Below are positions 1-64,000 of a stretch of 64,000 nt of DNA, piece after piece. Below the pieces are notes generated by a model. The model did not search any database. It was not told the origin of the DNA and saw only the letters and a program-made list of their open reading frames with translations. The first letter of the stretch is position 1, and each line of letters starts with the position of its first letter. The stretch is from contig NZ_NGKU01000001.1 in NCBI RefSeq assembly GCF_002140915.1, positions 1,681,539 to 1,745,538 of the forward strand. Direction: 5' to 3'. Source of the stretch: Candidatus Enterococcus testudinis (GTDB lineage: Bacteria; Bacillota; Bacilli; Lactobacillales; Enterococcaceae). The position numbers were made by a program, and so were the translations under genes.

Positions 1-2
1 AG

Positions 3-641
3 TATTATTGAAAAAAATATTATTAGGTAGAACGCTCCCCCTATATCATTTTCAAATCCAGTCGTAGGTGTCAATAATTCAACTTTACTTATACTATAAA
101 AATCAGACAACATATCAATTATGATTTCTGAGTCACTACGATCAACTATTAAACTATATTCTCCACCAGGAGTTAATGCATTCTCGCTATAAAGTCTCTT
201 TAAAGATTGTAAGATTAAAGGGGTATCATTCAAAAAGTCTTTTATTCTACCTGATTGATCCTTATCGTTTGTTTTAAATGTAGCTAAAAACGCATCATCA
301 GAAATGATTGTATCACCGCTATCCATTTCCAGTTTAATTTTCAGCATATTTATGTATGCATTTGAGAAAATACCAGATTTATAAATGACAATACGATCCT
401 CATTAAAAACTCTATCTGTACGTATGATAGAAGCATCATACGTATCTACTAATGTTTCAAAAAAAGAAATCTCTTGTGCATGCTTTACATTAGTTTTTTG
501 GACATAGAATTTTTGCATATTTGATCCTATATCTTCAATATTATTCAAATAGCGCGCATGAGTTGATTTTTCAACCATTATTAATGCTGAACTGAGTAAG
601 AAGGAAATCAAACAAATTATACCAACAATTAAATTTCTCAT
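3..641 (-). CDS. Bacteriocin-associated membrane protein (partial, runs off left edge)
   Basis: Open frame of about 213 codons read on the minus strand from ATG at 641, preceded by an AGGTGG ribosome site; it has no stop before the window edge, so only the N-terminal part is present. The start is a signal-anchor (residues 3-22, hydrophobic), followed by a roughly 170-residue extracytoplasmic region rich in Asp, Ser and Ile, then a hydrophobic run beginning near residue 203 that looks like the next membrane segment. This layout matches the large multi-span proteins (about 650-700 residues, MacB/FtsX-like, formerly called bacteriocin-associated integral membrane protein) that follow lactococcin 972-type genes and act with an ABC ATPase in immunity or export. 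Family assignment rests mainly on the neighbouring bacteriocin gene; the ATPase would lie left of the window. Confidence 0.6.
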   Translation of the reverse strand, partial: MRNLIVGIICLISFLLSSALIMVEKSTHARYLNNIEDIGSNMQKFYVQKTNVKHAQEISFFETLVDTYDASIIRTDRVFNEDRIVIYKSGIFSNAYINMLKIKLEMDSGDTIISDDAFLATFKTNDKDQSGRIKDFLNDTPLILQSLKRLYSENALTPGGEYSLIVDRSDSEIIIDMLSDFYSISKVELLTPTTGFENDIGGAFYLIIFFSII

Positions 642-661
642 TTTTCACCACCTAAAAATAT

Positions 662-687
662 AGAGACCAGAAATTCTTCTAGTCTCT
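662..687 (-). terminator. Weak hairpin between bacteriocin gene and membrane-protein gene
   Basis: Inverted repeat (AGAGACTAGAA / TTTCTGGTCTCT on the minus strand) followed by ATATTTTT. It sits between the bacteriocin stop and the downstream start, so it may act as an attenuator that gives more bacteriocin than immunity/export transcript. Confidence 0.5.
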
Positions 688-715
688 TCCCCATAGATAT
701 GATTTACTACAAAAC

Positions 716-997
716 TTAATAAGTATTGTAGTAAAAGTTACAACCCGAATACACCCAAAGGCGTGCATAAGCTTCAGTACCAGCACTTCTTTTATTGAAG
801 TTTGAGTTCGATCCTTTTGAAACTGTAGCAGAATGTGTTTTCGACATATGAGTATAACTTGAAATTGAACCTACACCTGCGACCCCATATTTCCAGTAAC
901 CTCCACTGGGTTTGGACGTACTAAGCGCATGGACATTTACTATGGTTGAAACAGCCATTAAACCGAACAACAAACTAATCAATATCTTCTTTTTCAT
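716..997 (-). CDS. Lactococcin 972-family bacteriocin precursor
   Basis: A 93-residue secreted peptide. Residues 1-24 form a Sec signal (MKKK, hydrophobic core, VHA before the cut). The mature part contains the family hallmarks: an aromatic GGYWKYGV start, the SKTHSATV block at 52-59, an alternating A-x-A stretch and an aromatic FYYN end at residues 88-91. Lactococcin 972 blocks septum formation by binding lipid II; that activity is family knowledge, not shown here. The single Cys86 is unusual, since lactococcin 972 itself lacks cysteine. ATG at 997 follows a strong AGGAGGGG site. It is transcribed toward the membrane-protein gene, the typical order of these loci. Confidence 0.88.
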   Translation of the reverse strand: MKKKILISLLFGLMAVSTIVNVHALSTSKPSGGYWKYGVAGVGSISSYTHMSKTHSATVSKGSNSNFNKRSAGTEAYARLWVYSGCNFYYNTY

Positions 998-1089
998 TTG
1001 ACCCCTCCTAAATATTCATTCTTACACACCAATATTACCATAATGCCTATCAAAAAAGGGTATTCCATCGATTTCTGTCAATATAGTTC

Positions 1090-1133
1090 ATTATATTATG
1101 GTTTTTTGCACTATTTTGCGTTTTGCAAAAAAC
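1090..1133 (-). promoter_or_regulatory. Bacteriocin promoter with overlapping inverted repeat
   Basis: A TATAAT -10 box lies at 1095-1090 (minus strand). Directly upstream a perfect 10-bp inverted repeat (GTTTTTTGCA at 1101-1110, TGCAAAAAAC at 1124-1133, 13-bp spacer) covers the place where the -35 box should be. No good -35 hexamer is visible, which fits an activator-dependent or repressor-controlled promoter. The regulator is unknown. Confidence 0.5.
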
Positions 1134-1170
1134 GAAATATGTAAACTAACTTTTTTTCTTATAAAAATAA

Positions 1171-1221
1171 AAAAATACGCATGAAATATCGTCATTACGA
1201 AGATATTCCATACGTATTTTT
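1171..1221 (-). terminator. Terminator after tkt
   Basis: Twenty-base arms 1171-1190 and 1202-1221 pair with only two G-U wobbles. On the minus strand a T-rich run follows, consistent with rho-independent termination downstream of the transketolase gene. Confidence 0.8.
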
Positions 1222-1232
1222 GCATTTATCAA

Positions 1233-3230
1233 TTAGTTGATTGATTTAAAGGTATCAACCACATTCTCAACAGTAAAACCAAATTCTGCCAAGACTTTTT
1301 CCCCAGGTGCAGATGCGCCAAAGTGATCAATCGCGATGACTTTCCCTTTGCAGCCTAGGTAACGGTCCCAGCCAAATGGTGAAGCTGCTTCAATGGCTAC
1401 GCGTTTCTTGACTGCTCTTGGCAAGACGCTTTCTTTGTATTCTGCTGATTGTGCTTCGAATAAATCAAAACTTGGAAGCGACACAACAGCGACGTCAACG
1501 CCTTCTTCTGCCAATTTTGCTTGTGATTGCACTGCTAGATTGACTTCAGATCCAGTGGCGATCAAGATACCTTCCGGCTGATCCCCCTGTTGTTTCGAGA
1601 TCACATAGCCGCCTTTTGCCACTTGTGTATCTGCTTGATCCTTGGTTCCTTCAATAACAGGCAAGTTTTGACGGCTCAATACCAATACAGTTGGTTTATC
1701 TGTCGTCGTCATAGCCAATTTCCAGGCTGCGCGGGTTTCATTGCCATCCGCTGGACGGATGACTTGAACATTTGGGATACAACGTACACTAGCCAATTGT
1801 TCAACAGGTTCGTGGGTTGGTCCATCTTCCCCAACGGCTACTGAGTCATGAGTCAATACATAGATGACTGGTGCATGTTGGATCGCAGACAAACGGACTG
1901 CTGGACGCAAGTAATCAACAAATACAAAGAATGTACCGCCATAAATCCGTGTACCGCCATGCAATTGGATTCCATTCATTGCAGCAGCCATCGCAAATTC
2001 GCGGACACCAAACCAGATGTTGCGGCCTTCATATTGACCAGGTTCGAAATCTTTTTCCGCTGCGACCATTGTATTGTTTGAACCAGAAAGATCGGCTGAG
2101 CCACCCCATAAACTTGGGACCGCTTTTGATAATGCTTGGATCATTTCTTTGCTGGATACACGGCTGGCTTGAGCGCTGCCGACATCATAGCTTGGCAATT
2201 CCGCATCCCAGTCACTTGGCAATTCGCCAGCGAACGCTTTGGTGAATTGTTCAGCCAATTCAGGATACGCTTCTTGATACGCTTTGAAGGTATCATTCCA
2301 GGCTGCTTCTGCTTTTTGGCCTTCTTCGATCATCGTTTCTTTGAAACGTGCTGCCACTTCTTCCGGTACTGTAAATTCAGGGAATTCCCAGCCGTAGATT
2401 GCTTTGGCTGCAGTGATTCCTTCAGCGCCGATCGGTGCACCATGGACAGCTGATGTGCCTTGGTTTGGCGCGCCATAGCCAATGACTGTTTTGATCTCGA
2501 TCAATGTTGGTTTATCAGATTCAGCTTTTGCTTCCTCGATTGCCGCAGAGATTGCTTCTAGATCATTGCCATCTTTGACCAAAATATGTTGCCAGCCATA
2601 GGCTTCAAAGCGTCCACCCACATGTTCAGTAAATGCTTTCGATGTTGGACCATCCAAGGAAATATCATTCGAATCATATAAAACGATCAATTTATCAAGT
2701 TTCATATGCCCCGCCATAGAAGCCGCTTCTTGAGAAACACCTTCCATTAAATCGCCATCTCCACATAGCGCATACGTATAGTGGTCGATCACGTTGTAGT
2801 TATCACGGTTATACGTCGCGGCAAGATGTGCTTCAGCCATGGCCATTCCCACTGCCATCGCAATGCCTTGTCCTAAAGGACCAGTCGTTGCTTCCACACC
2901 ATCTGTGTGGCCGACTTCAGGATGTCCCGGTGTACGGCTGTCCCATTGACGGAAGTTTTTTAAATCATCGACTGTTACATCATAGCCCGATACGTGCAAC
3001 AAGCTGTACAATAATGCAGAGCCGTGTCCTGCCGACAAGACAAAGCGGTCACGGTCGACCCAGTTTCTTGATGTCGTTGGATTGACTTTTAAATGTTTGG
3101 TCCATAATGCGTAAGCCATTGGCGCAGCCCCCATTGGCAATCCTGGGTGACCTGAATTCGCTTTTTGGACAGCTTCAATACTTAATGTACGCAATGTGTT
3201 AACGCCTAATTGATCGATTTTATCAAACAA
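1233..3230 (-). CDS. tkt: Transketolase
   Basis: Full-length 665-residue thiamine-diphosphate enzyme of the non-oxidative pentose phosphate pathway, moving two-carbon units between ketose and aldose phosphates in the cytosol. The GDG...N cofactor motif is seen at residues 157-189 (GDGDLMEG to SND), followed by the pyrimidine-binding domain ([16 protein letters not shown] region) and a C-terminal domain with IATGSEV. The start ATG is preceded by AGGAGG. It is monocistronic, with its own promoter and a terminator hairpin. Confidence 0.97.
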
Positions 3231-3279
3231 TGATAGTTCCTCCTAATTTAGGTTTTTTTTACCTTTATTACTGATTTTC

Positions 3280-3308
3280 ATTATACGTGATTTCTCTGCC
3301 AAATACAA
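3280..3308 (-). promoter_or_regulatory. tkt promoter
   Basis: TTGTAT (3308-3303), 17-bp spacer, TATAAT (3285-3280) on the minus strand, about 50 bp before the tkt start. Confidence 0.65.
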
Positions 3309-3324
3309 TAGATTGGAAAGGATT

Positions 3325-3570
3325 TCACGCATCTCTGCCGTGGAGACCTTTTTGCCTTTGGATTTCTTTCAATTTGTCTGGTGTGACATCGGTGCCTTCT
3401 GGATCAACGATTTTCATACCTTCGATATGATGACGCATACCGCCGCGAAATGCTGTTAAATATTCTTCTCGCAACGCTTTTTGTTCTTTTTCTTCCACAT
3501 CAGTCAGACCTTCGCTTTTTTTCTTTTTCGCTAGTTCATTGATGCGTGCTAATTTCTCTGGTGATAACAT
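3325..3570 (-). CDS. DUF896 (YnzC/UPF0291) small protein
   Basis: An 81-residue cytosolic protein starting [16 protein letters not shown], the signature of the DUF896 family of Firmicutes. The frame is open for 24 codons further upstream, but AAAGGAGTG lies at the right distance from ATG 3570, so the shorter start is chosen. Helical N-terminal half, charged, with a C-terminal GRDA tail. In Bacillus, relatives (YnzC, YneJ) lie near lexA/yneA, and here too the gene is divergent from lexA. Molecular role is unknown. Confidence 0.88.
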
Positions 3571-3635
3571 GCTCGTCACTCCTTTACCCCTTGATTTTAC
3601 TACAAAATACGTCATAAAAACAATAGCACAAAAAG

Positions 3636-3675
3636 CGAACATTTGTTTGAATTCTTTGCTATCCTATGGTACACT
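3636..3675 (+). promoter_or_regulatory. lexA promoter with LexA (SOS) box
   Basis: CGAACATTTGTTTG at 3636-3649 matches the Gram-positive LexA box CGAAC-N4-GTTCG with one mismatch. It overlaps a -35 TTGAAT (3647-3652), with TACACT at 3670-3675 after 17 bp. This fits autoregulation of lexA; the divergent DUF896 gene may also be affected. Confidence 0.75.
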
Positions 3676-3705
3676 TTAGTTATTAAATGAAAGAAGGTGT
3701 CAGTT

Positions 3706-4326
3706 TTGGCAAAACGAACAGAAAATCGACAAATCGAAATTCTTAAGTTTATTCATACACGTGTCACTGAAAAAGGCTATCCGCCGACTGTTCGCGAAAT
3801 TGGCGAAGCCGTTCAGTTATCTTCCACTTCAACTGTTCATGGTCATTTGTCCCGACTTGAAAAAAAGGGCTTGATACTAAGAGATCCAACGAAACCCAGA
3901 GCTATCGAATTGACTGCTTCTGGTCTTGAAAAAATCGATGTTCAACCATCTTCGATCCCAATGCTGGGTATCGTGACTGCCGGAGAACCGATTCTTGCTG
4001 TTGAAGAAGCATCTGACTTCTTCCCGATCCCGCCAGATTTAGCCAATAGTTCAGGCAGTTTATTCATGTTGACGATTCGTGGCGAGAGCATGATCAATGC
4101 GGGTATCCTTGACGGTGACCAAGTGATCGTTCGCAAGCAGCAAAGTGCCCAAAACGGCGACATCGTGATCGCCATGACGGATGAAGACGAAGCTACATGT
4201 AAACGATTCTTCAAAGAAAAAGATCATATTCGTTTGCAACCCGAAAATGATTATATGGAGCCAATCATTTTGAATGATGTCACTATCCTAGGCCAAGTGG
4301 TTGGATTATACCGCCACTTCCTCTGA
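3706..4326 (+). CDS. lexA: SOS response repressor LexA
   Basis: Winged-helix repressor and self-cleaving serine peptidase. With a TTG start at 3706 it has 206 residues; a GTG at 3697 is possible but overlaps the AAGAAGG ribosome site, so TTG is preferred. N-terminal HTH (residues about 5-65), Ala92-Gly93 cleavage bond (TAGEP), catalytic Ser128 (GESM) and Lys166 (CKRF). RecA filaments on ssDNA trigger cleavage and derepress the regulon. A LexA box sits in its own promoter, and other candidates lie upstream of the next gene and of lepB-addBA. Confidence 0.96.
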
Positions 4327-4347
4327 GCCATACAAGAGCTATCAATG

Positions 4348-4377
4348 AAATCTTCGTTTAGTCGAAGATTTTTTTCT
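4348..4377 (+). terminator. Terminator after lexA
   Basis: AAATCTTCG / CGAAGATTT stem with a 6-base loop followed by a T run, 22 bp after the lexA stop. It separates lexA from the next SOS promoter. Confidence 0.85.
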
Positions 4378-4383
4378 TTCCTC

Positions 4384-4433
4384 TTTACAAAGCGAACAAA
4401 CATTCGTATAATAGGTATACAAACATTAGTTCG
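4384..4433 (+). promoter_or_regulatory. Double LexA-box promoter of small membrane protein gene
   Basis: TTTACA (4384-4389), 17-bp spacer and perfect TATAAT (4407-4412). One LexA-like box, CGAACAAACATTCG (4393-4406), fills the spacer. A second, CAAACATTAGTTCG (4420-4433), covers the expected transcription start. Each differs from CGAAC-N4-GTTCG at one position. Strong repression and SOS induction are inferred. Confidence 0.75.
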
Positions 4434-4454
4434 TATTTATAAGGAGTGAACAAG

Positions 4455-4664
4455 ATGAAAGCTATTCGTCGATTTGGTTTTGTTTTATTTATATTATTGG
4501 TGGGTATTATTATCGGTTATTTTGGCGTACTTAGTGCAGTTTTGATTTTTTGTCCTCTAACGATGTTATGGTTCATGTTGTGGGACGAAAAGAAGTTTCG
4601 ACAAGCTGAACGGAAACGTAATAGACACTACTATGACCATGATATTTATCGATACGAACCATAA
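4455..4664 (+). CDS. Small SOS-controlled membrane protein
   Basis: A 69-residue protein with a short basic N-terminus, a hydrophobic region at residues 7-43 (one long or two short membrane segments) and a strongly basic, Tyr-rich cytosolic tail (residues 44-69). ATG 4455 is preferred over GTG 4446, which lies inside the AAGGAG site. There is no LysM domain, so it is not YneA. Its position next to lexA and its double LexA-box promoter parallel yneA of Bacillus and sosA of Staphylococcus, both SOS-induced division inhibitors with a membrane segment. A similar role is inferred only from context and size. Confidence 0.7.
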   Translation: MKAIRRFGFVLFILLVGIIIGYFGVLSAVLIFCPLTMLWFMLWDEKKFRQAERKRNRHYYDHDIYRYEP

Positions 4665-4698
4665 TCTGCTTGAGATTGGCAAAGCTGCCTTGATTCAT

Positions 4699-4755
4699 AA
4701 AAACCGACCCCCGCAACGTTCGCTGCTTGAGCGAATGTTGCGGGGGTCGGTTTTT
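4699..4755. terminator. Bidirectional terminator
   Basis: Very strong hairpin (arms around ACCGACCCCCGCAAC and GTTGCGGGGGTCGGT, A run on the left, T run on the right). It ends both the small membrane gene and the convergent apt operon. Confidence 0.93.
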
Positions 4756-4768
4756 GTTCGACTTTGGA

Positions 4769-5281
4769 TTAATACTCCATCAGTGTCTTGATTTCTACAC
4801 CTTGAATTTTATCTCTGCCGTGCAAATCCATCAATTCGATCAAGAAGGCACAACCAACTACGACTCCGCCTAATTTCTCTACCAATTCGATGGTCGCTTT
4901 GATTGTTCCGCCTGTCGCCAATAAATCATCACAAATCAAGACACGTTGTCCTGGTTTGATTGCATCTGCATGAAGCGTCAGAACATCGACACCATATTCT
5001 TTTTCATACTCTGCTTCGATTGTTTCACGAGGCAATTTGCCTTTTTTACGCACTGGCGCAAAACCGACACCCAATTGATAGGCAACCGGACAACCAACGA
5101 TAAACCCGCGGGCTTCTGGTCCTACGACCATATCGATTGATTTCTCTTGCGCATATTCAACGATTTGTTGTGTCGCATAACGATAGGCTTCACCATCCGC
5201 CATTAAAGGGGAAATATCGCGGAAAATGATCCCTTCCTGAGGGTAATCCGGAATACTCGCAATATAATTTTTTAAATCCAT
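4769..5281 (-). CDS. apt: Adenine phosphoribosyltransferase
   Basis: A 170-residue cytosolic enzyme making AMP from adenine and PRPP (purine salvage). The PRPP-binding motif [13 protein letters not shown] lies near residue 120, and the ARGF/PRKKGKLP loops are present. Start MDLKNYIAS is chosen because AGGAGG precedes ATG 5281; the frame extends nine codons upstream into the recJ end. It lies 11 bp after recJ and is co-transcribed with it, an arrangement common in Firmicutes. Confidence 0.96.
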
Positions 5282-5292
5282 GTTTTTTCCTC

Positions 5293-7593
5293 CTAAGATA
5301 TCAACCATTGTTTTAAGGTCGATAAATCACTCATTAATAAAAATTCTTCTGTCTTGATCATTTGCTGCCTTTGTTGATAAACGGTACTATCAGTCAACGG
5401 GTGGTTCGCCGGGGCAGCATTTTTTTTCAAAACGCCATCTTTTATTGTAACAAATTCCAGCTCAGAAAACACCTGAATCATAAAAATTAATAATTTTTCG
5501 GGCAATTTTAAGAAATCGGCAATACTTTTCAGCTTATAGCGCACATCTAATTGCTCTTGTTGCTGGATCAATTTGAATAGTCGGCTGTATTGATCTCGAG
5601 AACCTACACCATCCAAATAAGCGTCTTCTGGTGAAAGCAAGACAATATTGATGCGATTGACAGCCAGCGCTTCAACGATTTCTTTCATGACCTGTGGTTC
5701 TTTCGGACAATCCAAAAACGCGATTTCTTGAAAATCGCCTTGATTGAAGACATCAATCAATTCAGGCATTGTCTGATATACTGTCAAGTTTGGACAAACT
5801 CGCTGTGCTTCAGTCGTCAGTTTTGCCCAAAATGAGATTCCCAGCGTCTGATTGCCAAAAGAAATGCCCTGACGCATACGCTTCGATCGATAATCAAACA
5901 GTTGAAATCCTGCTACCGCAAAGTCATCCATCATCAATTGGGGCTTTTTGTTGCCATTCCATTCATTGATCGTCAATTGACCGACCAAGGACAAATCGTC
6001 ATTGTCAAACTCATGGGCTTCAGCACCAAAACCAAATCCGATCACATCTAATTGGGTTGATGTGTTGTCTTCCATCACCAACTTTAAATGCTGCTTTTCT
6101 GCACCAATTTGTCGCGCGCTTTTGGTATGCAAGTCTTTGATCAAAAATTTAGGCAACGGATTGCCTAAGCCGAATGGCGCCAATACTTTCAAAGAATCAA
6201 TCAGTTCGATCGTCACATCGCCTAAGGAGAGCGTATCATCGATTTGTAGAGGAATCCCTTCGCTCAAATCAATCCCTTCAGAAGCAACATACTTGTTCAT
6301 TGATTCTTGCAGCAAAGCCAAATCATCGGTAGGAATCGTCAACCCTACTGCGGCATGGTGGCCGCCGAAATTGACGAACAAATCTCTCATCGTTGACAAC
6401 ATCTCAAATAAATTCAACGCAGCCACACTACGTCCTGATCCTTTGGCGACCCCTTGCTCTTTTTTGGTCAATACGATCACTGGACGACCTGTTTGCTGCA
6501 TCAAACGCCCCGCCACGATACCCAAAACCCCTTCATGCCAGTTGTCCCCGACGACCAAGTGCACCTCATTTTCTGGGTTGATTTTTTGTTGCGCTTCTTT
6601 CATGATCGCTTCAACAAAAGACTTTCGCTGTTGATTGATCGTATCTAATTCCCGCGCGAGTGCCGCCGCTTCTTCTTGATCAAAAGTCGTCATCAAAGTC
6701 ACAGCAGGATTGGGATCTTCTAAACGACCAATGGCATTCAGTCTTGGACCAACAGAAAACCCAATATCCGTTTCTGTGATCTGCTGCTTATTGACACCGC
6801 TGATGGATAGAAGCTCATTTAAGCCGATGCGGTCAGACTGTTGTATCATCTTGAGGCCATTGCTGACTAGAATCCGGTTTTCATCCGTTAATGAAACCAT
6901 ATCCGCAATCGTACCGATCGCAACTAAGTCCAGTAATTCTAACGGTACTTCTTCTAATAAGGCACATGCGGTCTTGAATGCCACACCGACACCAGCCAAA
7001 TCGCCAAAAGGATAGTCCCCAGATGGATGTCTCGGATGAATGATCGCATAGGCATCTGGGAGTGCTTCTGGTAATTCATGATGATCCGTTACGATCACGT
7101 CGACACCTTGCTGCTGGGCATAAGCGATCGCTTCATGACCAGAAACGCCATTGTCGACAGTGACGATCAATTGAATTCCTTCTGAGATCATCTTCTTATA
7201 GACCGCTAGATTGGGACCATAGCCGTCTGTAAATCGATTTGGCAAATAGGTACTGACCTCGGCACCAAGTAATTCAAGGGTTTCTTTCAAGACTGTTGTG
7301 CTGGTGATTCCATCTGCATCATAATCACCATAAATCAAGATTCGCTCTTCATTGATGATTGCCTCATGGATACGCGCAACTGCCTTTTCCATATCGAATA
7401 ACAAGAAAGGATCATATAAATGATCTAAATCAGGACGTAAAAAAGCAGCTAACGCATCGGCGGACCGAATGTTTCGTTGCCACAATAAACGACCAATATG
7501 TTCAGGAATAGTGTGTGTTTGTAATAGTTCCTTAAACGCTGGGGATAGCTCAGATGTTTCCGGCTGTACCCACAAAAAATTTGCCTGTTTCAC
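5293..7593 (-). CDS. recJ: Single-stranded-DNA-specific exonuclease RecJ
   Basis: 766 residues from a GTG at 7593 that follows TTAGGAG; an in-frame ATG 20 codons upstream lacks a ribosome site. DHH-family 5'-3' ssDNA exonuclease for recombination and mismatch repair. GDYDADG (89-95) and DHH (170-172) supply metal ligands. DHHA1 with GGHHAAVG follows mid-protein, then an OB-like domain and the Firmicutes-type C-terminal extension. It heads a recJ-apt transcription unit. Confidence 0.95.
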
Positions 7594-7654
7594 CAAATCA
7601 CTCCTAACACGCTCATTATAGCAAAATTTACCTAAAATTGAAAAAACAAGCAAA

Positions 7655-7733
7655 AACCACGGCTGCTCTGACTGTCTTCATGCGCCTGACCTGTTGTTTT
7701 GTCTGCGCATGATGACAATAGAAAGTCGTGGTT
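7655..7733 (-). terminator. Large nested hairpin upstream of recJ
   Basis: Outer arms AACCACG (7655-7661) / CGTGGTT (7727-7733) and inner arms TCATGCGC (7678-7685) / GCGCATGA (7705-7712), extended by TGTC/GACA, with a long loop. Read on the minus strand the outer stem ends in GGTTTTTG, so it can terminate transcription after the LapA-like gene. Unusually long for a simple terminator. Confidence 0.55.
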
Positions 7734-7752
7734 ATGTCTGTCTAATCTACCA

Positions 7753-8187
7753 TCATCCTTGGGAATCGAAAGTTTTCATTTCATCTGTTTCGTCCGTCGG
7801 CTTAACCAACACGGGCTCTTCGAACAATTGCGTTTCCTGATTGCTGATTTGCTGCTCTCTTGCAGCCAATTCCGCTTGTTTATTGTTAAACTCTCGTTCC
7901 AAGCTTTCTCGTTGTTCCTTCAACACTTGATCATTATCTGATTGGTATTTGGCCAAATCTTTGCGCAATACCTTCAACTCTTTCTTCTGACGGAACATGG
8001 CTGTTGCTGACACAAGCAGCAGTATCAATGCCCCCAGCAGTGCTGAGCCGATAATGACCAAAATCAATGGAGATTGGATAGTTGTAAAGCCGAAATTTAT
8101 CGGTACTGTCATATTATTTGCTACTGCAAATAAAACAACAACCAAGATCAATAAGATACCAACGATGACCCGCCATTGATTTTTCAT
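7753..8187 (-). CDS. LapA/DUF1049-family membrane protein
   Basis: 144 residues: two membrane segments (about 5-25 and 40-62) joined by a short loop containing NNMTVPINFGF, the typical LapA-domain pattern, then a long charged coiled coil (about 68-118) and an acidic tail. In Gram-negatives LapA helps lipopolysaccharide assembly, which cannot apply here; in Firmicutes the role is unknown. It lies 12 bp downstream of the SDR gene and ends the rnz - SDR - lapA-like group. Confidence 0.75.
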   Translation of the reverse strand: MKNQWRVIVGILLILVVVLFAVANNMTVPINFGFTTIQSPLILVIIGSALLGALILLLVSATAMFRQKKELKVLRKDLAKYQSDNDQVLKEQRESLEREFNNKQAELAAREQQISNQETQLFEEPVLVKPTDETDEMKTFDSQG

Positions 8188-8199
8188 TTATTTCATCCC

Positions 8200-8988
8200 C
8201 TATTTTTTGTTGAATAAACTCCCGGCCATGAAATCTCCGATACTTGGAAACAACGTGTATAACGTTGCTGCAGCACCGAAAATATGTGGCCGATTGATTT
8301 CACGTTTCGGATGGACCATATTTTTGACGATCGTCCGGGCAAGCTTATTGGGCTCCAATACGATACTGCCTAAATTTGCCAAGTAATTGCCGCTTGGATC
8401 AGCTTGATCGAAAAAGTTCGTCTCGATCGGTCCTGGATTGACCGTTGTTACATGTACACCAACTGGTTTTAATTCCAACCGCAGTGCATTCGAAAAACCG
8501 ATAACGGCAAATTTCGTTGCTGAATAGACGGCTGTTTTTGGTGTCGCGATTTTCCCAGCGATCGACGCTATATTGATGATATGTCCGGCCTTTTGTTCAG
8601 CCATTTGAATCGCCATTTTTTGCGTCAAGACCATCATGCCTAGCACATTGACTTCAAACATTTGCTGAAAAATCGCTGGGTCCATTTCCGTAAATTCTTG
8701 GAAGATCCCATAACCGGCATTGTTGACCAAAATATCCACCGGCCCCACTTCTTCGTTGATACGTTCAACCAAGTGATCAATACTTTCGGGGTTGGCAATA
8801 TCTAGTTGGAAAGCAAATGCTGCTTTGCCGCTTAATGCCATACACTGTTCTTTGACTTTGCCGATCAAGTTGATGCGGCGGGCACAAGTGACGACAATAG
8901 CCCCCTGCTTGGCGGCTTCGTAACAAATTTGTTCGCCTAGTCCTGCTGAACCACCTGTGACGACAACAACTTTATTTTCAAGATTCAT
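8200..8988 (-). CDS. Short-chain dehydrogenase/reductase
   Basis: 262-residue NAD(P)-dependent classical [11 protein letters not shown] (11-18) binds the cofactor, NNAG is at 89-92, and the catalytic set is Ser142, Tyr155, Lys159 (YSATK). Start MNLENKVV at 8988 follows GAGAGGAAG and overlaps the end of rnz by 11 bp, implying translational coupling. Related to YqjQ/DltE-type SDRs that sit between rnz and recJ in many Lactobacillales. Substrate unknown. Confidence 0.88.
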
Positions 8989-9928
8989 ACAATACTTCCT
9001 CTCCGGCAAAAGGAATGTCCACAATATCAAAATCTTTGACGATGAGGGTATCAGGAAACTTCTCTTTTGCTTCATTCGCTAATTCAGTAATGTCTTTGCC
9101 CACATATCTGGCACTGATATGATTCAGTAGTAACTTTTTGACGCCAGCTTCTGCAGCGACCTGTGCCGCTTGGTATGTTGTAGAGTGGAAATAGGCTTTG
9201 GCAAGCTTTGCTTCGGCCTTATTGAACGTACTTTCATGTACAAGTACATCTGCACCTGCTGCAAGAGTCACTGCGTTGCGGCATATGCGGGTATCGCCTA
9301 AAATCGCGACGATCCGCCCTTGTTTGTCTTGACCCAGATAATCAGAACCATTGATCTCACGACCATCTTCTAAGGTCACCGTTTCACCTTTTTTCAAGCG
9401 ACCAAAAACCGGTCCTGGTTTTAACCCCAATGCCAACAGTGCCTCAACTTGTAATTCACCTTTGTGGCTGGCTTCAACGACACGGTAGCCAAAACTTTCG
9501 ATTCCATGATCCAAACGCATACAAGAAACTTCAAACTGTTGGTCCTTAAACAAAACACCTTCGGATTCGATCTCGATCATACGCAAGGGATAGCTAACTT
9601 TTGTTTGAGAAATGCGCAGAATCGTATGGACAAAGTCTTTGATTCCCTTTGGTCCATAGATTTCTAATGGTGTATCGCCCCCTTGGAACGAACGACTGCT
9701 GATCAAACCAGGCAACCCATAGATATGGTCACCATGCAAGTGGGTAATAAAGATTTTTTCAATTTTCCGCGGACGGATCGTTGACCGTAAAATTTGCATC
9801 TGCGTGCCTTCACCACAGTCGAACAGCCAAACCGCATTCCGTTCATCCAACAAGCGCAATGCTGTACTTGTCACATTCCGATGTTTCGCAGGCACACCCG
9901 CGCCTGTACCTAAAAATTCTAATTCCAT
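8978..9928 (-). CDS. rnz: Ribonuclease Z
   Basis: 316-residue metallo-beta-lactamase-fold endonuclease that trims tRNA 3' ends. The zinc motif HLHGDH is at residues 63-68, with further ligands in DHGIES, LGDT and HST regions; the exosite arm [15 protein letters not shown] is present. Start [11 protein letters not shown] at 9928 is chosen over the ATG six codons upstream because AAAGGA sits before it. Overlaps the downstream SDR gene. Confidence 0.95.
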
Positions 9929-10000
9929 GTGCTTCGTTCCTTTCATCTCTCCACAATTTTAGCGGAAAAGAAAGCAATATGCAATCGAAGCTTCCATCAA

Positions 10001-10576
10001 TCAGTTGGGATCATTTGGTGTATCACCTTGATCATGAGATCTTTTCCAATCCTCTTGGGCACGGACCCGTGCTTGTTCTTCCACTTCTTTGGCTTTTTCG
10101 ATTTCTGTTTCAACTTCTTCGTAATCAAAGCGTGAAATATCGCCACCTAATTCTTGCATAATCAGTTGATTCAATGGACGATTGTCCTCTTCATCCGCCA
10201 ACAATAGCAGTCCTGTATCGCCTACGCCGATTTGTTGGCCCACATGTTCAAATAGTATTTGTGCATTTTGGACCTCTTTGGCATCTCGCGTTGCACCGAT
10301 CATACTACCACCAAACCAGCCCAGCATGATCCCCAGTGGACCGCCAAGAATACCAACCAACATGCCGATCAAACCACCTGTCGATGTCTTGTTGCTGCCG
10401 GTGAAATCAAGAAAATCTTCGATCTTAAATTGATGAACCCCTGTATTCGTGTGGGTCAAGACTGCCATTTGTTCGCCTTTGATCCCACGGCTGGCATGCA
10501 ACTTTTTGACCTCAGAAAAGGCCTGGAAGGCTTTGGCATTGGCATCAAAATTCATTACAATTACACGTTTTGGCAT
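10001..10576 (-). CDS. DUF1269-like protein with glycine-zipper segment
   Basis: 191 residues starting MPKRVIVMNFD (AGGAGTG site upstream of 10576). An N-terminal alpha/beta region is followed by a Gly-rich hydrophobic hairpin at about 67-95 (repeated GxxxG), then an acidic, Gln/Glu-rich helical tail. This matches DUF1269-type stress or membrane-associated proteins, whose function is unknown. It lies between obg and rnz with its own spacing. Confidence 0.65.
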   Translation of the reverse strand: MPKRVIVMNFDANAKAFQAFSEVKKLHASRGIKGEQMAVLTHTNTGVHQFKIEDFLDFTGSNKTSTGGLIGMLVGILGGPLGIMLGWFGGSMIGATRDAKEVQNAQILFEHVGQQIGVGDTGLLLLADEEDNRPLNQLIMQELGGDISRFDYEEVETEIEKAKEVEEQARVRAQEDWKRSHDQGDTPNDPN

Positions 10577-10654
10577 AGAAATCACTCCTATTGATTTTTT
10601 ATAAAACTCTTTTATTTAACAGTATATGATTTAGACAAAAAAATAAACCAAAAA

Positions 10655-10698
10655 ACCGCAAATCACTGTTTTCTTATCGAAAATCAGACATTTGCGGT
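10655..10698 (-). terminator. Terminator after obg
   Basis: ACCGCAAAT (10655-10663) pairs with ATTTGCGGT (10690-10698), with an inner GTTTTC/GAAAA stem. A T-rich stretch follows on the minus strand. Confidence 0.75.
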
Positions 10699-10750
10699 CA
10701 GTAATCATTTATCATGGTGTTATTTTGTCAAATGAAGTTATACAGAGCGA

Positions 10751-12064
10751 TTATTCGACAAATTCAAATTCAAATTCGCCGATGCGAACAATATCGCCAT
10801 CTTTGGCGCCGCGTGCACGCAATGCCTCATCGACACCCATTCCCCGTAATTGACGCGCAAAACGCATCACTGTCTCATCATGATCAAAATTGGTCATTTG
10901 GAAGAGTTTTTCGATCTTATCGCCAGTCAGCACCCATGTGGCATCCGCTTCTCGGTCGATTTGGAATTCAGGTTTATCTGATTTGAAGCCATATTGCACA
11001 ACATCTTCTTCGATTTCTTCATCATATAACAAGAATTCCGGCGTCACTTCAATCAAATCTGCCGTTGCATTCAATAGGCTGTCGATTCCTTTTCTGGTCA
11101 CACCAGAAATCGGGAAAATCATTGGTCCTTCAGCAAATTCATCCGTTTGTTCTTTGGCTAATTGTTCTTTGAAAATCGCTAGATTCTCTTCAGCATCTGG
11201 CATATCCATTTTGTTAGCCACGATGATTTGCGGTCTTTCCAACAAACGCAAATTGTGTGTAGACAATTCCTTGTTAATGGCTAAATAATCCTCATAAGGA
11301 TCTCGACCTTCCATCCCACTCATATCCACCACGTGCAGAATCACGCGCGTTCTTTCGATATGGCGTAAGAATTGTGTGCCTAATCCAACACCCTGAGAGG
11401 CACCTTCGATCAATCCTGGAAGATCGGCGACAGCAAAGCTGCGACCGTCAGAGGTAGTGACCATTCCTAAATTTGGTACCAACGTTGTAAAATGATAGGC
11501 ACCGATTTTTGGTCGCGCCGACGAAATGACTGACAGTAAGGTCGATTTACCCACTGAAGGGAATCCAACCAAACCGACATCTGCAAGAACTTTTAATTCT
11601 AATTCGATTTTTCTTTCTTGACCTGGTTCACCGTTTTCTGCTAATTCCGGTGCCGGATTCTTTGGTGACGCAAAACGAGTATTCCCGCGACCACCACGGC
11701 CGCCTTTGGCAATCACCAATGTTTGGCCTTGCTCGATCAAATCACCCAGCAATGCGCCTGTATCCGCGTCCCGTACAGTTGTTCCTTGGGGTACTTTGAT
11801 ATACGTATCATCTGAGCCGCGGCCATGCATGCCTTTGCTCATTCCGTTCTCCCCTGGTTGTGCTTTAAAATGACGATTGAACCGAAAATCCATCAACGTG
11901 CGCAACCCTTCATCGACAACCAATACAACATCGCCGCCCTGACCGCCATCGCCGCCAGCTGGTCCGCCATCGGGTACATATTTTTCTCGGCGGAATGCGA
12001 CCATACCGTCGCCGCCTTTACCCGCTTTCACATCGATCGTTACTTGATCTAAAAACATGGACAT
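10751..12064 (-). CDS. obg: GTPase Obg (CgtA)
   Basis: 437-residue essential ribosome-associated GTPase linked to 50S maturation and stress. Glycine-rich OBG domain (1-160), G domain with GFPSVGKS (167-174), DLPG and NKMD, then an OCT domain from about residue 360 (ending EFEFEFVE). ATG 12064 follows GGAGG at 7 bp. Full length for Firmicutes Obg. Confidence 0.97.
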
Positions 12065-12258
12065 GATTTGTCCTCCATTCTATTTATTGCTACCTTCTGT
12101 TTATTTGATTATCAGTTATCCCACAGATCGTGGTTCCTATTTCTCTTATAAGAAAGCCTATTTTATTGTAACGACCGAAAGGGTTTTTGTCCATCTTTTC
12201 CTTTGATTTCCTTTCGTTTCCCTGAATTCTTAACGCTTTTGTGAGGTACCATGAAAAA

Positions 12259-12285
12259 ATGGCGCCTCGCTAGCGAGACACCATT
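12259..12285 (-). terminator. Terminator after alpha/beta hydrolase gene
   Basis: AATGGTGTCTCGC / GCGAGGCGCCATT stem (minus strand, wobble pairs) followed by a T run. Confidence 0.85.
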
Positions 12286-12299
12286 GAGCAAGACCCGAT

Positions 12300-13247
12300 T
12301 TATTTATGATCATATTTCGCCAGAAAAGCGGCAATTTTTTCTTTATAGGCTTCTGGATCCATCTTGTAACTTTTGGCATGTTCTGCACCTGCCACGACCC
12401 ATTTTTCTTTAGGCCCATTCGTTGCTTGATATAAAGTGTCCAGCATCTCATAAGGGACAAAGGTATCCGCATCGCCGTGGATAAAGAACATCGGCAGGGT
12501 GTTTTTTTCCAATTGTTTGACCGCATCGGCTTCACCAAACCAATAACCAGCCCGCATCTTCGTCACCAAACTCGTGACATTCATCAAGGGAAATGCCGGC
12601 AGATCAAATAATTGATCCAACTGATAGCCTAATTCCGCATTGACCGACGTATAGCCGCAATCTTCGATGATCGACGTCACATTGTCCGGCAACTCTTCAC
12701 CGCTGGTCATCATGACCGTCGCCGCCCCCATACTGATTCCGAATAAAGTAATGGTTTCTTCAGGGCCATTCTTGTCGATGATTTGATTGATCCATTGCAG
12801 ATAGTCTTTGCGCTCTGGCCAGCCAAAGCCGATATAATCTCCTTCGCTCTCCCCATGCCCTCTGGCATCAGGAACCAGCACGTTGTAGCCCAGATCATGA
12901 TAAATCTTCGCATAATCTGCCATTGTTTCAGCGTTCCCCATATAGCCATGGGCAATGATTGCTGTTTTACCTGCAGGTGTTTCAGCAGGCAAATAAATGG
13001 CTGATAATGTCAACCCATCTTCACTGGTCAAGACATACATGTCGCGATTATCCGGATCTTTGAACCAGGCTTCATTGCTGTCTTTGCTTGAGCTTTCATC
13101 GGTTCCCGGTGTATCTCCTTCCAGAAAGTCTTTTTCCGAAGGAACCACCGCATAGTGATAAAAATAATTACCGGCAAAACCTAAGCCAATCATTACCAAA
13201 AGCAAAACACCAATCAATATTCTCCAACGCCACTTCACTTGCTTCAC
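12300..13247 (-). CDS. Membrane-anchored alpha/beta hydrolase
   Basis: 315 residues. An N-terminal signal-anchor (10-32) precedes an exported alpha/beta-hydrolase domain. Oxyanion HGYMGN (100-105), nucleophile Ser172 in GISMGA, acid in HGDADTFVP near 258 and His in AEHAKSY near 290. Similar to the YqkD/Bem46-type serine hydrolases of Firmicutes; substrate unknown. Monocistronic with its own terminator. Confidence 0.88.
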   Translation of the reverse strand: MKQVKWRWRILIGVLLLVMIGLGFAGNYFYHYAVVPSEKDFLEGDTPGTDESSSKDSNEAWFKDPDNRDMYVLTSEDGLTLSAIYLPAETPAGKTAIIAHGYMGNAETMADYAKIYHDLGYNVLVPDARGHGESEGDYIGFGWPERKDYLQWINQIIDKNGPEETITLFGISMGAATVMMTSGEELPDNVTSIIEDCGYTSVNAELGYQLDQLFDLPAFPLMNVTSLVTKMRAGYWFGEADAVKQLEKNTLPMFFIHGDADTFVPYEMLDTLYQATNGPKEKWVVAGAEHAKSYKMDPEAYKEKIAAFLAKYDHK

Positions 13248-13394
13248 GTCCTTATCACCTTATTTACATAATTATATTATCGCAACTATCAATATGTGTT
13301 TTGATTCTTTTCATAAAATACCGTTTTTGATTGGTATTTGTCAACTTGTTACGATAGCGCTAGTCTATTTTCTTGTAATGAAGCACAGCATATA

Positions 13395-13420
13395 AGCATA
13401 CCTAAGCGAATAGGTATGCT
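13395..13420 (-). terminator. Hairpin after mupG
   Basis: Perfect 10-bp stem AGCATACCTA / TAGGTATGCT around AGCGAA, inside a longer imperfect AGCACA...TGTGCT repeat. The T run on the minus strand is weak, so termination is plausible but less sure. Confidence 0.55.
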
Positions 13421-13435
13421 TTCATGTTGTGCTAT

Positions 13436-14527
13436 TTATTTGTTTTCAGCCAACTTGAAGCTTGACCATGGTTTCAAGAAATCTAATAAGAATAATTCTT
13501 CATCAGTGATTTTTCCAACGACATTGACCCGGCCGTCGTTTTTCATGTCTTTCAATGCGATTTGGGTTTCGCCTTTGTATTGTCCGTAGCCTTCATTATC
13601 GATCAAGACATCACCGCGGACCATATCATTGGTATCATGCGCTGGGAAATCTTTGTCTTTATAGTAAACGCGCGTCATAGTTGAACGCAAAATATACTCT
13701 GAGCGGTCTCCACGGTAGCTGTGCAAATTGTCAAAAAGACATACACGCTCATTTTCGGTGATGCCCTCTGTGACATCGATTCGTAATGTTGGATAATCCG
13801 CATTGAAGGCCTCGGCCATTGCTGCCAATTCGGCTTCAGAAGCATAAGCATTCCCAACTGAAATATCATCGATCAAGCCAGTAAGCAGCAAATGTTTGAC
13901 TTGTGTCGCAATAGGTAGATCACGATGATCTTCAAGTGAACATAATCCATCTTGTGTTGGCCAAGGACCAAAATCAGCCGCATGAGAATTCACAAATGCC
14001 ATCGTGTTCAAATTATATTTCCGGAATTTTTCGGAGCAGAATACAAAATGATCATACCCTAATCCAGAATAGCGATGCGGATAAAAATTATGTGAACCCA
14101 ATAAATTATCGGTATTAGGTGAATAACTCATAATATTGTCAACATATCCAGTACCAGAACTCATATTGATCTCAATTTTGATTCCATATGGATTACGTGT
14201 CATCTTGGCTTCTTCGGCACCGGTAAAACCAATGTCCAAACGCACGCCATACGCGCCCATTTCATCAAAGAATGATAGATCATCATAAGAAATCCCTAAC
14301 TGTTCAAACAAGCCAGGATTGATATCCACCATGACTTCCATGCCTAATTCGTTGGCGTAATCTACCACTTGTTTAAAATCAGCCAAGACTTTCTCTTTGT
14401 CATCGTTGATTTGCAACAAACTTGTAAACACGCGTGTAAAGCCATATCGATGCGCCAAGTCTAAATACGCTTTGTCCTTTTCGAATGTTGACCGTTCTGG
14501 ATAAATCGAAATACCTAATTTTCCCAT
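13436..14527 (-). CDS. mupG: 6-phospho-N-acetylmuramidase MupG (DUF871)
   Basis: 363 residues, starting MGKLGISIYPE after an AGGAGG site (ATG 14527; the TTG one codon earlier is less likely). It matches the DUF871 family, whose S. aureus member MupG cleaves MurNAc-6P-GlcNAc taken up by a MurP-type PTS during cell-wall recycling. Seen here: TIM-barrel-like N-terminal part (GISIYPER, FTRVFTSLL, VDINPG, GVRLDIGF, NFYPHRYSGL) and a beta-rich C-terminal part. No murP PTS or murQ gene is beside it, so the pathway partners lie elsewhere. Confidence 0.85.
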   Translation of the reverse strand: MGKLGISIYPERSTFEKDKAYLDLAHRYGFTRVFTSLLQINDDKEKVLADFKQVVDYANELGMEVMVDINPGLFEQLGISYDDLSFFDEMGAYGVRLDIGFTGAEEAKMTRNPYGIKIEINMSSGTGYVDNIMSYSPNTDNLLGSHNFYPHRYSGLGYDHFVFCSEKFRKYNLNTMAFVNSHAADFGPWPTQDGLCSLEDHRDLPIATQVKHLLLTGLIDDISVGNAYASEAELAAMAEAFNADYPTLRIDVTEGITENERVCLFDNLHSYRGDRSEYILRSTMTRVYYKDKDFPAHDTNDMVRGDVLIDNEGYGQYKGETQIALKDMKNDGRVNVVGKITDEELFLLDFLKPWSSFKLAENK

Positions 14528-14708
14528 CAAAAAACCTCCTGTAATTTTCTATCCGTTAGATACAATGTATCCTCTTTCATTATACCAAACATTCAAAAAG
14601 TGGTCTACACCTTTGAGTAAACAACGAACCAACGGGACAAAATCTGCGCTTTCATCCCCTCTTCTTTTTTGTTATCATAAAGGTATTGATCAAGGAAGGA
14701 TTGAAACG

Positions 14709-15446
14709 ATGAAAAAATGGATATATTTGCTTTCAGCTGCCACCAGTCTTTTATTATTTGCAGCTTGCAGCAATGGCACGACAAACAACACTGAGACAGC
14801 AGAAAGTACGACCACCTCTGAATCAGTAGATCTGAACGCCTTAGAATTGCCTCAATTGGAAACAGAAATCCAAGAAAATGAAGACGTGGTTGAGATGGTC
14901 ACCGGTGAAGGAACCATCAAGATCAAGCTTTTCCCAGATTTAGCACCGAAAGCTGTCGAGAATTTTATGACCCACGCCAAAGATGGCTACTATGACGGTG
15001 TCACATTCCACCGTGTGATTGAAGAATTTATGATCCAAGGTGGAGATCCTGAGGGCGATGGTACCGGCGGAGAAAGCATCTGGGGCGAAGGCTTCGGTGA
15101 AGAGATCTCAAACCAGCTTTACCATATTCGCGGTGCATTAGCAATGGCGAAGTCAAGTCAACCCAACAGTCAAGGCAGTCAATTCTATATCGTCCAAAAC
15201 GATCAGGATGTGTCTGATGGCTTAGCTATCCAGCATTATCCACAAAAAATCATTGATGCGTATAAAAATGGCGGTACACCGAATTTAGACTTTAATTATA
15301 CGGTCTTCGGCCAAGTGATCGACGGCATGGATGTTGTCGATAAAATCGCTCAAGCTGAAACCACTGCATCAGCTACGGGAGAAGATTCTACACCAGTTGA
15401 TCCTGTCAAAATCGAAAAAATCACGATCATCCAAGAAGCCAAATAA
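14709..15446 (+). CDS. Cyclophilin-type peptidyl-prolyl isomerase lipoprotein
   Basis: 245 residues. Lipoprotein signal (MKKWIYLL...) with lipobox FAAC and acylated Cys20, then a Ser/Thr/Glu-rich linker and a cyclophilin domain (about 60-240) with FHRVIEEFMIQGGDPEGDG, GALAMAKSSQPNSQGSQFYI and FGQVIDGMDVV. Speeds prolyl isomerisation in extracellular protein folding. ATG 14709 follows AAGGAAGG; the frame extends 48 codons upstream without support. Ends at a terminator shared with the convergent fabN/fabZ gene. Confidence 0.93.
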   Translation: MKKWIYLLSAATSLLLFAACSNGTTNNTETAESTTTSESVDLNALELPQLETEIQENEDVVEMVTGEGTIKIKLFPDLAPKAVENFMTHAKDGYYDGVTFHRVIEEFMIQGGDPEGDGTGGESIWGEGFGEEISNQLYHIRGALAMAKSSQPNSQGSQFYIVQNDQDVSDGLAIQHYPQKIIDAYKNGGTPNLDFNYTVFGQVIDGMDVVDKIAQAETTASATGEDSTPVDPVKIEKITIIQEAK

Positions 15447-15450
15447 ACAA

Positions 15451-15490
15451 AATGCCAGCTCATCTCCTATCAGGAAAAAATGCTGGCATT
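15451..15490. terminator. Terminator after cyclophilin gene
   Basis: AATGCCAGC (15451-15459) pairs with GCTGGCATT (15482-15490); a T run follows on the plus strand and A residues precede, so it may work in both directions. Confidence 0.88.
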
Positions 15491-15493
15491 TTT

Positions 15494-15934
15494 TTATTTT
15501 TGTTCCCCAACAATAAAGGTGAACTCGCATTCAGCGACTTTTTTATCTTCGACAGTCGCCACAGCATCAGCTGTACCAACAGAACCTTTGATTTTTTTGA
15601 TTTCAAAAACAAGTTTCATTGTATCGCCAGGGACAACTTTTTGACGGAATTTTGCTTTGTTGATACCGCCTATATATGCTGTACGTCCTTGGAACTCTTC
15701 AGATTTTAAGATGAGGATCGATCCAGCTTGTGCTAAGGTTTCCAAAATCAACGCACCGGGCATCACTGGATTCCCTGGAAAATGACCTTGGAAAAAATCT
15801 TCATTGATCGTGACATTCTTCGTTGCAATAATTTTTTTGCCAGATTCGATTTCATCTACATAATCAATATAAATAATTGGGTAACGATTTGGAATCAAAT
15901 CCATGACTTCTGTTTCAGTCAATAATTTTTTCAT
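15494..15934 (-). CDS. fabZ: 3-hydroxyacyl-ACP dehydratase, FabZ/FabN type
   Basis: 146-residue hot-dog enzyme with catalytic His51 (GHFPGNPVMPG) and Glu65 (LETLAQ). It removes water from 3-hydroxyacyl-ACP in fatty acid synthesis. In Enterococcus faecalis the dehydratase gene next to fabI encodes FabN, which also isomerises trans-2 to cis-3 decenoyl-ACP to start unsaturated fatty acids. The same adjacency here makes FabN the better guess, but FabZ and FabN cannot be told apart safely by eye. A FabT-like operator lies just upstream. Confidence 0.9.
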   Translation of the reverse strand: MKKLLTETEVMDLIPNRYPIIYIDYVDEIESGKKIIATKNVTINEDFFQGHFPGNPVMPGALILETLAQAGSILILKSEEFQGRTAYIGGINKAKFRQKVVPGDTMKLVFEIKKIKGSVGTADAVATVEDKKVAECEFTFIVGEQK

Positions 15935-15965
15935 GGTTTCCCTTCCTTGCTTAAAAATAGTTTAT

Positions 15966-15982
15966 AGTTTGATTATCAAAGT
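15966..15982 (-). promoter_or_regulatory. FabT-like operator at fabN/fabZ promoter
   Basis: AGTTTGATTATCAAAGT is a near-perfect match to the FabT palindrome (AGTTTGA-N2/3-TCAAACT). It lies directly downstream of a minus-strand promoter candidate TTGCCA-N17-TACTTT, where bound FabT:acyl-ACP would block transcription. Confidence 0.75.
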
Positions 15983-16030
15983 ATCATAGTTCTGATAAAT
16001 TGGCAACTTATTTTTTATCTAGAAAAAAAT

Positions 16031-16062
16031 AGTTTGACAATCAAACAATTATGCATAATAAT
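16031..16062 (+). promoter_or_regulatory. fabI promoter with FabT-like operator
   Basis: AGTTTGACAATCAAACA (16031-16047) is a second FabT-like palindrome. It contains a consensus -35 TTGACA (16034-16039); an AT-rich TAATAAT -10 region follows at 16056-16062. Repression of fabI by long-chain acyl-ACP through FabT is inferred. Confidence 0.75.
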
Positions 16063-16136
16063 TAGAAATCAAGAGCATCTCGTGCTCTATTTGTCATTAT
16101 ACTTATTGATTGTAGATATTATTAAGGAGTGGAATT

Positions 16137-16892
16137 ATGAGTTTTTTAACTGGAAAAAAAATCGTCGTTATGGGCGTTGCCAATAAACGCAGTATTGCGT
16201 GGGGCTGTGCACAAGCATTGAAGCAACAAGGCGCTGAAGTCATCTATACGTATCAAAATGATCGAATGAAAAAACCATTGGAACGTTTGTTGGATGAAGG
16301 TGAATTCACTGTTGAATGTGATGTAGCCAATGATGAAAGCATCGCTGCTGCCTTTGAGACTGTCAAAGCTTATGCCGGTCAAATCGATGGCGTTGTCCAC
16401 GCTGTGGCATATGCCAACAAAGAAGATCTTTCTGGAGATATTTTGAATATTTCCCGTGATGGTTATGCCTTGGCACAAGATATCAGCAGCTATTCCCTTA
16501 TTGCTGTGACCAAATATGCCAAACCGATCTTGACTGAGAATGCCGGTATTGTGACCCTTTCTTATCTTGGCGCTGAACGTGCTGTACCGAATTACAACAT
16601 GATGGGGATCGCCAAAGCTGCATTAGAATCAAGTGTCCGTTATTTAGCTGCTGAATTGTCTCCACAAAAAATTCGCGTCAACGCGATTTCTGCTGGTGCA
16701 ATCAAAACTTTGGCTGTCACTGGTGTCAAAGACTATCAAAAACTGATCCAATTATCAGAAGACCGGACGCCAGACCATGTCGGTGTGACGATTGAGGAAG
16801 TCGGCAACACTTGTGCCTTTTTGATCAGCCCGTTATCCAGCGGTATCATTGGTGAAGTCATCTTTGTTGATAAAGGTGTTCATCTATCATAA
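16137..16892 (+). CDS. fabI: Enoyl-ACP reductase (NADH) FabI
   Basis: 251 residues, last reductive step of each fatty acid elongation cycle. FabI-type SDR: GVANKRSIAWG (13-23) binds NADH, catalytic Tyr143/Tyr153 and Lys160 (Y-x6-K). Target of triclosan in the family. AAGGAG site, own promoter with FabT-like operator, and terminator. Divergent from the dehydratase gene. Confidence 0.96.
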   Translation: MSFLTGKKIVVMGVANKRSIAWGCAQALKQQGAEVIYTYQNDRMKKPLERLLDEGEFTVECDVANDESIAAAFETVKAYAGQIDGVVHAVAYANKEDLSGDILNISRDGYALAQDISSYSLIAVTKYAKPILTENAGIVTLSYLGAERAVPNYNMMGIAKAALESSVRYLAAELSPQKIRVNAISAGAIKTLAVTGVKDYQKLIQLSEDRTPDHVGVTIEEVGNTCAFLISPLSSGIIGEVIFVDKGVHLS

Positions 16893-16920
16893 ACTTGCAT
16901 AAACTTGATCAAACGATTAT

Positions 16921-16955
16921 CTAGACTGTCTTGATGAAAGACAGTCTATTTTTTA
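16921..16955 (+). terminator. Terminator after fabI
   Basis: TAGACTGTCTT / AGACAGTCTA stem followed by TTTTTTA. Confidence 0.88.
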
Positions 16956-16985
16956 TTTGAATTCTCTTATCATAAATAAGTATTT

Positions 16986-17014
16986 TTGCATTTGTCGGCT
17001 TTCTTCGTTAAAAT
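16986..17014 (+). promoter_or_regulatory. mscS promoter
   Basis: TTGCAT (16986-16991), 17 bp, TAAAAT (17009-17014), 28 bp before the start codon. Confidence 0.6.
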
Positions 17015-17041
17015 AAAAGCACTACATTTTGGAGGTAATCT

Positions 17042-17959
17042 ATGAAACGACTTATTCTTGCAGCATCCACCACCGACTCATCTGGATCAAGCATCACTGA
17101 GCCTGCTGCGGCTCAACTAAATGCAATCCAAAAGTGGTGGTTGTCCATTAACTGGGAGGAGATCGTTGGGCTTTTGATCCAAAAAGCGTTAATGCTTTTC
17201 TTTCTCTTGATTTTATTCGGTATTCTATTAAAAGTCAGCAATATGGTGATCGACCGCGTTTATCGATCCTATGAAAAGAAAGCCACTTTCAACGCGAGTC
17301 GAATCAATACGATCCATACCCTGATTCGCAATATCGTTCATTACTCTTTAGGCTTTTTCTTCGTCTATGCACTTCTTTCGACAATTGGCGTGCCTGTCGG
17401 TTCACTCCTTGCAGGTGCCGGGATCGTCGGTGTTGCGCTTGGTTTAGGCGCCCAAGGCTTTATGAATGATCTGATCACTGGTTTTTTCATTATCACGGAA
17501 CAGCAAATTAATGTGGGTGATTATATCCGCTTGACCAATCTGACGTTAGAAGGAACAGTGACGAATGTCGGTATCCGGACAGTTCAGTTGAAATCGGTTG
17601 ATGGTACGGTTCATTATATTCCCAATCGCAACATTACCACTATCAGCAATACCTCGAGAGCCAATATGCAAGTGGTCGTAGACGTCCGTATCTTGCCTTC
17701 TGAAGGCTTAGATGATATTCGCAGTATCATTGAAGAAGTCAATCAAATGATCGCGGCACAACACGAAGCAGAGATCCAAACCGCTCCTACCGTCTTCGGT
17801 CTGGTCGATCTGGGCAACAACAACTTTGCGATTCGCTCAACAATGTATGTGACCAACGGTACGCAATGGAAATTAAAAGAAGAATTTCTAGCTGCCTCCA
17901 TCGATGCCTTGACCGCAAAAGGCTATACCATACCGAATGCACCCATTGTAGGTATCTAA
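17042..17959 (+). CDS. mscS: Small-conductance mechanosensitive channel (MscS family)
   Basis: 305 residues. Membrane segments near 45-70, 100-118 and the pore-lining TM3 (about 120-150) with the Gly/Ala-rich GAGIVGVALGLGAQGFMND helix, followed by the beta domain (INVGDYIRL, GTVTNVGIRT, IPNRNI) and a C-terminal alpha/beta cage. Releases solutes during hypo-osmotic shock. Similar to YkuT/YnaI-size members. GGAGG site 7 bp before ATG. Confidence 0.93.
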   Translation: MKRLILAASTTDSSGSSITEPAAAQLNAIQKWWLSINWEEIVGLLIQKALMLFFLLILFGILLKVSNMVIDRVYRSYEKKATFNASRINTIHTLIRNIVHYSLGFFFVYALLSTIGVPVGSLLAGAGIVGVALGLGAQGFMNDLITGFFIITEQQINVGDYIRLTNLTLEGTVTNVGIRTVQLKSVDGTVHYIPNRNITTISNTSRANMQVVVDVRILPSEGLDDIRSIIEEVNQMIAAQHEAEIQTAPTVFGLVDLGNNNFAIRSTMYVTNGTQWKLKEEFLAASIDALTAKGYTIPNAPIVGI

Positions 17960-18006
17960 CAAAACACCCCCAACCGCTAGCTTCGCTAACAGTTGGGGGT
18001 GTTTTG
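17960..18006. terminator. Bidirectional terminator between mscS and cbpB
   Basis: AAAACACCCCCAAC / GTTGGGGGTGTTTT perfect arms around a GC-rich loop; serves both convergent genes. Confidence 0.93.
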
Positions 18007-18019
18007 TGCATGATCTCTT

Positions 18020-18538
18020 TTAGACCACATGCAATGTTTCAGTGGGATTTGGTGTTTCTTCTTTCGAGATCAACAGATAACGTCTTTCCAGCTCATGGGC
18101 GAGATGGTTGACTGATTTCAATATTTCTTTGCGGGTCATGATGCCGACAAACACTTTATCCTCATCAACGATCGGTAAAAATGCTTGATCCACTAAATGA
18201 TGCAACATGTCTTCCAAGTCGCCGTCTGCTTTGATACAAGCAACATTGACTTCCATCACATCTGCAACTGTCAATCCGTCAATATTGTCCATGCTGAATC
18301 CAGTAAGATCCATCATTTTCTCGACGATGTTAGATAAACTGATCAAGCCGACCAAATGATCTTCACTGTCTAACACTGGAATCTTTGAATACCCTACTTT
18401 CGATAAAACAAGCAGTGCATGACTCAATGGATGATTATAAAATACAGATGCCACATTTTCTGCTGGTACCAAAAAATTCTCTTGATTTTCGAGTAAAATT
18501 TTCTCTACGGTTGGTCCTATCAATCTAACTGCCTCCAT
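18020..18538 (-). CDS. cbpB: CBS-domain protein CbpB (DarB/YkuL type)
   Basis: 172-residue protein of two CBS domains (about 15-75 and 88-145) with short flanks. Relatives CbpB of Listeria and DarB of Bacillus bind c-di-AMP and, when free of it, stimulate Rel and other partners. The position downstream of murI - rph/rdgB - yfcE-like is conserved in Lactobacillales. Length and order fit this family rather than a transporter-linked CBS protein; ligand binding is inferred. Confidence 0.8.
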   Translation of the reverse strand: MEAVRLIGPTVEKILLENQENFLVPAENVASVFYNHPLSHALLVLSKVGYSKIPVLDSEDHLVGLISLSNIVEKMMDLTGFSMDNIDGLTVADVMEVNVACIKADGDLEDMLHHLVDQAFLPIVDEDKVFVGIMTRKEILKSVNHLAHELERRYLLISKEETPNPTETLHVV

Positions 18539-18632
18539 TTCACAACTACCCTCTTATTTTAGCTGAAAATGAGAAAATAAGGACCCTCGTTGTAAAATTA
18601 TAATGAAATTTTTACTTTTTGATGCCGTTTTC

Positions 18633-19145
18633 TTAACGGGGGAAAACAAATGTCAAATCTGAGACAGGTTTAAACTGCCAATCATAGTATTGCACTTGCC
18701 ATTCTTTCGCTGTGCTTTTAATAATGGCGAAGCTTTTGATTTGAATCGGTCCTCTTGGTTGCGAAATGCTGCCGGGATTCAAAAAAAGACGCCCGCCGAC
18801 TTTTTCGCAGGCGATTTGGTGGGTGTGTCCGAATAATGCGATCGATGCATCGGCTTGTTGTGCTTGCAAGCCAAGCGTTGTGATGCCAAACCGCACATCA
18901 ACCAAGTGACCATGAGTCATGTAGATCCGATCAGTCGTTGTTTCAACTGTACGGTGATCGGGATACTGCGCACCGTAGTCACAATTGCCACAGACGACTT
19001 GATAGGTATCCCAAAGCGGATCAGAATCTGGTAGCTCCGAATCACCGCAATGAAGAAACAAGTCGATTTGATCTTTGAAGTGTTCAAGCAGATCGACGAG
19101 AATTTGACGATCTCCATGATTGTCGCTTACAACCAAATAGTTCAT
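18633..19145 (-). CDS. YfcE/MJ0936-type metallophosphoesterase
   Basis: 170-residue calcineurin-like phosphodiesterase. Metal motifs: SDNHGD (7-12), HCGDSE, GNCD, THGH and GHTHQ, followed by NPGSISQPRG. Probably a Mn2+-dependent phosphodiesterase; physiological substrate unknown. It starts 3 bp after the rph/rdgB stop, so it is translationally linked to that gene. Confidence 0.92.
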   Translation of the reverse strand: MNYLVVSDNHGDRQILVDLLEHFKDQIDLFLHCGDSELPDSDPLWDTYQVVCGNCDYGAQYPDHRTVETTTDRIYMTHGHLVDVRFGITTLGLQAQQADASIALFGHTHQIACEKVGGRLFLNPGSISQPRGPIQIKSFAIIKSTAKEWQVQYYDWQFKPVSDLTFVFPR

Positions 19146-19148
19146 TTG

Positions 19149-20495
19149 TTATTCTCCTTCCAACCATGACTGCCATTCTTTTTGTAAGGCTTTGATTGCC
19201 AAACCCCGATGACTCATGCTATTTTTTTCGGCTTGGCTTAATTCAGCGGCCGTTTTTTCAAAACCATCTGGTACAAATAACGGATCATAACCGAAGCCAT
19301 TTTCTCCACGTGGGATTCGACCGATTTTGCCAGGCCAATCTGCTTCGACGACTAAACTGTCTTTATCCGGTGCAGCGAAGACCAGCGTACAATGAAACTG
19401 TGCTGTGCGTTGCTCATCTGGGGTATCTGTCAATTCATACAACAATTTGGCATTGTTTGCTGCATCACTTTTTTGTTCGCCTGCATAACGTGCGGAATAG
19501 ACCCCTGGTCTGCCCCCTAGCGCATCTACTTTCAGCCCGGAATCATCTGCTAAGACGGGACGCCCCAATAATTTGGCGATCGTTTCTGCTTTTAAGCGGG
19601 CATTTTCTTCAAAAGTCTTGCCTGTTTCTTCAACATCAGGTAAATCGGGATAGTCCTTCAATGTTTTCACATCATAGCCAGCCGCGCCGAAAACCGCTTT
19701 AAACTCTTTGGCTTTGCCTGGATTGCCTGTCGCGATGACGATGGCTTTTTCTGGAATGTCATAGAGCGGTTTCTCTGGAATAAATAAAGCCTCTTTTTGG
19801 TAGGCGATCAGCTCTTCGATAGCTGTTTTTCCATAAATCAGCATTTCATTGAGTTCTTGCCCATCGAATGTTGCTTCTTCCCCTGTCCCTTGCAATTCAA
19901 CGAACCGGCCAGATTCAGTCATGACCAAGTTCATATCGACTGCAGCAGACGAATCTTCTATATAATCCAAGTCTGTGACACAGGTACCATCCGGCAAGAT
20001 ACCGACACTGATGGCTGCCAAATGTTCTTTGATTGGATCAGCGGTCAATTTCTTTTCTTGCAATAATGTATCGACTGCTAAACGCAACGCAACGAATGCG
20101 CCAGTGATACTAGCGGTTCTCGTTCCGCCATCCGCTTGCACCACATCACAATCGACGACAATGCTATGCTCTCCCAATTCTTCTAAATCTACGACTGCTC
20201 GTAACGAGCGGGCAATCAAGCGCTGGATCTCCATCGTGCGGCCACTTAATTTCCCTTTGGCACTTTCTCGACGATTTCGGGTATTGGTGGCGCGAGGCAG
20301 CATACTATACTCTGCTGTGACCCACCCTTTCCCTGTGTCCCGTAAAAACGGCGGCACACGGTCCTCAACTGTTGCGGAGCAAATCACAGTCGTATCTCCA
20401 AACGAGATCACCACGGAACCTTCTGGGTGTTTGTAGACATTTGTTTGAATCTTTACGGGGCGAATCGCTGTTTGACTTCTGCCATCATGACGCAT
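19149..20495 (-). CDS. rph-rdgB: Fusion of RNase PH and RdgB/HAM1 NTP pyrophosphatase
   Basis: 448 residues. The N-terminal half (1 to about 242) is RNase PH ([44 protein letters not shown]), a phosphorolytic 3'-exonuclease for tRNA trimming. The C-terminal half (about 251-448) is an ITPase/XTPase that removes non-canonical purine NTPs ([39 protein letters not shown]). The two are separate adjacent genes in Bacillus but fused in enterococci and some relatives. The start abuts the murI stop without a gap. Confidence 0.95.
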
Positions 20496-21311
20496 TTATT
20501 TTCCTCCTAAATCGATATGGTTCGATGAGATGTTCGGTAGATCTAACCAGTCGTTGGCAATTTCATCGAATATTTTCGGCGAACCTGTCGTATAAAATTC
20601 ATGTGTTGGGATTACGTCTTGGTCTGATTGCTGCGCTATGTCGAAATAATCCAGTAATGTACTGACCTCACCAACTGTTTCAGCACCGGAATCAATCAAA
20701 CGAATCGTGCTGCCCAACTCATTTTGGATCATATGTTTCAGCAGTGGATAATGGGTACAGCCTAAAATGACGGTATCCAATTTTTTATTCTTCAACGGAC
20801 GCAATGTTTCGGATACGATTTTTTTGGCCACTGAACTGTGGTATTGATTGCTTTCAACGATAGGGACAAATTTCGGACAAGCCAAGCTGATGACTGTCGT
20901 TTGGGGTGATTTGGCTTTCAACGCTCGTTCATAGGAATGGCTTTTGATCGTTCCTGCGGTGCCGATCACGCCAATGCGATGGTTGCTGGTTGCTTTCACA
21001 GCAGCCCGGCTGCCGGGAAGAATCACGCCGATCACTGGGATCGATAACGCGGCTTTGATCTCATCAAGGGCAACGGCTGTTGCCGTATTGCAAGCGATCA
21101 CGAGCATTTTGATATTTTTTTCAAGTAAAAATCTGGTCATCTGCCATGTATAATCAATGACTTGTTCAGCTGGACGCGGCCCATAGGGACAGCGGGCAGT
21201 ATCGCCTAAATAAAGGATGGATTCATTGGGTAATTGCTTAATGGCTTCTTTGACTACCGTCAGACCGCCAACCCCTGAATCGATAAATCCTATTGGTTGT
21301 GTATGTGTCAT
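20496..21311 (-). CDS. murI: Glutamate racemase
   Basis: 271 residues using ATG 21311, which has AAAGGA at 8 bp; two in-frame ATGs just upstream are less well placed. Makes D-glutamate for peptidoglycan. FIDSGVGG near residue 9, the two catalytic cysteines in ACNTATA (about 75) and GCTHYP (about 187), and substrate residues in [11 protein letters not shown]. Head of the murI - rph/rdgB - yfcE-like - cbpB operon. Confidence 0.95.
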
Positions 21312-21430
21312 TGCTGTCATCCTTTGCATAAAAGAAAGTCTGAGGTATGAAATGATACCTATCTTCCATTTTGGACTTTTTCAAGATAGATTTCAAGTCT
21401 TTTTGACCCTGCAACGTTCCTGTGGAAATA

Positions 21431-21476
21431 AAAACAGTTCAAAGCCTCCCATGAATGGATGACCTTGAACTGTTTT
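21431..21476 (-). terminator. Terminator after amino-acid ABC operon
   Basis: AAAACAGTTCAA (left) pairs with TTGAACTGTTTT (right); TTTTT follows on the minus strand, and a T-rich stretch follows on the plus strand as well. Confidence 0.8.
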
Positions 21477-21506
21477 CTTCTTTTTAAGATGATCGATTTA
21501 TGATGA

Positions 21507-22163
21507 TCAATAATCATACTGTCTTTTCTCAAAGAAACGAGAAAGCAGCGACAATGCATAACAAACCAAGAAATATAAGACTGTCATCGCCAAGAACATC
21601 GGCAACACATAATTGGTGTTTTGTCCGTAAATGATACGGGCATGATGGGTCAACTCAGGCAATGAGATGATCACCGCCAAAGACGTATCTTTGATCAATG
21701 AAATCAGCTGACTAACGATTGCCGGAAGCATCGCTTTAAATGCTTGCGGCACCACAATACTCCGCAAAACTTCGGGATAAGTCAACCCTGTCGACAGACC
21801 GGCTTCCATTTGGCCTTTGGGCACTGAATTCAAACCAGCTCGGAAGATTTCTGATAACATCGCTGATTCAAAAATCGTCAGTGCGACAACCGCTGACCAA
21901 AAAATATTAAAGCGAATGCCAATTTGCGGCAACGCAAAGTAAGTAAAGAAGATAATCAATAACAACGGTAAATTACGAATCACATCGATCACGATACCTA
22001 GGACTTTGGAAAGAACAGGAATCTTGCTAAAGCGAATGATTCCTGCAATCCCACCAATCAAGAAGCTAAATAGGATCGATAGAATCGACACTTCGACCGT
22101 GACCCGCAAGCCGTCGAACAAGAAGCGGATATTTATTGCAGAAAATGCTTCAAAAAATGTCAT
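21507..22163 (-). CDS. Polar amino-acid ABC transporter permease
   Basis: 218 residues, HisMQ-type permease with about five membrane segments and the EAA loop (EMFRAGLNSVPKGQMEAGLSTG-like region, here starting LSEIFRAGL) that docks the ATPase. Second permease of the operon, 17 bp after the first. Together with it forms the heterodimeric channel for a glutamine/glutamate/aspartate-class substrate. Confidence 0.93.
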   Translation of the reverse strand: MTFFEAFSAINIRFLFDGLRVTVEVSILSILFSFLIGGIAGIIRFSKIPVLSKVLGIVIDVIRNLPLLLIIFFTYFALPQIGIRFNIFWSAVVALTIFESAMLSEIFRAGLNSVPKGQMEAGLSTGLTYPEVLRSIVVPQAFKAMLPAIVSQLISLIKDTSLAVIISLPELTHHARIIYGQNTNYVLPMFLAMTVLYFLVCYALSLLSRFFEKRQYDY

Positions 22164-22180
22164 ACATCACACACTCCTTT

Positions 22181-22828
22181 CTATGAGCGGATCGCCCAGC
22201 GGCGTTCAAGATAGACCATCAAATAAGACAATGGCAAAGTAATGACCAAGTAAAATAGCCCAACAATGATATACGTATCAAATGTATTGAACGTTTCGCT
22301 GGCTATCAGATCGCCTTGATACATAATATCTAATCCCGCGACCATCGCTAAAATCGATGAATTTTTTACCAGATTGATAAATTGATTCCCTAAAGGCGGT
22401 ACGACGATTTTAAATGCTTGCGGCAAAATGATATAGCGCATCGCTTGACTATAGGTGAATCCTGAAGACAAGGATGCTTCCATTTGCCCTTTAGGTACTG
22501 TTTGAATCCCTGACCGAATCGTTTCTGCAATAAATGCAGACGTATAGATCGTCAGACCGATCGTCCCTGCTTGAAAGCCGTCAAAGGTTACCCAATACAT
22601 AGGTACAACGACATAAAAGAACATCACAATGATCAATAATGGGATATTTCTAAAAAACTCCACGTACGCTTTTGCAAGACCCTTGATCAAAGGATTGTCT
22701 GATAGTTGGAAAATAGCCATCAACGTACCGATCACCAAACTAAAGAACAAGGCGATCAAACTGGCCATCACTGTATATTTAAAACCTTCAATAAACTGAG
22801 GGGTATATGTTTGAAACAACGTTAGCAT
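22181..22828 (-). CDS. Polar amino-acid ABC transporter permease
   Basis: 215 residues, paralogue of the following permease: about five membrane segments, RNIPLLI motif and an EAA loop (ETIRSGIQTVPKGQMEAS region). Starts 11 bp after the binding-protein gene. The family exports nothing; it imports polar amino acids with GlnQ-like ATPases. Confidence 0.93.
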   Translation of the reverse strand: MLTLFQTYTPQFIEGFKYTVMASLIALFFSLVIGTLMAIFQLSDNPLIKGLAKAYVEFFRNIPLLIIVMFFYVVVPMYWVTFDGFQAGTIGLTIYTSAFIAETIRSGIQTVPKGQMEASLSSGFTYSQAMRYIILPQAFKIVVPPLGNQFINLVKNSSILAMVAGLDIMYQGDLIASETFNTFDTYIIVGLFYLVITLPLSYLMVYLERRWAIRS

Positions 22829-22839
22829 CGCTTTCCCTC

Positions 22840-23649
22840 CTATTCTACTTTTCCTGATGCATCATCAGGGAACCATTTGTTATAAATATCATCATAGGTG
22901 CCATCGCGATGCATTTCTTGCAATGCATCATTGACAGCATCGCGGAAATCGTCTTGCCCTTTGTTGATGGCAATCCCATATGGCTCCTCAGTAAAGGTTC
23001 CCCCCACCAAATGATAATTTGGATTTTCACTGGCCATTCCTAATAAAATGGCGTTATCTGTGGTCATCGCATCGCCTTGACCAGACTGTAAAGCTGTAAA
23101 AGCCTCGGCATAGTTTTCCAATTCTAAGATATTTGCATCAGGGGCAGCTTCACGAATATTGACAGCAGACGTGGACCCTTTGACCACCAGCACTGTTGTG
23201 TCAGCACTCAGGTCTTCTACCCCTTGAATTGGACTATCGTTGGCAACCAATAAAGATTGACCTGCATCGAAATACACATCGGAAAAATCTACTTGTTTTT
23301 TGCGCTCTTCTGTAATAGTCATCGTCGCAATGATCGCGTCGATATTGCCGTTTTTCAGCAACGGAATCCGTGTTTTGGACGTCACTTCAACAAATATCGC
23401 GTTGCCATCTCTGCCCAATATTTTTTCGGTGATGGCGCGGGCGATATCAATATCAAAGCCCCGCACTTCACCAGTGGCAATATCCATCAACCCAAACAAA
23501 CGGGTATCATTTTTTACGCCCCAGACAATTTGATTGGTGTCTTGACTGTTGGTTAAAATATCTTTGTCGGCAGCACTTTGCCCCGCACATGCAGAAAGCG
23601 TGATGAGACTTAAGGCAAGCACGAGCAAAGAAATCACTTTCTTTCTCAT
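22840..23649 (-). CDS. Amino-acid ABC transporter substrate-binding lipoprotein
   Basis: 269 residues. Lipobox LSAC with acylated Cys21, then a SBP_bac_3 fold: GLMDIATGEVRGFDIDIARAI, SKTRIPLLKNGNIDAIIATMTIT, FSDVYFDAG, VVKGSTSA, PYGIAINKG. The conserved ligand residues suit glutamate/glutamine/aspartate-type amino acids; the exact one cannot be read. Order ATPase - binding protein - two permeases. Confidence 0.93.
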   Translation of the reverse strand: MRKKVISLLVLALSLITLSACAGQSAADKDILTNSQDTNQIVWGVKNDTRLFGLMDIATGEVRGFDIDIARAITEKILGRDGNAIFVEVTSKTRIPLLKNGNIDAIIATMTITEERKKQVDFSDVYFDAGQSLLVANDSPIQGVEDLSADTTVLVVKGSTSAVNIREAAPDANILELENYAEAFTALQSGQGDAMTTDNAILLGMASENPNYHLVGGTFTEEPYGIAINKGQDDFRDAVNDALQEMHRDGTYDDIYNKWFPDDASGKVE

Positions 23650-23666
23650 TCTAGTTCCTCCTCATC

Positions 23667-24404
23667 TTAGTGGTTGGTGACTTTGCTTAGAAATTGTTGG
23701 GCCCGAATATCTCGCGGCGCATCAAAGAAACCATCAACATCGCGGCGATCTTCTAAGACTTGTCCTTCAGCCATGAACACGATCCGATCCGCTACTTCTC
23801 TGGCAAAGCTCATTTCATGAGTCACCACGATCATCGACATGCCTTCACTGGCAATTTTTTTCATGACATCTAACACATCGCCGATCATCTCTGGGTCAAG
23901 GGCAGATGTTGGCTCATCAAAAAGCAGCATCTCAGGTGTCATTGCTAAACCTCGTGCGATTGCGACCCGCTGTTGTTGTCCACCTGATAACATAGATGGA
24001 TAAGAATCTTTCTTATCTAACATCCCTACACGGTCCAACAATTTTTCTGCTAGATTGATTGCTTCTTGCTCATTCTTTTTTAATACTTTGATCGGTGCCA
24101 ACGTAATGTTTTCTAACACCGTTTTATTTGGATAGAGATTAAAATGTTGGAAAACCATACCAATGTTTTTTCTAACCTCAGTCAATTTGACATCTTTATC
24201 GAATAAGTTCTTATTATTGATCAGTAATTGTCCACCCGAAATCGTTTCTAATCCATTGATTGTACGGAGCATTGTACTTTTACCAGAACCAGAAGGTCCG
24301 ATAACTACAACGACTTCTCCTTTTTCAAATTCAAGGTTAATGTTCTTTAATGCATGAAATTTGCCATAATACTTTTCTACATTTTTAAATTCGATCATTG
24401 CCAT
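23667..24404 (-). CDS. Amino-acid ABC transporter ATP-binding protein (GlnQ type)
   Basis: 245 residues. Walker A GPSGSGKST (36-44), Q-loop FQHFNLYPN, signature LSGGQQQRV (about 138-146), Walker B LLFDEPTSALDPE and the H-loop VTHEM. First gene of the importer operon, with AGGAGTG before ATG 24404 and a clear promoter. Confidence 0.95.
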   Translation of the reverse strand: MAMIEFKNVEKYYGKFHALKNINLEFEKGEVVVVIGPSGSGKSTMLRTINGLETISGGQLLINNKNLFDKDVKLTEVRKNIGMVFQHFNLYPNKTVLENITLAPIKVLKKNEQEAINLAEKLLDRVGMLDKKDSYPSMLSGGQQQRVAIARGLAMTPEMLLFDEPTSALDPEMIGDVLDVMKKIASEGMSMIVVTHEMSFAREVADRIVFMAEGQVLEDRRDVDGFFDAPRDIRAQQFLSKVTNH

Positions 24405-24463
24405 TGCTTCACACTCCTAGTTTATTTTAAAATTACATGAGTAATTGGTAAGATTTGATTCAT

Positions 24464-24493
24464 ATTATAGCCTAAACTTTTTTGTTTTGTAAA
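24464..24493 (-). promoter_or_regulatory. Promoter of amino-acid ABC operon
   Basis: TTTACA (24493-24488), 18 bp, TATAAT (24469-24464) on the minus strand, 60 bp before the ATPase start. Confidence 0.65.
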
Positions 24494-24672
24494 GGTGCTT
24501 TTCGTTTATCCTTCCTTTAATGATGAAACCACTCTAGTTATTTTACTGATATGTCAGGTTTTTGTCCATGAAAATTTTTATGAAAAAAATTTTGACTTGT
24601 TTGGGAACGAGTTGTTTCTTACGCCAAAAAAAGGTAAGATAAACCATATAGAATGGTAAAGGTGGATGAAAC

Positions 24673-25680
24673 GTGAATACAATTTTAACAGGCGATCGCC
24701 CGACCGGAAAATTACATCTTGGTCATTATGTGGGCTCACTAAAAAAACGGGTCGAAATGCAAGCTGATCCGGATAATCAACTCTTTGTCATGGTGGCAGA
24801 TATGCAGGCCTTAACAGACAATGCCAAAACACCGGAAAAAGTCTCCGCAAATATATTAGAAGTTGCTTTAGACTACTTGGCGGTAGGTATCGATCCTGCA
24901 AAGACTACTTTATTTATCCAGTCGCAAATTCCGCAACTTTCTGAGTTGACCATGTACTATCTTAATCTAGTCAGTGTTGCTCGGGTGCGACGCAACCCAA
25001 CGGTCAAAGCGGAAATCGAACAAAAGAAATTTGGTGAAGGTGTACCATCTGGCTTCTTTATTTATCCAGTTTCTCAAGCAGCAGATATCACGGCCTTCAA
25101 AGCCAACCTAGTCCCTGTCGGCGAAGACCAAAAGCCGATGTTGGAGCAAGCTCAAGAAATCGTCCATAGCTTTAATACTACCTATCAAGAAGTATTGGTT
25201 GAACCCAAAGCGGTCTTACCGCCCAAAGGAATGGGGCGTCTTGCAGGGATCGATGGCAATGGAAAAATGAGCAAATCATTGAACAACGGCATTTACTTGG
25301 CTGATTCAGCCGATGTATTGCAAAAGAAAGTCATGAGTATGTATACAGATCCAAACCATATTCATGTCAATGATCCTGGCCAAGTAGAAGGCAACATGGT
25401 CTTCACTTACCTTGATGTCTTCGGTACGGACAAAGAAAAAATTGCCGAATTGAAGGACCATTATCGTCAAGGCGGTTTGGGTGACGTTAAAATCAAACGC
25501 TATTTGATCGATGTCCTTGAAGCTGAATTTGCACCGATTCGCGCCCGTCGCGAAACCTTCGCCAAGGATCCTGCCGAAGTCATGAATTTACTGAAACTTG
25601 GCAGTCAGCAAGCCGAAAAAGTTGCAGCACAAACCCTCTCTGAAGTCAAAAAAGCGATGGGCATCAACTATTTCGCCTAA
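24673..25680 (+). CDS. trpS: Tryptophanyl-tRNA synthetase
   Basis: 335-residue class I synthetase charging tRNA-Trp. HLGH at 15-18 and GKMSKS near 196-201 are the signature sequences. GTG start at 24673 is supported by AAAGGTGG. No T-box leader is seen upstream; a TTGTTT-N17-TAAGAT promoter lies just before the gene. Confidence 0.96.
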
Positions 25681-25705
25681 TCGCCATAATCGTAAAGAAA
25701 ACAGC

Positions 25706-25747
25706 AAAAAAATCACAGAACGGTCAGTGCCGTGTGTGATTTTTTTG
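25706..25747. terminator. Terminator between trpS and pheT
   Basis: AAAAAATCACA...ACGG / CCGT..TGTGATTTTTT hairpin with T run; converging genes share it. Confidence 0.88.
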
Positions 25748-25763
25748 TTTACGAAAATCTATT

Positions 25764-28181
25764 TTAACGTACTTCTGCTTGTAATGTTTCTTCTAGATTC
25801 TTGGTGATTTTGGTCATCGATTGATTGATTTCCTCTTCCGTCAATGTCGCTTCTGGATTGACAAAGGTCAAACTATAGGCCAAAGATTTTTTGCCTGCTT
25901 CAATATTTTTGCCTTGATAGACATCGAATAGGCGTACATCTTGCAAGAACCGTCCGGCTGCCGCACGAATTGCAGCAACCACTGATTGGTTGTCCACTTG
26001 CTCACTGAGTAATAATGCAATATCGCGATTGACAGCAGGATATTTTGAAACAGTTTGATAGACCGTTTGTTCAGAGGTCTCTTTCAAGAGTTGATCTAAG
26101 TCTAACTCTGCTGCATAGGTTTCAGTGACCTCATAACCTTTCGCAGTTGTGGGGTGGATTTGGCCAACAAAGCCAATGACTTCTTCATCCAATAAGATCA
26201 ACGCTGTCCGTCCTGGATGCATCTCTTTCAATGAATCCGTTGGAATATAGGTGATACGTGTCCTCAAACCTAATTGTGCGAATAGGTTTTCTAACATCCC
26301 TTTCACATGATAGAAATCTACTTTTTGGGCTTCTGATTGCCAGTCTTTGTTGTGGACATTGCCAGTTACAGCGATGCTCAAATGATTGACTTCTGTCGGC
26401 AATTCTTTTTTGCTGTCCCCAGTTTGTTTAAAGACACGGCCAATCTCATATAGTGCCACGTTGCTGTTTTTACGGGCCAAATTGTAGGCGAGATCATCTA
26501 ATAAACCTGCGATCAGATTCAAGCGCAAAACTGCACGATCTTCTGTCATTGGCCAGTCTAATCGAGTAACGTGGCTGTCTGTGAAGGTAAACTGCTGCGC
26601 TTTTTCTTCAGTGGTCAACGCATAGCTGATTGCTTCACTGACCCCGCTTCCTTCAAGAATCGTTCGAATCGAACGGGTCAACAGTTGCTCACGTGTCAAA
26701 CGTCCTGCGACTGTTTCACCGGAAGGCAATGTGGAAGGCAAGCGATCGTATCCATAGATCCGCGCCACTTCTTCAATGATGTCTGCTTCGATACTGATAT
26801 CCCAGCGGCGAGGCGGTACAGAAACCTGATAGGTCTCTCCACTTATGGTTGTATCAAAACCTAAAGCTGCAAAAATTTCTTCGACTTCAGCTGCATCGAT
26901 GGTTGTACCTAAATAACGATTGATGCGTTCTAATGTGATAGATACTGTCACAGGTTCGATTGTCACTTTTGAACCTTCAACGGCATCTTTCAACACTTCG
27001 CCACCTGCTAATTCAGCAATCATCGCAGCGGCCGCATCACATGCAGCAGCAACTGTTGCTTGGTTGATGCCCTTTTCAAACCGTGCAGAAGATTCACTGC
27101 GCAAGTTGAATTTCTTAGATGTCAAACGAATCGCCAATGGATCAAATAAAGCTGCTTCTAACGCCACAGTCGTAGTAGTTCCGGTGATTTCAGCGTCTAA
27201 TCCGCCCATAACACCTGCTAACGCAACTGGCACTTGGCCATTTGTGATCACAATATCATCGTTGGATACTGTGCGAGATTCGCCGTCAAGGGTCACCAAT
27301 GTTTCTGCATCTTTCCCACGTCGCACCAAAATTTCTTGGCTGTTCAACTTTTGGTAATCAAAAGCATGCAATGGTTGACCAAACAGCAACAGGATATAGT
27401 TGGTCACATCCACCACATTGTTGATAGGTCGGATGCCTTCATTCATCAAGCGGTTTTGCAACCATTGCGGACTTGGCGCGATCGTCACATGTTCAATGAT
27501 TCGAATTTGATAAGCAGGCGTGTCTGCTTCGTCTGTCACAGTGACTTTGATTTTAGACGATGCAGCTGTATCTGCTTCCTTTAGATCAAATGCAGGAAAA
27601 TGCGGTGTTTGACGATAGATTGCCCCCACTTCATAGGCGACACCCCGCATACTCAATGCATCGGCACGATTAGGTGTAATCGATAATTCAATCAAATGAT
27701 CGTCCATATCTAAATATGGAAATACTGGTTCTCCAGCAATGGCATCCGCTGGCAAGTAGTAAATGCCTTCTGCGTATTCTTTCGGAATCACACTGTCGCT
27801 ATAGCCCAGTTCTTGTAGTGAACAAATCATCCCATTGGATACTTGACCGCGCATTTTGCCTTTTTTGATTTTGACATTGCCAGTGATGCGTGACCCTGGC
27901 AAGGCAACGATCGCCTTGATGCCACTTTTGACATTCGGCGCACCGCAAACGATTTGAGTGACTTCATCGCCGATGTTGACTTGGCAGATCGACAAATGAT
28001 CAGAATCCGGATGCGGTTCACAAGCCACAACTTCACCAACGACGATTTTCTTTAATCCTTCTTCAGGCACGTCGATGCCTTCTACTTCAATGCCTGTCAC
28101 TGACATTTTGTCTGCCAATTCTTTTGGCGTAACAGTTGACAGGTCAAGGTATTCATTTAACCATTTATAAGATACTAACAT
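25764..28181 (-). CDS. pheT: Phenylalanyl-tRNA synthetase beta subunit
   Basis: 805 residues. N-terminal tRNA-binding domain (about 40-150, [17 protein letters not shown]), B3/B4 editing region, B5 domain, catalytic-like core and a C-terminal ferredoxin-fold anticodon-binding domain (from about 710, [14 protein letters not shown]). Forms the alpha2-beta2 enzyme with PheS, encoded 4 bp upstream in the same operon under the T-box. Confidence 0.97.
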
Positions 28182-28185
28182 TTAT

Positions 28186-29229
28186 TCATTCCCCCTTGAA
28201 CTGACTGATAAACCGAAGATCATTGGTATAAAATTGACGGATATCGTTGACACCATAACGTAACATAGCGACGCGATCTGGCCCTAAGCCAAAAGCAAAC
28301 CCAGAATAGGTCGTTGGATCGATCCCCGACATTTCTAACACGTTCGGATGCACCATCCCAGCGCCAAGAATCTCGATCCAGCCTGTGTGCTTGCAGACAT
28401 TACAGCCGGCACCGCCACATTTGAAGCAGCTGACATCCACTTCAACAGAAGGTTCAGTAAATGGGAAATAACTTGGACGCAAACGGATCTCCCGGTCTTC
28501 ACCAAACATCTTTTGCATCATCACTTCTAGTGTTCCTTTTAAATCACCCATGGTCACATTTTTGTCAATGACCAATCCTTCGATCTGGTGGAATTGATGA
28601 CTATGTGTGGCATCATCGGTATCGCGACGAAAGACTTTCCCAGGCGAAATCATCCGCAATGGGCCTTTGCTGAAGTCATGGGTTTCCATTGTCCGTGCTT
28701 GTACAGGTGATGTATGGGTCCGAATCAAGATTTCATCAGAAATATAGAAGGTATCCTGCATGTCGCGTGCAGGGTGATCTTTCGGTAGATTCATGCGCTC
28801 AAAATTGTAGTGGTCGTTTTCGACTTCAAAGCCTTCAACGACCTGATAGCCCATTCCTACGAAAATATCTTCGATTTCTTCCATGATTTGTGTCAATACG
28901 TGACGGGTACCTTGCCGCATCACTTTCCCTGGCAATGTCACATCGATTGCTTCTTCAGCCAACGCTTTCTCAAGTGCTGCTGCTTCTAAGTTGCTTTTTG
29001 CCGACTCAACAGCTTCTGTTAGACGGTCACGGATCTCATTGGCATAGCTGCCGACTTTTGGCCGTTCCTCAGCGGATAAATCCTTCATTCCCCGCAATAC
29101 TTCTGTGATTGGTCCCTTTTTACCTAAGACATCGACTCTGATCTGATTCAGGTCTTTGATTGTGGTGCTTTCATTGATCTTAAGAAGCGTTGATTCTTTC
29201 AAGGCTTCTAATTTCTCTTGTAAAGACAT
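28186..29229 (-). CDS. pheS: Phenylalanyl-tRNA synthetase alpha subunit
   Basis: 347-residue class II catalytic subunit. Coiled-coil N-terminus, motif 2 ([24 protein letters not shown]) and motif 3 ([17 protein letters not shown]), Cys-rich [16 protein letters not shown] insert. Start [10 protein letters not shown] at 29229 follows GGAGGAG; the frame runs 28 codons upstream into the leader without meaning. Confidence 0.97.
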
Positions 29230-29304
29230 AAGTCTCCTCCTTCTAAATATGAATAGTGGCAAACGGCGGTTATTTTCTCCTCGACATATGACGGACGGGA
29301 TTTT

Positions 29305-29560
29305 TGGCAACAAAAAAAGACGTGTCCTCTAAAAGGAACGACGTCTTCGTGTTACCATCCTCATTCGCAGCAATTTGCTGCGCACTCACTTCAATTAACG
29401 ACAAGAATACTGCCGACTGACGAATCAGTAAGCTCCAGAAGTGAAATTCATTTAGTGGATACAGGATCTGCTTGCAGTCTATGGCATATCTCCCTTGACT
29501 GATCCGGCTAAATTACTAGCTTCTATCATCGCTTTTTCAACTATTCATTTAATGCTAGTT
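29305..29560 (-). promoter_or_regulatory. T-box riboswitch of pheST
   Basis: Fills the gene-free stretch 29230-29581. On the minus strand a long leader with Stem I features ends in a T-box-like GGATGGTAACACG (about 29348-29360) and an intrinsic terminator (AGACGT...ACGTCT plus T run, 29311-29345). A UUC phenylalanine codon occurs in the GAATTTCACTTC segment near 29441-29452, the expected specifier region. Uncharged tRNA-Phe should promote antitermination. The pheS ribosome site is downstream. Confidence 0.9.
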
Positions 29561-29581
29561 TACCTAAAAACTACACATAAA

Positions 29582-29902
29582 TCAACTGCATTCTGACTCA
29601 GATACCCAATTTTCTGCCCAACGCTTCACACTCATCATACTATTTTCTAATGCGACCCCTCTTGGTGTCAAGCAGTATAGATTGCTTTCTTTGCAGACAA
29701 TGTCTTCCCGCTCTAGTTCTTTCAATCGTTCCACTAATACACGATCACTTACTTGAGGGATTTTATTGGCTAAGTCAACAAATCTTTGTTTGCCATCTTC
29801 AAGAAGGACATCAATGATCAAGCCATTCCACTTTTTCCCTAAAATCGAAAATGCTTTCTCGAACTTGGGACAAAGGGCATAATCCGTTTCTGCTTTTAAC
29901 AT
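29582..29902 (-). CDS. HxlR-family transcriptional regulator
   Basis: 106-residue winged-helix protein (ALCPKFEKAFSILGKKWNGLIIDVLL start, typical HxlR). Cys11 sits at the N-terminal position used for thiol sensing in YodB/HypR-type members; a second Cys lies at residue 68 and a third near the C-terminus. This suggests response to electrophiles or quinones, though the inducer is unknown. A palindrome overlaps its own promoter, suggesting autoregulation. Confidence 0.88.
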   Translation of the reverse strand: MLKAETDYALCPKFEKAFSILGKKWNGLIIDVLLEDGKQRFVDLANKIPQVSDRVLVERLKELEREDIVCKESNLYCLTPRGVALENSMMSVKRWAENWVSESECS

Positions 29903-29919
29903 TCTCCATCACCTCTTTT

Positions 29920-29953
29920 GTTTATTATAGCACATTGCTTACGAATTGTAAGA
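29920..29953 (-). promoter_or_regulatory. HxlR gene promoter with palindromic operator
   Basis: On the minus strand CTTACA-N17-TATAAT. The perfect palindrome CTTAC-N5-GTAAG (29938-29952) covers the -35 box and spacer, a natural autoregulatory operator. Confidence 0.6.
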
Positions 29954-29966
29954 AACACGGCTTGTC

Positions 29967-32900
29967 TCAAGAAAAATCAAGGACCTTTTGCGCGCGCAAT
30001 AAGACAAGGAACGTCTGGCGAACAGGTTTGTGCAACGCTTTTTCAAGGGCTTGACTATACAATTTCAACTGTCCATAATAACGATCTTTCATTTTTTGGA
30101 TCATCTGTTCTTCGTTGCCGAATGTATCATCAGTTTTGAAATCATACAAAATGATTTCATCTGGTAATTCGATATAGCCATCAATGATGCCATGGATCAA
30201 TAGTTGTGCATCCGGTTCATCGAATCCTTCAAAAATCGTATCCGCCTCTTTCAGCATCGAAAATGGCTGTTCTCGTTTGACCCTATTTGAATACTGCAAC
30301 ACTTTTTCACCTAGTTCAGTATGATAAAACCATAAAATACTCTCGCGGTCAATTTGTTTGGCGATTTCTTCAGAAAAAAATCGGTTTTCTACCAATTGAT
30401 CAATTAGACCTGTCAAGGATTCTCGTGTAGGTGTTTCCCCCAACGGCAGCATCTGCAGAACCGTATGGGTCGCTGTACCGATCGTTGCCGCCTGTGGTTC
30501 AATGTCTTGCATAAATTTTGGTGTAGCCAACGTGTCTTGAACATAGCGGTGTTGCTGCTGTGTTTTTTCTGATGCGCTTTGCCAAGCCAGCAATGTCGTC
30601 TGTTGGTCATCAGGATCATTGTACAACCGTTTTAATTCTGACACAGATTGATAACTGGTCGTTTCTGTTGCTTTAGGGTACATGTACTGATAGGCTAAAC
30701 GCTTCGTCAAATCATCCAAAGCAACGTCATTGCTGCTTTCGACCTCTGTTTCTTCTGTCACTTCAAGGGGGGCGCTTTCTACGGAAAGTGCCTCTTGATT
30801 CCACCAAGTGATCGAGAAATGGGCCGGATGATGAATCGTTCGCTTACGATCCGTCGCTTCTGGGAAGACGGCTTCCATATCGGGGTGACGCATCAATGTC
30901 CGACCGATCCAGTCCATCAAACTTCCCCGCGCCACCAAGCGCAATGCCGGATCAAGGACAAGGTCTTTTTGAGTCAAGCCTGCCTGCCAAGCTTTGAAGC
31001 CTTCTTCTTGGTTTTTGTAAGAACCAACCAAATAAAGTTTCTGCTCTGCTCTGGTCAGCGCTACATAGAGCTTACGCATTTCTTCTGAGAGCGCCTTTTT
31101 TAAACGAACCTGTTTGATTGCTTGGAAGGGCAGGGTTTCATACTTGATATTTTCGGCAGCATCGATGTATTGAATGCCAGCACCGAGACTTTCTTCAAAG
31201 ATATATCGTTTTTGAAAGTCTTGATAATTGAAGAACTTTGTCGTATCCAGCAAAAAGACCACTGGAAACTCTAATCCTTTGCTGGCGTGAACTGTCATGA
31301 CGCGGACGGCATTTTCGACGGGTGTAGCCAATGGTTCCGCAAGGTCTTTGTTCTTTTCCTGCATCTTTTCCACAAAACGAATAAATTGGTACAAGCCGCG
31401 AAAACTGCTTTTTTCATACTTCTCTGCGCGATGGATCAATGCTACAAGATTTGCATAACGCTGCTGACCTGCCGGCAAGCCGACCACGTAATCCAAGTAA
31501 GCAGTTTCTTGATAAATACGCCATAATAAATCCGGAATCGTACTGCGGCGTGCGTCTTCACGCCATTGCGCAAGAGCGGTCAAAAAATCGCGGACACGTT
31601 GAGCCAATACAGTTTCTTCTTGCAAATGTTCTTGATGATAGGTCAGCAACGCAGCGTAATATTCCCCCATGCGATCCGCCATACGGATCTCAGCCAATTG
31701 ATCTTCGGTCAGCCCAACTATCGGCGAGCGCAATACAGCAACCAACGGGATGTCTTGATACGGATTATCAATGATCTGCAACAGCGAAACGATCGTTTGG
31801 ATTTCTGTTGCTTGAAAATAGTTTTGGGCGTCGTTGACAGCCAATGGCAAACCGAATTTTTTGAAGACATCCAAGATGACCAGATTGTTCTTTCTTGTCG
31901 GTGTCAACAAGACGATATCACTGTAGGTAACTGGTCGATTTTCTTTGGTTTTTTTGTCGTAGATCATAAACTGATCATCGATCAACCCGCGAATTTTCAA
32001 TGCGGTGATATGCAATTCACCTTCTGTTTTGTCATCAATCAATGAAGGTGCATCACCTTGTTCTTTTTCATAAAGCAAGATTTCTGTCTGATACGCATCG
32101 CTGTCAGGAAAATGTGGGAATCCCGTCACTAAGGCAGCCGCCTCATCATAAGGGATTTGTCCAACACGGGTATCCATTAATTGTTGAAAAACCAAATTGG
32201 TAAAATCTAAGACATCGGAACGGGACCGGAAATTTTCCGCCAAAACGATCCGGCGACCACCCTTCTCCGTTTCAAAATCCATGTATTTTTCAATAAAGAG
32301 CGTTGGATCTGCTAAACGAAAGGAATAGATCGATTGTTTGACATCACCGACCATAAACATATTGCCAGGATTGCTGTCTACTTGCCGGACCCAGTACAAC
32401 AGGGCTTCTTGCAAACGATTGACATCTTGGTATTCGTCTACCAATACTTCAGCAAAGCGATCACGGTAATACACAGCAGCCTCGTTGCCATCACCTGACC
32501 CTTGCAAAATCTGCAACGCAAAATGTTCTAGATCATTAAAGTCTAAGCGTCCTGTAGCCAATTTGCGTTCTTGAAAAGCAGCCATAAACGCTGCCGTCAT
32601 TTCTGCCATTTTGTCCACGATCGGTGCTGATTTTTCCAACAGGCCAATCATGTCTGCCGGTGGATAAGGAAAGTATGCTTTCAACTGCTCGACCATTTTT
32701 TTGGCATCATCTCGTAACGGCTTGATCTCTTGCGACAATTCTTTTTGTTCTGCTTTGCGAAAGCTTGGATAGCGGGCGTAATTCGGTTTTTGGATACTTT
32801 CATAGAAGCCGTCTACTTGATCCGCTTGAACCATTGCTTGCAGCTGCTCAACCAATGAGAGATCTTGCTGCAATACAGCAGCCGCTTTGTCCATCTCAGG

Positions 32901-33647
32901 CGAAGGATCGGCTAAGTCTTTGGCAGCAGTGACCAAAGAATGCGCGGTCTGCAAAGTATCTTGTAACATGGGCTTGATGAGTGATCGATACAGCGGTTGA
33001 TCCGCAAAAGTACCCGCTACTAGGTATTGGTCTGCCAAATGTTGCAACCAATGAATCGGATCTGGATTGGCACGGGCAAAATCATATAATGACATGATCA
33101 GATCACCAACCCCTTCGTCCGAGCGATCGCTGGCAAAGTTTTCAGTTAGTTTGAAAAACGCTTCGTCATTTTCTTCATATTGCTGATCCCGCAATTGAGT
33201 CCAAATCTCTTCTTTCATCAGCAGTGTTTCCGTTTCATCCGTTAGCATACGAAAATTCGGATCTAGATCGATCAAATAATAAAAGCGTCGAATCACTGTC
33301 AAACAAAATGCATGCAATGTCGAGATGTTTGCTGTGGGAAGCAGCTGCAATTGACGCACAAAATGCTGACGCCGTTCTGGGTCACTTTCTTGATTGATGG
33401 CCTCGTGCAAAGCCTGTTCGATCCGTTCTTTCATTTCTCTGGCCGCAGCTTCGGTAAAGGTCACGATCAACAAAGCATCTACTGTCGTGCCAGCTTTCAG
33501 CTTTTCAATGACACGCCGCACCAAAACGGTCGTTTTCCCGGAACCAGCCGAAGCAGAGACCAATAGGTTGTCCCCATGGTCAAAAATAGCTTGCCACTGA
33601 GTATCCGTAAAGGTTTCATTTTGCGGTTTTAAAGGGATCTTACTCAT
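29967..33647 (-). CDS. addA: ATP-dependent helicase/nuclease subunit AddA
   Basis: 1226-residue UvrD-type helicase with C-terminal nuclease. Walker A ASAGSGKTT (33-41), DEYQDVN motif II, VMTVHASKGLEFPVV motif V and a RecB-like nuclease motif (ILYDFKTD) near residue 1170. With AddB/RexB it resects double-strand breaks up to Chi sites for RecA loading. Its start overlaps the addB end by 8 bp. Confidence 0.96.
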   Translation of the reverse strand: MSKIPLKPQNETFTDTQWQAIFDHGDNLLVSASAGSGKTTVLVRRVIEKLKAGTTVDALLIVTFTEAAAREMKERIEQALHEAINQESDPERRQHFVRQLQLLPTANISTLHAFCLTVIRRFYYLIDLDPNFRMLTDETETLLMKEEIWTQLRDQQYEENDEAFFKLTENFASDRSDEGVGDLIMSLYDFARANPDPIHWLQHLADQYLVAGTFADQPLYRSLIKPMLQDTLQTAHSLVTAAKDLADPSPEMDKAAAVLQQDLSLVEQLQAMVQADQVDGFYESIQKPNYARYPSFRKAEQKELSQEIKPLRDDAKKMVEQLKAYFPYPPADMIGLLEKSAPIVDKMAEMTAAFMAAFQERKLATGRLDFNDLEHFALQILQGSGDGNEAAVYYRDRFAEVLVDEYQDVNRLQEALLYWVRQVDSNPGNMFMVGDVKQSIYSFRLADPTLFIEKYMDFETEKGGRRIVLAENFRSRSDVLDFTNLVFQQLMDTRVGQIPYDEAAALVTGFPHFPDSDAYQTEILLYEKEQGDAPSLIDDKTEGELHITALKIRGLIDDQFMIYDKKTKENRPVTYSDIVLLTPTRKNNLVILDVFKKFGLPLAVNDAQNYFQATEIQTIVSLLQIIDNPYQDIPLVAVLRSPIVGLTEDQLAEIRMADRMGEYYAALLTYHQEHLQEETVLAQRVRDFLTALAQWREDARRSTIPDLLWRIYQETAYLDYVVGLPAGQQRYANLVALIHRAEKYEKSSFRGLYQFIRFVEKMQEKNKDLAEPLATPVENAVRVMTVHASKGLEFPVVFLLDTTKFFNYQDFQKRYIFEESLGAGIQYIDAAENIKYETLPFQAIKQVRLKKALSEEMRKLYVALTRAEQKLYLVGSYKNQEEGFKAWQAGLTQKDLVLDPALRLVARGSLMDWIGRTLMRHPDMEAVFPEATDRKRTIHHPAHFSITWWNQEALSVESAPLEVTEETEVESSNDVALDDLTKRLAYQYMYPKATETTSYQSVSELKRLYNDPDDQQTTLLAWQSASEKTQQQHRYVQDTLATPKFMQDIEPQAATIGTATHTVLQMLPLGETPTRESLTGLIDQLVENRFFSEEIAKQIDRESILWFYHTELGEKVLQYSNRVKREQPFSMLKEADTIFEGFDEPDAQLLIHGIIDGYIELPDEIILYDFKTDDTFGNEEQMIQKMKDRYYGQLKLYSQALEKALHKPVRQTFLVLLRAQKVLDFS

Positions 33648-36600
33648 GCTCTTCCTCCCTTAAGCGTTGTATAATTTCTTCTTTAGATAAGTTTTCTAAT
33701 CTATGGTAGTCATTTTCTTTTAACAAAACATCAAATTCGCAGATACTGCGGAAGGGACAAAATTCACACGCACGCTTCTTATCCTTTATTTTGTAAGAAG
33801 GATTCAGCGCGATATCCCCACTAAGCAGCCTTTCAGCACTTTGTTGCATATTTTTGCGATTGTGCCCCCGCAGCAAGTCCAACTCATCCTCGGTATAAAA
33901 CTTGTTCTTGGCTTGAGCTGTTTTTTGATACACATCATTTTTGTCTTTGCGAATAGGAAAGATCAGTGAATTCTTGCTGGTTTCTACTTCTTGGTCTAGT
34001 AATGGGAATACGGATGGCTCGTCTATGAATAATCCATCGTATTTAAAGCGTTTCAGCCGTTCATCCTCATCGGCTTCTTGACCATCTAATAATGGGTCAT
34101 GCACATGCAGATAATAGGCACCGGCAGGATGAACATTGGTGGAGCCAACCAATTGCACAGCATCTGTCAACGCAACATCCAAATAAGTGATCAACTGCAT
34201 CGCCAACCCATAATAGGCTTCTGACAAATCAAAATCTCGGCTGCTGGATTTGTAATCCACAACAGATAGCCATTGTTCTTCCTCACTTTGCGCGGTGTCT
34301 ACCCGGTCGATTTTTCCCCGTACATGAAGTTCCCCCCCCGAACTTAATGGCAATTCAATACCATTGATGCCATTGGAACCTGCAATCTGACCGAATAATA
34401 CTTCTGTTTTTTCCGGTGAAAAATGCATTTTCTGACCTTGTCGCATCAAAGCCCAGGCCACTCGTTGAATGGTTTTGCCCAACTGATAACGTATAAAGTT
34501 CATCCGCGCAGAACTTGTGAGTAAGCGATAGCGGCTTTCACCGAATATTTCTTGCAAGACTGCTTCCACAAACTGTGTTTTCTGATCAGCAGTCAATTGT
34601 ATCAATGAGATATTTTCCGTGATCAGTACTTTGACAAAACGGTCTAACGCATCATGGAAAAACTCTCCAGTCATGGCTGGACTCAAGCCATAAATATCAC
34701 GTTCCTTCAGACGCAAACCATAACTAACAAAATATTTATATTCACATTGATAGAAGGTCTCCATCTGCGAAATCGAACTGTAGATCGACGAACCATAAAG
34801 TGCAGCTGCTTGGTCTTGTGACATAGGAACGGGTATATTCTGATGGGTCTGACTCTCAAAGACTTTATGCGCCAAATCATGCCACTGGGTAGCCAATAAT
34901 CGCTGCTTAAGTGTTTGCCAAACAGACGGTAAATGCATTTTGTTTTTGTTGGCCTGTTGGCTCAGATTATTGATTTGATAAATCAAACTACGGTACGTGC
35001 CGACATAATAGTCTGGCGGACTGGTCAAGGACAAGAACCCACGGTCGACAAAGCGGCTAGTTGTCCGCTGCGTGATCCGTTCTAAATAGGGAGATTGTTT
35101 GATATTTTGCTGTGTATCGAAATTACAAGCATAGGACAAATACAAATGATCTGTTGCTGACAGTAATATCCCATAAAACAAGAACGGTTCTTTGACGCTG
35201 CCTTCAATGATCGTATCTCGCAGATATTTTTCTCCAGCAAAGTGCTGATTGAATTGTTGTCGCTCTTCATTGGTCAGCAATGTATGGTTCTCGATTTTTC
35301 TCGGCAGTGCACTTTCATTCAAACCTAAAGCAAAAGTGATTTTACTTTGTCGAGGACGCGCGAGGTCATGGCGGTTGATGTTGACTTGATCGATGGCCGT
35401 CGGGATTTTGCCGAAAGTGACAGTTTCTAACCCTGTCATCACAATATCTTCAAACAAATCAACATCAAAAGGATCTTCACCATATACGGTGATATATTCA
35501 TCCAAGAGATCCATCAATGCCTGCCACGCTTGCTCATGATTGCGGGCTTGATCTAGCTTCCCTTGATCGATTGCTTGGTCCCGCCAATACCGCAATTGCG
35601 TGTCGACACCAGATTGAATCAAAAATAAATACAGCCCTTTCACAGCCTCTTGATTGGTTTTCACTTGGGTCAAAGCTTGTAAACTGTCCGCAATGTCTGT
35701 CCGAAAAGCCTGTCGCAACTGATTGGTGTATGCCGTCAGTTCAGAGATAGCTGTTTGTTCTTGTGCATCAATTGAATAGGCTGCCAAAGTCCAATCTTCC
35801 GCTCTGGTCCAAACTGCACCTTGGAAATCGTGGGCCAACGCTTGATTCTCCGTCATATCTGTCAGCTGTCGGAAACGATCCCGAGCCGCCTGCCAATCTC
35901 CTTCTTCTTGAAACGAATGGGGCAAATACAATTCGGTCCGTAATAGACGAAAGACATCCCGTAGACGGTACCCATATTGCCTGCAAGCAAAAAAAGCGTT
36001 TAAGAATTCAACCAAAGGATGTTGCGCCATCATTTGTTCTTCATCTATATAGAAAGGAATCTCATATTCCGTAAATATTTTGGGGATATATTGATGATAG
36101 ATCTCTGGTTCTGCAACCAGCAACTGAATATCCCGATAGCGCATAGGCGAGGCGTCATTTTTTTCACTCATCAAACGACGGATCTCAGCTGCGATTTGCC
36201 GGACTTCTTCTTCAGGATTACCCATTTTCCATAATGACAAGTGGGGTTCTAAAGCTGACTTTTGCTGATAATGTCCTTGAGATTGCGTTTCCCGCCAGAA
36301 GGTTTCTAATTCAAGGTACGCTGCCTTTTGCACTGATTGACTGTCCATCGGCGGCAATTTCTGATCAAGATACAACTTGATTCCGTTCTCTTTGGCATAT
36401 TGGAAAAATTGAAAATAACTGCGCCCAGCTTCATAGAACAAATCCAAAGGCGATGGCAATCCGTTCGTATACGGACGATCCAGCATTAAATCAATGGCTA
36501 CATGCCCTTTCTCCATCAATACATTGATCAATTGTTGTTCTTGCGTTGAAAAAGTTGAGAACCCATTGATTACAAACAATGTCTTGCTCAAATCAGGCGT

Positions 36601-37227
36601 ATAGCGGTTGGGGCTGTCATTTGACATAGAAAGGTCGTGTGCATCTCCAGTTAAATACCGAGTCAATAATGTGATTGGCTGATCTACTTGCACCCCACGC
36701 TCTAGCAATTCCGTTTCAAAGCGTTGAAATATGGCCGCTAATTCTGAGAACTTGCGGGTGGCATCCGTATGGCTGTCGATCAAACCGCCTCCTGCCAATA
36801 AATCGGCGACACTCAGTTGACTCGTATGCATTTCTTGATAAAAGGCCAATAACTGCTGCACAAACCCATTTTTGTTGATTTCACCACGGTATAAAATCAA
36901 TTCTTCTTCCATGTCCAACAATAATTTGCGCATGATCATCGTTGCACCATTTTCAGAAAGCGCCCCTTGAGACAATAATCCTGTTTGCTGCAAATAATAC
37001 CAAGCCAAGCGATAAAAACTATAGATTTGCCCGCGGATCGATGCGAAATCTCCTGATTGTGTTGCTTTCAACCCTTGCAAGATTTCTCTCTCGCGTTCGA
37101 ATTTGTTGTAGTTTGGCACGAGGAAGAACACGTCTTGCTGTTCTTCTTGCAGCCACTCTTTAGCCACAGTGATTATGGCTTGTTCGTGGTCGCTGCGGCC
37201 GTCGCCGATAATAAATCGTAGACTCAT
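33640..37227 (-). CDS. rexB: ATP-dependent nuclease subunit B (AddB/RexB type)
   Basis: 1195 residues. The N-terminal GDGRSDHEQ has lost the Walker A P-loop seen in Bacillus AddB, which is typical of the RexB form in streptococci and enterococci. The C-terminal nuclease core has VVDYKSSS near residue 990, and cysteines (one in QCEYKYF, three in CEFCPFRSICEF) that should hold a 4Fe-4S cluster. Encoded between lepB and addA; all three point the same way. Confidence 0.93.
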   Translation of the reverse strand: MSLRFIIGDGRSDHEQAIITVAKEWLQEEQQDVFFLVPNYNKFEREREILQGLKATQSGDFASIRGQIYSFYRLAWYYLQQTGLLSQGALSENGATMIMRKLLLDMEEELILYRGEINKNGFVQQLLAFYQEMHTSQLSVADLLAGGGLIDSHTDATRKFSELAAIFQRFETELLERGVQVDQPITLLTRYLTGDAHDLSMSNDSPNRYTPDLSKTLFVINGFSTFSTQEQQLINVLMEKGHVAIDLMLDRPYTNGLPSPLDLFYEAGRSYFQFFQYAKENGIKLYLDQKLPPMDSQSVQKAAYLELETFWRETQSQGHYQQKSALEPHLSLWKMGNPEEEVRQIAAEIRRLMSEKNDASPMRYRDIQLLVAEPEIYHQYIPKIFTEYEIPFYIDEEQMMAQHPLVEFLNAFFACRQYGYRLRDVFRLLRTELYLPHSFQEEGDWQAARDRFRQLTDMTENQALAHDFQGAVWTRAEDWTLAAYSIDAQEQTAISELTAYTNQLRQAFRTDIADSLQALTQVKTNQEAVKGLYLFLIQSGVDTQLRYWRDQAIDQGKLDQARNHEQAWQALMDLLDEYITVYGEDPFDVDLFEDIVMTGLETVTFGKIPTAIDQVNINRHDLARPRQSKITFALGLNESALPRKIENHTLLTNEERQQFNQHFAGEKYLRDTIIEGSVKEPFLFYGILLSATDHLYLSYACNFDTQQNIKQSPYLERITQRTTSRFVDRGFLSLTSPPDYYVGTYRSLIYQINNLSQQANKNKMHLPSVWQTLKQRLLATQWHDLAHKVFESQTHQNIPVPMSQDQAAALYGSSIYSSISQMETFYQCEYKYFVSYGLRLKERDIYGLSPAMTGEFFHDALDRFVKVLITENISLIQLTADQKTQFVEAVLQEIFGESRYRLLTSSARMNFIRYQLGKTIQRVAWALMRQGQKMHFSPEKTEVLFGQIAGSNGINGIELPLSSGGELHVRGKIDRVDTAQSEEEQWLSVVDYKSSSRDFDLSEAYYGLAMQLITYLDVALTDAVQLVGSTNVHPAGAYYLHVHDPLLDGQEADEDERLKRFKYDGLFIDEPSVFPLLDQEVETSKNSLIFPIRKDKNDVYQKTAQAKNKFYTEDELDLLRGHNRKNMQQSAERLLSGDIALNPSYKIKDKKRACEFCPFRSICEFDVLLKENDYHRLENLSKEEIIQRLREEEHE

Positions 37228-37308
37228 AATTGGCTCCTTTCCTAATCAGATCGTCACATTTCGTTCGATCCTTTGATGGTTGTTTAACATATGTATTCCA
37301 TTGAATCA

Positions 37309-37845
37309 TCACTCGTTTAAGCGGCCAAAATCAGCGATGGGCCAAAACACAAACACCACATCTCCCAGCACCGCCGACGCATCGATCAGCCCTAATTGCC
37401 GACTATCTTTTGAAATACGTCGATTGTCGCCCAAGACCAAAAGTTTTCCCTCTGGCACTTCTGTTTCGTCAAATAATGACATATCGAAATCATCTGTCAA
37501 GGGAAATCCATCTTGGAGATTGGCTTTAAAGTCGTCTAAATAGGGTTCATCATAGGCGGTTCCGTTGATATATAACATGTCATCCTGATAGACCACTTGA
37601 TCCCCCGGCAAACCGATGACCCGCTTAATATAGTTTTTACCCGAATCATCTGGTGCGACAAAAGTGATTATATCAAAATGTTCGATGTCTGTTTGTTTCA
37701 ATGCAATCACCCGCTCACCATCATGCAAGGTTGGGTCCATCGAATCTCCTTTGACGATCACTGGTGTAAATACATACTGGCGGAGTAAAAAAAGAAAAGT
37801 CGCGAAAATCGCAATAAATCCAATTGTTTTCAATACTTCTTTCAT
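37309..37845 (-). CDS. lepB: Signal peptidase I
   Basis: 178 residues. Single N-terminal membrane segment (about 7-22), catalytic Ser35 in GDSMDPTL and Lys74 in YIKRVIGLPGD, box E LVLGDNRRISKDSR. The final arginine-serine pattern is slightly unusual (usual GDNR.SKDSR is intact). Cleaves Sec signal peptides on the outer face. Precedes rexB-addA by 81 bp, so the three may be one unit. Confidence 0.93.
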   Translation of the reverse strand: MKEVLKTIGFIAIFATFLFLLRQYVFTPVIVKGDSMDPTLHDGERVIALKQTDIEHFDIITFVAPDDSGKNYIKRVIGLPGDQVVYQDDMLYINGTAYDEPYLDDFKANLQDGFPLTDDFDMSLFDETEVPEGKLLVLGDNRRISKDSRQLGLIDASAVLGDVVFVFWPIADFGRLNE

Positions 37846-37873
37846 ATCATTTTCGCATCCTTAACTGTTGCTT

Positions 37874-37910
37874 CATTTTAATTTCTTGCCTAAAATCGAA
37901 CAAACATTCT
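37874..37910 (-). promoter_or_regulatory. lepB promoter with LexA-like box
   Basis: CGAACAAACATTCT at 37897-37910 differs by one base from the first LexA box of the SOS membrane gene (4393-4406). On the minus strand it overlaps TTGTTC, followed after 17 bp by TAAAAT, giving a promoter for lepB and perhaps rexB-addA. Weaker than the lexA sites. Confidence 0.45.
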
Positions 37911-38063
37911 TATTTATTTTAACATAAAACGGCACAAACGTGAGAGAAAGGAAAACTTTCTTTAGAAAAATTTGATGGCCCGCTTCCTTGCATATAAATT
38001 GTCAGATCAGCGAATCCATGCTACGGTTTTATACGTAGGATAAATTTGAAAGGAAGTGCCAAT

Positions 38064-39515
38064 GTGAACAGACAATTACCAGAAGTACCGACAAAATTAT
38101 TGATCAATGGCAAATGGATCGAGGGCAGTCAAGAAGCAGTAGCTGTGATTGATCCGGCAACCAACGAAGAACTGGTCAAAGTCAGTCAAGGAAGCACGAA
38201 GGAAACCAAAGACGCAATCGATGCTGCTGCGAAAGCGTTCGCTACTTGGTCCCGCATCTCCCCTAAGGAACGTGCCGACCATATGAACAAAATAGCTGAT
38301 TTGATGGCTGAAGAAAGTGACCGATTGGCGCTGATCATGAGTTTGGAACAAGGGAAACCTGTGAAAGAAGCAGCCGCTGAGATTCAATCGAATGTCGAGA
38401 ATTTTCGTTGGAATGCGGCTGAAGCACAACGTGTCTATGGCGAAGTCATTCCAGCACCCGAAGAAAATCATTGGTTGGTCCGCAAAGAAGCCATAGGTGT
38501 CGTAGGTGCAATTACACCATGGAACTTCCCATCCAATATGATCGCACGCAAAATCGCTCCGGCGATCGCCGTCGGATGTACATTAGTTATGAAACCATCA
38601 AAAGAAACCCCGCTTTCTGCTTTAGCACTAGGTGATATTTTCCAACGTGCTGGGTTGCCAGACGGTGTAGTCAATATTCTGTTAGGTTCTTCGGCTGAGA
38701 TTGGCAAAGAATTGACCGAAAATGAAATCGTCAAAAAAATCACCTTTACTGGGTCAACTGAAGTCGGCATGAAACTTTACGAGCAAGCCGCGCCTACCTT
38801 GAAAAAAGTTTCTATGGAGTTAGGTGGCCATGCACCATTCATCGTCTTTAGTGATGCGGATATCTCCTTAGCTGTCGATAAATTGATTGCGGCGAAATTT
38901 AGAAACAACGGCCAAGTATGTACCTCACCCAATCGCATCTTTGTAGAAGCGTCGATCAAAGAAACATTTACCACACGTTTACTCGAAAAAATGCAAGAGG
39001 TCACCGTTGGATTTGGTACCGATGATCCCACCGTTGGCCCAATGATCAATGAGGCTGGCGTAGATAAAGTTGTCGATCAATTAGCAGACGCCACAAAGAA
39101 AGGCGCCACCATTTTAGTTGGTGGTCATAAGATGACTGAAGCTCCCTATGCGAAGGGAAATTTCTTCGAACCAACTGTGATCGATGGGATTACACCGGAT
39201 ATGGACATGTATTACGATGAAACGTTTGGACCAGTCATTCCATTGATTGTTTTCGATGATCGTGAAGCAGTAGTTGAAGCTGCCAATGATACCGTTTTTG
39301 GCCTTGCTTCTTACTTCTTCTCAACCAACTTGCAAACCATTTCCAATACTGCGCAAAAACTGCAATATGGTATGGTCGGTGTCAATGATATTGCCATCTC
39401 TAATCCCGCAGCACCCTTTGGCGGTGTCAAGCATTCAGGGTTTGGCCGTGAAAACGGCAAATATGGACCTGAAGAATATGTGACCGTTAAATTTATTGCC
39501 ATTGATGCACAATAA
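38064..39515 (+). CDS. gabD: NAD(P)-dependent succinate-semialdehyde-type dehydrogenase
   Basis: 483-residue aldehyde dehydrogenase. GTG at 38064 fits the AAAGGAAG site; a TTG six codons earlier does not. TPWNFPSNM cofactor region, FTGSTEVG, catalytic Glu in MELGGHAP and Cys in NNGQVCTSPNR, ending EEYVTVKFIAI. Best fit is the GabD/YneI succinate-semialdehyde group. No GABA transaminase is nearby, so the true substrate is open. Confidence 0.85.
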   Translation: MNRQLPEVPTKLLINGKWIEGSQEAVAVIDPATNEELVKVSQGSTKETKDAIDAAAKAFATWSRISPKERADHMNKIADLMAEESDRLALIMSLEQGKPVKEAAAEIQSNVENFRWNAAEAQRVYGEVIPAPEENHWLVRKEAIGVVGAITPWNFPSNMIARKIAPAIAVGCTLVMKPSKETPLSALALGDIFQRAGLPDGVVNILLGSSAEIGKELTENEIVKKITFTGSTEVGMKLYEQAAPTLKKVSMELGGHAPFIVFSDADISLAVDKLIAAKFRNNGQVCTSPNRIFVEASIKETFTTRLLEKMQEVTVGFGTDDPTVGPMINEAGVDKVVDQLADATKKGATILVGGHKMTEAPYAKGNFFEPTVIDGITPDMDMYYDETFGPVIPLIVFDDREAVVEAANDTVFGLASYFFSTNLQTISNTAQKLQYGMVGVNDIAISNPAAPFGGVKHSGFGRENGKYGPEEYVTVKFIAIDAQ

Positions 39516-39570
39516 ATACAGCCGTACAAGAAGTCCAGTGGTAAGCTGGGCTTTTTGTTGAGCATTTTTA

Positions 39571-39599
39571 TTTACTAACATTAAGTAAGCATGTATACT
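39571..39599 (+). promoter_or_regulatory. Nitroreductase promoter with TTACT-N7-AGTAA operator
   Basis: TTTACT (39571-39576), 17 bp, TATACT (39594-39599). The palindrome TTACT-N7-AGTAA (39572-39588) overlaps the -35 box and agrees with the TACT-N7-AGTA operator reported for the HxlR-family repressor YodB. Confidence 0.65.
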
Positions 39600-39629
39600 A
39601 ACGCTATATTATAAAAAGGTGGTTATAAG

Positions 39630-40226
39630 ATGACGACATTCTTAGACACAATCAAAAAACGCCGTTCAATCTACGGATTAGGCAAAAACGTGACACTTTC
39701 TGAAACAGATATTGAATCAATCATCAAAGAAGCAGTCAAAAACAGCCCGACTGCATTTAATGCACAATCTCCTCGTGCCGTGATTTTGTTTGGTGATGCC
39801 CATGAAAAATTATGGTCATTGACTGAAGCCGCACTTGAGCCTTTGACACCGCCAGAAGCCTTCGAAGCAACAAAACAAAAACTGGCTGGTTTTAAAGCTG
39901 GTTTCGGTACCGTATTATTCTTTATCCATACAGATACAGTCAAAAATCTGCAAGATCAATTCGCACTGTATGCGGACAACTTCCCTGTTTGGGCAGAACA
40001 ATCAAATGGTATCGCCCAATCAAATACATGGGTAGCACTTGAAGAAGCTGGTCTTGGTGCCAACTTGCAACATTACAATCCAGTCATCGATGACGCTGTC
40101 GCACAAGAATGGTCGATTCCAGAAAACTGGCAATTACGGGCACAATTGGTCTTTGGCTCAAAAGAAAGTGAAGCCAATGAAAAAGAATTTTTAAGTGATG
40201 ACGAACGTTTCCTAGTCATCAAATAA
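39630..40226 (+). CDS. FMN-dependent nitroreductase family protein
   Basis: 198 residues, oxygen-insensitive nitroreductase fold. RRSIYGLG start binds FMN phosphate, SPTAFNAQS and GLGANLQHYNP complete the site. Closest by eye to the short YdfN/YodC/CinD group (Lactococcus CinD is copper- and quinone-inducible). Reduces nitro compounds or quinones with NAD(P)H. Monocistronic, with a likely redox-responsive operator. Confidence 0.85.
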   Translation: MTTFLDTIKKRRSIYGLGKNVTLSETDIESIIKEAVKNSPTAFNAQSPRAVILFGDAHEKLWSLTEAALEPLTPPEAFEATKQKLAGFKAGFGTVLFFIHTDTVKNLQDQFALYADNFPVWAEQSNGIAQSNTWVALEEAGLGANLQHYNPVIDDAVAQEWSIPENWQLRAQLVFGSKESEANEKEFLSDDERFLVIK

Positions 40227-40235
40227 ACGAAAAGA

Positions 40236-40281
40236 AATAAGCGAAAAGACACAGTCCATCGGACTGTGTCTTTTCGCTTAT
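40236..40281. terminator. Bidirectional terminator
   Basis: Near-perfect hairpin of about 21-bp arms (AAGCGAAAAGACACAGTCC / GGACTGTGTCTTTTCGCTT) with a 3-base loop, just after the nitroreductase stop. Confidence 0.93.
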
Positions 40282-40301
40282 AAGTTACGTGCTGTCTTGC
40301 T

Positions 40302-40787
40302 CTAGGATTGATCGTCTTGATCCACTAGGATATCGATTGGCGTTCCCTCTGCCAAATGCTCACTCAAAAAAACCACGATTTCTGCCATTGGTTGTTTGAA
40401 TTTCAACAATGGACCGCGGATCCCCCGCCGAAAGTAATTCATCTTGATAGGTTGCCCTTCTTCTTGAAACAAGACAATGCGCTCAATGTCTTGATAGACG
40501 ATCCCTTTGATATTCATAGGATGAATGATGATTCGATCATCGGCTAATCCTTTGCTGTCCAGCGCAAAACTAAGGAAAATAAACCCTGAAATCACACCGC
40601 GGATCCGATGATCTAGCGTGTCATCATTTAAGAACATCGCCACAATAATCACCAATGAAAATATAACGATTGCGATTTTACTTACTGGTCGTTCTTTGGC
40701 TAGCAGCAGAATCTCGCGTCGACTGAGTATCAAAAAAAGAAAAAGCACGATCGTAAATAGCGCCATCAATAGTGTTAAACCTGTCAT
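40302..40787 (-). CDS. Membrane protein of unknown function
   Basis: 161 residues. Three hydrophobic segments (about 4-22, 38-53 and 64-77), then a soluble C-terminal domain (about 85-161) with a beta-rich start (RIIIHPMNIKGIVYQDIERIVL) that resembles small PH-like membrane-linked domains. I do not recognise the family. Divergent from the DUF308 gene. Confidence 0.7.
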   Translation of the reverse strand: MTGLTLLMALFTIVLFLFLILSRREILLLAKERPVSKIAIVIFSLVIIVAMFLNDDTLDHRIRGVISGFIFLSFALDSKGLADDRIIIHPMNIKGIVYQDIERIVLFQEEGQPIKMNYFRRGIRGPLLKFKQPMAEIVVFLSEHLAEGTPIDILVDQDDQS

Positions 40788-40923
40788 ACGTTTCTCCGTT
40801 CAGCTTTTCCCCTATTTTATCAAAGATTGTGGATTCAATAAAGAAATAAATTGCCAGTTGTGTCTTATAGTATCCATTTTCGCTATAATTCGTTACAATA
40901 GGAAAAAAAAGGAGGAAACATTT

Positions 40924-41451
40924 ATGAATGCATTTTTTGATAAATTATATCGCTATGATTTGATCAGAGCTTTGGTTTACATTGTCTTCGGGCTAATCAT
41001 TCTCATCGCCCCCCGCACTGTATTCGATACGATCGTCTATTTGGTTGCAGGCTACATTGCTTGTTTAGGGATTATGAGTCTATACAGCAACTATCAAGAC
41101 CAGAAAAAAGGCTATCGACAAGTCCAATATATTTCAGGTATCCTATTGTTGATTTCAGCTGCGGCTATTTTGATATTTGCTAGCGGGTTGCTGTCAATCA
41201 TCCCTTTCTTTTTAGGTATCTTGATCACCATAAGCGGCTGTACACGTTTGATGGCCAATTTCAGTCAAAAACGAAGTGGTGCCCCTTATTTGATTGGCTT
41301 GATCGTCAGCTTTCTAATCATTGCAGCTGGGATCATTTTGGTCTTCAACCCATTTTCAACCGTCCTGTTCTTCTTCCAAATCTTTGGCGGTATCCTGTTA
41401 TTTATGGGCTTCTCAGATGCGATCAACCACTTTCAGCGAAAAAAAGCTTAA
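40924..41451 (+). CDS. DUF308 (HdeD-like) membrane protein
   Basis: 175 residues with six predicted membrane segments in three repeating pairs (GLIILIAPRTVFDTIVYLVAGYI style repeats), ending QRKKA. This is the DUF308/HdeD family; E. coli HdeD is linked to acid resistance but the role here is unknown. ATG 40924 follows AAAAGGAGG. Confidence 0.85.
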   Translation: MNAFFDKLYRYDLIRALVYIVFGLIILIAPRTVFDTIVYLVAGYIACLGIMSLYSNYQDQKKGYRQVQYISGILLLISAAAILIFASGLLSIIPFFLGILITISGCTRLMANFSQKRSGAPYLIGLIVSFLIIAAGIILVFNPFSTVLFFFQIFGGILLFMGFSDAINHFQRKKA

Positions 41452-41571
41452 AATGAGAATGTGATAAAAATCAAAGTTTTCTGACACCTTCATGTAGACT
41501 TTTGGTCCTTTACCTTTTAAAATAAGAGAAAGTATCAAATTGTAACACGATGCTACTGTAGGAGGTGCGAC

Positions 41572-42015
41572 ATGCAAAAAATCAAACCAGATCTAAAACA
41601 TCCGAATGACGTACCTGTGATCTTTTTGACAGATCCCACCGGTAAAGTCGTGCGAAAAATTTCTATCAATGAATGGCGCTCTTTGAAAGCCGACCCACAT
41701 GCGATCGAAGAATTGGATATCAAATTATATCGTGAAGCCATCAGCTTCTATTTACAAGAAGATTATCCTAAAGCCAAAGATTTATTACATTTTTTGATCA
41801 ACAAGACTGACTATACCCATTACGAATATGTGGAACGTTTGGCCACGATCTATCGGTTAGAAAATGAATACGCGAAAGAAAAAGCGTTATTGCTCAAAGC
41901 GTTTCAGTCAATCAAACAAGTTGAATCATCAGAAGGTATTCTGCGTCGTATCGAAAAGCGTCTAGCAAAAATCGACAGCTTTCCATTTCCAGCGGATACA
42001 CAGTTTACCCACTAA
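41572..42015 (+). CDS. Hypothetical protein with TPR-like helices
   Basis: 147 residues, cytosolic. Residues 1-40 include VIFLTDPTGKVVRKISINEW, a short beta region. Residues 50-135 form helical pairs (YREAISFYLQEDYPKAKDLL, EYVERLATIYRLENEYAKEK) resembling two tetratricopeptide units. No known family recognised. AGGAGGTG ribosome site; followed by a strong terminator. Confidence 0.75.
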   Translation: MQKIKPDLKHPNDVPVIFLTDPTGKVVRKISINEWRSLKADPHAIEELDIKLYREAISFYLQEDYPKAKDLLHFLINKTDYTHYEYVERLATIYRLENEYAKEKALLLKAFQSIKQVESSEGILRRIEKRLAKIDSFPFPADTQFTH

Positions 42016-42043
42016 CAGTTTATCCACTATAAAGTAGACAGAC

Positions 42044-42097
42044 AAGCGCCACTACCCGCTCCTAATCTAAAGGAAGCGGACAGTGGCGCTTTTTTAT
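42044..42097. terminator. Terminator between TPR-like gene and P-type ATPase
   Basis: AAGCGCCACT (42044-42053) pairs with AGTGGCGCTT (42082-42091), with an inner CCGCT/AGCGG stem and a T run. Confidence 0.9.
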
Positions 42098-44010
42098 TCT
42101 GGTAGTTTTTTCAATAAGCGTAAACCATTCAACAACACCAGTAGTGTACTACCTTCATGGGCAATCACACCTAAACCAATGTTCATTTTCCCCAATAGAT
42201 TCAACACCACCAATAAGGCGACGATTAACATCGAAAAATAAATGTTTTGCCACATCACCTTTTCTGTTTTTTTTGCAATACGATAGGCATAATCGACCCG
42301 ATAGAGATCATTTTTCATGAGGACCGCATCTGCCACTTCAATCGCTGCATCTGAGCCTTCTCCCATAGCGATGCCAATATCCGCCTGGACAAGTGCTGGG
42401 GCATCATTGATACCATCGCCGACCATTGCCGTTACACCATATTTTCTTTGCAAATCTGCAACGATCGCTGCTTTGTCCGCGGGCATGACTTGCGCAATCG
42501 TTTGATCGATCTGCAGTTGCGCACCGATGGTATCTCCCGCAGCTTGCCTATCACCAGTGATCATCACCGTTTGAATCCCTTGTTTTTTCATTCTTTCAAT
42601 GACTGCATAGGCTTTGTCGTTTGGTTGATCCATTAAACCGATCACTGCTTCGACAGATTGGTTGATCGAAAATAAGACAATCGTCCGCCCCTTCGCTTCC
42701 AGATCGTCGATGGCGCTTTTCAACGTTGCAGCGATGTCCAAATCTGGACTGACTTTTCCCAGACGATACTGTTGATCCCCTTGATTGGCTATCAGGCCAG
42801 TACCTGCTTGATTGGTGACCGTCAAATGTTGTGTAGGCAGTTCACTTCGGTCGAAATGAGCAATGATTGCCTCCGCTAAAGGATGATTCGCTTGTTTTTC
42901 CATCGCTGTGATCACTGCATCAATGCTTGTACGATCAGCCGTGCCGTAAACAACTTCGGTGACCGTTGGTTTGCCTTTGGTCAATGTGCCGGTCTTGTCA
43001 AAAGCAATGACATTGATGTGCGCAAACTGCGTCAAAAAAGTACTGCCTTTGAACAAGACGCCACGTTTGGCCAAATTAGACAATGCCGACAGACTGACAG
43101 GCACCGCACTAGCTGCTAAGGCACAAGGTGAAGCAGCGATCATCATTACCATACCGCGGTAAAAACTAGTAGACCAATCCCATCCTAAGAGGAATGGTGC
43201 TGTTAAAATAAATAGAGGCACCAACAAAAAGACGATTTTGACATACATCGGTTCGATTTTTTTAATTGTGGTTTCGGTAGGTGACATGTTCGACTGTGCT
43301 TGTGCGGCCATTGCAATGATCTTGGCAAAAACGGAGTCTGCACTATCTTTGGTCACTTCCATGGTGAAATTGCCAGAACCATTCATGGTACTGCCGAATA
43401 CTTCATCCCCGACAGTCTTCTCCCGCGGCACGCTTTCTCCATTGATGGAGGCTTCGTTGATATCGCTTGATCCGGAAATAATCACGCCGTCAGCGGCCAC
43501 TTGATCGCCAGGCAATACTTGCAGATGATCGCCTTGTTTCACTGTTTCTGCCGCAATTTTCGTGACTATCCCATTGGCATCGATCAAGCGGGCTTCTGTT
43601 GGGTTGATTTTCAACAGGTTTGTGATTTCACGCCGACTTTGCCCTTCTGCGTACTCTTCCAAAAAATGCGCACCAGCAAATATCAAGATCAATAACGCGC
43701 CTTCACTATAGTTGCCAATGACGACTGAACCAAGTGTTGCGGCTGTCATCAGTAAATGTACATTTGGTGTGAATCGATGATTGCTTTTTGTTTGCGAAAT
43801 CGTATCTGTGATGCCCTCGCCAATAATATGGTAGCCGGCAAAAAGGATCGTCAACAGATAAAGTACGGTTTTGATTGAATCTGTAGGTATAATGAGTGCA
43901 GCCATAAAACAGATAAAACCAACAAAAAACCATTTCACTGATAGATGACTATGGTTGTGACTATGGTGATCGTTATGCGTTTGCGCTTGGTGACAAGTAT
44001 GTTCTGACAT
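42094..44010 (-). CDS. Heavy-metal P1B-type ATPase (ZosA/PfeT-like)
   Basis: 638 residues from ATG 44010 (GGAGGG site; seven extra codons upstream are dismissed). A short His-rich N-terminus (HNDHHSHNHSH) replaces the usual HMA domain. About eight membrane segments, the metal-site motif ASPCALAASAVP (SPC, P1B-4 type), phosphorylation site DKTGTLTKG, TGDRQAAG and MVGDGINDAPAL. SPC-type pumps mostly export Fe2+, Co2+ or Zn2+. Divergent from the rnf-like operon. Confidence 0.9.
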   Translation of the reverse strand: MSEHTCHQAQTHNDHHSHNHSHLSVKWFFVGFICFMAALIIPTDSIKTVLYLLTILFAGYHIIGEGITDTISQTKSNHRFTPNVHLLMTAATLGSVVIGNYSEGALLILIFAGAHFLEEYAEGQSRREITNLLKINPTEARLIDANGIVTKIAAETVKQGDHLQVLPGDQVAADGVIISGSSDINEASINGESVPREKTVGDEVFGSTMNGSGNFTMEVTKDSADSVFAKIIAMAAQAQSNMSPTETTIKKIEPMYVKIVFLLVPLFILTAPFLLGWDWSTSFYRGMVMMIAASPCALAASAVPVSLSALSNLAKRGVLFKGSTFLTQFAHINVIAFDKTGTLTKGKPTVTEVVYGTADRTSIDAVITAMEKQANHPLAEAIIAHFDRSELPTQHLTVTNQAGTGLIANQGDQQYRLGKVSPDLDIAATLKSAIDDLEAKGRTIVLFSINQSVEAVIGLMDQPNDKAYAVIERMKKQGIQTVMITGDRQAAGDTIGAQLQIDQTIAQVMPADKAAIVADLQRKYGVTAMVGDGINDAPALVQADIGIAMGEGSDAAIEVADAVLMKNDLYRVDYAYRIAKKTEKVMWQNIYFSMLIVALLVVLNLLGKMNIGLGVIAHEGSTLLVLLNGLRLLKKLPE

Positions 44011-44060
44011 GTAAGTCCCTCCATTCTTCATATGAATACATGAACATATTTACATTTATC

Positions 44061-44090
44061 ATTATATATGAACGAACAGTCATGTGTCAA
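44061..44090 (-). promoter_or_regulatory. Promoter of metal ATPase
   Basis: Consensus TTGACA (44090-44085), 18 bp, TATAAT (44066-44061) on the minus strand. AT-rich repeats of TTCAT around it could bind a metal sensor, but no clear Fur, PerR or ArsR-family box can be claimed. Confidence 0.65.
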
Positions 44091-44190
44091 ACAGAAAAAT
44101 GCTGGTTTTATTTATTTGTAAGGGTTTAAATTTTTATGTCAGACTCTCCCATGATACACTTAGACATAGAATAAGAAAGGAGTGTTTTGT

Positions 44191-45528
44191 ATGCGAACAT
44201 TTACTGGCGGCATCTCTCTTAGCCCTCCGTTAAAAATGTTGAAAGAAAAGTTAATGGTCAAACAAGACGATGTCTTGACGTTCTCGCCAACAATGGTGTT
44301 TATCCCGTTAGCCCAACATATCGGCGCACCTGTGGAACCTATCGTCGCCGTTGGTGATTATGTCAAACAAGGTCAAGTGATTGCTGAAGCGGATGCCTTT
44401 GTTTCTGCTAAAATCCATGCCTCAGTCTCTGGAAACATCGTTGATATCGTCGATTGGCCCGACCAGAACAATGGTGAAGGAACCACGATCATCATCGAAA
44501 ATGATTTCAAATATACCAATGACTTTTTGACCGACGCTTTCGATTGGTCGACAGCTGAAAATAAGGAGATCATTGCAAAGATTCAAGCTGGAGGCATCGC
44601 AGGTAAAGGCGGCGCCACGTTTCCTACTCACGTGAAATTCAGTGTAGATGAGCCTAACGACATCCATACGCTGATCCTAAACGGGTCAGAATGTGAGCCA
44701 TTTCTACGTAGTGACGCCTTTTTGATGCAAAAAGAAGCGCAGCAAATAATTACTGGCGCCAAAATCGCCCAAAAGTTATTGGCAGACCCTAAAATTTTGA
44801 TTGGGATCGAAGATGACAAACCTTTAGCAATCAAAGCGATGACCGCTGCGAGTGCCGACGATGACACCATCGAAGTCGTTACTGTCCCAACTGTTTATCC
44901 AACCGGTGGTGAAAAGCAGTTAGTAGAGTTATTGACAGATCAAGAAGTTCCCCTTGGCGGATTGACCGCTGATATAGGTATTGTTTTGATCAACGTTGCC
45001 ACCAGTTTTGCACTAGCCGATGCTGTATGTTTTGACAAACCTTTGATAGAACGCTATACGACTGTCACAGGAGATGTCCAAAAACCTTGTATCGTCAAAA
45101 ATCCCCTAGGGACTTTAGCAGGCGAATTGATTGATTTTGCCGGCGGCTTTCAAGGTGCCCCCAGCAAATTGATCTTAGGTGGACCCATGATGGGCAAAGC
45201 CGTCAATACACTGAAAGTCCCTGTCACAAAAGGCAGCAATGGGGTCATCATATTCAATGAAGAAACCGATTGGCTGTATAAAGAAAATCCCTGTATTCGG
45301 TGCAACAAATGTGTTGAAGCTTGTCCGATGCGTTTGATGCCGATGGAAATCGATCAATTCTACCGTGCGGGAGATTACCAAAAATGTGAAGAACTCTTAG
45401 CAGAGGCTTGTATCAATTGCGGTGCTTGTACCTTTGTCTGTCCGGCAAAACGGTCTTTAGCGGCCAACATCACAGCGGCCAAGAGCAAAGTGGCACAGCT
45501 GCGAGAGGAGGCGAAGGAAAGTGCCTGA
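44191..45528 (+). CDS. rnfC: RnfC-like electron transport subunit
   Basis: 445 residues from ATG 44191 (AAAGGAGTG site). Barrel-sandwich N-terminus (TFTGGISL to about 100), NADH/FMN Rossmann part with GIAGKGGATFPTHVKF (135-150) and GSECEP (165-170), and two 4Fe-4S motifs: Cys368/371/374/378 and Cys407/410/413/417. All cluster ligands are present. In Rnf complexes RnfC exchanges electrons with NAD(H). The C-terminus is short after the clusters. First of three coupled genes, overlapping rnfD by 8 bp. Confidence 0.92.
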   Translation: MRTFTGGISLSPPLKMLKEKLMVKQDDVLTFSPTMVFIPLAQHIGAPVEPIVAVGDYVKQGQVIAEADAFVSAKIHASVSGNIVDIVDWPDQNNGEGTTIIIENDFKYTNDFLTDAFDWSTAENKEIIAKIQAGGIAGKGGATFPTHVKFSVDEPNDIHTLILNGSECEPFLRSDAFLMQKEAQQIITGAKIAQKLLADPKILIGIEDDKPLAIKAMTAASADDDTIEVVTVPTVYPTGGEKQLVELLTDQEVPLGGLTADIGIVLINVATSFALADAVCFDKPLIERYTTVTGDVQKPCIVKNPLGTLAGELIDFAGGFQGAPSKLILGGPMMGKAVNTLKVPVTKGSNGVIIFNEETDWLYKENPCIRCNKCVEACPMRLMPMEIDQFYRAGDYQKCEELLAEACINCGACTFVCPAKRSLAANITAAKSKVAQLREEAKESA

Positions 45529-46591
45529 TTACTATCAAGATTCAGCTAGCGAGAAAATCTTTCAGCAACGTAAACAACAGGACGTACCCCCTAGCCCACA
45601 TATCCGTGACAATGATGAAACTGTCAAAATCATGGGTGCAGTAGTGTTGGCGTTATTGCCCGCAGTCTTATTTTCGGGCTATCTTTTCGGCTTGAAAGTC
45701 TATGGCTTATTCGTCATCGGAATCGTTACCGCTTTTGCTGCTGACATGGGTTGGTCTTTCTTGGTCAAGCGTCCCCTGCGATTCGATTTAAGTATTGTGG
45801 TTACAGCCTTGTTACTGACGATGAATCTGCCGCCTTCTGCGCCATGGTATTTTCCTGTCATTGGTGTGGCCTTTGCGGTGATCGTTGTCAAAGAATTCTT
45901 TGGCGGCATCGGCTACAATTTCCTCAATCCAGCATTGGGGGGGCGCGCCTTGTTGATTGGTTTATTCTATAATCAGATGTTTCTAATCAGTTGGCCTGAT
46001 CCGCCTTTTGGCAGCATCAGTCCTGATGTGGTATCCCAAGCAACTGCCAATGATGTCGTATCTGGCGCCACGCCTCTAGCGGTGATGAAAGCCGGTGATA
46101 CGTTATCCAATCAAGAACTGCTTGATGCTTTCTTAGGTTTTACTGGTGGTCGTGTTGGTGAAACCAGTGCCTGTTTGTTGCTGCTAGGCGGCATTTTTCT
46201 AGTATGGCGGAAAATCATTTCTCCTCGTATTCCTCTGATTATTTTTGCTACGATTGGTCTATTTGCCTTCATTTTAGGACCTGACGGATTCTTTACTGGC
46301 ACGTGGCAGCATGTGATTGGGCATATTATCAGTGGCGGCGCGATGTTAGGTGCTATCTACATGGCGACGGATTATTCATCCACGCCTGGTACAAAGGCAG
46401 GCGAGAACCTATTCGCCGTTGGCGTGGGTTTACTCGTCGTCTTGTTTCGTTTCTATGGATTCACCAACGAAGGCATGAGTTATGCGATTTTGATCATGAA
46501 TTGCTTTACGCCGTTGATCGATCGTTTCTTGCGCTTAAGGATCTTAGGTGAAGGAAAACCGACACCCTTTAATCTTAAATTCATGCGTTGA
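45521..46591 (+). CDS. rnfD: RnfD-like membrane flavoprotein
   Basis: 356 residues, about eight to ten membrane segments, starting at GTG 45521 behind GGAGGCGAAGGA. The covalent FMN motif is intact: Asp178-x-x-Ser181-Gly-Ala-Thr184 (DVVSGAT), the target of ApbE flavin transferases on the outer face. Conserved RnfD/NqrB segments include NPALGGRALLIG and YMATDYSSTPGT. No apbE gene lies in the window, so the enzyme must be encoded elsewhere. Confidence 0.92.
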   Translation: MPDYYQDSASEKIFQQRKQQDVPPSPHIRDNDETVKIMGAVVLALLPAVLFSGYLFGLKVYGLFVIGIVTAFAADMGWSFLVKRPLRFDLSIVVTALLLTMNLPPSAPWYFPVIGVAFAVIVVKEFFGGIGYNFLNPALGGRALLIGLFYNQMFLISWPDPPFGSISPDVVSQATANDVVSGATPLAVMKAGDTLSNQELLDAFLGFTGGRVGETSACLLLLGGIFLVWRKIISPRIPLIIFATIGLFAFILGPDGFFTGTWQHVIGHIISGGAMLGAIYMATDYSSTPGTKAGENLFAVGVGLLVVLFRFYGFTNEGMSYAILIMNCFTPLIDRFLRLRILGEGKPTPFNLKFMR

Positions 46592-46617
46592 TCAATTGTT
46601 TGAAAGGAGGAATTATT

Positions 46618-47190
46618 GTGACGATTGCCAACAGACTTGTACTGTTTCTCGTGATTATTTTAACCAACTATGTCTGTCAACAACTTGCGCCAGCCGTTGG
46701 CAAAAAAACGCCCAACGTCACCACCCGTGTCTGCTATCTTGCCACTGTGATCGGAATAGCATATTTACTCAGCGGCGTCTTATTTTGGGGCGTGATGCAA
46801 GCCAATCTTGTCTATGGAAACGTCGTAGTGACCAATTTAGTCACCGCTGCTCTGATTGCGCTGGTCATCTCATGGGTCCTACTAAAAATAATGCCCGGCA
46901 AATCTCGTTTTCTGACCGATCATTTGACAAAAATCATCTTTGTGGCTGTGCCGATCATGACAGTAGCCACAGTAACACAGTTTCCTTATGACCACTATCT
47001 TCTGCACCTCGCAACAGCCACTGGTATGTACATGTTGTTTTCCTATGCATTATCAGGTGTTCGCACCAGAGTTGAAATTGCGGAGATCCCTCACATCTTG
47101 CAGGGGCTGCCCTTAGATGTTGTGACTTTGTTTCTCTTTTATCTCAGTTTTTCATTTCTCAATGGTGTTTTCTTCAATTACTTGTTCTAA
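46618..47190 (+). CDS. RnfA/RnfE-like membrane protein lacking cluster cysteines
   Basis: 190 residues, six predicted membrane segments, GTG start at 46618 after AAAGGAGG. Size, topology and the C-terminal pattern (SGVRTRVEIAEIPHILQG... then LSFSFLNG) line up with RnfA/RsxA (IRERL..ADVP..F.G...SLAFMGFSG). The LGLCP and TTNC cysteines that hold the buried 2Fe-2S site of RnfA/RnfE appear here as QQLAP and IMTVAT, without Cys; Cys20 is four residues away. Assignment is by position and pattern, so moderate. Followed by a terminator; no rnfG, rnfE partner or rnfB. Confidence 0.7.
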   Translation: MTIANRLVLFLVIILTNYVCQQLAPAVGKKTPNVTTRVCYLATVIGIAYLLSGVLFWGVMQANLVYGNVVVTNLVTAALIALVISWVLLKIMPGKSRFLTDHLTKIIFVAVPIMTVATVTQFPYDHYLLHLATATGMYMLFSYALSGVRTRVEIAEIPHILQGLPLDVVTLFLFYLSFSFLNGVFFNYLF

Positions 47191-47197
47191 ATCCACA

Positions 47198-47245
47198 CAA
47201 CAAGCCAACCAGAATGCAGAGACCATTCTGATTGGCTTGTTGTTT
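47198..47245 (+). terminator. Terminator after rnf-like operon
   Basis: ACAACAAGCCAA..CAGAATG / CATTCTG..TTGGCTTGTTGT, about 19-bp arms; followed by a T-rich stretch. Confidence 0.88.
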
Positions 47246-47265
47246 GATATATACTGTGCAGACAG

Positions 47266-47460
47266 CTATTTTTTTCGAAACATTTCCCGGAATGAGCCAA
47301 TCAAAAATCCTGTCTGATAGGCATTGTCCGCTTTCGCCTTTTTTTCATCGGCTATTTTTTGCCGAGTCTTCAATCCTTTTTTGGCATTCTTTGATGTTCC
47401 TTCCCGTAATTCTTTTGAAGCATTTTGCCATTCTTTAGAAAAACGATTGTATCCAGCCAT
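47266..47460 (-). CDS. Small basic protein of unknown function
   Basis: 64 residues starting MAGYNRFSKEW at 47460, behind AAAGGAGTG. Very rich in Lys/Arg and Ala, helical, without membrane segment until a short hydrophobic AYQTGFLIGSF near the end. I recognise no family. The good ribosome site supports it as a real gene. Confidence 0.6.
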   Translation of the reverse strand: MAGYNRFSKEWQNASKELREGTSKNAKKGLKTRQKIADEKKAKADNAYQTGFLIGSFREMFRKK

Positions 47461-47588
47461 CCAAATCACTCCTTTCTTTTAGCTTATCATAAGCAGGCAA
47501 TCCTTTCACAGGAATTGCCTTTCTGACCTAAATCAGGTAACATAGCAATTAGAAAGAAGTGTGTATGCTGCTTAGAAAGGAAATGACT

Positions 47589-47861
47589 ATGAACGAAACA
47601 CATACAGGATTACTTGTGAATAGCCGTGTTTTCCAAGAAACACCTATGATGCTAACCGGTATCCAATTACTTGAAGACCATAAAATCGTCAATTGTATCA
47701 TCAAAGACCGCTACCTTTCCAGCTATGTTTTGCGATTGCCCTTAAATAAATATCAACTTGAGGTTGAAGGCAAATGGAACAAGCGCGAACAATTGGTGAT
47801 CAAACATATGAAAATAAAAAATATCGATGCCTTTATCAAGATCGTCGGTACACCTGAATAG
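47589..47861 (+). CDS. Small protein of unknown function
   Basis: 90 residues from ATG 47589 (AAAGGAAATGACT upstream; ATG 47583 also possible). Beta-rich pattern (GLLVNSRVFQ, IVNCIIKDRY, YQLEVEGKWN, QLVIKHMKIK), single domain, cytosolic. Family not recognised. Own terminator downstream. Confidence 0.65.
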   Translation: MNETHTGLLVNSRVFQETPMMLTGIQLLEDHKIVNCIIKDRYLSSYVLRLPLNKYQLEVEGKWNKREQLVIKHMKIKNIDAFIKIVGTPE

Positions 47862-47866
47862 ATCAA

Positions 47867-47898
47867 AACAGAGAAGCCATTCCGACTTCTCTGTTTTT
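47867..47898 (+). terminator. Terminator
   Basis: AACAGAGAAG (47867-47876) pairs with CTTCTCTGTT (47886-47895), then a T run. Confidence 0.9.
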
Positions 47899-47940
47899 TT
47901 TTATTTTGTGTTTTTTGTATTATATACTTTGTATTAAGTA

Positions 47941-48300
47941 TTAGGTAGCGATTTGCGCCAATCGTTCCAACAAGCGTTTTTGCTCCTCTTGGATGCCAAT
48001 AGCCATTGGCTTAATCAGCAGTTTGACCGTCGCAGCAGGGGTCTGGATGCTTATTTTTTTGTTCAACACACCGCTGATCTGCATATGAGTAATATCATGT
48101 AAAAATATCGTTTGCATCGCTTTTTCTTTAAAACTCAAATCTAACTGGATCAAATGGATTTTTTCTTCATCAAGAACAAGAATATAATATTTCGGTAACG
48201 GGAGGGCAATCACTTTGGCTTCTTCTGCATAACCCGCAAGTTTGCCATCGAACTTCTGACGGTAGTCTTCAAGGTCAGCTTTTTTGACGATCCACTTCAT
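47941..48300 (-). CDS. Hypothetical protein, PH-like
   Basis: 119 residues from ATG 48300 (AAAGGGG site). Alternating beta pattern (YYILVLDEEKIHLIQLDL, FLHDITHMQISG, KISIQTPAATVKLLIK) then a C-terminal helix, which is how bacterial PH-like domains look. No function known to me. Cytosolic; monocistronic. Confidence 0.65.
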   Translation of the reverse strand: MKWIVKKADLEDYRQKFDGKLAGYAEEAKVIALPLPKYYILVLDEEKIHLIQLDLSFKEKAMQTIFLHDITHMQISGVLNKKISIQTPAATVKLLIKPMAIGIQEEQKRLLERLAQIAT

Positions 48301-48432
48301 TTTCAGCAACCCCTTTCACTTACTTCAAGCATACCCGCTGCCTGTTTGATTGCATAATTATATGCCTGTATCCTTTTTCACATAACCCGTGATCTACCCA
48401 AAAATGGAATTGACAATGTCGAGTTGAAATCC

Positions 48433-48461
48433 TTTACTTTCATCATCATTTCCGATATTCT
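48433..48461 (+). promoter_or_regulatory. Promoter of 63-codon gene
   Basis: TTTACT (48433-48438), 17 bp, TATTCT (48456-48461), then GAGGTG and ATG. Confidence 0.45.
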
Positions 48462-48490
48462 ATTGCTAAATTGAATAGAATGAGGTGTGA

Positions 48491-48682
48491 ATGATGAATG
48501 AATCACAGGTAGATCTAAGCATTGATTATTGGGCAAAAGTCATAGGGCAACCAGATTTAGTGGAAGTTCAAGTCTTACATGTCCTTACTAATACAGTAAC
48601 TGTCTGCATCAAAGAAACTGGCGAAACCGGTGTCGCAAAGCTATGTGACCTAGTTCCTCAAGAAGAAAAAATGATCGTTTAG
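48491..48682 (+). CDS. Small protein of unknown function
   Basis: 63 residues (or 62 from the next ATG), acidic, starting MMNESQVDLSIDYWAKVIGQ. A GAGGTGTGA ribosome site, a promoter candidate and a terminator after it support expression. The middle (LVEVQVLHVLTNTVTVCIK) is beta-like, reminiscent of small S1/OB-like strands, but no family is claimed. Confidence 0.55.
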   Translation: MMNESQVDLSIDYWAKVIGQPDLVEVQVLHVLTNTVTVCIKETGETGVAKLCDLVPQEEKMIV

Positions 48683-48696
48683 CTTCACGCCGTAAC

Positions 48697-48733
48697 AAAA
48701 AAAGACAAAATCAGCTGATTTTGTCTTTTTTTG
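48697..48733. terminator. Bidirectional terminator overlapping ECF-S stop
   Basis: Perfect AAAAAAAGACAAAATCA / TGATTTTGTCTTTTTTT arms. The stop of the ECF S-component gene lies inside the right arm. Confidence 0.9.
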
Positions 48734-49253
48734 GATAGAACCGGCGAATCAACTGGCGAAATACTGGTGCCAGCAACAGATAAAAAACGCCATTACCCAT
48801 GGCATGTAATGCATCAAAGCTAAGGCCTTGTAGATAATAGGGCCAAAAATGCGGCAATCCATACAATTTCACACTCAGCCATGAAATCACAAAACCATAT
48901 AAAAAGCCTGCAGCGACACTATAAAGAAATGGCCACACCGGCATGCGGCGATAGCTTGCCGACAAACAAAATATCCCTTGTACTGCTAAGACCACACCAT
49001 AACTAATGATTTGTGTCACCGTCCACACACCCATCCCCATATAAAGATTGGTGATGACTAAGGAAAGAATGGCAACGATCATCCCCCGTCTAAAGCCCAA
49101 GTATAAGACAATCAACAAGAAAATCACGGTCATCGGCTGCACATTAGGTAAAGGATGCAGGAGTGTACGACCAACCACCGCTGCTGCGGTGAACAAACTT
49201 AAGAAAGCAATTTCTCTTACCGTGAAATAGGCCGCTTTATTCGAATTTTTCAT
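48711..49253 (-). CDS. ECF transporter S component
   Basis: 180 residues with five to six membrane segments, typical size for the substrate-binding subunit of energy-coupling factor importers. The PNVQPMTVIFLL loop and GxxxGxxxxxxNLYMG pattern resemble the group that includes cobalamin-type S components. No EcfA/T genes are nearby, so it would share the common module encoded elsewhere. It overlaps the lipoprotein gene by 17 bp, has little ribosome site of its own and is probably translationally coupled. Substrate not provable here. Confidence 0.8.
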   Translation of the reverse strand: MKNSNKAAYFTVREIAFLSLFTAAAVVGRTLLHPLPNVQPMTVIFLLIVLYLGFRRGMIVAILSLVITNLYMGMGVWTVTQIISYGVVLAVQGIFCLSASYRRMPVWPFLYSVAAGFLYGFVISWLSVKLYGLPHFWPYYLQGLSFDALHAMGNGVFYLLLAPVFRQLIRRFYPKKDKIS

Positions 49254-49656
49254 AGGTAAAAACCACTTGATCGTTTTCCCCTAAAAAAGTGTCATTGGCA
49301 CCGGTGTTGATCATCTCATCATTGATTGTGTAGGTCCAATAGTAGCCACTGCCTTCATCTTGCGCCAAACCATCAATACTTGTGATCATGCCTTGATCTT
49401 CCACCAACTCAAAATTGTCTTTCATGATCGTCATCAGCGTCGTTCCCTCTTCAAATGTGACTGTTTTGTCAGTCAAAGCTGCCGATGTATCGTCGCTGTT
49501 GTTGACAAACGAAATCTCAGCAGTTCGCTGTGTAGCTGATTTTTCAGCTGAAGAAGCTTCCGTAGATGTACTAGTACCATCGATACTTGGTTTCGCACAG
49601 CCCACCAACAGTAGACTCAGCAGTAAAACATAACTGATCATTATTTTTTGTTTCAT
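49237..49656 (-). CDS. DUF4430 lipoprotein (transcobalamin-like C-terminal domain)
   Basis: 139 residues. Lipoprotein signal with lipobox LLVGC (Cys20), a Ser/Thr/Ala linker (to about 45) and a DUF4430 domain: TVTFEEGTTLMTIMKDNF, SGYYWTYTINDEMINTGANDTFLGENDQVVFTYEKF. This fold is shared with the C-terminal domain of vertebrate transcobalamin and intrinsic factor. Overlap with an ECF S component suggests an extracellular ligand-capture partner, possibly for a corrinoid. Confidence 0.85.
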   Translation of the reverse strand: MKQKIMISYVLLLSLLLVGCAKPSIDGTSTSTEASSAEKSATQRTAEISFVNNSDDTSAALTDKTVTFEEGTTLMTIMKDNFELVEDQGMITSIDGLAQDEGSGYYWTYTINDEMINTGANDTFLGENDQVVFTYEKFE

Positions 49657-49746
49657 CGATTCTCCCCATTTCTTTTCTTCATTTCTCTATTGTACTAAAT
49701 ATACAACCAAAATTCGATGGTTTTTAAAAAGTCGAGAGCTCACCCA

Positions 49747-49775
49747 TTGATAAAACCCAAAACAATCGTTATACT
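49747..49775 (+). promoter_or_regulatory. pepD promoter
   Basis: TTGATA (49747-49752), 17 bp, TATACT (49770-49775), ahead of the C69 dipeptidase. Confidence 0.65.
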
Positions 49776-49817
49776 AACATCAATTCGAATAGTCCCCCAT
49801 CGATAAGGAGAATAGAT

Positions 49818-51218
49818 ATGGATAGAAAAACAGCTTCATGTACCACGATTTTGGTTGGTAAACATGCAACCAACGATGGTTCAACAATGATCGCCCGTAA
49901 TGAAGATTCCGGCAGCGGCTCAGAGCCGCAAAAATTTGTCGTGATCGAACCGAAAGAACAAGGGCGTACGTTTTTTGCCGTGTTAAGTGATTGCACAGTT
50001 CAATTACCAGAAAACGCCATGCGCTATACAGCTACCCCGGAAGCTGATCCGTCACAAGGCGTCTGGGCGGCTTCCGGGATCAATGCCGCAAATGTTGCCA
50101 TGACTGCGACCGAAACGATCACCACCAATTCCCGCGTCCTAGCCATCGATCCTCTTGTACCCGAGGGCATCGGCGAAGCGGACTTTGTCAGTATTGTCTT
50201 GCCTTACATCCACTCAGCCCGAGAAGGTGTGCTTCGTTTAGGACAATTACTCGAAGAATACGGTACCTATGAGTCAAACGGCATCGCTTTTTCAGATCAA
50301 GATGAAGTCTGGTATATGGAAACCATTGGCGGACATCATTGGGTGGCAACGCGTATTCCAGACGATGCCTATGTGGTGGCTCCCAATCGCTTGAATATCG
50401 ATGCTTTCGATTTTGATGCAGACACCGTATTGTACGCCAAAGATTTACCTGCTATGATCGACACGCACCATTTGAATCCTGACTTTGAAGGAGTCAATCT
50501 GCGGCATATTTTCGGGAGTGCCACCGAAAAAGATACCCGCTATAATAACCCTCGTGCTTGGTATATCCAAAAGCATTTCAGTGGAACAGACGCGGACCCA
50601 ATCAATCAAGAATTGCCTTTCTTGTGTTATCCAAAACAAAAGCTGACGATTGAAGATGTCAAATGGGCACTCAGCAGTCATTTTCAGAATACACCTTTTG
50701 ATCCTTATGGAACCGGCACCGCAACAGAGAAAAAACAATTTCGGTCGATTGCACTGAATCGCAATCAACAAGTCCATATTCTACAAATCAGAAACAATGT
50801 TGCACCTGAAATTGCGGGTATTCATTGGCTGGCTTTTGGACCAAATACATTCAATGGTGTGGTTCCTTTTTATACCCATATCACCGACACACCAGCAGCC
50901 TATCGGGATACCACAAACGTCTATGATCCTGCTAACCATTATTGGTTGAGTCGTACGTTGGCATTGATCGGTGACAGTGATTATGACCGCTATAGCGATT
51001 TGGCAGCTCGATTTGAACTGGATACCATGGCCTATTGTCGCCGCATCCAGCTTCAGACGGATCAAGCATGGAATGGACAAGATCAAGCCTTATTGTTGCT
51101 GGAAGAGGCCAATGAGACGATGGCCACTTATTATATGGAACAAGCAACAGCCTTGTTGGGTAAAATGGTTGAATCAGGGAGTCAAAAAATGGCTTTGCGT
51201 TTTAATCTGGCTGATTAA
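49818..51218 (+). CDS. pepD: C69-family dipeptidase
   Basis: 466 residues, Ntn-hydrolase. Cys8 (TASCTTILVGK) becomes the N-terminal nucleophile after removal of a seven-residue propeptide, as in lactobacillal PepD. SMIARNEDSGSG-like region (here TMIARNEDSGSG), YMETIGGHHWVA and VAPNRLNID are conserved. Cleaves a range of dipeptides in the cytosol. AAGGAG site. Confidence 0.93.
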   Translation: MDRKTASCTTILVGKHATNDGSTMIARNEDSGSGSEPQKFVVIEPKEQGRTFFAVLSDCTVQLPENAMRYTATPEADPSQGVWAASGINAANVAMTATETITTNSRVLAIDPLVPEGIGEADFVSIVLPYIHSAREGVLRLGQLLEEYGTYESNGIAFSDQDEVWYMETIGGHHWVATRIPDDAYVVAPNRLNIDAFDFDADTVLYAKDLPAMIDTHHLNPDFEGVNLRHIFGSATEKDTRYNNPRAWYIQKHFSGTDADPINQELPFLCYPKQKLTIEDVKWALSSHFQNTPFDPYGTGTATEKKQFRSIALNRNQQVHILQIRNNVAPEIAGIHWLAFGPNTFNGVVPFYTHITDTPAAYRDTTNVYDPANHYWLSRTLALIGDSDYDRYSDLAARFELDTMAYCRRIQLQTDQAWNGQDQALLLLEEANETMATYYMEQATALLGKMVESGSQKMALRFNLAD

Positions 51219-51341
51219 CATGTATTCACACAATCTTTACCTAAAATTGTTAGGAACCATACATTCATCCTTTATGATAAAGATACCACTTGGTTCACTA
51301 CACCGCTGAGAACCAAGATGGAATTGTTGGGAGGAATGACT

Positions 51342-51503
51342 ATGAACACGACGAATTATCGGACCATTACCAACGAATATGTCAAAGGTGAGGTTATCAC
51401 CCGTTATGACCACCAATCGATTTTGATCATCCAAGACCGCGATGGCTTTCTTCATGTCGTTGAAAGAACCGCTACTTCCCCTAACCAATCTCGGTCGAAA
51501 TAA
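51342..51503 (+). CDS. Small protein of unknown function
   Basis: 53 residues starting MNTTNYRTITNEYVKGEVI at ATG 51342, with GGGAGGAATGACT before it. Compact beta pattern (GEVITRYDHQSILIIQDRDGFLHVVE), then a Ser/Arg-rich tail. A terminator follows. Not recognised. Confidence 0.55.
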   Translation: MNTTNYRTITNEYVKGEVITRYDHQSILIIQDRDGFLHVVERTATSPNQSRSK

Positions 51504-51566
51504 AAAAAACTGCTTGCACACAGAAGAAGAAAAACAGGCACTTCTTCTTGGGTAAGCAGTTTTTTC
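51504..51566. terminator. Terminator between small gene and malY
   Basis: AAAAAACTGCTT / AAGCAGTTTTTT outer arms and AGAAGAAG / CTTCTTCT inner arms; serves both strands. Confidence 0.85.
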
Positions 51567-51579
51567 ATTTCCATGTATA

Positions 51580-52740
51580 TCATTGAAAACTACGGGTAAA
51601 TCGACCCATTCCTTCTTCAAGTTTTGCTCGAGGACACCCAATATTCAAACGCAAGAAATCCTTGCCCGCCGCCCCATATACGGCCCCATCCATAATGGCG
51701 ACCTTTCCTTGATTGATCAATCGTTCTTGGATCTCAGCCATAGAAAGCGCCATCTGCGAACAATCCAACCACATCAGGTAGGTTGCTTGGCTATCGACGA
51801 CAGCTATCTCAGGATGGTGTTGCTGCAGATATTGTTTGACAAACCTGCTATTTCCATCAAGATAGTGGTTGAGTGCATCTACCCAACTAGCCCCTCCTTG
51901 ATAAGCAGCAATCGTCGCGGTCAAACCAAAGATGCTTGTAGAGCTTAAGCCATCTGCCTCTTTTAATCGCTGGATAAATTGTGTTCTGATGTGTGGATTG
52001 GGGATCAATCCATATGAATAAATCAAACCTGGAAAATTAAAGGTCTTGCTTCCAGATGTGACCACAGCGATATTGTCTTCGGCCAATTGAACCAATGGCA
52101 CATGAACTTGTCCCTCACGCAAAATGTCCATATGGATTTCATCAGAAATAATAAATACCCCATGCTGCTGAGCCAGTCGCAGTATCTCAATCAATTCCTT
52201 TCTTTCCCAAACACGCCCTGTAGGATTATGAGGACTGCATAGCAGCAAGACTTTATTCTCCGGTTGAGCCATTTGTTCTGCAAGTTCTACCAAATTGAAC
52301 TGATAGTTTCCCTCCTGATAAAGAAGCGGATTGTCTACTAATTTACGCCCATTGCTGGTGATCAAGTGAAAAAACGCATCATAGGCGGGTGTTTGAATGA
52401 TAACACCGTCTCCTGCAACTGTTAATATACTGATCAGTTGTTTGACACTATAGATGACAGATGGACTATAAACGAGCCACGCGTCATTGATTGTGGCCGC
52501 AAAGCGAGTCTGATACCAGTGAGACACCGCATCTTTGAAATCGCCGTGATTCCATCGTGTATAACCGTAAATTGGATGTTGCATCCTTGTGAATAAGGCT
52601 TTTTCCACAATCGGTGGCACCTTGAAGTCAGTATCTGAGATGGTGAATGGCAACAAGTCATTTTGACCAAAGCGATCTTCAATGTAATCCCATTGTGTGC
52701 AGTGGGTTCCTCTACGATCTATCTCTTCATCAAAATCCAT
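51580..52740 (-). CDS. malY: MalY/PatB-type aminotransferase (C-S lyase)
   Basis: 386-residue PLP fold-type I enzyme. IDRRGTHCTQWD start, HNPTGR, DEIHMD and the PLP lysine in TSGSKTFNFPGL (about 236), typical of MalY/PatB cystathionine beta-lyases. E. coli MalY also represses the maltose regulator MalT, which has no counterpart here. It follows the EIICB gene by 18 bp, as in E. coli malXY. Confidence 0.88.
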   Translation of the reverse strand: MDFDEEIDRRGTHCTQWDYIEDRFGQNDLLPFTISDTDFKVPPIVEKALFTRMQHPIYGYTRWNHGDFKDAVSHWYQTRFAATINDAWLVYSPSVIYSVKQLISILTVAGDGVIIQTPAYDAFFHLITSNGRKLVDNPLLYQEGNYQFNLVELAEQMAQPENKVLLLCSPHNPTGRVWERKELIEILRLAQQHGVFIISDEIHMDILREGQVHVPLVQLAEDNIAVVTSGSKTFNFPGLIYSYGLIPNPHIRTQFIQRLKEADGLSSTSIFGLTATIAAYQGGASWVDALNHYLDGNSRFVKQYLQQHHPEIAVVDSQATYLMWLDCSQMALSMAEIQERLINQGKVAIMDGAVYGAAGKDFLRLNIGCPRAKLEEGMGRFTRSFQ

Positions 52741-52758
52741 GCTATTGACTCCTCTCCT

Positions 52759-54324
52759 CTATAAAATTGCATCCAATTGATTTCTGACGGTGGTCACTTT
52801 TGTACCAATGATGACTTGTACATTGTTGTCATTCAAGTGGACAACTCCCAGTGCCCCCAGCTTTTTCAATCGTTCATCGTCAATGATCGATCCGTTTTTC
52901 ACGACCAATCTGAGTCGCGTAATACAATTATCCAGTGATTCGATGTTTTCAGCCCCACCCAAAGCGGTTAAAATCCCCGGTGCATCAAATCCACCTTTGA
53001 CATTATGCTGCAACTCATCTTGTGAATAATCCATTTCGTCCACGCCGGGTGTTTCTCTTCCAGGTGTGTGTAAGTTTTTGCGTAAAATGACTGTTTTAAA
53101 GACAAAATAGTAAATGGCAAACCAACAAGCACCAACCACCAAAACCAGCCACCATTTGGTCTGTGTCCCTTGCATGACCCCGAAAATCACAAAGTCTAAA
53201 ATCCCGCCATCAGTGTTTCCGATCGTTACACCTAAAACACTCATTATCATAAACCCAGCACCCGTCATGATGACATGGAAGATCCAGAGTAATGGACTAA
53301 CAAATAAGAATAGAAACTCAATTGGTTCGGTAATTCCAGTGACAAACGTTGCAATGACACCGGAAATCAACAAGCCTTTGATTTTGTGTCGATTTTGCGG
53401 TTTCGCTGTTTGATACATCGCCAACGCTGCCGCAGGCAAACCGAACATGAAGGTCGGCATTTTCCCTTGTGACAAGAAAGCTGTGGCGCTTGGCGAGATA
53501 CTCAACCCATTTTGCAACTCAGCATAAAAAATATTTAAAGCGCCAAAGACTTGTTGGCCATCGACGATTTGGCTACCGCCAGCTTCAGTAAAGCGAATCA
53601 TCGACACCAATATATGGTGCAACCCAAAAGGCAAGAGCAATCGTTCACCAGAACCAAACAGAAACGGACCAAAAGGACCTGCCTGTTGGATCAAATGACC
53701 GATTCCTGTAATCACAAATGCGAACAACGGCCAGATCATGGGAATGACTACACCTACTAACGCCAGCGTTACTGAGGTAATGATTGGTACAAAACGGGCG
53801 CCGGAGAAGAAGGCAAAACTATCCGGCAGTTGAAAATGATAGAATTTCATATGCAGCTTATAAACGATCAAGCCAGCGATGATCCCACCTAGAACCCCCA
53901 TCGATAGCGTCTGGATGCCAAACACCATTTCTTGCCCTGCTTCTCTAGGCAGCTCTGTAGTTGCTAGCTGGTTGGTTTCTTGTAAATAAAAATTGATCGA
54001 TAAATGCATGACTACATAACCAACAAATCCAGAAAAAGCAGCAACGCCTTTTTCTTTTCGCGCCAATCCTAAAGGGATCGCCATCGCAAACATAACAGGC
54101 AGGTAGCTAAATGCAAAGCCGCCAATAGTTGACATAAAGCGAAACATCACTTGCAGCCATGCAGCACCCAACACAGGGAACGCGTCAATTGTCGCTTCCG
54201 ATGAAAACGCACTGCCGATTCCTAAAAACAACCCCATAAATGCCAACAACGCGACGGGCAGCATGAATGTTTTTCCTAATCCTTGAAAAATTTCCATCCA
54301 ACTGGTGTTTTTTGTTTTTTTCAC
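52759..54324 (-). CDS. malX: PTS EIICB permease, MalX-like
   Basis: 521 residues. EIIC of glucose/glucoside type (about ten membrane segments, FITEPIEFLFLF and DGGILDFVIFG motifs) followed by an EIIB domain from about 445 with phosphorylated Cys467 (NCITRLRL). No EIIA domain, so Crr-like EIIA from another locus is needed. Similar to MalX and glucoside permeases; sugar unknown. GAGGAGG site and cre-controlled promoter. Confidence 0.88.
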   Translation of the reverse strand: MKKTKNTSWMEIFQGLGKTFMLPVALLAFMGLFLGIGSAFSSEATIDAFPVLGAAWLQVMFRFMSTIGGFAFSYLPVMFAMAIPLGLARKEKGVAAFSGFVGYVVMHLSINFYLQETNQLATTELPREAGQEMVFGIQTLSMGVLGGIIAGLIVYKLHMKFYHFQLPDSFAFFSGARFVPIITSVTLALVGVVIPMIWPLFAFVITGIGHLIQQAGPFGPFLFGSGERLLLPFGLHHILVSMIRFTEAGGSQIVDGQQVFGALNIFYAELQNGLSISPSATAFLSQGKMPTFMFGLPAAALAMYQTAKPQNRHKIKGLLISGVIATFVTGITEPIEFLFLFVSPLLWIFHVIMTGAGFMIMSVLGVTIGNTDGGILDFVIFGVMQGTQTKWWLVLVVGACWFAIYYFVFKTVILRKNLHTPGRETPGVDEMDYSQDELQHNVKGGFDAPGILTALGGAENIESLDNCITRLRLVVKNGSIIDDERLKKLGALGVVHLNDNNVQVIIGTKVTTVRNQLDAIL

Positions 54325-54365
54325 GTTTATTTCCTCCTCTGTTCTACTTTCCTTTACACCAAAAA

Positions 54366-54379
54366 TGTAAACGATAACA
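54366..54379 (-). promoter_or_regulatory. cre (CcpA) site upstream of malX
   Basis: TGTAAACGATAACA fits the cre consensus TGWNANCGNTNWCA at every fixed position. It lies about 42 bp before malX and implies carbon catabolite repression of malX-malY. Confidence 0.75.
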
Positions 54380-54404
54380 ACGACTGATTCAACCTATATA
54401 CCAA

Positions 54405-54446
54405 AAGAAGAATACCCATTCAGGAATCAGAATGGGTATTCTTCTT
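54405..54446 (-). terminator. Terminator overlapping the end of the RpiR gene
   Basis: Perfect 16-bp arms AAGAAGAATACCCATT / AATGGGTATTCTTCTT. The stop codon of the regulator is inside the stem, and the hairpin separates it from the malX promoter. Confidence 0.85.
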
Positions 54447-55232
54447 AGGTTGTATTCGATTTGCAAATTGAATCATCAACACATCAAGGATCCCCGCCAA
54501 AGGTACCCGGGGACTCAAATCAATATCTTGACTATACACTGTACTGATTTCAGATGTAAAAGCCAGTGTCGCTCGTTCTATCAATGAATTGGCATAAGTT
54601 CCCGTAAAAGCAATGAGCGGCACATGATTGTCTATCAGCCGATCTGCATAGTCCAACATCCCCATTGTCTCACCGCTTAAACTAATAAATATGGCCAAAT
54701 CGGCACTCGTCAAATGATTGCTGACAGCAAAAAGTTCGTCCCAATCCGTTGCTGCACCCACCTGTTTGCCTAAGAAACGTAATTTGCGGCTCGCAGACAA
54801 TGCGACCGGCATACTTTGGCCCAATGCAAAAAATTCGATGCGCTTGGCTTCCGCCAAAAGTTCGATAGCTTTTGTCAATTGGTTAGGATCGATTCCTTGC
54901 AAAGAATGCTCAAAATCGCGAAGCATTTGTTCGATCAGGGGCGTTAAAGCCAGCGGTTGGCTACTTTCATCCTGTGGGTGTGTCATCATCTGATGACCTT
55001 TCAGTGCAAATTTGAATTCTTGAAAACCAGCAAAACCAAGTTTTTTTGCCATACGAGAAACTGTCGCTTGACTGGTGTATGTTTCTCGCGCCAATTGTGT
55101 TGCGGTCATGTCTAAAACCTCTGCGGACGCATGCAGGCAATAATCTAAAACATTCTTTTCAACACGATTCAACTTGGGAATTTGATACTGGATTTGTTTA
55201 TATAAATGATTCATCACATCGGTCCATTTCAT
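54420..55232 (-). CDS. MurR/RpiR-family sugar-responsive regulator
   Basis: 270 residues. N-terminal HTH_6 (1-77, ATQLARETYTSQATVSRMAKKLGF) and a SIS domain (about 120-250) that binds a phosphosugar. The gene sits directly upstream of the malX-malY pair on the same strand and is the likely pathway regulator. Start codon ATG at 55232 is used; a more internal ATG at residue 8 is possible. The family can activate or repress. Confidence 0.9.
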   Translation of the reverse strand: MKWTDVMNHLYKQIQYQIPKLNRVEKNVLDYCLHASAEVLDMTATQLARETYTSQATVSRMAKKLGFAGFQEFKFALKGHQMMTHPQDESSQPLALTPLIEQMLRDFEHSLQGIDPNQLTKAIELLAEAKRIEFFALGQSMPVALSASRKLRFLGKQVGAATDWDELFAVSNHLTSADLAIFISLSGETMGMLDYADRLIDNHVPLIAFTGTYANSLIERATLAFTSEISTVYSQDIDLSPRVPLAGILDVLMIQFANRIQPKKNTHSDS

Positions 55233-55243
55233 TTGATACTCTT

Positions 55244-55271
55244 ATTATACCTTTACCAATGAAATGTACAA
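55244..55271 (-). promoter_or_regulatory. rpiR promoter
   Basis: TTGTAC (55271-55266), 16 bp, TATAAT (55249-55244) on the minus strand, just before the regulator. Confidence 0.55.
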
Positions 55272-55317
55272 TGATTCATTTAACTGTTCGTGTTGCTTGC
55301 GTACAGCTTGTATTCAC

Positions 55318-55503
55318 TTATCTGTGCATCACAGTAAATTCTTGGCCATCTTCATCGATCCATTCGCTAGTGCACACATCTTGTCTCTTTTGTGAAATGC
55401 CTGTGGTATACAATCCTTTTTCTACTAGAGCAATGCCGTTGGCAATCAGCCAAACCAATCCTGCCAGAACTTTTACTAACACATGACTGTTGTCCATCCT
55501 CAT
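55318..55503 (-). CDS. Small membrane-associated protein of unknown function
   Basis: 61 residues from ATG 55503, which follows GGAGGAAAAG; the frame extends 11 codons upstream without a ribosome site. One hydrophobic stretch (about 8-26, LVKVLAGLVWLIANGIALVE) then a polar tail with a single Cys. No family recognised. Confidence 0.5.
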   Translation of the reverse strand: MRMDNSHVLVKVLAGLVWLIANGIALVEKGLYTTGISQKRQDVCTSEWIDEDGQEFTVMHR

Positions 55504-55629
55504 TCGCTTTTCCTCCGATCGATCATTTTTAGTCATAATACAGGCTGCAACTTAAACGAACCTAAAAAGCAGACTAGTTTCCCTTTCTGGAAATTTGTGG
55601 TACATCTATTATGAAAGGATGAATGATTT

Positions 55630-56286
55630 ATGACAAACACTTTAGTCATCGCGAGTCACCCAGACTACCAACATTCGCTGTCACAGCGATTTTTTACTGA
55701 AAGTGCAAAAATACCCGGAGTCACGATCCATTTTCTCGATACGCTAGACCAGTTTATAGTAGCTGATGAACTGTCTTTACTGTCAGAATGTGATCGCTTG
55801 ATTTTACAATTCCCGCTATATTGGTATAGCGTCCCAGCCAAAATGAAGGCTTGGATCGATGCCATTTGGTCTCCAGCCGAAACAGTGTTACGTGGCAAAG
55901 AAATCGGGTTTGCTATTTCTACCGGTGTGGCAGCCAAAGGGTTTCAACTAGGGGGAACCGAACAAATCAGCTTCAACGAAATATTACGGCCGCAACTAAT
56001 GATGGCCCAAAAATACCAGATGCGTGTACTGCCTTTGGTCGTGCTGGATCAATTGATGTATAAATCCGAAAAACAGAAACGCGCATTTGTGATCGACTAT
56101 CAACAATTGTTAACAATGCCTGCGCCTTTCTCGTTTGAACAAAGGCAAAGATGGTTTATCGACCGCTTGCGGACACACGTTGCTGTCAACCCAAAGCTGA
56201 ATCCGTTGTTGACGCAGGTGGAAGACAACTATGAGTTGCTTCACGATTTAAACGACGCATTGACCAGTTTGGAGGAATTCTTTTGA
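55630..56286 (+). CDS. Flavodoxin-fold NAD(P)H oxidoreductase
   Basis: 218 residues, KefF/YwrO/MdaB-like quinone reductase family. ASHPDYQHSLSQRF binds FMN phosphate, QFPLYWYSVPAKMKAWID is the family signature, and STGVAAKGFQ is the second flavin loop. Probably reduces quinones using NAD(P)H. Its TGA overlaps the next ATG, so the downstream short gene is translationally coupled. Confidence 0.88.
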   Translation: MTNTLVIASHPDYQHSLSQRFFTESAKIPGVTIHFLDTLDQFIVADELSLLSECDRLILQFPLYWYSVPAKMKAWIDAIWSPAETVLRGKEIGFAISTGVAAKGFQLGGTEQISFNEILRPQLMMAQKYQMRVLPLVVLDQLMYKSEKQKRAFVIDYQQLLTMPAPFSFEQRQRWFIDRLRTHVAVNPKLNPLLTQVEDNYELLHDLNDALTSLEEFF

Positions 56287-56456
56287 TGGAACCATGGATT
56301 GAACAAATGATCTCAGATATCACCAACGAATCAACCGATTATCACGAAAAAGCGCTCCTACAAGGTCTCGCTGACTTACTTCAAGAGCAGCAACAACGCA
56401 TCACCTCAAAACAAGGTGAATTGGATGGGAAATTATGGAATCCAAGTGAATGGTAA
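56286..56456 (+). CDS. Short gene overlapping oxidoreductase stop
   Basis: 56 residues, starting MEPWIEQMISDITNEST and ending WNPSEW. ATG at 56286 shares its A with the preceding TGA, a translational coupling arrangement. Acidic, Gln-rich, one long helix (LLQGLADLLQEQQQRITS). Perhaps a partner or remnant of a domain of the flavodoxin-like reductase. Too short for homology by eye; followed at once by a terminator. Confidence 0.55.
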   Translation: MEPWIEQMISDITNESTDYHEKALLQGLADLLQEQQQRITSKQGELDGKLWNPSEW

Positions 56457-56498
56457 AAAAAGGTTGACCGGATGAGACGAATCAGGTCAGCCTTTTTT
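56455..56498. terminator. Terminator between short gene and dat
   Basis: AAAAAGGTTGACC / GGTCAGCCTTTTT arms with a T run; bidirectional. Confidence 0.88.
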
Positions 56499-56500
56499 AT

Positions 56501-57337
56501 TTAGATAGCATCGATATAAGCTTGTTGCAAGCGAGTGGTTATCGGCCCTCTATCACCTGCTCCGACCATTTGACCATCAATTGAAACGACTGGTACGATT
56601 TCCCAGACTGAATTGGTCAAGAAGCACTCTTGTATCTGAGGCAATTGGGAGATCGCGACTGGTTCTTCATGTAATGAGATGCCCAGTTCAGCACACAGTG
56701 CACGAACTTTGATTTTGGTGATTCCGGGTAAGACCAAAGGCCCATCAGGATGGGTATATAGTTGGCCATCGATGACAAACCACACATTCGATGCTGACGC
56801 TTCTGTGAAATAGCCATCTCTTTGCAGCAAAGCATCGTCAAAGCCTTTCTCGATGGCTTCATCCAATGACAAAAGATTTCCCAACAAACTCAATGATTTG
56901 ATATCACAATGCAGCCAACGCTGATCTGGAATCACAGTGGCGGTCAATCCTCTTTCCTGCATGTCCGTTGGTCGCTCGAAAGGGATGGCGTTTGCTGTCA
57001 GTACTGGCGTCACCGTACCAACTGGCGGAAATTGATGATTTCGCGGAGAATACATCCCCCTGGTGATTTGAAGATAGACTTCCCCATTGTCAATTTTTTC
57101 AACAGCAATCAATGCCTTTAGCTGTTCTTTCAGCAGCGTTACATCATACGGCAGAGCCAATTTGATTTTCTTGGCACTCGCTGTGAGTCGCTGCATATGT
57201 TCTTCCAACATGTAACACTGACCATGATAGACCCTGATCACTTCATAAATACCATCTCCGTATTGATACCCTCTATCTTCAATATCTAATTTGACTTGAT
57301 CACGATCCACGATATGTTCATTCCACAATACCTTCAT
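56501..57337 (-). CDS. dat: D-amino-acid aminotransferase
   Basis: 278 residues from ATG 57337 (GGGAGTG site; five codons upstream rejected). PLP class IV enzyme making D-glutamate from D-alanine and 2-oxoglutarate. RGYQYGDGIYEV, catalytic Lys147 (CDIKSLSLL), EASASNVW and LPGITK. Offers a second D-glutamate route beside MurI in this window. Branched-chain or 4-amino-deoxychorismate enzymes share the fold but the RGYQ and length favour Dat. Confidence 0.88.
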   Translation of the reverse strand: MKVLWNEHIVDRDQVKLDIEDRGYQYGDGIYEVIRVYHGQCYMLEEHMQRLTASAKKIKLALPYDVTLLKEQLKALIAVEKIDNGEVYLQITRGMYSPRNHQFPPVGTVTPVLTANAIPFERPTDMQERGLTATVIPDQRWLHCDIKSLSLLGNLLSLDEAIEKGFDDALLQRDGYFTEASASNVWFVIDGQLYTHPDGPLVLPGITKIKVRALCAELGISLHEEPVAISQLPQIQECFLTNSVWEIVPVVSIDGQMVGAGDRGPITTRLQQAYIDAI

Positions 57338-57454
57338 CTCATTCACTCCCACTATATCTTTCTGTGCAGTTAGTATAGCACGAATGTTCGTTGCTGCGTT
57401 GACTTTTCAGTAAGCAAAAAAAACGATGATCTGGCGATCATCGTGTGAACAAAC

Positions 57455-58549
57455 TTATTCTTCTTTGATCAGCGTTTTTGCTTGTCGACGTTCTTGCCAA
57501 AACTGAATACAGGTACGAGACATCGCTACGATGATCGAATAAACAGGCAGAGCAACGATCATACCGACAAATCCCATCAAGTTCCCCGCAATCAACAGTA
57601 GAAAAACAGCGATGATCGGGTGGATATGCAAGACTTTGTTCATCACCAATGGAGAAACCAAGTAGGATTCACCAAACTGGATGATCGTGATACCTAATAC
57701 CAGCAATAAACTCGTCTGGATATCTTCACTCAATGCAAAGAGAAAAGCCGGTGCTGCCCCAATAAAAGGACCAAAATAAGGAATAATATCCAACACCCCG
57801 CAAATCAATCCTAACAGCAATGCGTTTTGTAAACCCAACAAAGAAAAAATCACGTAACTGGAAAAAGCAACATACGAACAGACCAACAGTTTCCCACCGA
57901 TATAAGCCGAAGCAGCTTGATGAAAATCATCGCACAATTGCAACACCAACGAACGATAACGTTTGGGCGTTTTTTCTGCCAAAATACCAGGTACTTTTTC
58001 ACCATCCTTAAACATATACACGAGCAACAAAGGAATCGTGAACAAGATGATTGCTGAATGTGAGACAATTGAAATCAAGCTCGTCAAGCTATTGGTCGCA
58101 CCTGTTAAGAATTGCAGAGCAAAATTACCTATTTGCGTGAAATTAACAGATTCAACGAGGGGTTCAAATAAATCACGCAAATAGAAATGGTCAATATTAT
58201 CAATTACCAGATTGATGATCACCGGTACTTGACCGATGAACCGTCCCATTTCGCCCGCTAAGGCAGGCGCGATGACCTGAATGATCAAATAAGCCGCGAA
58301 AACAATCAATAACAACGTGAGATAAAGCGCAGCATGTTTATTGTTTGTGATACGTTTGATCCACTTGAAGAAAGGTAAAAAGATATAAAAGATAAAAATG
58401 GAAATCAAAACCGGCAAAAAGACACTTGAAAAAATGGCTTCTAACGGCCTGAAAACGAACATAATATTTGAAAAGATCCATATTGCGAGCCCTAGTAAAC
58501 ATATGATTACCAGTCCTGCAAAAACTTTTGATTTTTGTAAAAATGCCAA
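57455..58549 (-). CDS. AI-2E family membrane protein
   Basis: 364 residues with about eight membrane segments of the UPF0118/AI-2E (YdbI, YtvI, TqsA) family: IFYIFLPFFKWI, GVLDIIPYFGPFIGAAPAFLFAL and LVMNKVLHIHPIIAVFLLL. Some members export autoinducer-2, others act as sodium-proton antiporters; the role here is not known. Monocistronic. Confidence 0.88.
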   Translation of the reverse strand: MAFLQKSKVFAGLVIICLLGLAIWIFSNIMFVFRPLEAIFSSVFLPVLISIFIFYIFLPFFKWIKRITNNKHAALYLTLLLIVFAAYLIIQVIAPALAGEMGRFIGQVPVIINLVIDNIDHFYLRDLFEPLVESVNFTQIGNFALQFLTGATNSLTSLISIVSHSAIILFTIPLLLVYMFKDGEKVPGILAEKTPKRYRSLVLQLCDDFHQAASAYIGGKLLVCSYVAFSSYVIFSLLGLQNALLLGLICGVLDIIPYFGPFIGAAPAFLFALSEDIQTSLLLVLGITIIQFGESYLVSPLVMNKVLHIHPIIAVFLLLIAGNLMGFVGMIVALPVYSIIVAMSRTCIQFWQERRQAKTLIKEE

Positions 58550-58639
58550 ATAATCTTCCTCCGAAATGTAATAATCTGTGTGCCATTTGCCTATGAACGA
58601 GCTATATATTTACTGGACAAACAGGCAAAGCGCAACGTG

Positions 58640-59077
58640 CTAATGTTGATGTGCAGAAAACGGGATTGGTTGGTGCAACACACGAATCTGGTATAAACTA
58701 AGCAGCAGCTGTATAAGGCCGATGACCAAAAAAATCACTTGTATGGTGCGTACTTCCTGCATTAGTATCATTTGGATCATGATCCAGGCAACCAAACAAG
58801 CACCCATGATTAGACCCGAATAATACCCCTGCTTTCTGACAAGGGTCAGGGCAGTAAGCGAATTGCCAACACCCAGAACCAGCAACAAAAATAGTCCGGG
58901 CAATAAAAACGTACGAAACGGCGAATGGCGCAACATCGCAGCGCTCAAGCCGAAATACGTATGCCCAAGAAGTAATGGTTGAACACTTAAGCAAGCAATA
59001 CAGCCGCCAACAAATGCACCAACACCAATCACTATTGCCATACTTAGGAGCAAATATTGGCGCAAATATTTCCCCAT
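58640..59077 (-). CDS. Membrane protein of unknown function (DUF-type, four segments)
   Basis: 145 residues with four hydrophobic segments (about 8-28, 50-68, 85-105 and 112-130). GGCIACLS near the N-terminus has a Cys pair. No catalytic motif and no family recognised. Ends at MHQH-like tail (SAHQH). The ribosome site upstream is not strong. Confidence 0.55.
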   Translation of the reverse strand: MGKYLRQYLLLSMAIVIGVGAFVGGCIACLSVQPLLLGHTYFGLSAAMLRHSPFRTFLLPGLFLLLVLGVGNSLTALTLVRKQGYYSGLIMGACLVAWIMIQMILMQEVRTIQVIFLVIGLIQLLLSLYQIRVLHQPIPFSAHQH

Positions 59078-59134
59078 TTCCCAACGCCCTTTCCGACATC
59101 TCTTCTCCTACTGAACTTTAGCCAGTGGTAGCGA

Positions 59135-59539
59135 CTATTTCCCATACATAAAGGCGACACCGCCTGTTTCCTTGACTTCCTTAAACCCACACGCATGGTA
59201 AAATGTCTTGGTCTTCTCTTGATCATCTGTCAAAAGCAGTTTCTGCCGTATATGAGGGTACTGAACGATCATCTGTTCAAGCAATCTTTGTCCGATTTTT
59301 TGACGCTGATAACTCGGCCTCACCAGCAAATCTTGAATATAGAGAATGGTCTGTCCATCCGTGACGGCTCTTACCAATCCAACTAAGTAATCTTGATCGT
59401 ATGCCGCAGTCACTTCAGAACCGGCAAGACCTTGCAACAATCTATCAGGTTCTTTCGTGTATGCGGTCCACCCGACTTCTGCATATAAAGAGAGAACCTC
59501 TTGGGGATCCTCAGGTAATGATTGACGAAACTGAATCAT
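59135..59539 (-). CDS. GNAT-family N-acetyltransferase
   Basis: 134 residues from ATG 59539 (AGGAGGTACAAC). GNAT fold with the acetyl-CoA loop region VRPSYQRQKIGQRLLEQ (Q/RxxGxG/A) and FYHACGFKEV near the end. Acceptor unknown; close to small YhbS/PaiA-size members. Confidence 0.85.
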   Translation of the reverse strand: MIQFRQSLPEDPQEVLSLYAEVGWTAYTKEPDRLLQGLAGSEVTAAYDQDYLVGLVRAVTDGQTILYIQDLLVRPSYQRQKIGQRLLEQMIVQYPHIRQKLLLTDDQEKTKTFYHACGFKEVKETGGVAFMYGK

Positions 59540-59716
59540 GTTGTACCTCCTGCAGTGCAAACTCTCGTCAGACACCAATTATATATAAACGGGGCATCCC
59601 TTCGATTTTGACACTATTTGTATAAAATCACACTATACCCATTATCCTATCCTTTAGCTGTCTATCTGTCAACGTTTTCAAAGTGTTGACAGGTGATAGA
59701 CAGTCCATAGCCCTTT

Positions 59717-60634
59717 TTATTGCAAATCTTGCTGGAGCCTTTCTTTCGTCAGATTCAGTTCCTCCAATGAAACTTCTTGGTAAGAAATGCCTGCTTCCCC
59801 TTTAAATCCATCCCCTGTAAATCCTTCGCCGACCATTTGGAAAAGTTCAATCTCAGACAACGCATTTTGATACTGGGTAAATAAACGTGTCATTTGATTT
59901 AAGGTTAGATCGGTTTCACCGTTATCCCCGATGATGCTCAGAAATTCAGGAATCTGGGCAACGCCAGAAAAAGAAATCATATGTTCCGCAATGATTTGGG
60001 TGACTTCCCGCTGTCTTCTTTGTCTGCCATAGTCCCCTTCCGGATCATCTTTGCGCATGCGGGTATACTGCAATGCTTCCCATCCATTTAAATACAACGT
60101 TCCTTCTGGATAGTCAATATTCTCCGCAGTGAAGGCGAACTGGTTATCGACAGTGACACCGCCAATGGCATCTACTAAATCGGCCAGACCATCCATATTG
60201 ATCGATAGATAATGATGAATCGGTATCTCTAAATACGACTCAATTGTATTGACCATCATCTCTGTTCCGCCAAAAGAATGGGCATGATTGATTTTGTCAT
60301 AGTAACCCATGCCAACGATTTCCACATAGGCATCCCTAGGTACACTTGTGATGGTCGTCCGCCCATTCTCTGGATGCACTGTGACAACCATGATTGAATT
60401 GGCACGATAGTCTGTTTTTCTTTTCGCGTCATTGGCAATGCCTAATAAGAGCAAACTCATTGGTTCCGAATTTTCGATGACTACAGCTTCTTCACGACCT
60501 TCGATGGGCTGATGCATATCCAATGCCGCCTTTTCCATTTGTCGATACACTTGTAGTCCATAAACAGTCCCGATGGCCACAAATATTGCCATAATAAGCA
60601 AGAAACCAACGATTATTTTTTTTAGCAAACTCAT
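59717..60634 (-). CDS. LytR-CpsA-Psr family ligase/regulator
   Basis: 305 residues from ATG 60634 (GGAGG site; 23 upstream codons rejected). One N-terminal membrane segment (about 5-28), then the extracellular LCP domain: MSLLLLGIANDAKR, SVPRDAYVEI, DKINHAHSFGG, MDGLADLVDAIGGVTVDN and YTRMRKDDPEGDYGRQRRQ, with the Arg and Asp residues that hold the polyprenyl-diphosphate. LCP enzymes attach teichoic acid or capsule to peptidoglycan. Last gene of the SEDS operon, 4 bp after the PAP2 gene. Confidence 0.93.
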   Translation of the reverse strand: MSLLKKIIVGFLLIMAIFVAIGTVYGLQVYRQMEKAALDMHQPIEGREEAVVIENSEPMSLLLLGIANDAKRKTDYRANSIMVVTVHPENGRTTITSVPRDAYVEIVGMGYYDKINHAHSFGGTEMMVNTIESYLEIPIHHYLSINMDGLADLVDAIGGVTVDNQFAFTAENIDYPEGTLYLNGWEALQYTRMRKDDPEGDYGRQRRQREVTQIIAEHMISFSGVAQIPEFLSIIGDNGETDLTLNQMTRLFTQYQNALSEIELFQMVGEGFTGDGFKGEAGISYQEVSLEELNLTKERLQQDLQ

Positions 60635-60638
60635 TTTC

Positions 60639-61289
60639 TTACCTCCTCGTGCCTTTTTGACTGATCCACACATACCCTTCATACGTGAGCAAACTAACCG
60701 CATTGGCTAATAGCAAACTTGCAATCATATCACTGAGGTAATGGACACCTAGATAGATGCGAGATGTCATGATCAAAAGAATATAGACGACCCCGATCAT
60801 AAGGAAAATGGCTTCAAAACAATGATTGATCGGTGTTGGTCTATTCCATTCAACAGTGGTTACAACAAGGATGATCGTTGTGACCAGTGTTGCTGCTAAC
60901 AGCACATGTCCACTGGGAAAGCTGAAAGATGTACGGAGATCACTGCCCGTGACTTGCGGTCGCGGCCGAGCAACCACATCCTTTACCACTTTTCCTAGAC
61001 CGCTGATCAACACATGGTTGCCCATCACCCATAACGAGAGAAAATAACAACGACGGATGATTAACCAACAGCTTACTACTAGGAAACTGCCGCTAATGGG
61101 TATAATCGTCGCTGTCATTGCCAAATAATGGAAGAACGTGTCCAAAGACGCGGTTCTGTGTTCAGGCACATGCAAGAAGAACTGATCGATCCATAACAAT
61201 CTTTCAGGATCGGACCAGATAGACAGCATGAAGATCATAAATCCTATGCCGAATATCGATCCGACCCATAAACTATTCTTTTTTATCAT
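60639..61289 (-). CDS. PAP2-family membrane phosphatase
   Basis: 216 residues, six membrane segments. Phosphatase motifs KVVKDVVARPRP (C1), SFPSGH (C2) and SRIYLGVHYLSD (C3) are complete. Members dephosphorylate undecaprenyl diphosphate (BcrC type) or phosphatidylglycerol phosphate. Given the SEDS and LCP neighbours, recycling of the lipid carrier is the best inference. Starts 3 bp after the second SEDS gene. Confidence 0.92.
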   Translation of the reverse strand: MIKKNSLWVGSIFGIGFMIFMLSIWSDPERLLWIDQFFLHVPEHRTASLDTFFHYLAMTATIIPISGSFLVVSCWLIIRRCYFLSLWVMGNHVLISGLGKVVKDVVARPRPQVTGSDLRTSFSFPSGHVLLAATLVTTIILVVTTVEWNRPTPINHCFEAIFLMIGVVYILLIMTSRIYLGVHYLSDMIASLLLANAVSLLTYEGYVWISQKGTRR

Positions 61290-61292
61290 TTT

Positions 61293-62474
61293 TTATCTCA
61301 CTCCTACTTGACTTCGGGCATCTACTGCAATCAATCGGTCCTGATTCAATCCCAAAATGATGCCCATAGCGATACTGATGGCAATCAGCGACGTCCCGCC
61401 TTGGCTAAGAAACGGCAATGGGATTCCAGTTAATGGCAGCAAACCGATCGCTGCGCCAATATTTTCAAAGATCTGAAACACCAATCCGAAGATAAAGGTG
61501 ATAGCAATATAAATCGATGCTTTGTTGTTTGTAGCCATTGCAGTAAAAATCACCTGATAAATCAAATAAAAATAGAGAAAGATCACCAACGTGCTCCCAA
61601 AGAAACCAAACGTTTCCCCAATCACCGTAAAGACCATATCTGATTCCCTTACTGGAACATAAACTGTCACATGATTTTGCGAAGCCCCGAATAGTCCGCC
61701 AGAACCAATAGCCAAGATACTTCTGACTTGTTGAAAGGCAATCGAATCCTGATAAGCAAACGGATCAACCCAAGCTTTCACACGATCCAGCTGATATTGT
61801 GAAAAGGTCAGTTGGAAGAGGATCCGATTGCCCCACTCGGTAAATACCAGCAGCAGCAATATTCCCCCCACAAGCGCAGTCAAAGAAGCAATGACTGTCA
61901 AGATTTTCCAATCGACGCCTGAAATGATAAATAAAGCACCCAACATGACGACAAATACCAAAGTCGTCCCGAGGTCTCTTTGGACATACATCAGGAAAAA
62001 TGTTGGAAAGCTATATAGCAATATTTTACCGACATACCTTATATCCGATCGAATTGTACGGGGACCTTTGCGCTTTTCGTATATCAGTGTGAGATAGACC
62101 ATAAATAAAACAAAGGCGATCTTCATAAATTCTGAAGGTTGGATCGTAAAGCTGCCGATTCTCAGCCAGCGTTTTGTATGTGTTTCGTGAAACATGAATG
62201 GATCATAAAACCAATGTAAGGAGGCCATCAGCCCTAAAGAAAGCAGATACCACAATCCTGAAAAACGCAGTAAGAAGGACGTCTTCAGCAAGCTCGCTGC
62301 AATCAACGCCAAGATAGACAATAGACAAAAAAGAATCTGACGAATCATAACAGTTCGTGCATCACGACCATCCATCACCGCAGCCTGATACTGAATCCAA
62401 ATACTCAAAAGATATAATAAAAAAAGCGGCAATAATAATGCATAGTTGACCTCACGCTGTTTGTAAAACCGCAT
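61293..62474 (-). CDS. SEDS-family glycosyltransferase, RodA-like
   Basis: 393 residues with about ten membrane segments. ATG 62474 is preferred to the GTG three codons earlier, which touches the ribosome site. Contains RESDMVFTVIGETFG with the catalytic Asp and GLLPLTGIPLPFLSQGG, so it looks like a functional peptidoglycan polymerase. SEDS proteins normally pair with a class B PBP, absent here. It overlaps the previous SEDS gene by 23 bp. Confidence 0.92.
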   Translation of the reverse strand: MRFYKQREVNYALLLPLFLLYLLSIWIQYQAAVMDGRDARTVMIRQILFCLLSILALIAASLLKTSFLLRFSGLWYLLSLGLMASLHWFYDPFMFHETHTKRWLRIGSFTIQPSEFMKIAFVLFMVYLTLIYEKRKGPRTIRSDIRYVGKILLYSFPTFFLMYVQRDLGTTLVFVVMLGALFIISGVDWKILTVIASLTALVGGILLLLVFTEWGNRILFQLTFSQYQLDRVKAWVDPFAYQDSIAFQQVRSILAIGSGGLFGASQNHVTVYVPVRESDMVFTVIGETFGFFGSTLVIFLYFYLIYQVIFTAMATNNKASIYIAITFIFGLVFQIFENIGAAIGLLPLTGIPLPFLSQGGTSLIAISIAMGIILGLNQDRLIAVDARSQVGVR

Positions 62475-63603
62475 ATTGATCACCTTCCTCTCGTGCCAGT
62501 TTTATACACATCCCAAATGCAAATGATAAGATAAAGTAGCTTGAACCACCGTAACTAATAAATGGCAAAGGGACCCCAGTCATTGGCATCAAACCTAGGA
62601 TACTGGCGATATTGATACTGGTTTGCATTAAAATAAGTGTTGCGGTCCCTAGTAAAATCAAACCGATCTGATCATTTTTGCACGTTGCGCTATATTTAAA
62701 CAAACGAACAATGATCAAAAACAACAAGCCAATCACAAAGACCCCAAACAGCAAGCCTAACTCTTCAACCATGACCGAAAAAATAAAATCTGTTTCAGCA
62801 ACCGGCAAAAAGCCTTTTTTCGTGATACTGTTGCCTAAGCCTAATCCACTTAGGCCGCCATTAAACAACGCATAATAGGAATGAATCATCTGAAACCCCT
62901 GTCCATACGGATCAGAAAAAGGATCCCCCACCAATCGAATACGATTATAGACATGTTCAAACATCGATGGCAGCAAATCATGTTGTCCCAGCAACAAAAT
63001 AAGGCCACCAGTCATCACAAGCACAAACAGCAGAATAACAAAGAGCAATGCTGTCAATTTCACCGGGACTTGAACTGTCGTAATCATGATAAACGCTAAA
63101 AACAGTAGGATAAACACACCTGCAACTTTCGGTTGAAACAAGATCAGCAAGCAGCAAACCAGCAACAAGCCGAGAGGTTTCTTGATTTCTTGAAAAGATG
63201 ATTTGGGTTCCTTGAAGACATGGGCCAAATATAAAATCATGCCCACGTTCACCATCTCAGAAGGTTGAAATTGCAGACCCGCGATCGACACCCATCGTTG
63301 CGCCCCGTTCACAGTCACACCAAAAAAAGGAATATGGGCAAGCAACAGAGTCACTACACCAAAACCAATCAAGCCAATCGCCAATGGTCGTCCCAACAAG
63401 ATACTGCTGCGCACCTTTTGCAGCAACAATATCAATGTCCAACTCATGAAGGAAAATATCAATTGTCGTTTGAACAAAGCCGAAGGGGCTGCACCAATCG
63501 TCAGCAGACGAAATGAACTGGCACTATAGATCATAAGCAGACCGATGACACTTAAACATATATAAGCTATGACCAATACCCAGTCTGTCTTTTTGCGTTT
63601 CAT
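62452..63603 (-). CDS. SEDS-family glycosyltransferase, FtsW/RodA type
   Basis: 383 residues with about ten membrane segments. VAETDFIFSVMVEELG has the catalytic Asp, GLMPMTGVPLPFISYGGSS is the conserved C-terminal loop, and GAQRWVSI is present in the first half. Paralogue of the next gene. AGGAGTG precedes ATG 63603. First gene after the M-box leader, which is unusual for this family. Confidence 0.93.
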   Translation of the reverse strand: MKRKKTDWVLVIAYICLSVIGLLMIYSASSFRLLTIGAAPSALFKRQLIFSFMSWTLILLLQKVRSSILLGRPLAIGLIGFGVVTLLLAHIPFFGVTVNGAQRWVSIAGLQFQPSEMVNVGMILYLAHVFKEPKSSFQEIKKPLGLLLVCCLLILFQPKVAGVFILLFLAFIMITTVQVPVKLTALLFVILLFVLVMTGGLILLLGQHDLLPSMFEHVYNRIRLVGDPFSDPYGQGFQMIHSYYALFNGGLSGLGLGNSITKKGFLPVAETDFIFSVMVEELGLLFGVFVIGLLFLIIVRLFKYSATCKNDQIGLILLGTATLILMQTSINIASILGLMPMTGVPLPFISYGGSSYFILSFAFGMCIKLAREEGDQYAVLQTA

Positions 63604-63677
63604 TTATTTCACTCCTATTTCCTTGGTATCGGTGTGCTAACGGTCATTCGCTTTTGCGATCCATCGCTGATCCTAAG

Positions 63678-63714
63678 AAAAAAAGTCTAACTTCCCTTAG
63701 GACGTTAGACTTTT
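63678..63714 (-). terminator. M-box expression-platform terminator
   Basis: On the minus strand AAAGTCTAAC / GTTAGACTTT followed by TTTTTTC, about 80 bp before the SEDS start. It sits directly after the aptamer, as expected for a transcription-attenuating M-box; TTCTTAGGA downstream could pair with TCCTAAG of the loop. Confidence 0.85.
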
Positions 63715-63720
63715 CGCAAT

Positions 63721-63881
63721 CTCATCGTCCGAGTTTTAGCACTATACAACGTAAAGCAATTCGTTCTTGCTTAGCTATTTTATGAAAAGCCTTAATCCGA
63801 CAATTCCTGTTTTACACATTGGCGTCTTTCGACGTTTCTGCGCAATAGCCTATGTTTGTATAGGAGCCTCACCTAACAAGG
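63721..63881 (-). promoter_or_regulatory. M-box (ykoK-type) magnesium riboswitch
   Basis: The gene-free stretch 63604-64000 holds this leader. On the minus strand it contains the family's conserved blocks in order: GTTAGGTGAGGCTCCTAT, CATAGGCTATTGCGCAGAAA, CGTCGAAAGACGCCAATG, ACAGGAATTG and TATAGTGCTAAAACTC. In Bacillus, M-box RNAs bind Mg2+ and stop transcription when magnesium is ample. A TTGTCA-N17-TAACAT promoter candidate lies upstream (minus strand, about 63930-63900). Downstream are SEDS genes, not a transporter. Confidence 0.93.
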
Positions 63882-64000
63882 TTTATTGTTATTTTATATC
63901 CAGTACGATGTTACCGCTCTTCGCTTGCTTTGACAACACCATCTAAATAATATTAAATATTCTTTACTATTTCTTAATTATATCTACCATTTTGAAGATA

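What the first reader, a model, noticed from the sequence alone, without database searches (positions are those of the whole stretch)
59717..63881. M-box magnesium riboswitch in front of a SEDS-SEDS-PAP2-LCP envelope operon
A well-conserved M-box plus terminator hairpin lies on the same strand and directly upstream of two SEDS polymerases, a PAP2 phosphatase and an LCP ligase. M-boxes are established regulators of Mg2+ transporters (mgtE, corA, mgtA types). No transporter is present here. The operon should be read through when Mg2+ is low. Since teichoic acids bind Mg2+ and LCP enzymes attach them, this suggests a magnesium-dependent wall remodelling programme. The regulon extension is inferred.
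Basis: partly seen in the sequence, partly recalled or inferred. Interest (0 to 1): 0.87.

Follow-up and report, generated by a model that had tools for sequence, protein, structure and literature searches.

The report
Magnesium riboswitch on wall-polymerase operon
Enterococci carry a predicted magnesium-sensing RNA switch in front of spare cell-wall-building genes, including, in Enterococcus faecium, the operon of the ampicillin-resistance protein PBP5, which suggests that wall synthesis is tied to magnesium supply.

Summary
Observation confirmed: an RF00380 M-box (157.1 bits, gathering score 44) at 63714-63887 (-), then an intrinsic terminator, an FtsW-type SEDS, a RodA-type SEDS, a PAP2 phosphatase and an LCP ligase, with no transporter. 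It is not a one-off. Of 105 Enterococcaceae genomes, 55 have three or more SEDS genes; in 52 of these an M-box heads the extra-SEDS operon, with no recognisable transporter between. Separate PAP2-LCP, lone LCP and RodA-PAP2 units have M-boxes of their own. A palindrome and promoter published in 2026 for that operon fall inside the M-box terminator region. Best reading: low Mg2+ relieves termination and switches on a second wall-polymerase set. Mg2+ response was not measured; the antiterminator pairing I tested was not significant; a Listeria cousin operon's promoter fusion did not respond to MgSO4 or EDTA. Known sensor, new and coherent regulon.

The parts
63908..63936 (-). promoter-like TTGTCA-N17-TAACAT just before the aptamer (weak, 9 of 12)
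   Evidence: such matches were no more frequent than in shuffles
63714..63887 (-). M-box (ykoK leader) Mg2+ riboswitch aptamer, RF00380
   Evidence: 157.1 bits, E 4.9e-36, full length
63678..63715 (-). intrinsic terminator hairpin and U-tract (expression platform)
62452..63603 (-). SEDS1: FtsW-type SEDS polymerase paralogue (383 aa), ortholog of ftsW of the ftsW-psr-pbp5 operon; conserved Asp272
61293..62483 (-). SEDS2: RodA-type SEDS polymerase paralogue (396 aa); conserved Asp282
60639..61289 (-). PAP2 phosphatase (216 aa), three motifs intact; probable undecaprenyl-pyrophosphate phosphatase (inferred)
59717..60634 (-). LCP (LytR-CpsA-Psr) ligase (305 aa)

Best explanation
The leader is a genuine M-box riboswitch with a transcription-terminating platform. 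When cytosolic Mg2+ is adequate the aptamer is compact and RNA polymerase stops at the hairpin at 63715-63678. When Mg2+ falls, the leader is read through and a second wall-assembly set is made: an FtsW-type and a RodA-type SEDS polymerase, a PAP2 lipid-carrier phosphatase and an LCP ligase. The set is a backup or Mg2+-sparing wall machine, part of a wider enterococcal M-box regulon that also contains P-type cation ATPases (MgtA-like), MgtC, MgtE, further LCP and PAP2-LCP genes and, in the E. faecium group, ftsW-psr-pbp5. Shown here: aptamer, terminator, operon, conservation, the other M-box genes. Inferred: the Mg2+ response, its direction, and the physiological purpose.
For: RF00380 157.1 bits. 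M-boxes of 143.7-162.8 bits before 52 of 55 extra-SEDS operons in the family; those operons hold the SEDS pair in 45 of 52 and an LCP gene in 46 of 52. Hairpin with T-run in 51 of 52 of those leaders against 38 of 260 mononucleotide shuffles. All 16 M-boxes of the window's genus in six genomes: 6 SEDS operons, 1 LCP, 1 LCP remnant, 6 MgtA-like, 2 MgtC-x-MgtA-like. Separate M-box units: RodA-PAP2 in G063; PAP2-LCP fusions in G012, G007, G044, G091, G040; LCP in G012, G003, G046. M-box before ftsW-psr-pbp5 in six genomes and in a named E. faecium plasmid. Conserved Asp and PAP2 motifs intact.
Against: No expression or binding data. A simple test for antiterminator pairing was not significant (mean shuffle fraction 0.50 over 47 of the 52 leaders; 5 lacked the search pattern). 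G061 keeps SEDS1 with no M-box, and G007's SEDS pair lies 2 kb from an M-box that faces an MgtA-like gene. A lacZ fusion of the Listeria lmo2689-ftsW2-rodA3 promoter did not change with MgSO4 or EDTA. Internal promoters and CroRS are described as other inputs to psr and pbp5.
Confidence: 0.77

Rival explanations
1. The M-box here is a passive relic: an ancestral M-box-ATPase-ftsW-rodA operon (as the Listeria gene order suggests) lost its transporter and the leader no longer has regulatory value.
For: Listeria has a Mg-type ATPase in front of ftsW2-rodA3; M-box units can decay (the own genome's M-box at G000:C1:1130008 heads only an 81-aa LCP remnant).
Against: Aptamer scores stay at 143.7-162.8 bits across five genera, in the range of transporter M-boxes of the same genomes (113.7-161.1 listed; 124.7 for the own MgtA-like gene). 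Hairpins are kept in 51 of 52 leaders. In G063 and G040 the separated parts each have an M-box.
Confidence: 0.08
2. Transcription is set mainly by envelope-stress regulators (CroRS in enterococci, CesRK in Listeria) at the promoter; the M-box is only a secondary gate, or reports the Mg2+ fall that accompanies envelope damage.
For: croS variants raise ftsW, psr and pbp5 transcripts in E. faecium; the Listeria operon is reported as CesR-controlled and beta-lactam induced, not moved by MgSO4 or EDTA.
Against: Does not explain why an M-box is kept in front of nearly every operon. The two can act in series. The promoter predicted in the E. faecium paper lies inside the M-box terminator region, so the true start site has probably not been examined there.
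Confidence: 0.3
3. Function is teichoic-acid or other secondary-polymer remodelling under low Mg2+, the SEDS genes being accessory.
For: LCP is in 46 of 52 operons; M-box-LCP and M-box-PAP2-LCP units occur without SEDS.
Against: A SEDS pair is in 45 of 52 operons, and in the E. faecium group a transpeptidase, PBP5, joins, which points to peptidoglycan. E. hirae lcpA (psr) is reported as not flanked by secondary-polymer gene clusters.
Confidence: 0.3

Closest known systems
B. subtilis mgtE (ykoK) M-box and other transporter M-boxes (RF00380)
   Same: Aptamer class, full-length match, terminator platform directly downstream
   Different: Here the genes are wall polymerases, a phosphatase and an LCP ligase. 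PMC4072509 (passages) says M-boxes are almost always upstream of corA, mgtA or mgtE, and adds an Nramp-related class
E. faecium / E. hirae ftsW-psr(lcpA)-pbp5 operon
   Same: SEDS1 is in one clade with this ftsW; an LCP gene is in the operon; an M-box leader was found for both
   Different: The window operon has a RodA-type SEDS2 and PAP2 and no pbp5; the own genome's best PBP5 match is at G000:C1:1855368, elsewhere
Listeria lmo2689-lmo2686 (Mg-type ATPase, ftsW2, rodA3, unknown)
   Same: A second FtsW and an extra RodA side by side in one operon, minimally expressed in BHI (PMC6686043, passages)
   Different: Begins with a Mg-type ATPase. An M-box there is my recollection only: the passages mention no riboswitch, and PMC12824596 (passages) places a Listeria ykoK leader before mgtA, which it names lmo0818
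M. tuberculosis pe20 M-box (PMC12810186, passages)
   Same: M-box outside the classical transporter genes, with mgtC in the operon
   Different: Translational platform with Rho; products proposed to form part of a Mg2+ transporter

Membership tests
M-box riboswitch (RF00380) | Score above the curated gathering cut-off over the full model | tested here: met
   157.1 against 44 bits, positions 1-169
M-box riboswitch (RF00380) | Expression platform (terminator) at the 3' end of the aptamer | tested here: met
   hairpin and T-run 63715-63678; 51 of 52 homologous leaders
M-box riboswitch (RF00380) | Alternative antiterminator pairing | tested here: inconclusive
   candidate GGACG/CGUCC here and a 7-bp duplex in ten leaders of the E. 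faecium hairpin type, but not above shuffles overall (47 of 52 leaders)
M-box riboswitch (RF00380) | Mg2+ binding and Mg2+-dependent expression | not testable with these tools
   needs in-line probing and transcript assays
M-box riboswitch (RF00380) | Usual target is a Mg2+ transporter (a habit of the class, not part of its definition) | tested here: not met
   target is SEDS-SEDS-PAP2-LCP
SEDS glycosyltransferases | PF01098 domain and the catalytic Asp (catalytic role recalled) | tested here: met
   Asp272 and Asp282 align with the Asp of RodA 6bar, which is Ala in 6bas as printed for SEDS1
ftsW-psr-pbp5 operon | FtsW-type gene of the pbp5-linked clade | tested here: met
   one clade with E. 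faecium ftsW, support 100/100, apart from the eight canonical FtsW rows
ftsW-psr-pbp5 operon | pbp5 downstream | tested here: not met
   GNAT, a 145-aa and an AI-2E-type gene follow LCP in the window; best PBP5 match elsewhere
PAP2 undecaprenyl-pyrophosphate phosphatase | three PAP2 motifs (patterns recalled) | tested here: met
   K-x6-RP, PSGH, SR-x5-H-x3-D
PAP2 undecaprenyl-pyrophosphate phosphatase | C55-PP phosphatase activity | not testable with these tools
   NCBIfam phosphatase models match only below their cut-offs

The most novel reading that the evidence does not exclude
Enterococci have a Mg2+-riboswitch regulon that brings in a second set of wall polymerases when Mg2+ is scarce, and in the E. 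faecium group the same switch gates ftsW-psr-pbp5, so that intrinsic beta-lactam resistance is partly set by cellular Mg2+. The palindromic motif and promoter published in 2026 for that operon are the riboswitch's own terminator region.
Probability: 0.5. Interest if true: 0.92.

Novelty: new variant of a known kind. Interest (0 to 1): 0.82.

Why it matters
The M-box papers seen here treat it almost only as a controller of Mg2+ transport. A conserved wall-synthesis branch gives a concrete, testable route from Mg2+ supply to peptidoglycan synthesis, a long-noted link with few known regulators (recalled). It could explain why extra FtsW/RodA pairs can be quiet in rich medium, as reported for Listeria. 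And it puts an ion-sensing RNA in front of the operon that makes E. faecium ampicillin-resistant, where the recent motif search that I saw did not look for one.

Tried and rejected
Antiterminator by duplex search: not significant over 47 of 52 SEDS-operon leaders, 5 dropped for lack of the search pattern, so no antiterminator is claimed. Two-state folding: the hairpin stays stable with or without the aptamer in static folding. First terminator scan often picked hairpins inside coding sequence; replaced by a 100-nt scan. First SEDS tree took a wrong ORF as a canonical row; rebuilt with BLAST-chosen canonical rows. The named-genome scan reached only the casseliflavus/gallinarum group, 5 loci. 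Order- and class-wide protein searches (395 and 398 genomes) gave related SEDS in other families; the few that I read (G037, G039, G214) had no M-box on the SEDS genes, the rest were not read. Listeria DNA was not obtained, so its M-box is unverified. Paper searches: M-box with FtsW/RodA gave 0; M-box with Enterococcus and peptidoglycan 0; 'magnesium riboswitch' with Enterococcus 1, not opened; M-box, ykoK, cell division 1, opened in passages; pbp5 with riboswitch and Enterococcus 4, of which 1 opened in passages; M-box with Listeria 7, 1 opened; M-box/ykoK/riboswitch 58, 40 listed, 5 opened in passages in all. None that I saw describes the link; most hits were seen as listings only, and only open PMC papers are held.
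Full report
Observation. The window carries one Rfam match at gathering threshold, the M-box RF00380 at 63714-63887 on the minus strand (157.1 bits, gathering score 44, E 4.9e-36, model 1-169). Its 3' end runs into a hairpin with a T-tract at 63715-63678, and the minimum-energy fold of the leader shows the aptamer's outer helix and this hairpin together. Downstream, 110 nt on, come four close-packed genes: SEDS1 (PF01098, 383 aa), SEDS2 (PF01098, 396 aa, 32-nt overlap), PAP2 (PF01569, 216 aa) and LCP (PF03816, 305 aa). SEDS1 scores best with the FtsW model and SEDS2 with RodA, each below the curated cut-off, as paralogues would. Asp272 and Asp282 align with the Asp of RodA 6bar; in 6bas that residue is Ala, as printed in the SEDS1 alignment; its catalytic role is recalled. 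PAP2 keeps the three motifs I recalled for the family.

Where it is. The window is G000:C1:1681539-1745538 of a 3.2-Mb genome. The nearest named relatives found are Enterococcus sp. RIT-PI-f (84% in SEDS1), E. casseliflavus (74%), E. innesii (74%), E. gallinarum (74%) and a MAG (73%); all five loci have the M-box. The own genome has four SEDS genes, this pair and two others, and three M-boxes: this one, one before an 863-aa P-type cation ATPase that I call MgtA-like (its Mg2+ specificity was not tested), and one followed only by an 81-aa remnant 76% like an intact M-box-headed LCP of G003.

How general. Of the 105 family genomes held, 101 have an M-box and 55 have three or more SEDS matches. 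I fetched extra-SEDS loci of 54 of these 55 (not G087, a fragmented genome whose third match was not inspected) and ran Rfam on them. In 52 an M-box of 143.7-162.8 bits stands in front of the SEDS operon; gene maps are, labels by BLAST against the window's proteins. The exceptions are G061 (SEDS1, no M-box), G007 (the pair has none; an M-box 2 kb further on faces an MgtA-like gene) and the uninspected G087. Layouts of the 52: M-box-SEDS1-SEDS2-PAP2-LCP in the six genomes of the window's genus (LCP absent in G003); M-box-SEDS1-SEDS2 and a 521-541-aa protein in 17 genomes of g10 and g16, which is a PAP2-LCP fusion in the two checked with Pfam (L082, L086); M-box-SEDS1-SEDS2-LCP in five (G044, G050, G052, G009, G086; LCP checked in G050); SEDS1 and LCP with or without SEDS2 behind an LCP-first order in g8, namely M-box-LCP-SEDS1-SEDS2 in 13 of its 17 genomes with extra SEDS, the other four (G097, G104, G093, G091) lacking a recognised LCP there; M-box-SEDS1-LCP-PBP5 in six g16 genomes; and G040 with two divergent M-boxes, one before SEDS1 and one before a PAP2-LCP fusion. 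In all, the SEDS pair is in 45 of 52 and an LCP in 46 of 52. Between M-box and SEDS no recognisable transporter was mapped; G091 has a 138-aa ORF there with no Pfam match.

Other M-boxes. I read the gene downstream of 44 further family M-boxes (chosen, not random, so the proportions are not a census): 25 MgtA-like ATPases (some after a small ORF; two checked with Pfam), 5 MgtC (1 checked), 1 MgtE, 4 PAP2-LCP fusions (all checked), 3 LCP without SEDS (all checked), 1 LCP-PBP5 (G065), 1 RodA-type SEDS2-PAP2 (G063), 1 LCP remnant and 3 others (two in G007 before an ABC transporter and an unknown protein, one in G063 with no clear ORF). For the window's genus the list is complete: 16 M-boxes in six genomes, of which 6 face the SEDS operon, 1 an LCP, 1 an LCP remnant, 6 MgtA-like and 2 MgtC-x-MgtA-like genes. 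In G063 the two halves, SEDS1-LCP-PBP5 and SEDS2-PAP2, lie apart and each has an M-box; in G040 SEDS1 and PAP2-LCP each have one. That is hard to explain as a relic. Other separate LCP and PAP2-LCP units (as in G012, G044, G046) are extra copies beside an operon LCP, not split-off pieces.

The pbp5 link. The 679-aa gene after LCP in G020 carries MecA_N, PBP_dimer and transpeptidase domains and matches E. faecium-type PBP5 over its whole length (6mkg, 1320 bits). The genes after LCP in the other five (G060, G062, G063, G064, G071) are 78-87% identical to it. This is the layout of the known ftsW-psr-pbp5 operon of E. hirae and E. faecium (PMC5059904, passages). In a named record, E. faecium Dallas 5 plasmid p5_70kb, ftsW-LCP-PBP5 has an M-box at L175:3051-3217, 138.9 bits. 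Its FtsW is almost identical to that of G062 (branch 0.003), whose operon lies on a 2.5-Mb contig, so a chromosomal copy has it too. PBP5 is M-box-headed in 9 of the 15 g16 genomes as far as the lists show (one search lists only the best 150 matches): six as ftsW-psr-pbp5, G065 as LCP-PBP5, and G066 and G069 by coordinates only. In the tree SEDS1 and the E. faecium ftsW form one clade (100/100) apart from the eight canonical FtsW rows, and SEDS2 forms one clade with the g8 SEDS2 apart from the eight canonical RodA rows (100/99); both clades also hold a few rows without an M-box (G007, G061, G037). Whether g8 SEDS1 shares that origin is not resolved.

A published reading that this changes. PMC13148053 (passages) reports the palindrome GAAAAGGT-N5-ACCTTTTC and a predicted promoter (TCGAAA and TATATT, 101 and 76 nt before the start codon) upstream of E. 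faecium ftsW; a search of its text for riboswitch and magnesium gave none. In the E. faecium record GGTCAGAATTCTTGTTCGAAAAGGTTTCTGACCTTTTC follows the M-box directly. The palindrome (3237-3257) covers the end of the hairpin loop, the 3' stem arm and the T-tract; TCGAAA (3235) lies in the loop and TATATT (3260) just after the T-tract; an ATG at 3337 fits the stated distances within one base. The exact motif was found behind the aptamer in four of the six unnamed ftsW-psr-pbp5 leaders (G063, G060, G020, G062); in the other two one letter differs. The same paper finds more PBP5 in nusG and rpoB variants with no rise of operon transcript, which does not support attenuation as their cause. PMC11077988 (passages) mentions neither magnesium nor riboswitch and describes promoters for psr and for pbp5 inside the operon, so M-box control of PBP5 could only be partial.

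Mechanism. Known M-boxes of this design terminate transcription at high Mg2+ (PMC4072509, passages). A hairpin with T-run of -8 kcal/mol or better lies within 100 nt of the aptamer in 51 of 52 SEDS-operon leaders, against 38 of 260 mononucleotide shuffles; the miss (G020) has the same stem with a T-tract my pattern did not accept. The antiterminator is unproved: a 7-bp duplex between the aptamer 3' strand and the hairpin loop occurs in ten leaders with the E. faecium-type hairpin, but over 47 leaders (5 more lacked the pattern) pairing is no better than shuffles. So: high Mg2+ off, low Mg2+ on, with the switch helix still to be found. Why wall genes? My inference: Mg2+ shortage weakens the standard route (GT51 polymerases and BacA/UppP phosphatase need divalent ions, PAP2 phosphatases do not; recalled), and the operon supplies a parallel SEDS route with its own carrier recycling and LCP. 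Teichoic-acid remodelling remains a rival for the LCP part.

Evidence against. The Listeria cousin operon lmo2689-ftsW2-rodA3-lmo2686 is minimally expressed in BHI and reported as CesR-controlled, and its promoter fusion did not respond to MgSO4 or EDTA (PMC6686043, passages). Whether that fusion held an M-box was not stated in the passages, and BHI is not Mg2+-limited by my understanding, but it is the nearest experiment that I saw and it is negative. Related SEDS genes in other families that I read (G037, G039, G214) have no M-box, so the link is so far enterococcal.

Verdict. Observation confirmed; interpretation partly supported and widened. A known sensor with a new, conserved wall-synthesis regulon.

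Noticed in passing
L140 (G007:C1:896800-904900): Two further M-boxes in one genome, one before an ABC permease plus ATPase pair and one 1.2 kb before a 939-aa protein with no Pfam hit: possible new Mg2+-related genes.
   Followed up: partly
L176 (E. hirae plasmid, NZ_CP093927.1): LCP-pbp5 lies between IS6/IS1216-type transposase genes, with no M-box in the 7 kb read, unlike the G065 copy on a 3.4-Mb contig.
   Followed up: partly
L178 (E. raffinosus, NZ_CP081847.1): An IS110-type transposase gene sits between SEDS1 and SEDS2 of the M-box operon; the next gene is annotated as a PAP2/LCP family protein.
   Followed up: no
L005:2009-2659 (own genome): An M-box with terminator heads only an LCP remnant; the relative G003 has an intact M-box-LCP unit.
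   Followed up: partly
window 59658-59703: A long inverted repeat (CTGTCTATC..GATAGACAG) follows the LCP gene; possible operon end.
   Followed up: no
L136, L142, L177: Recurrent M-box unit: MgtC (Pfam in L177), a middle gene (GNAT by Pfam in L136), then an MgtA-like ATPase; L177 is an E. faecalis record.
   Followed up: partly
L087:747-822: Group II intron match upstream of the M-box operon in G041.
   Followed up: no
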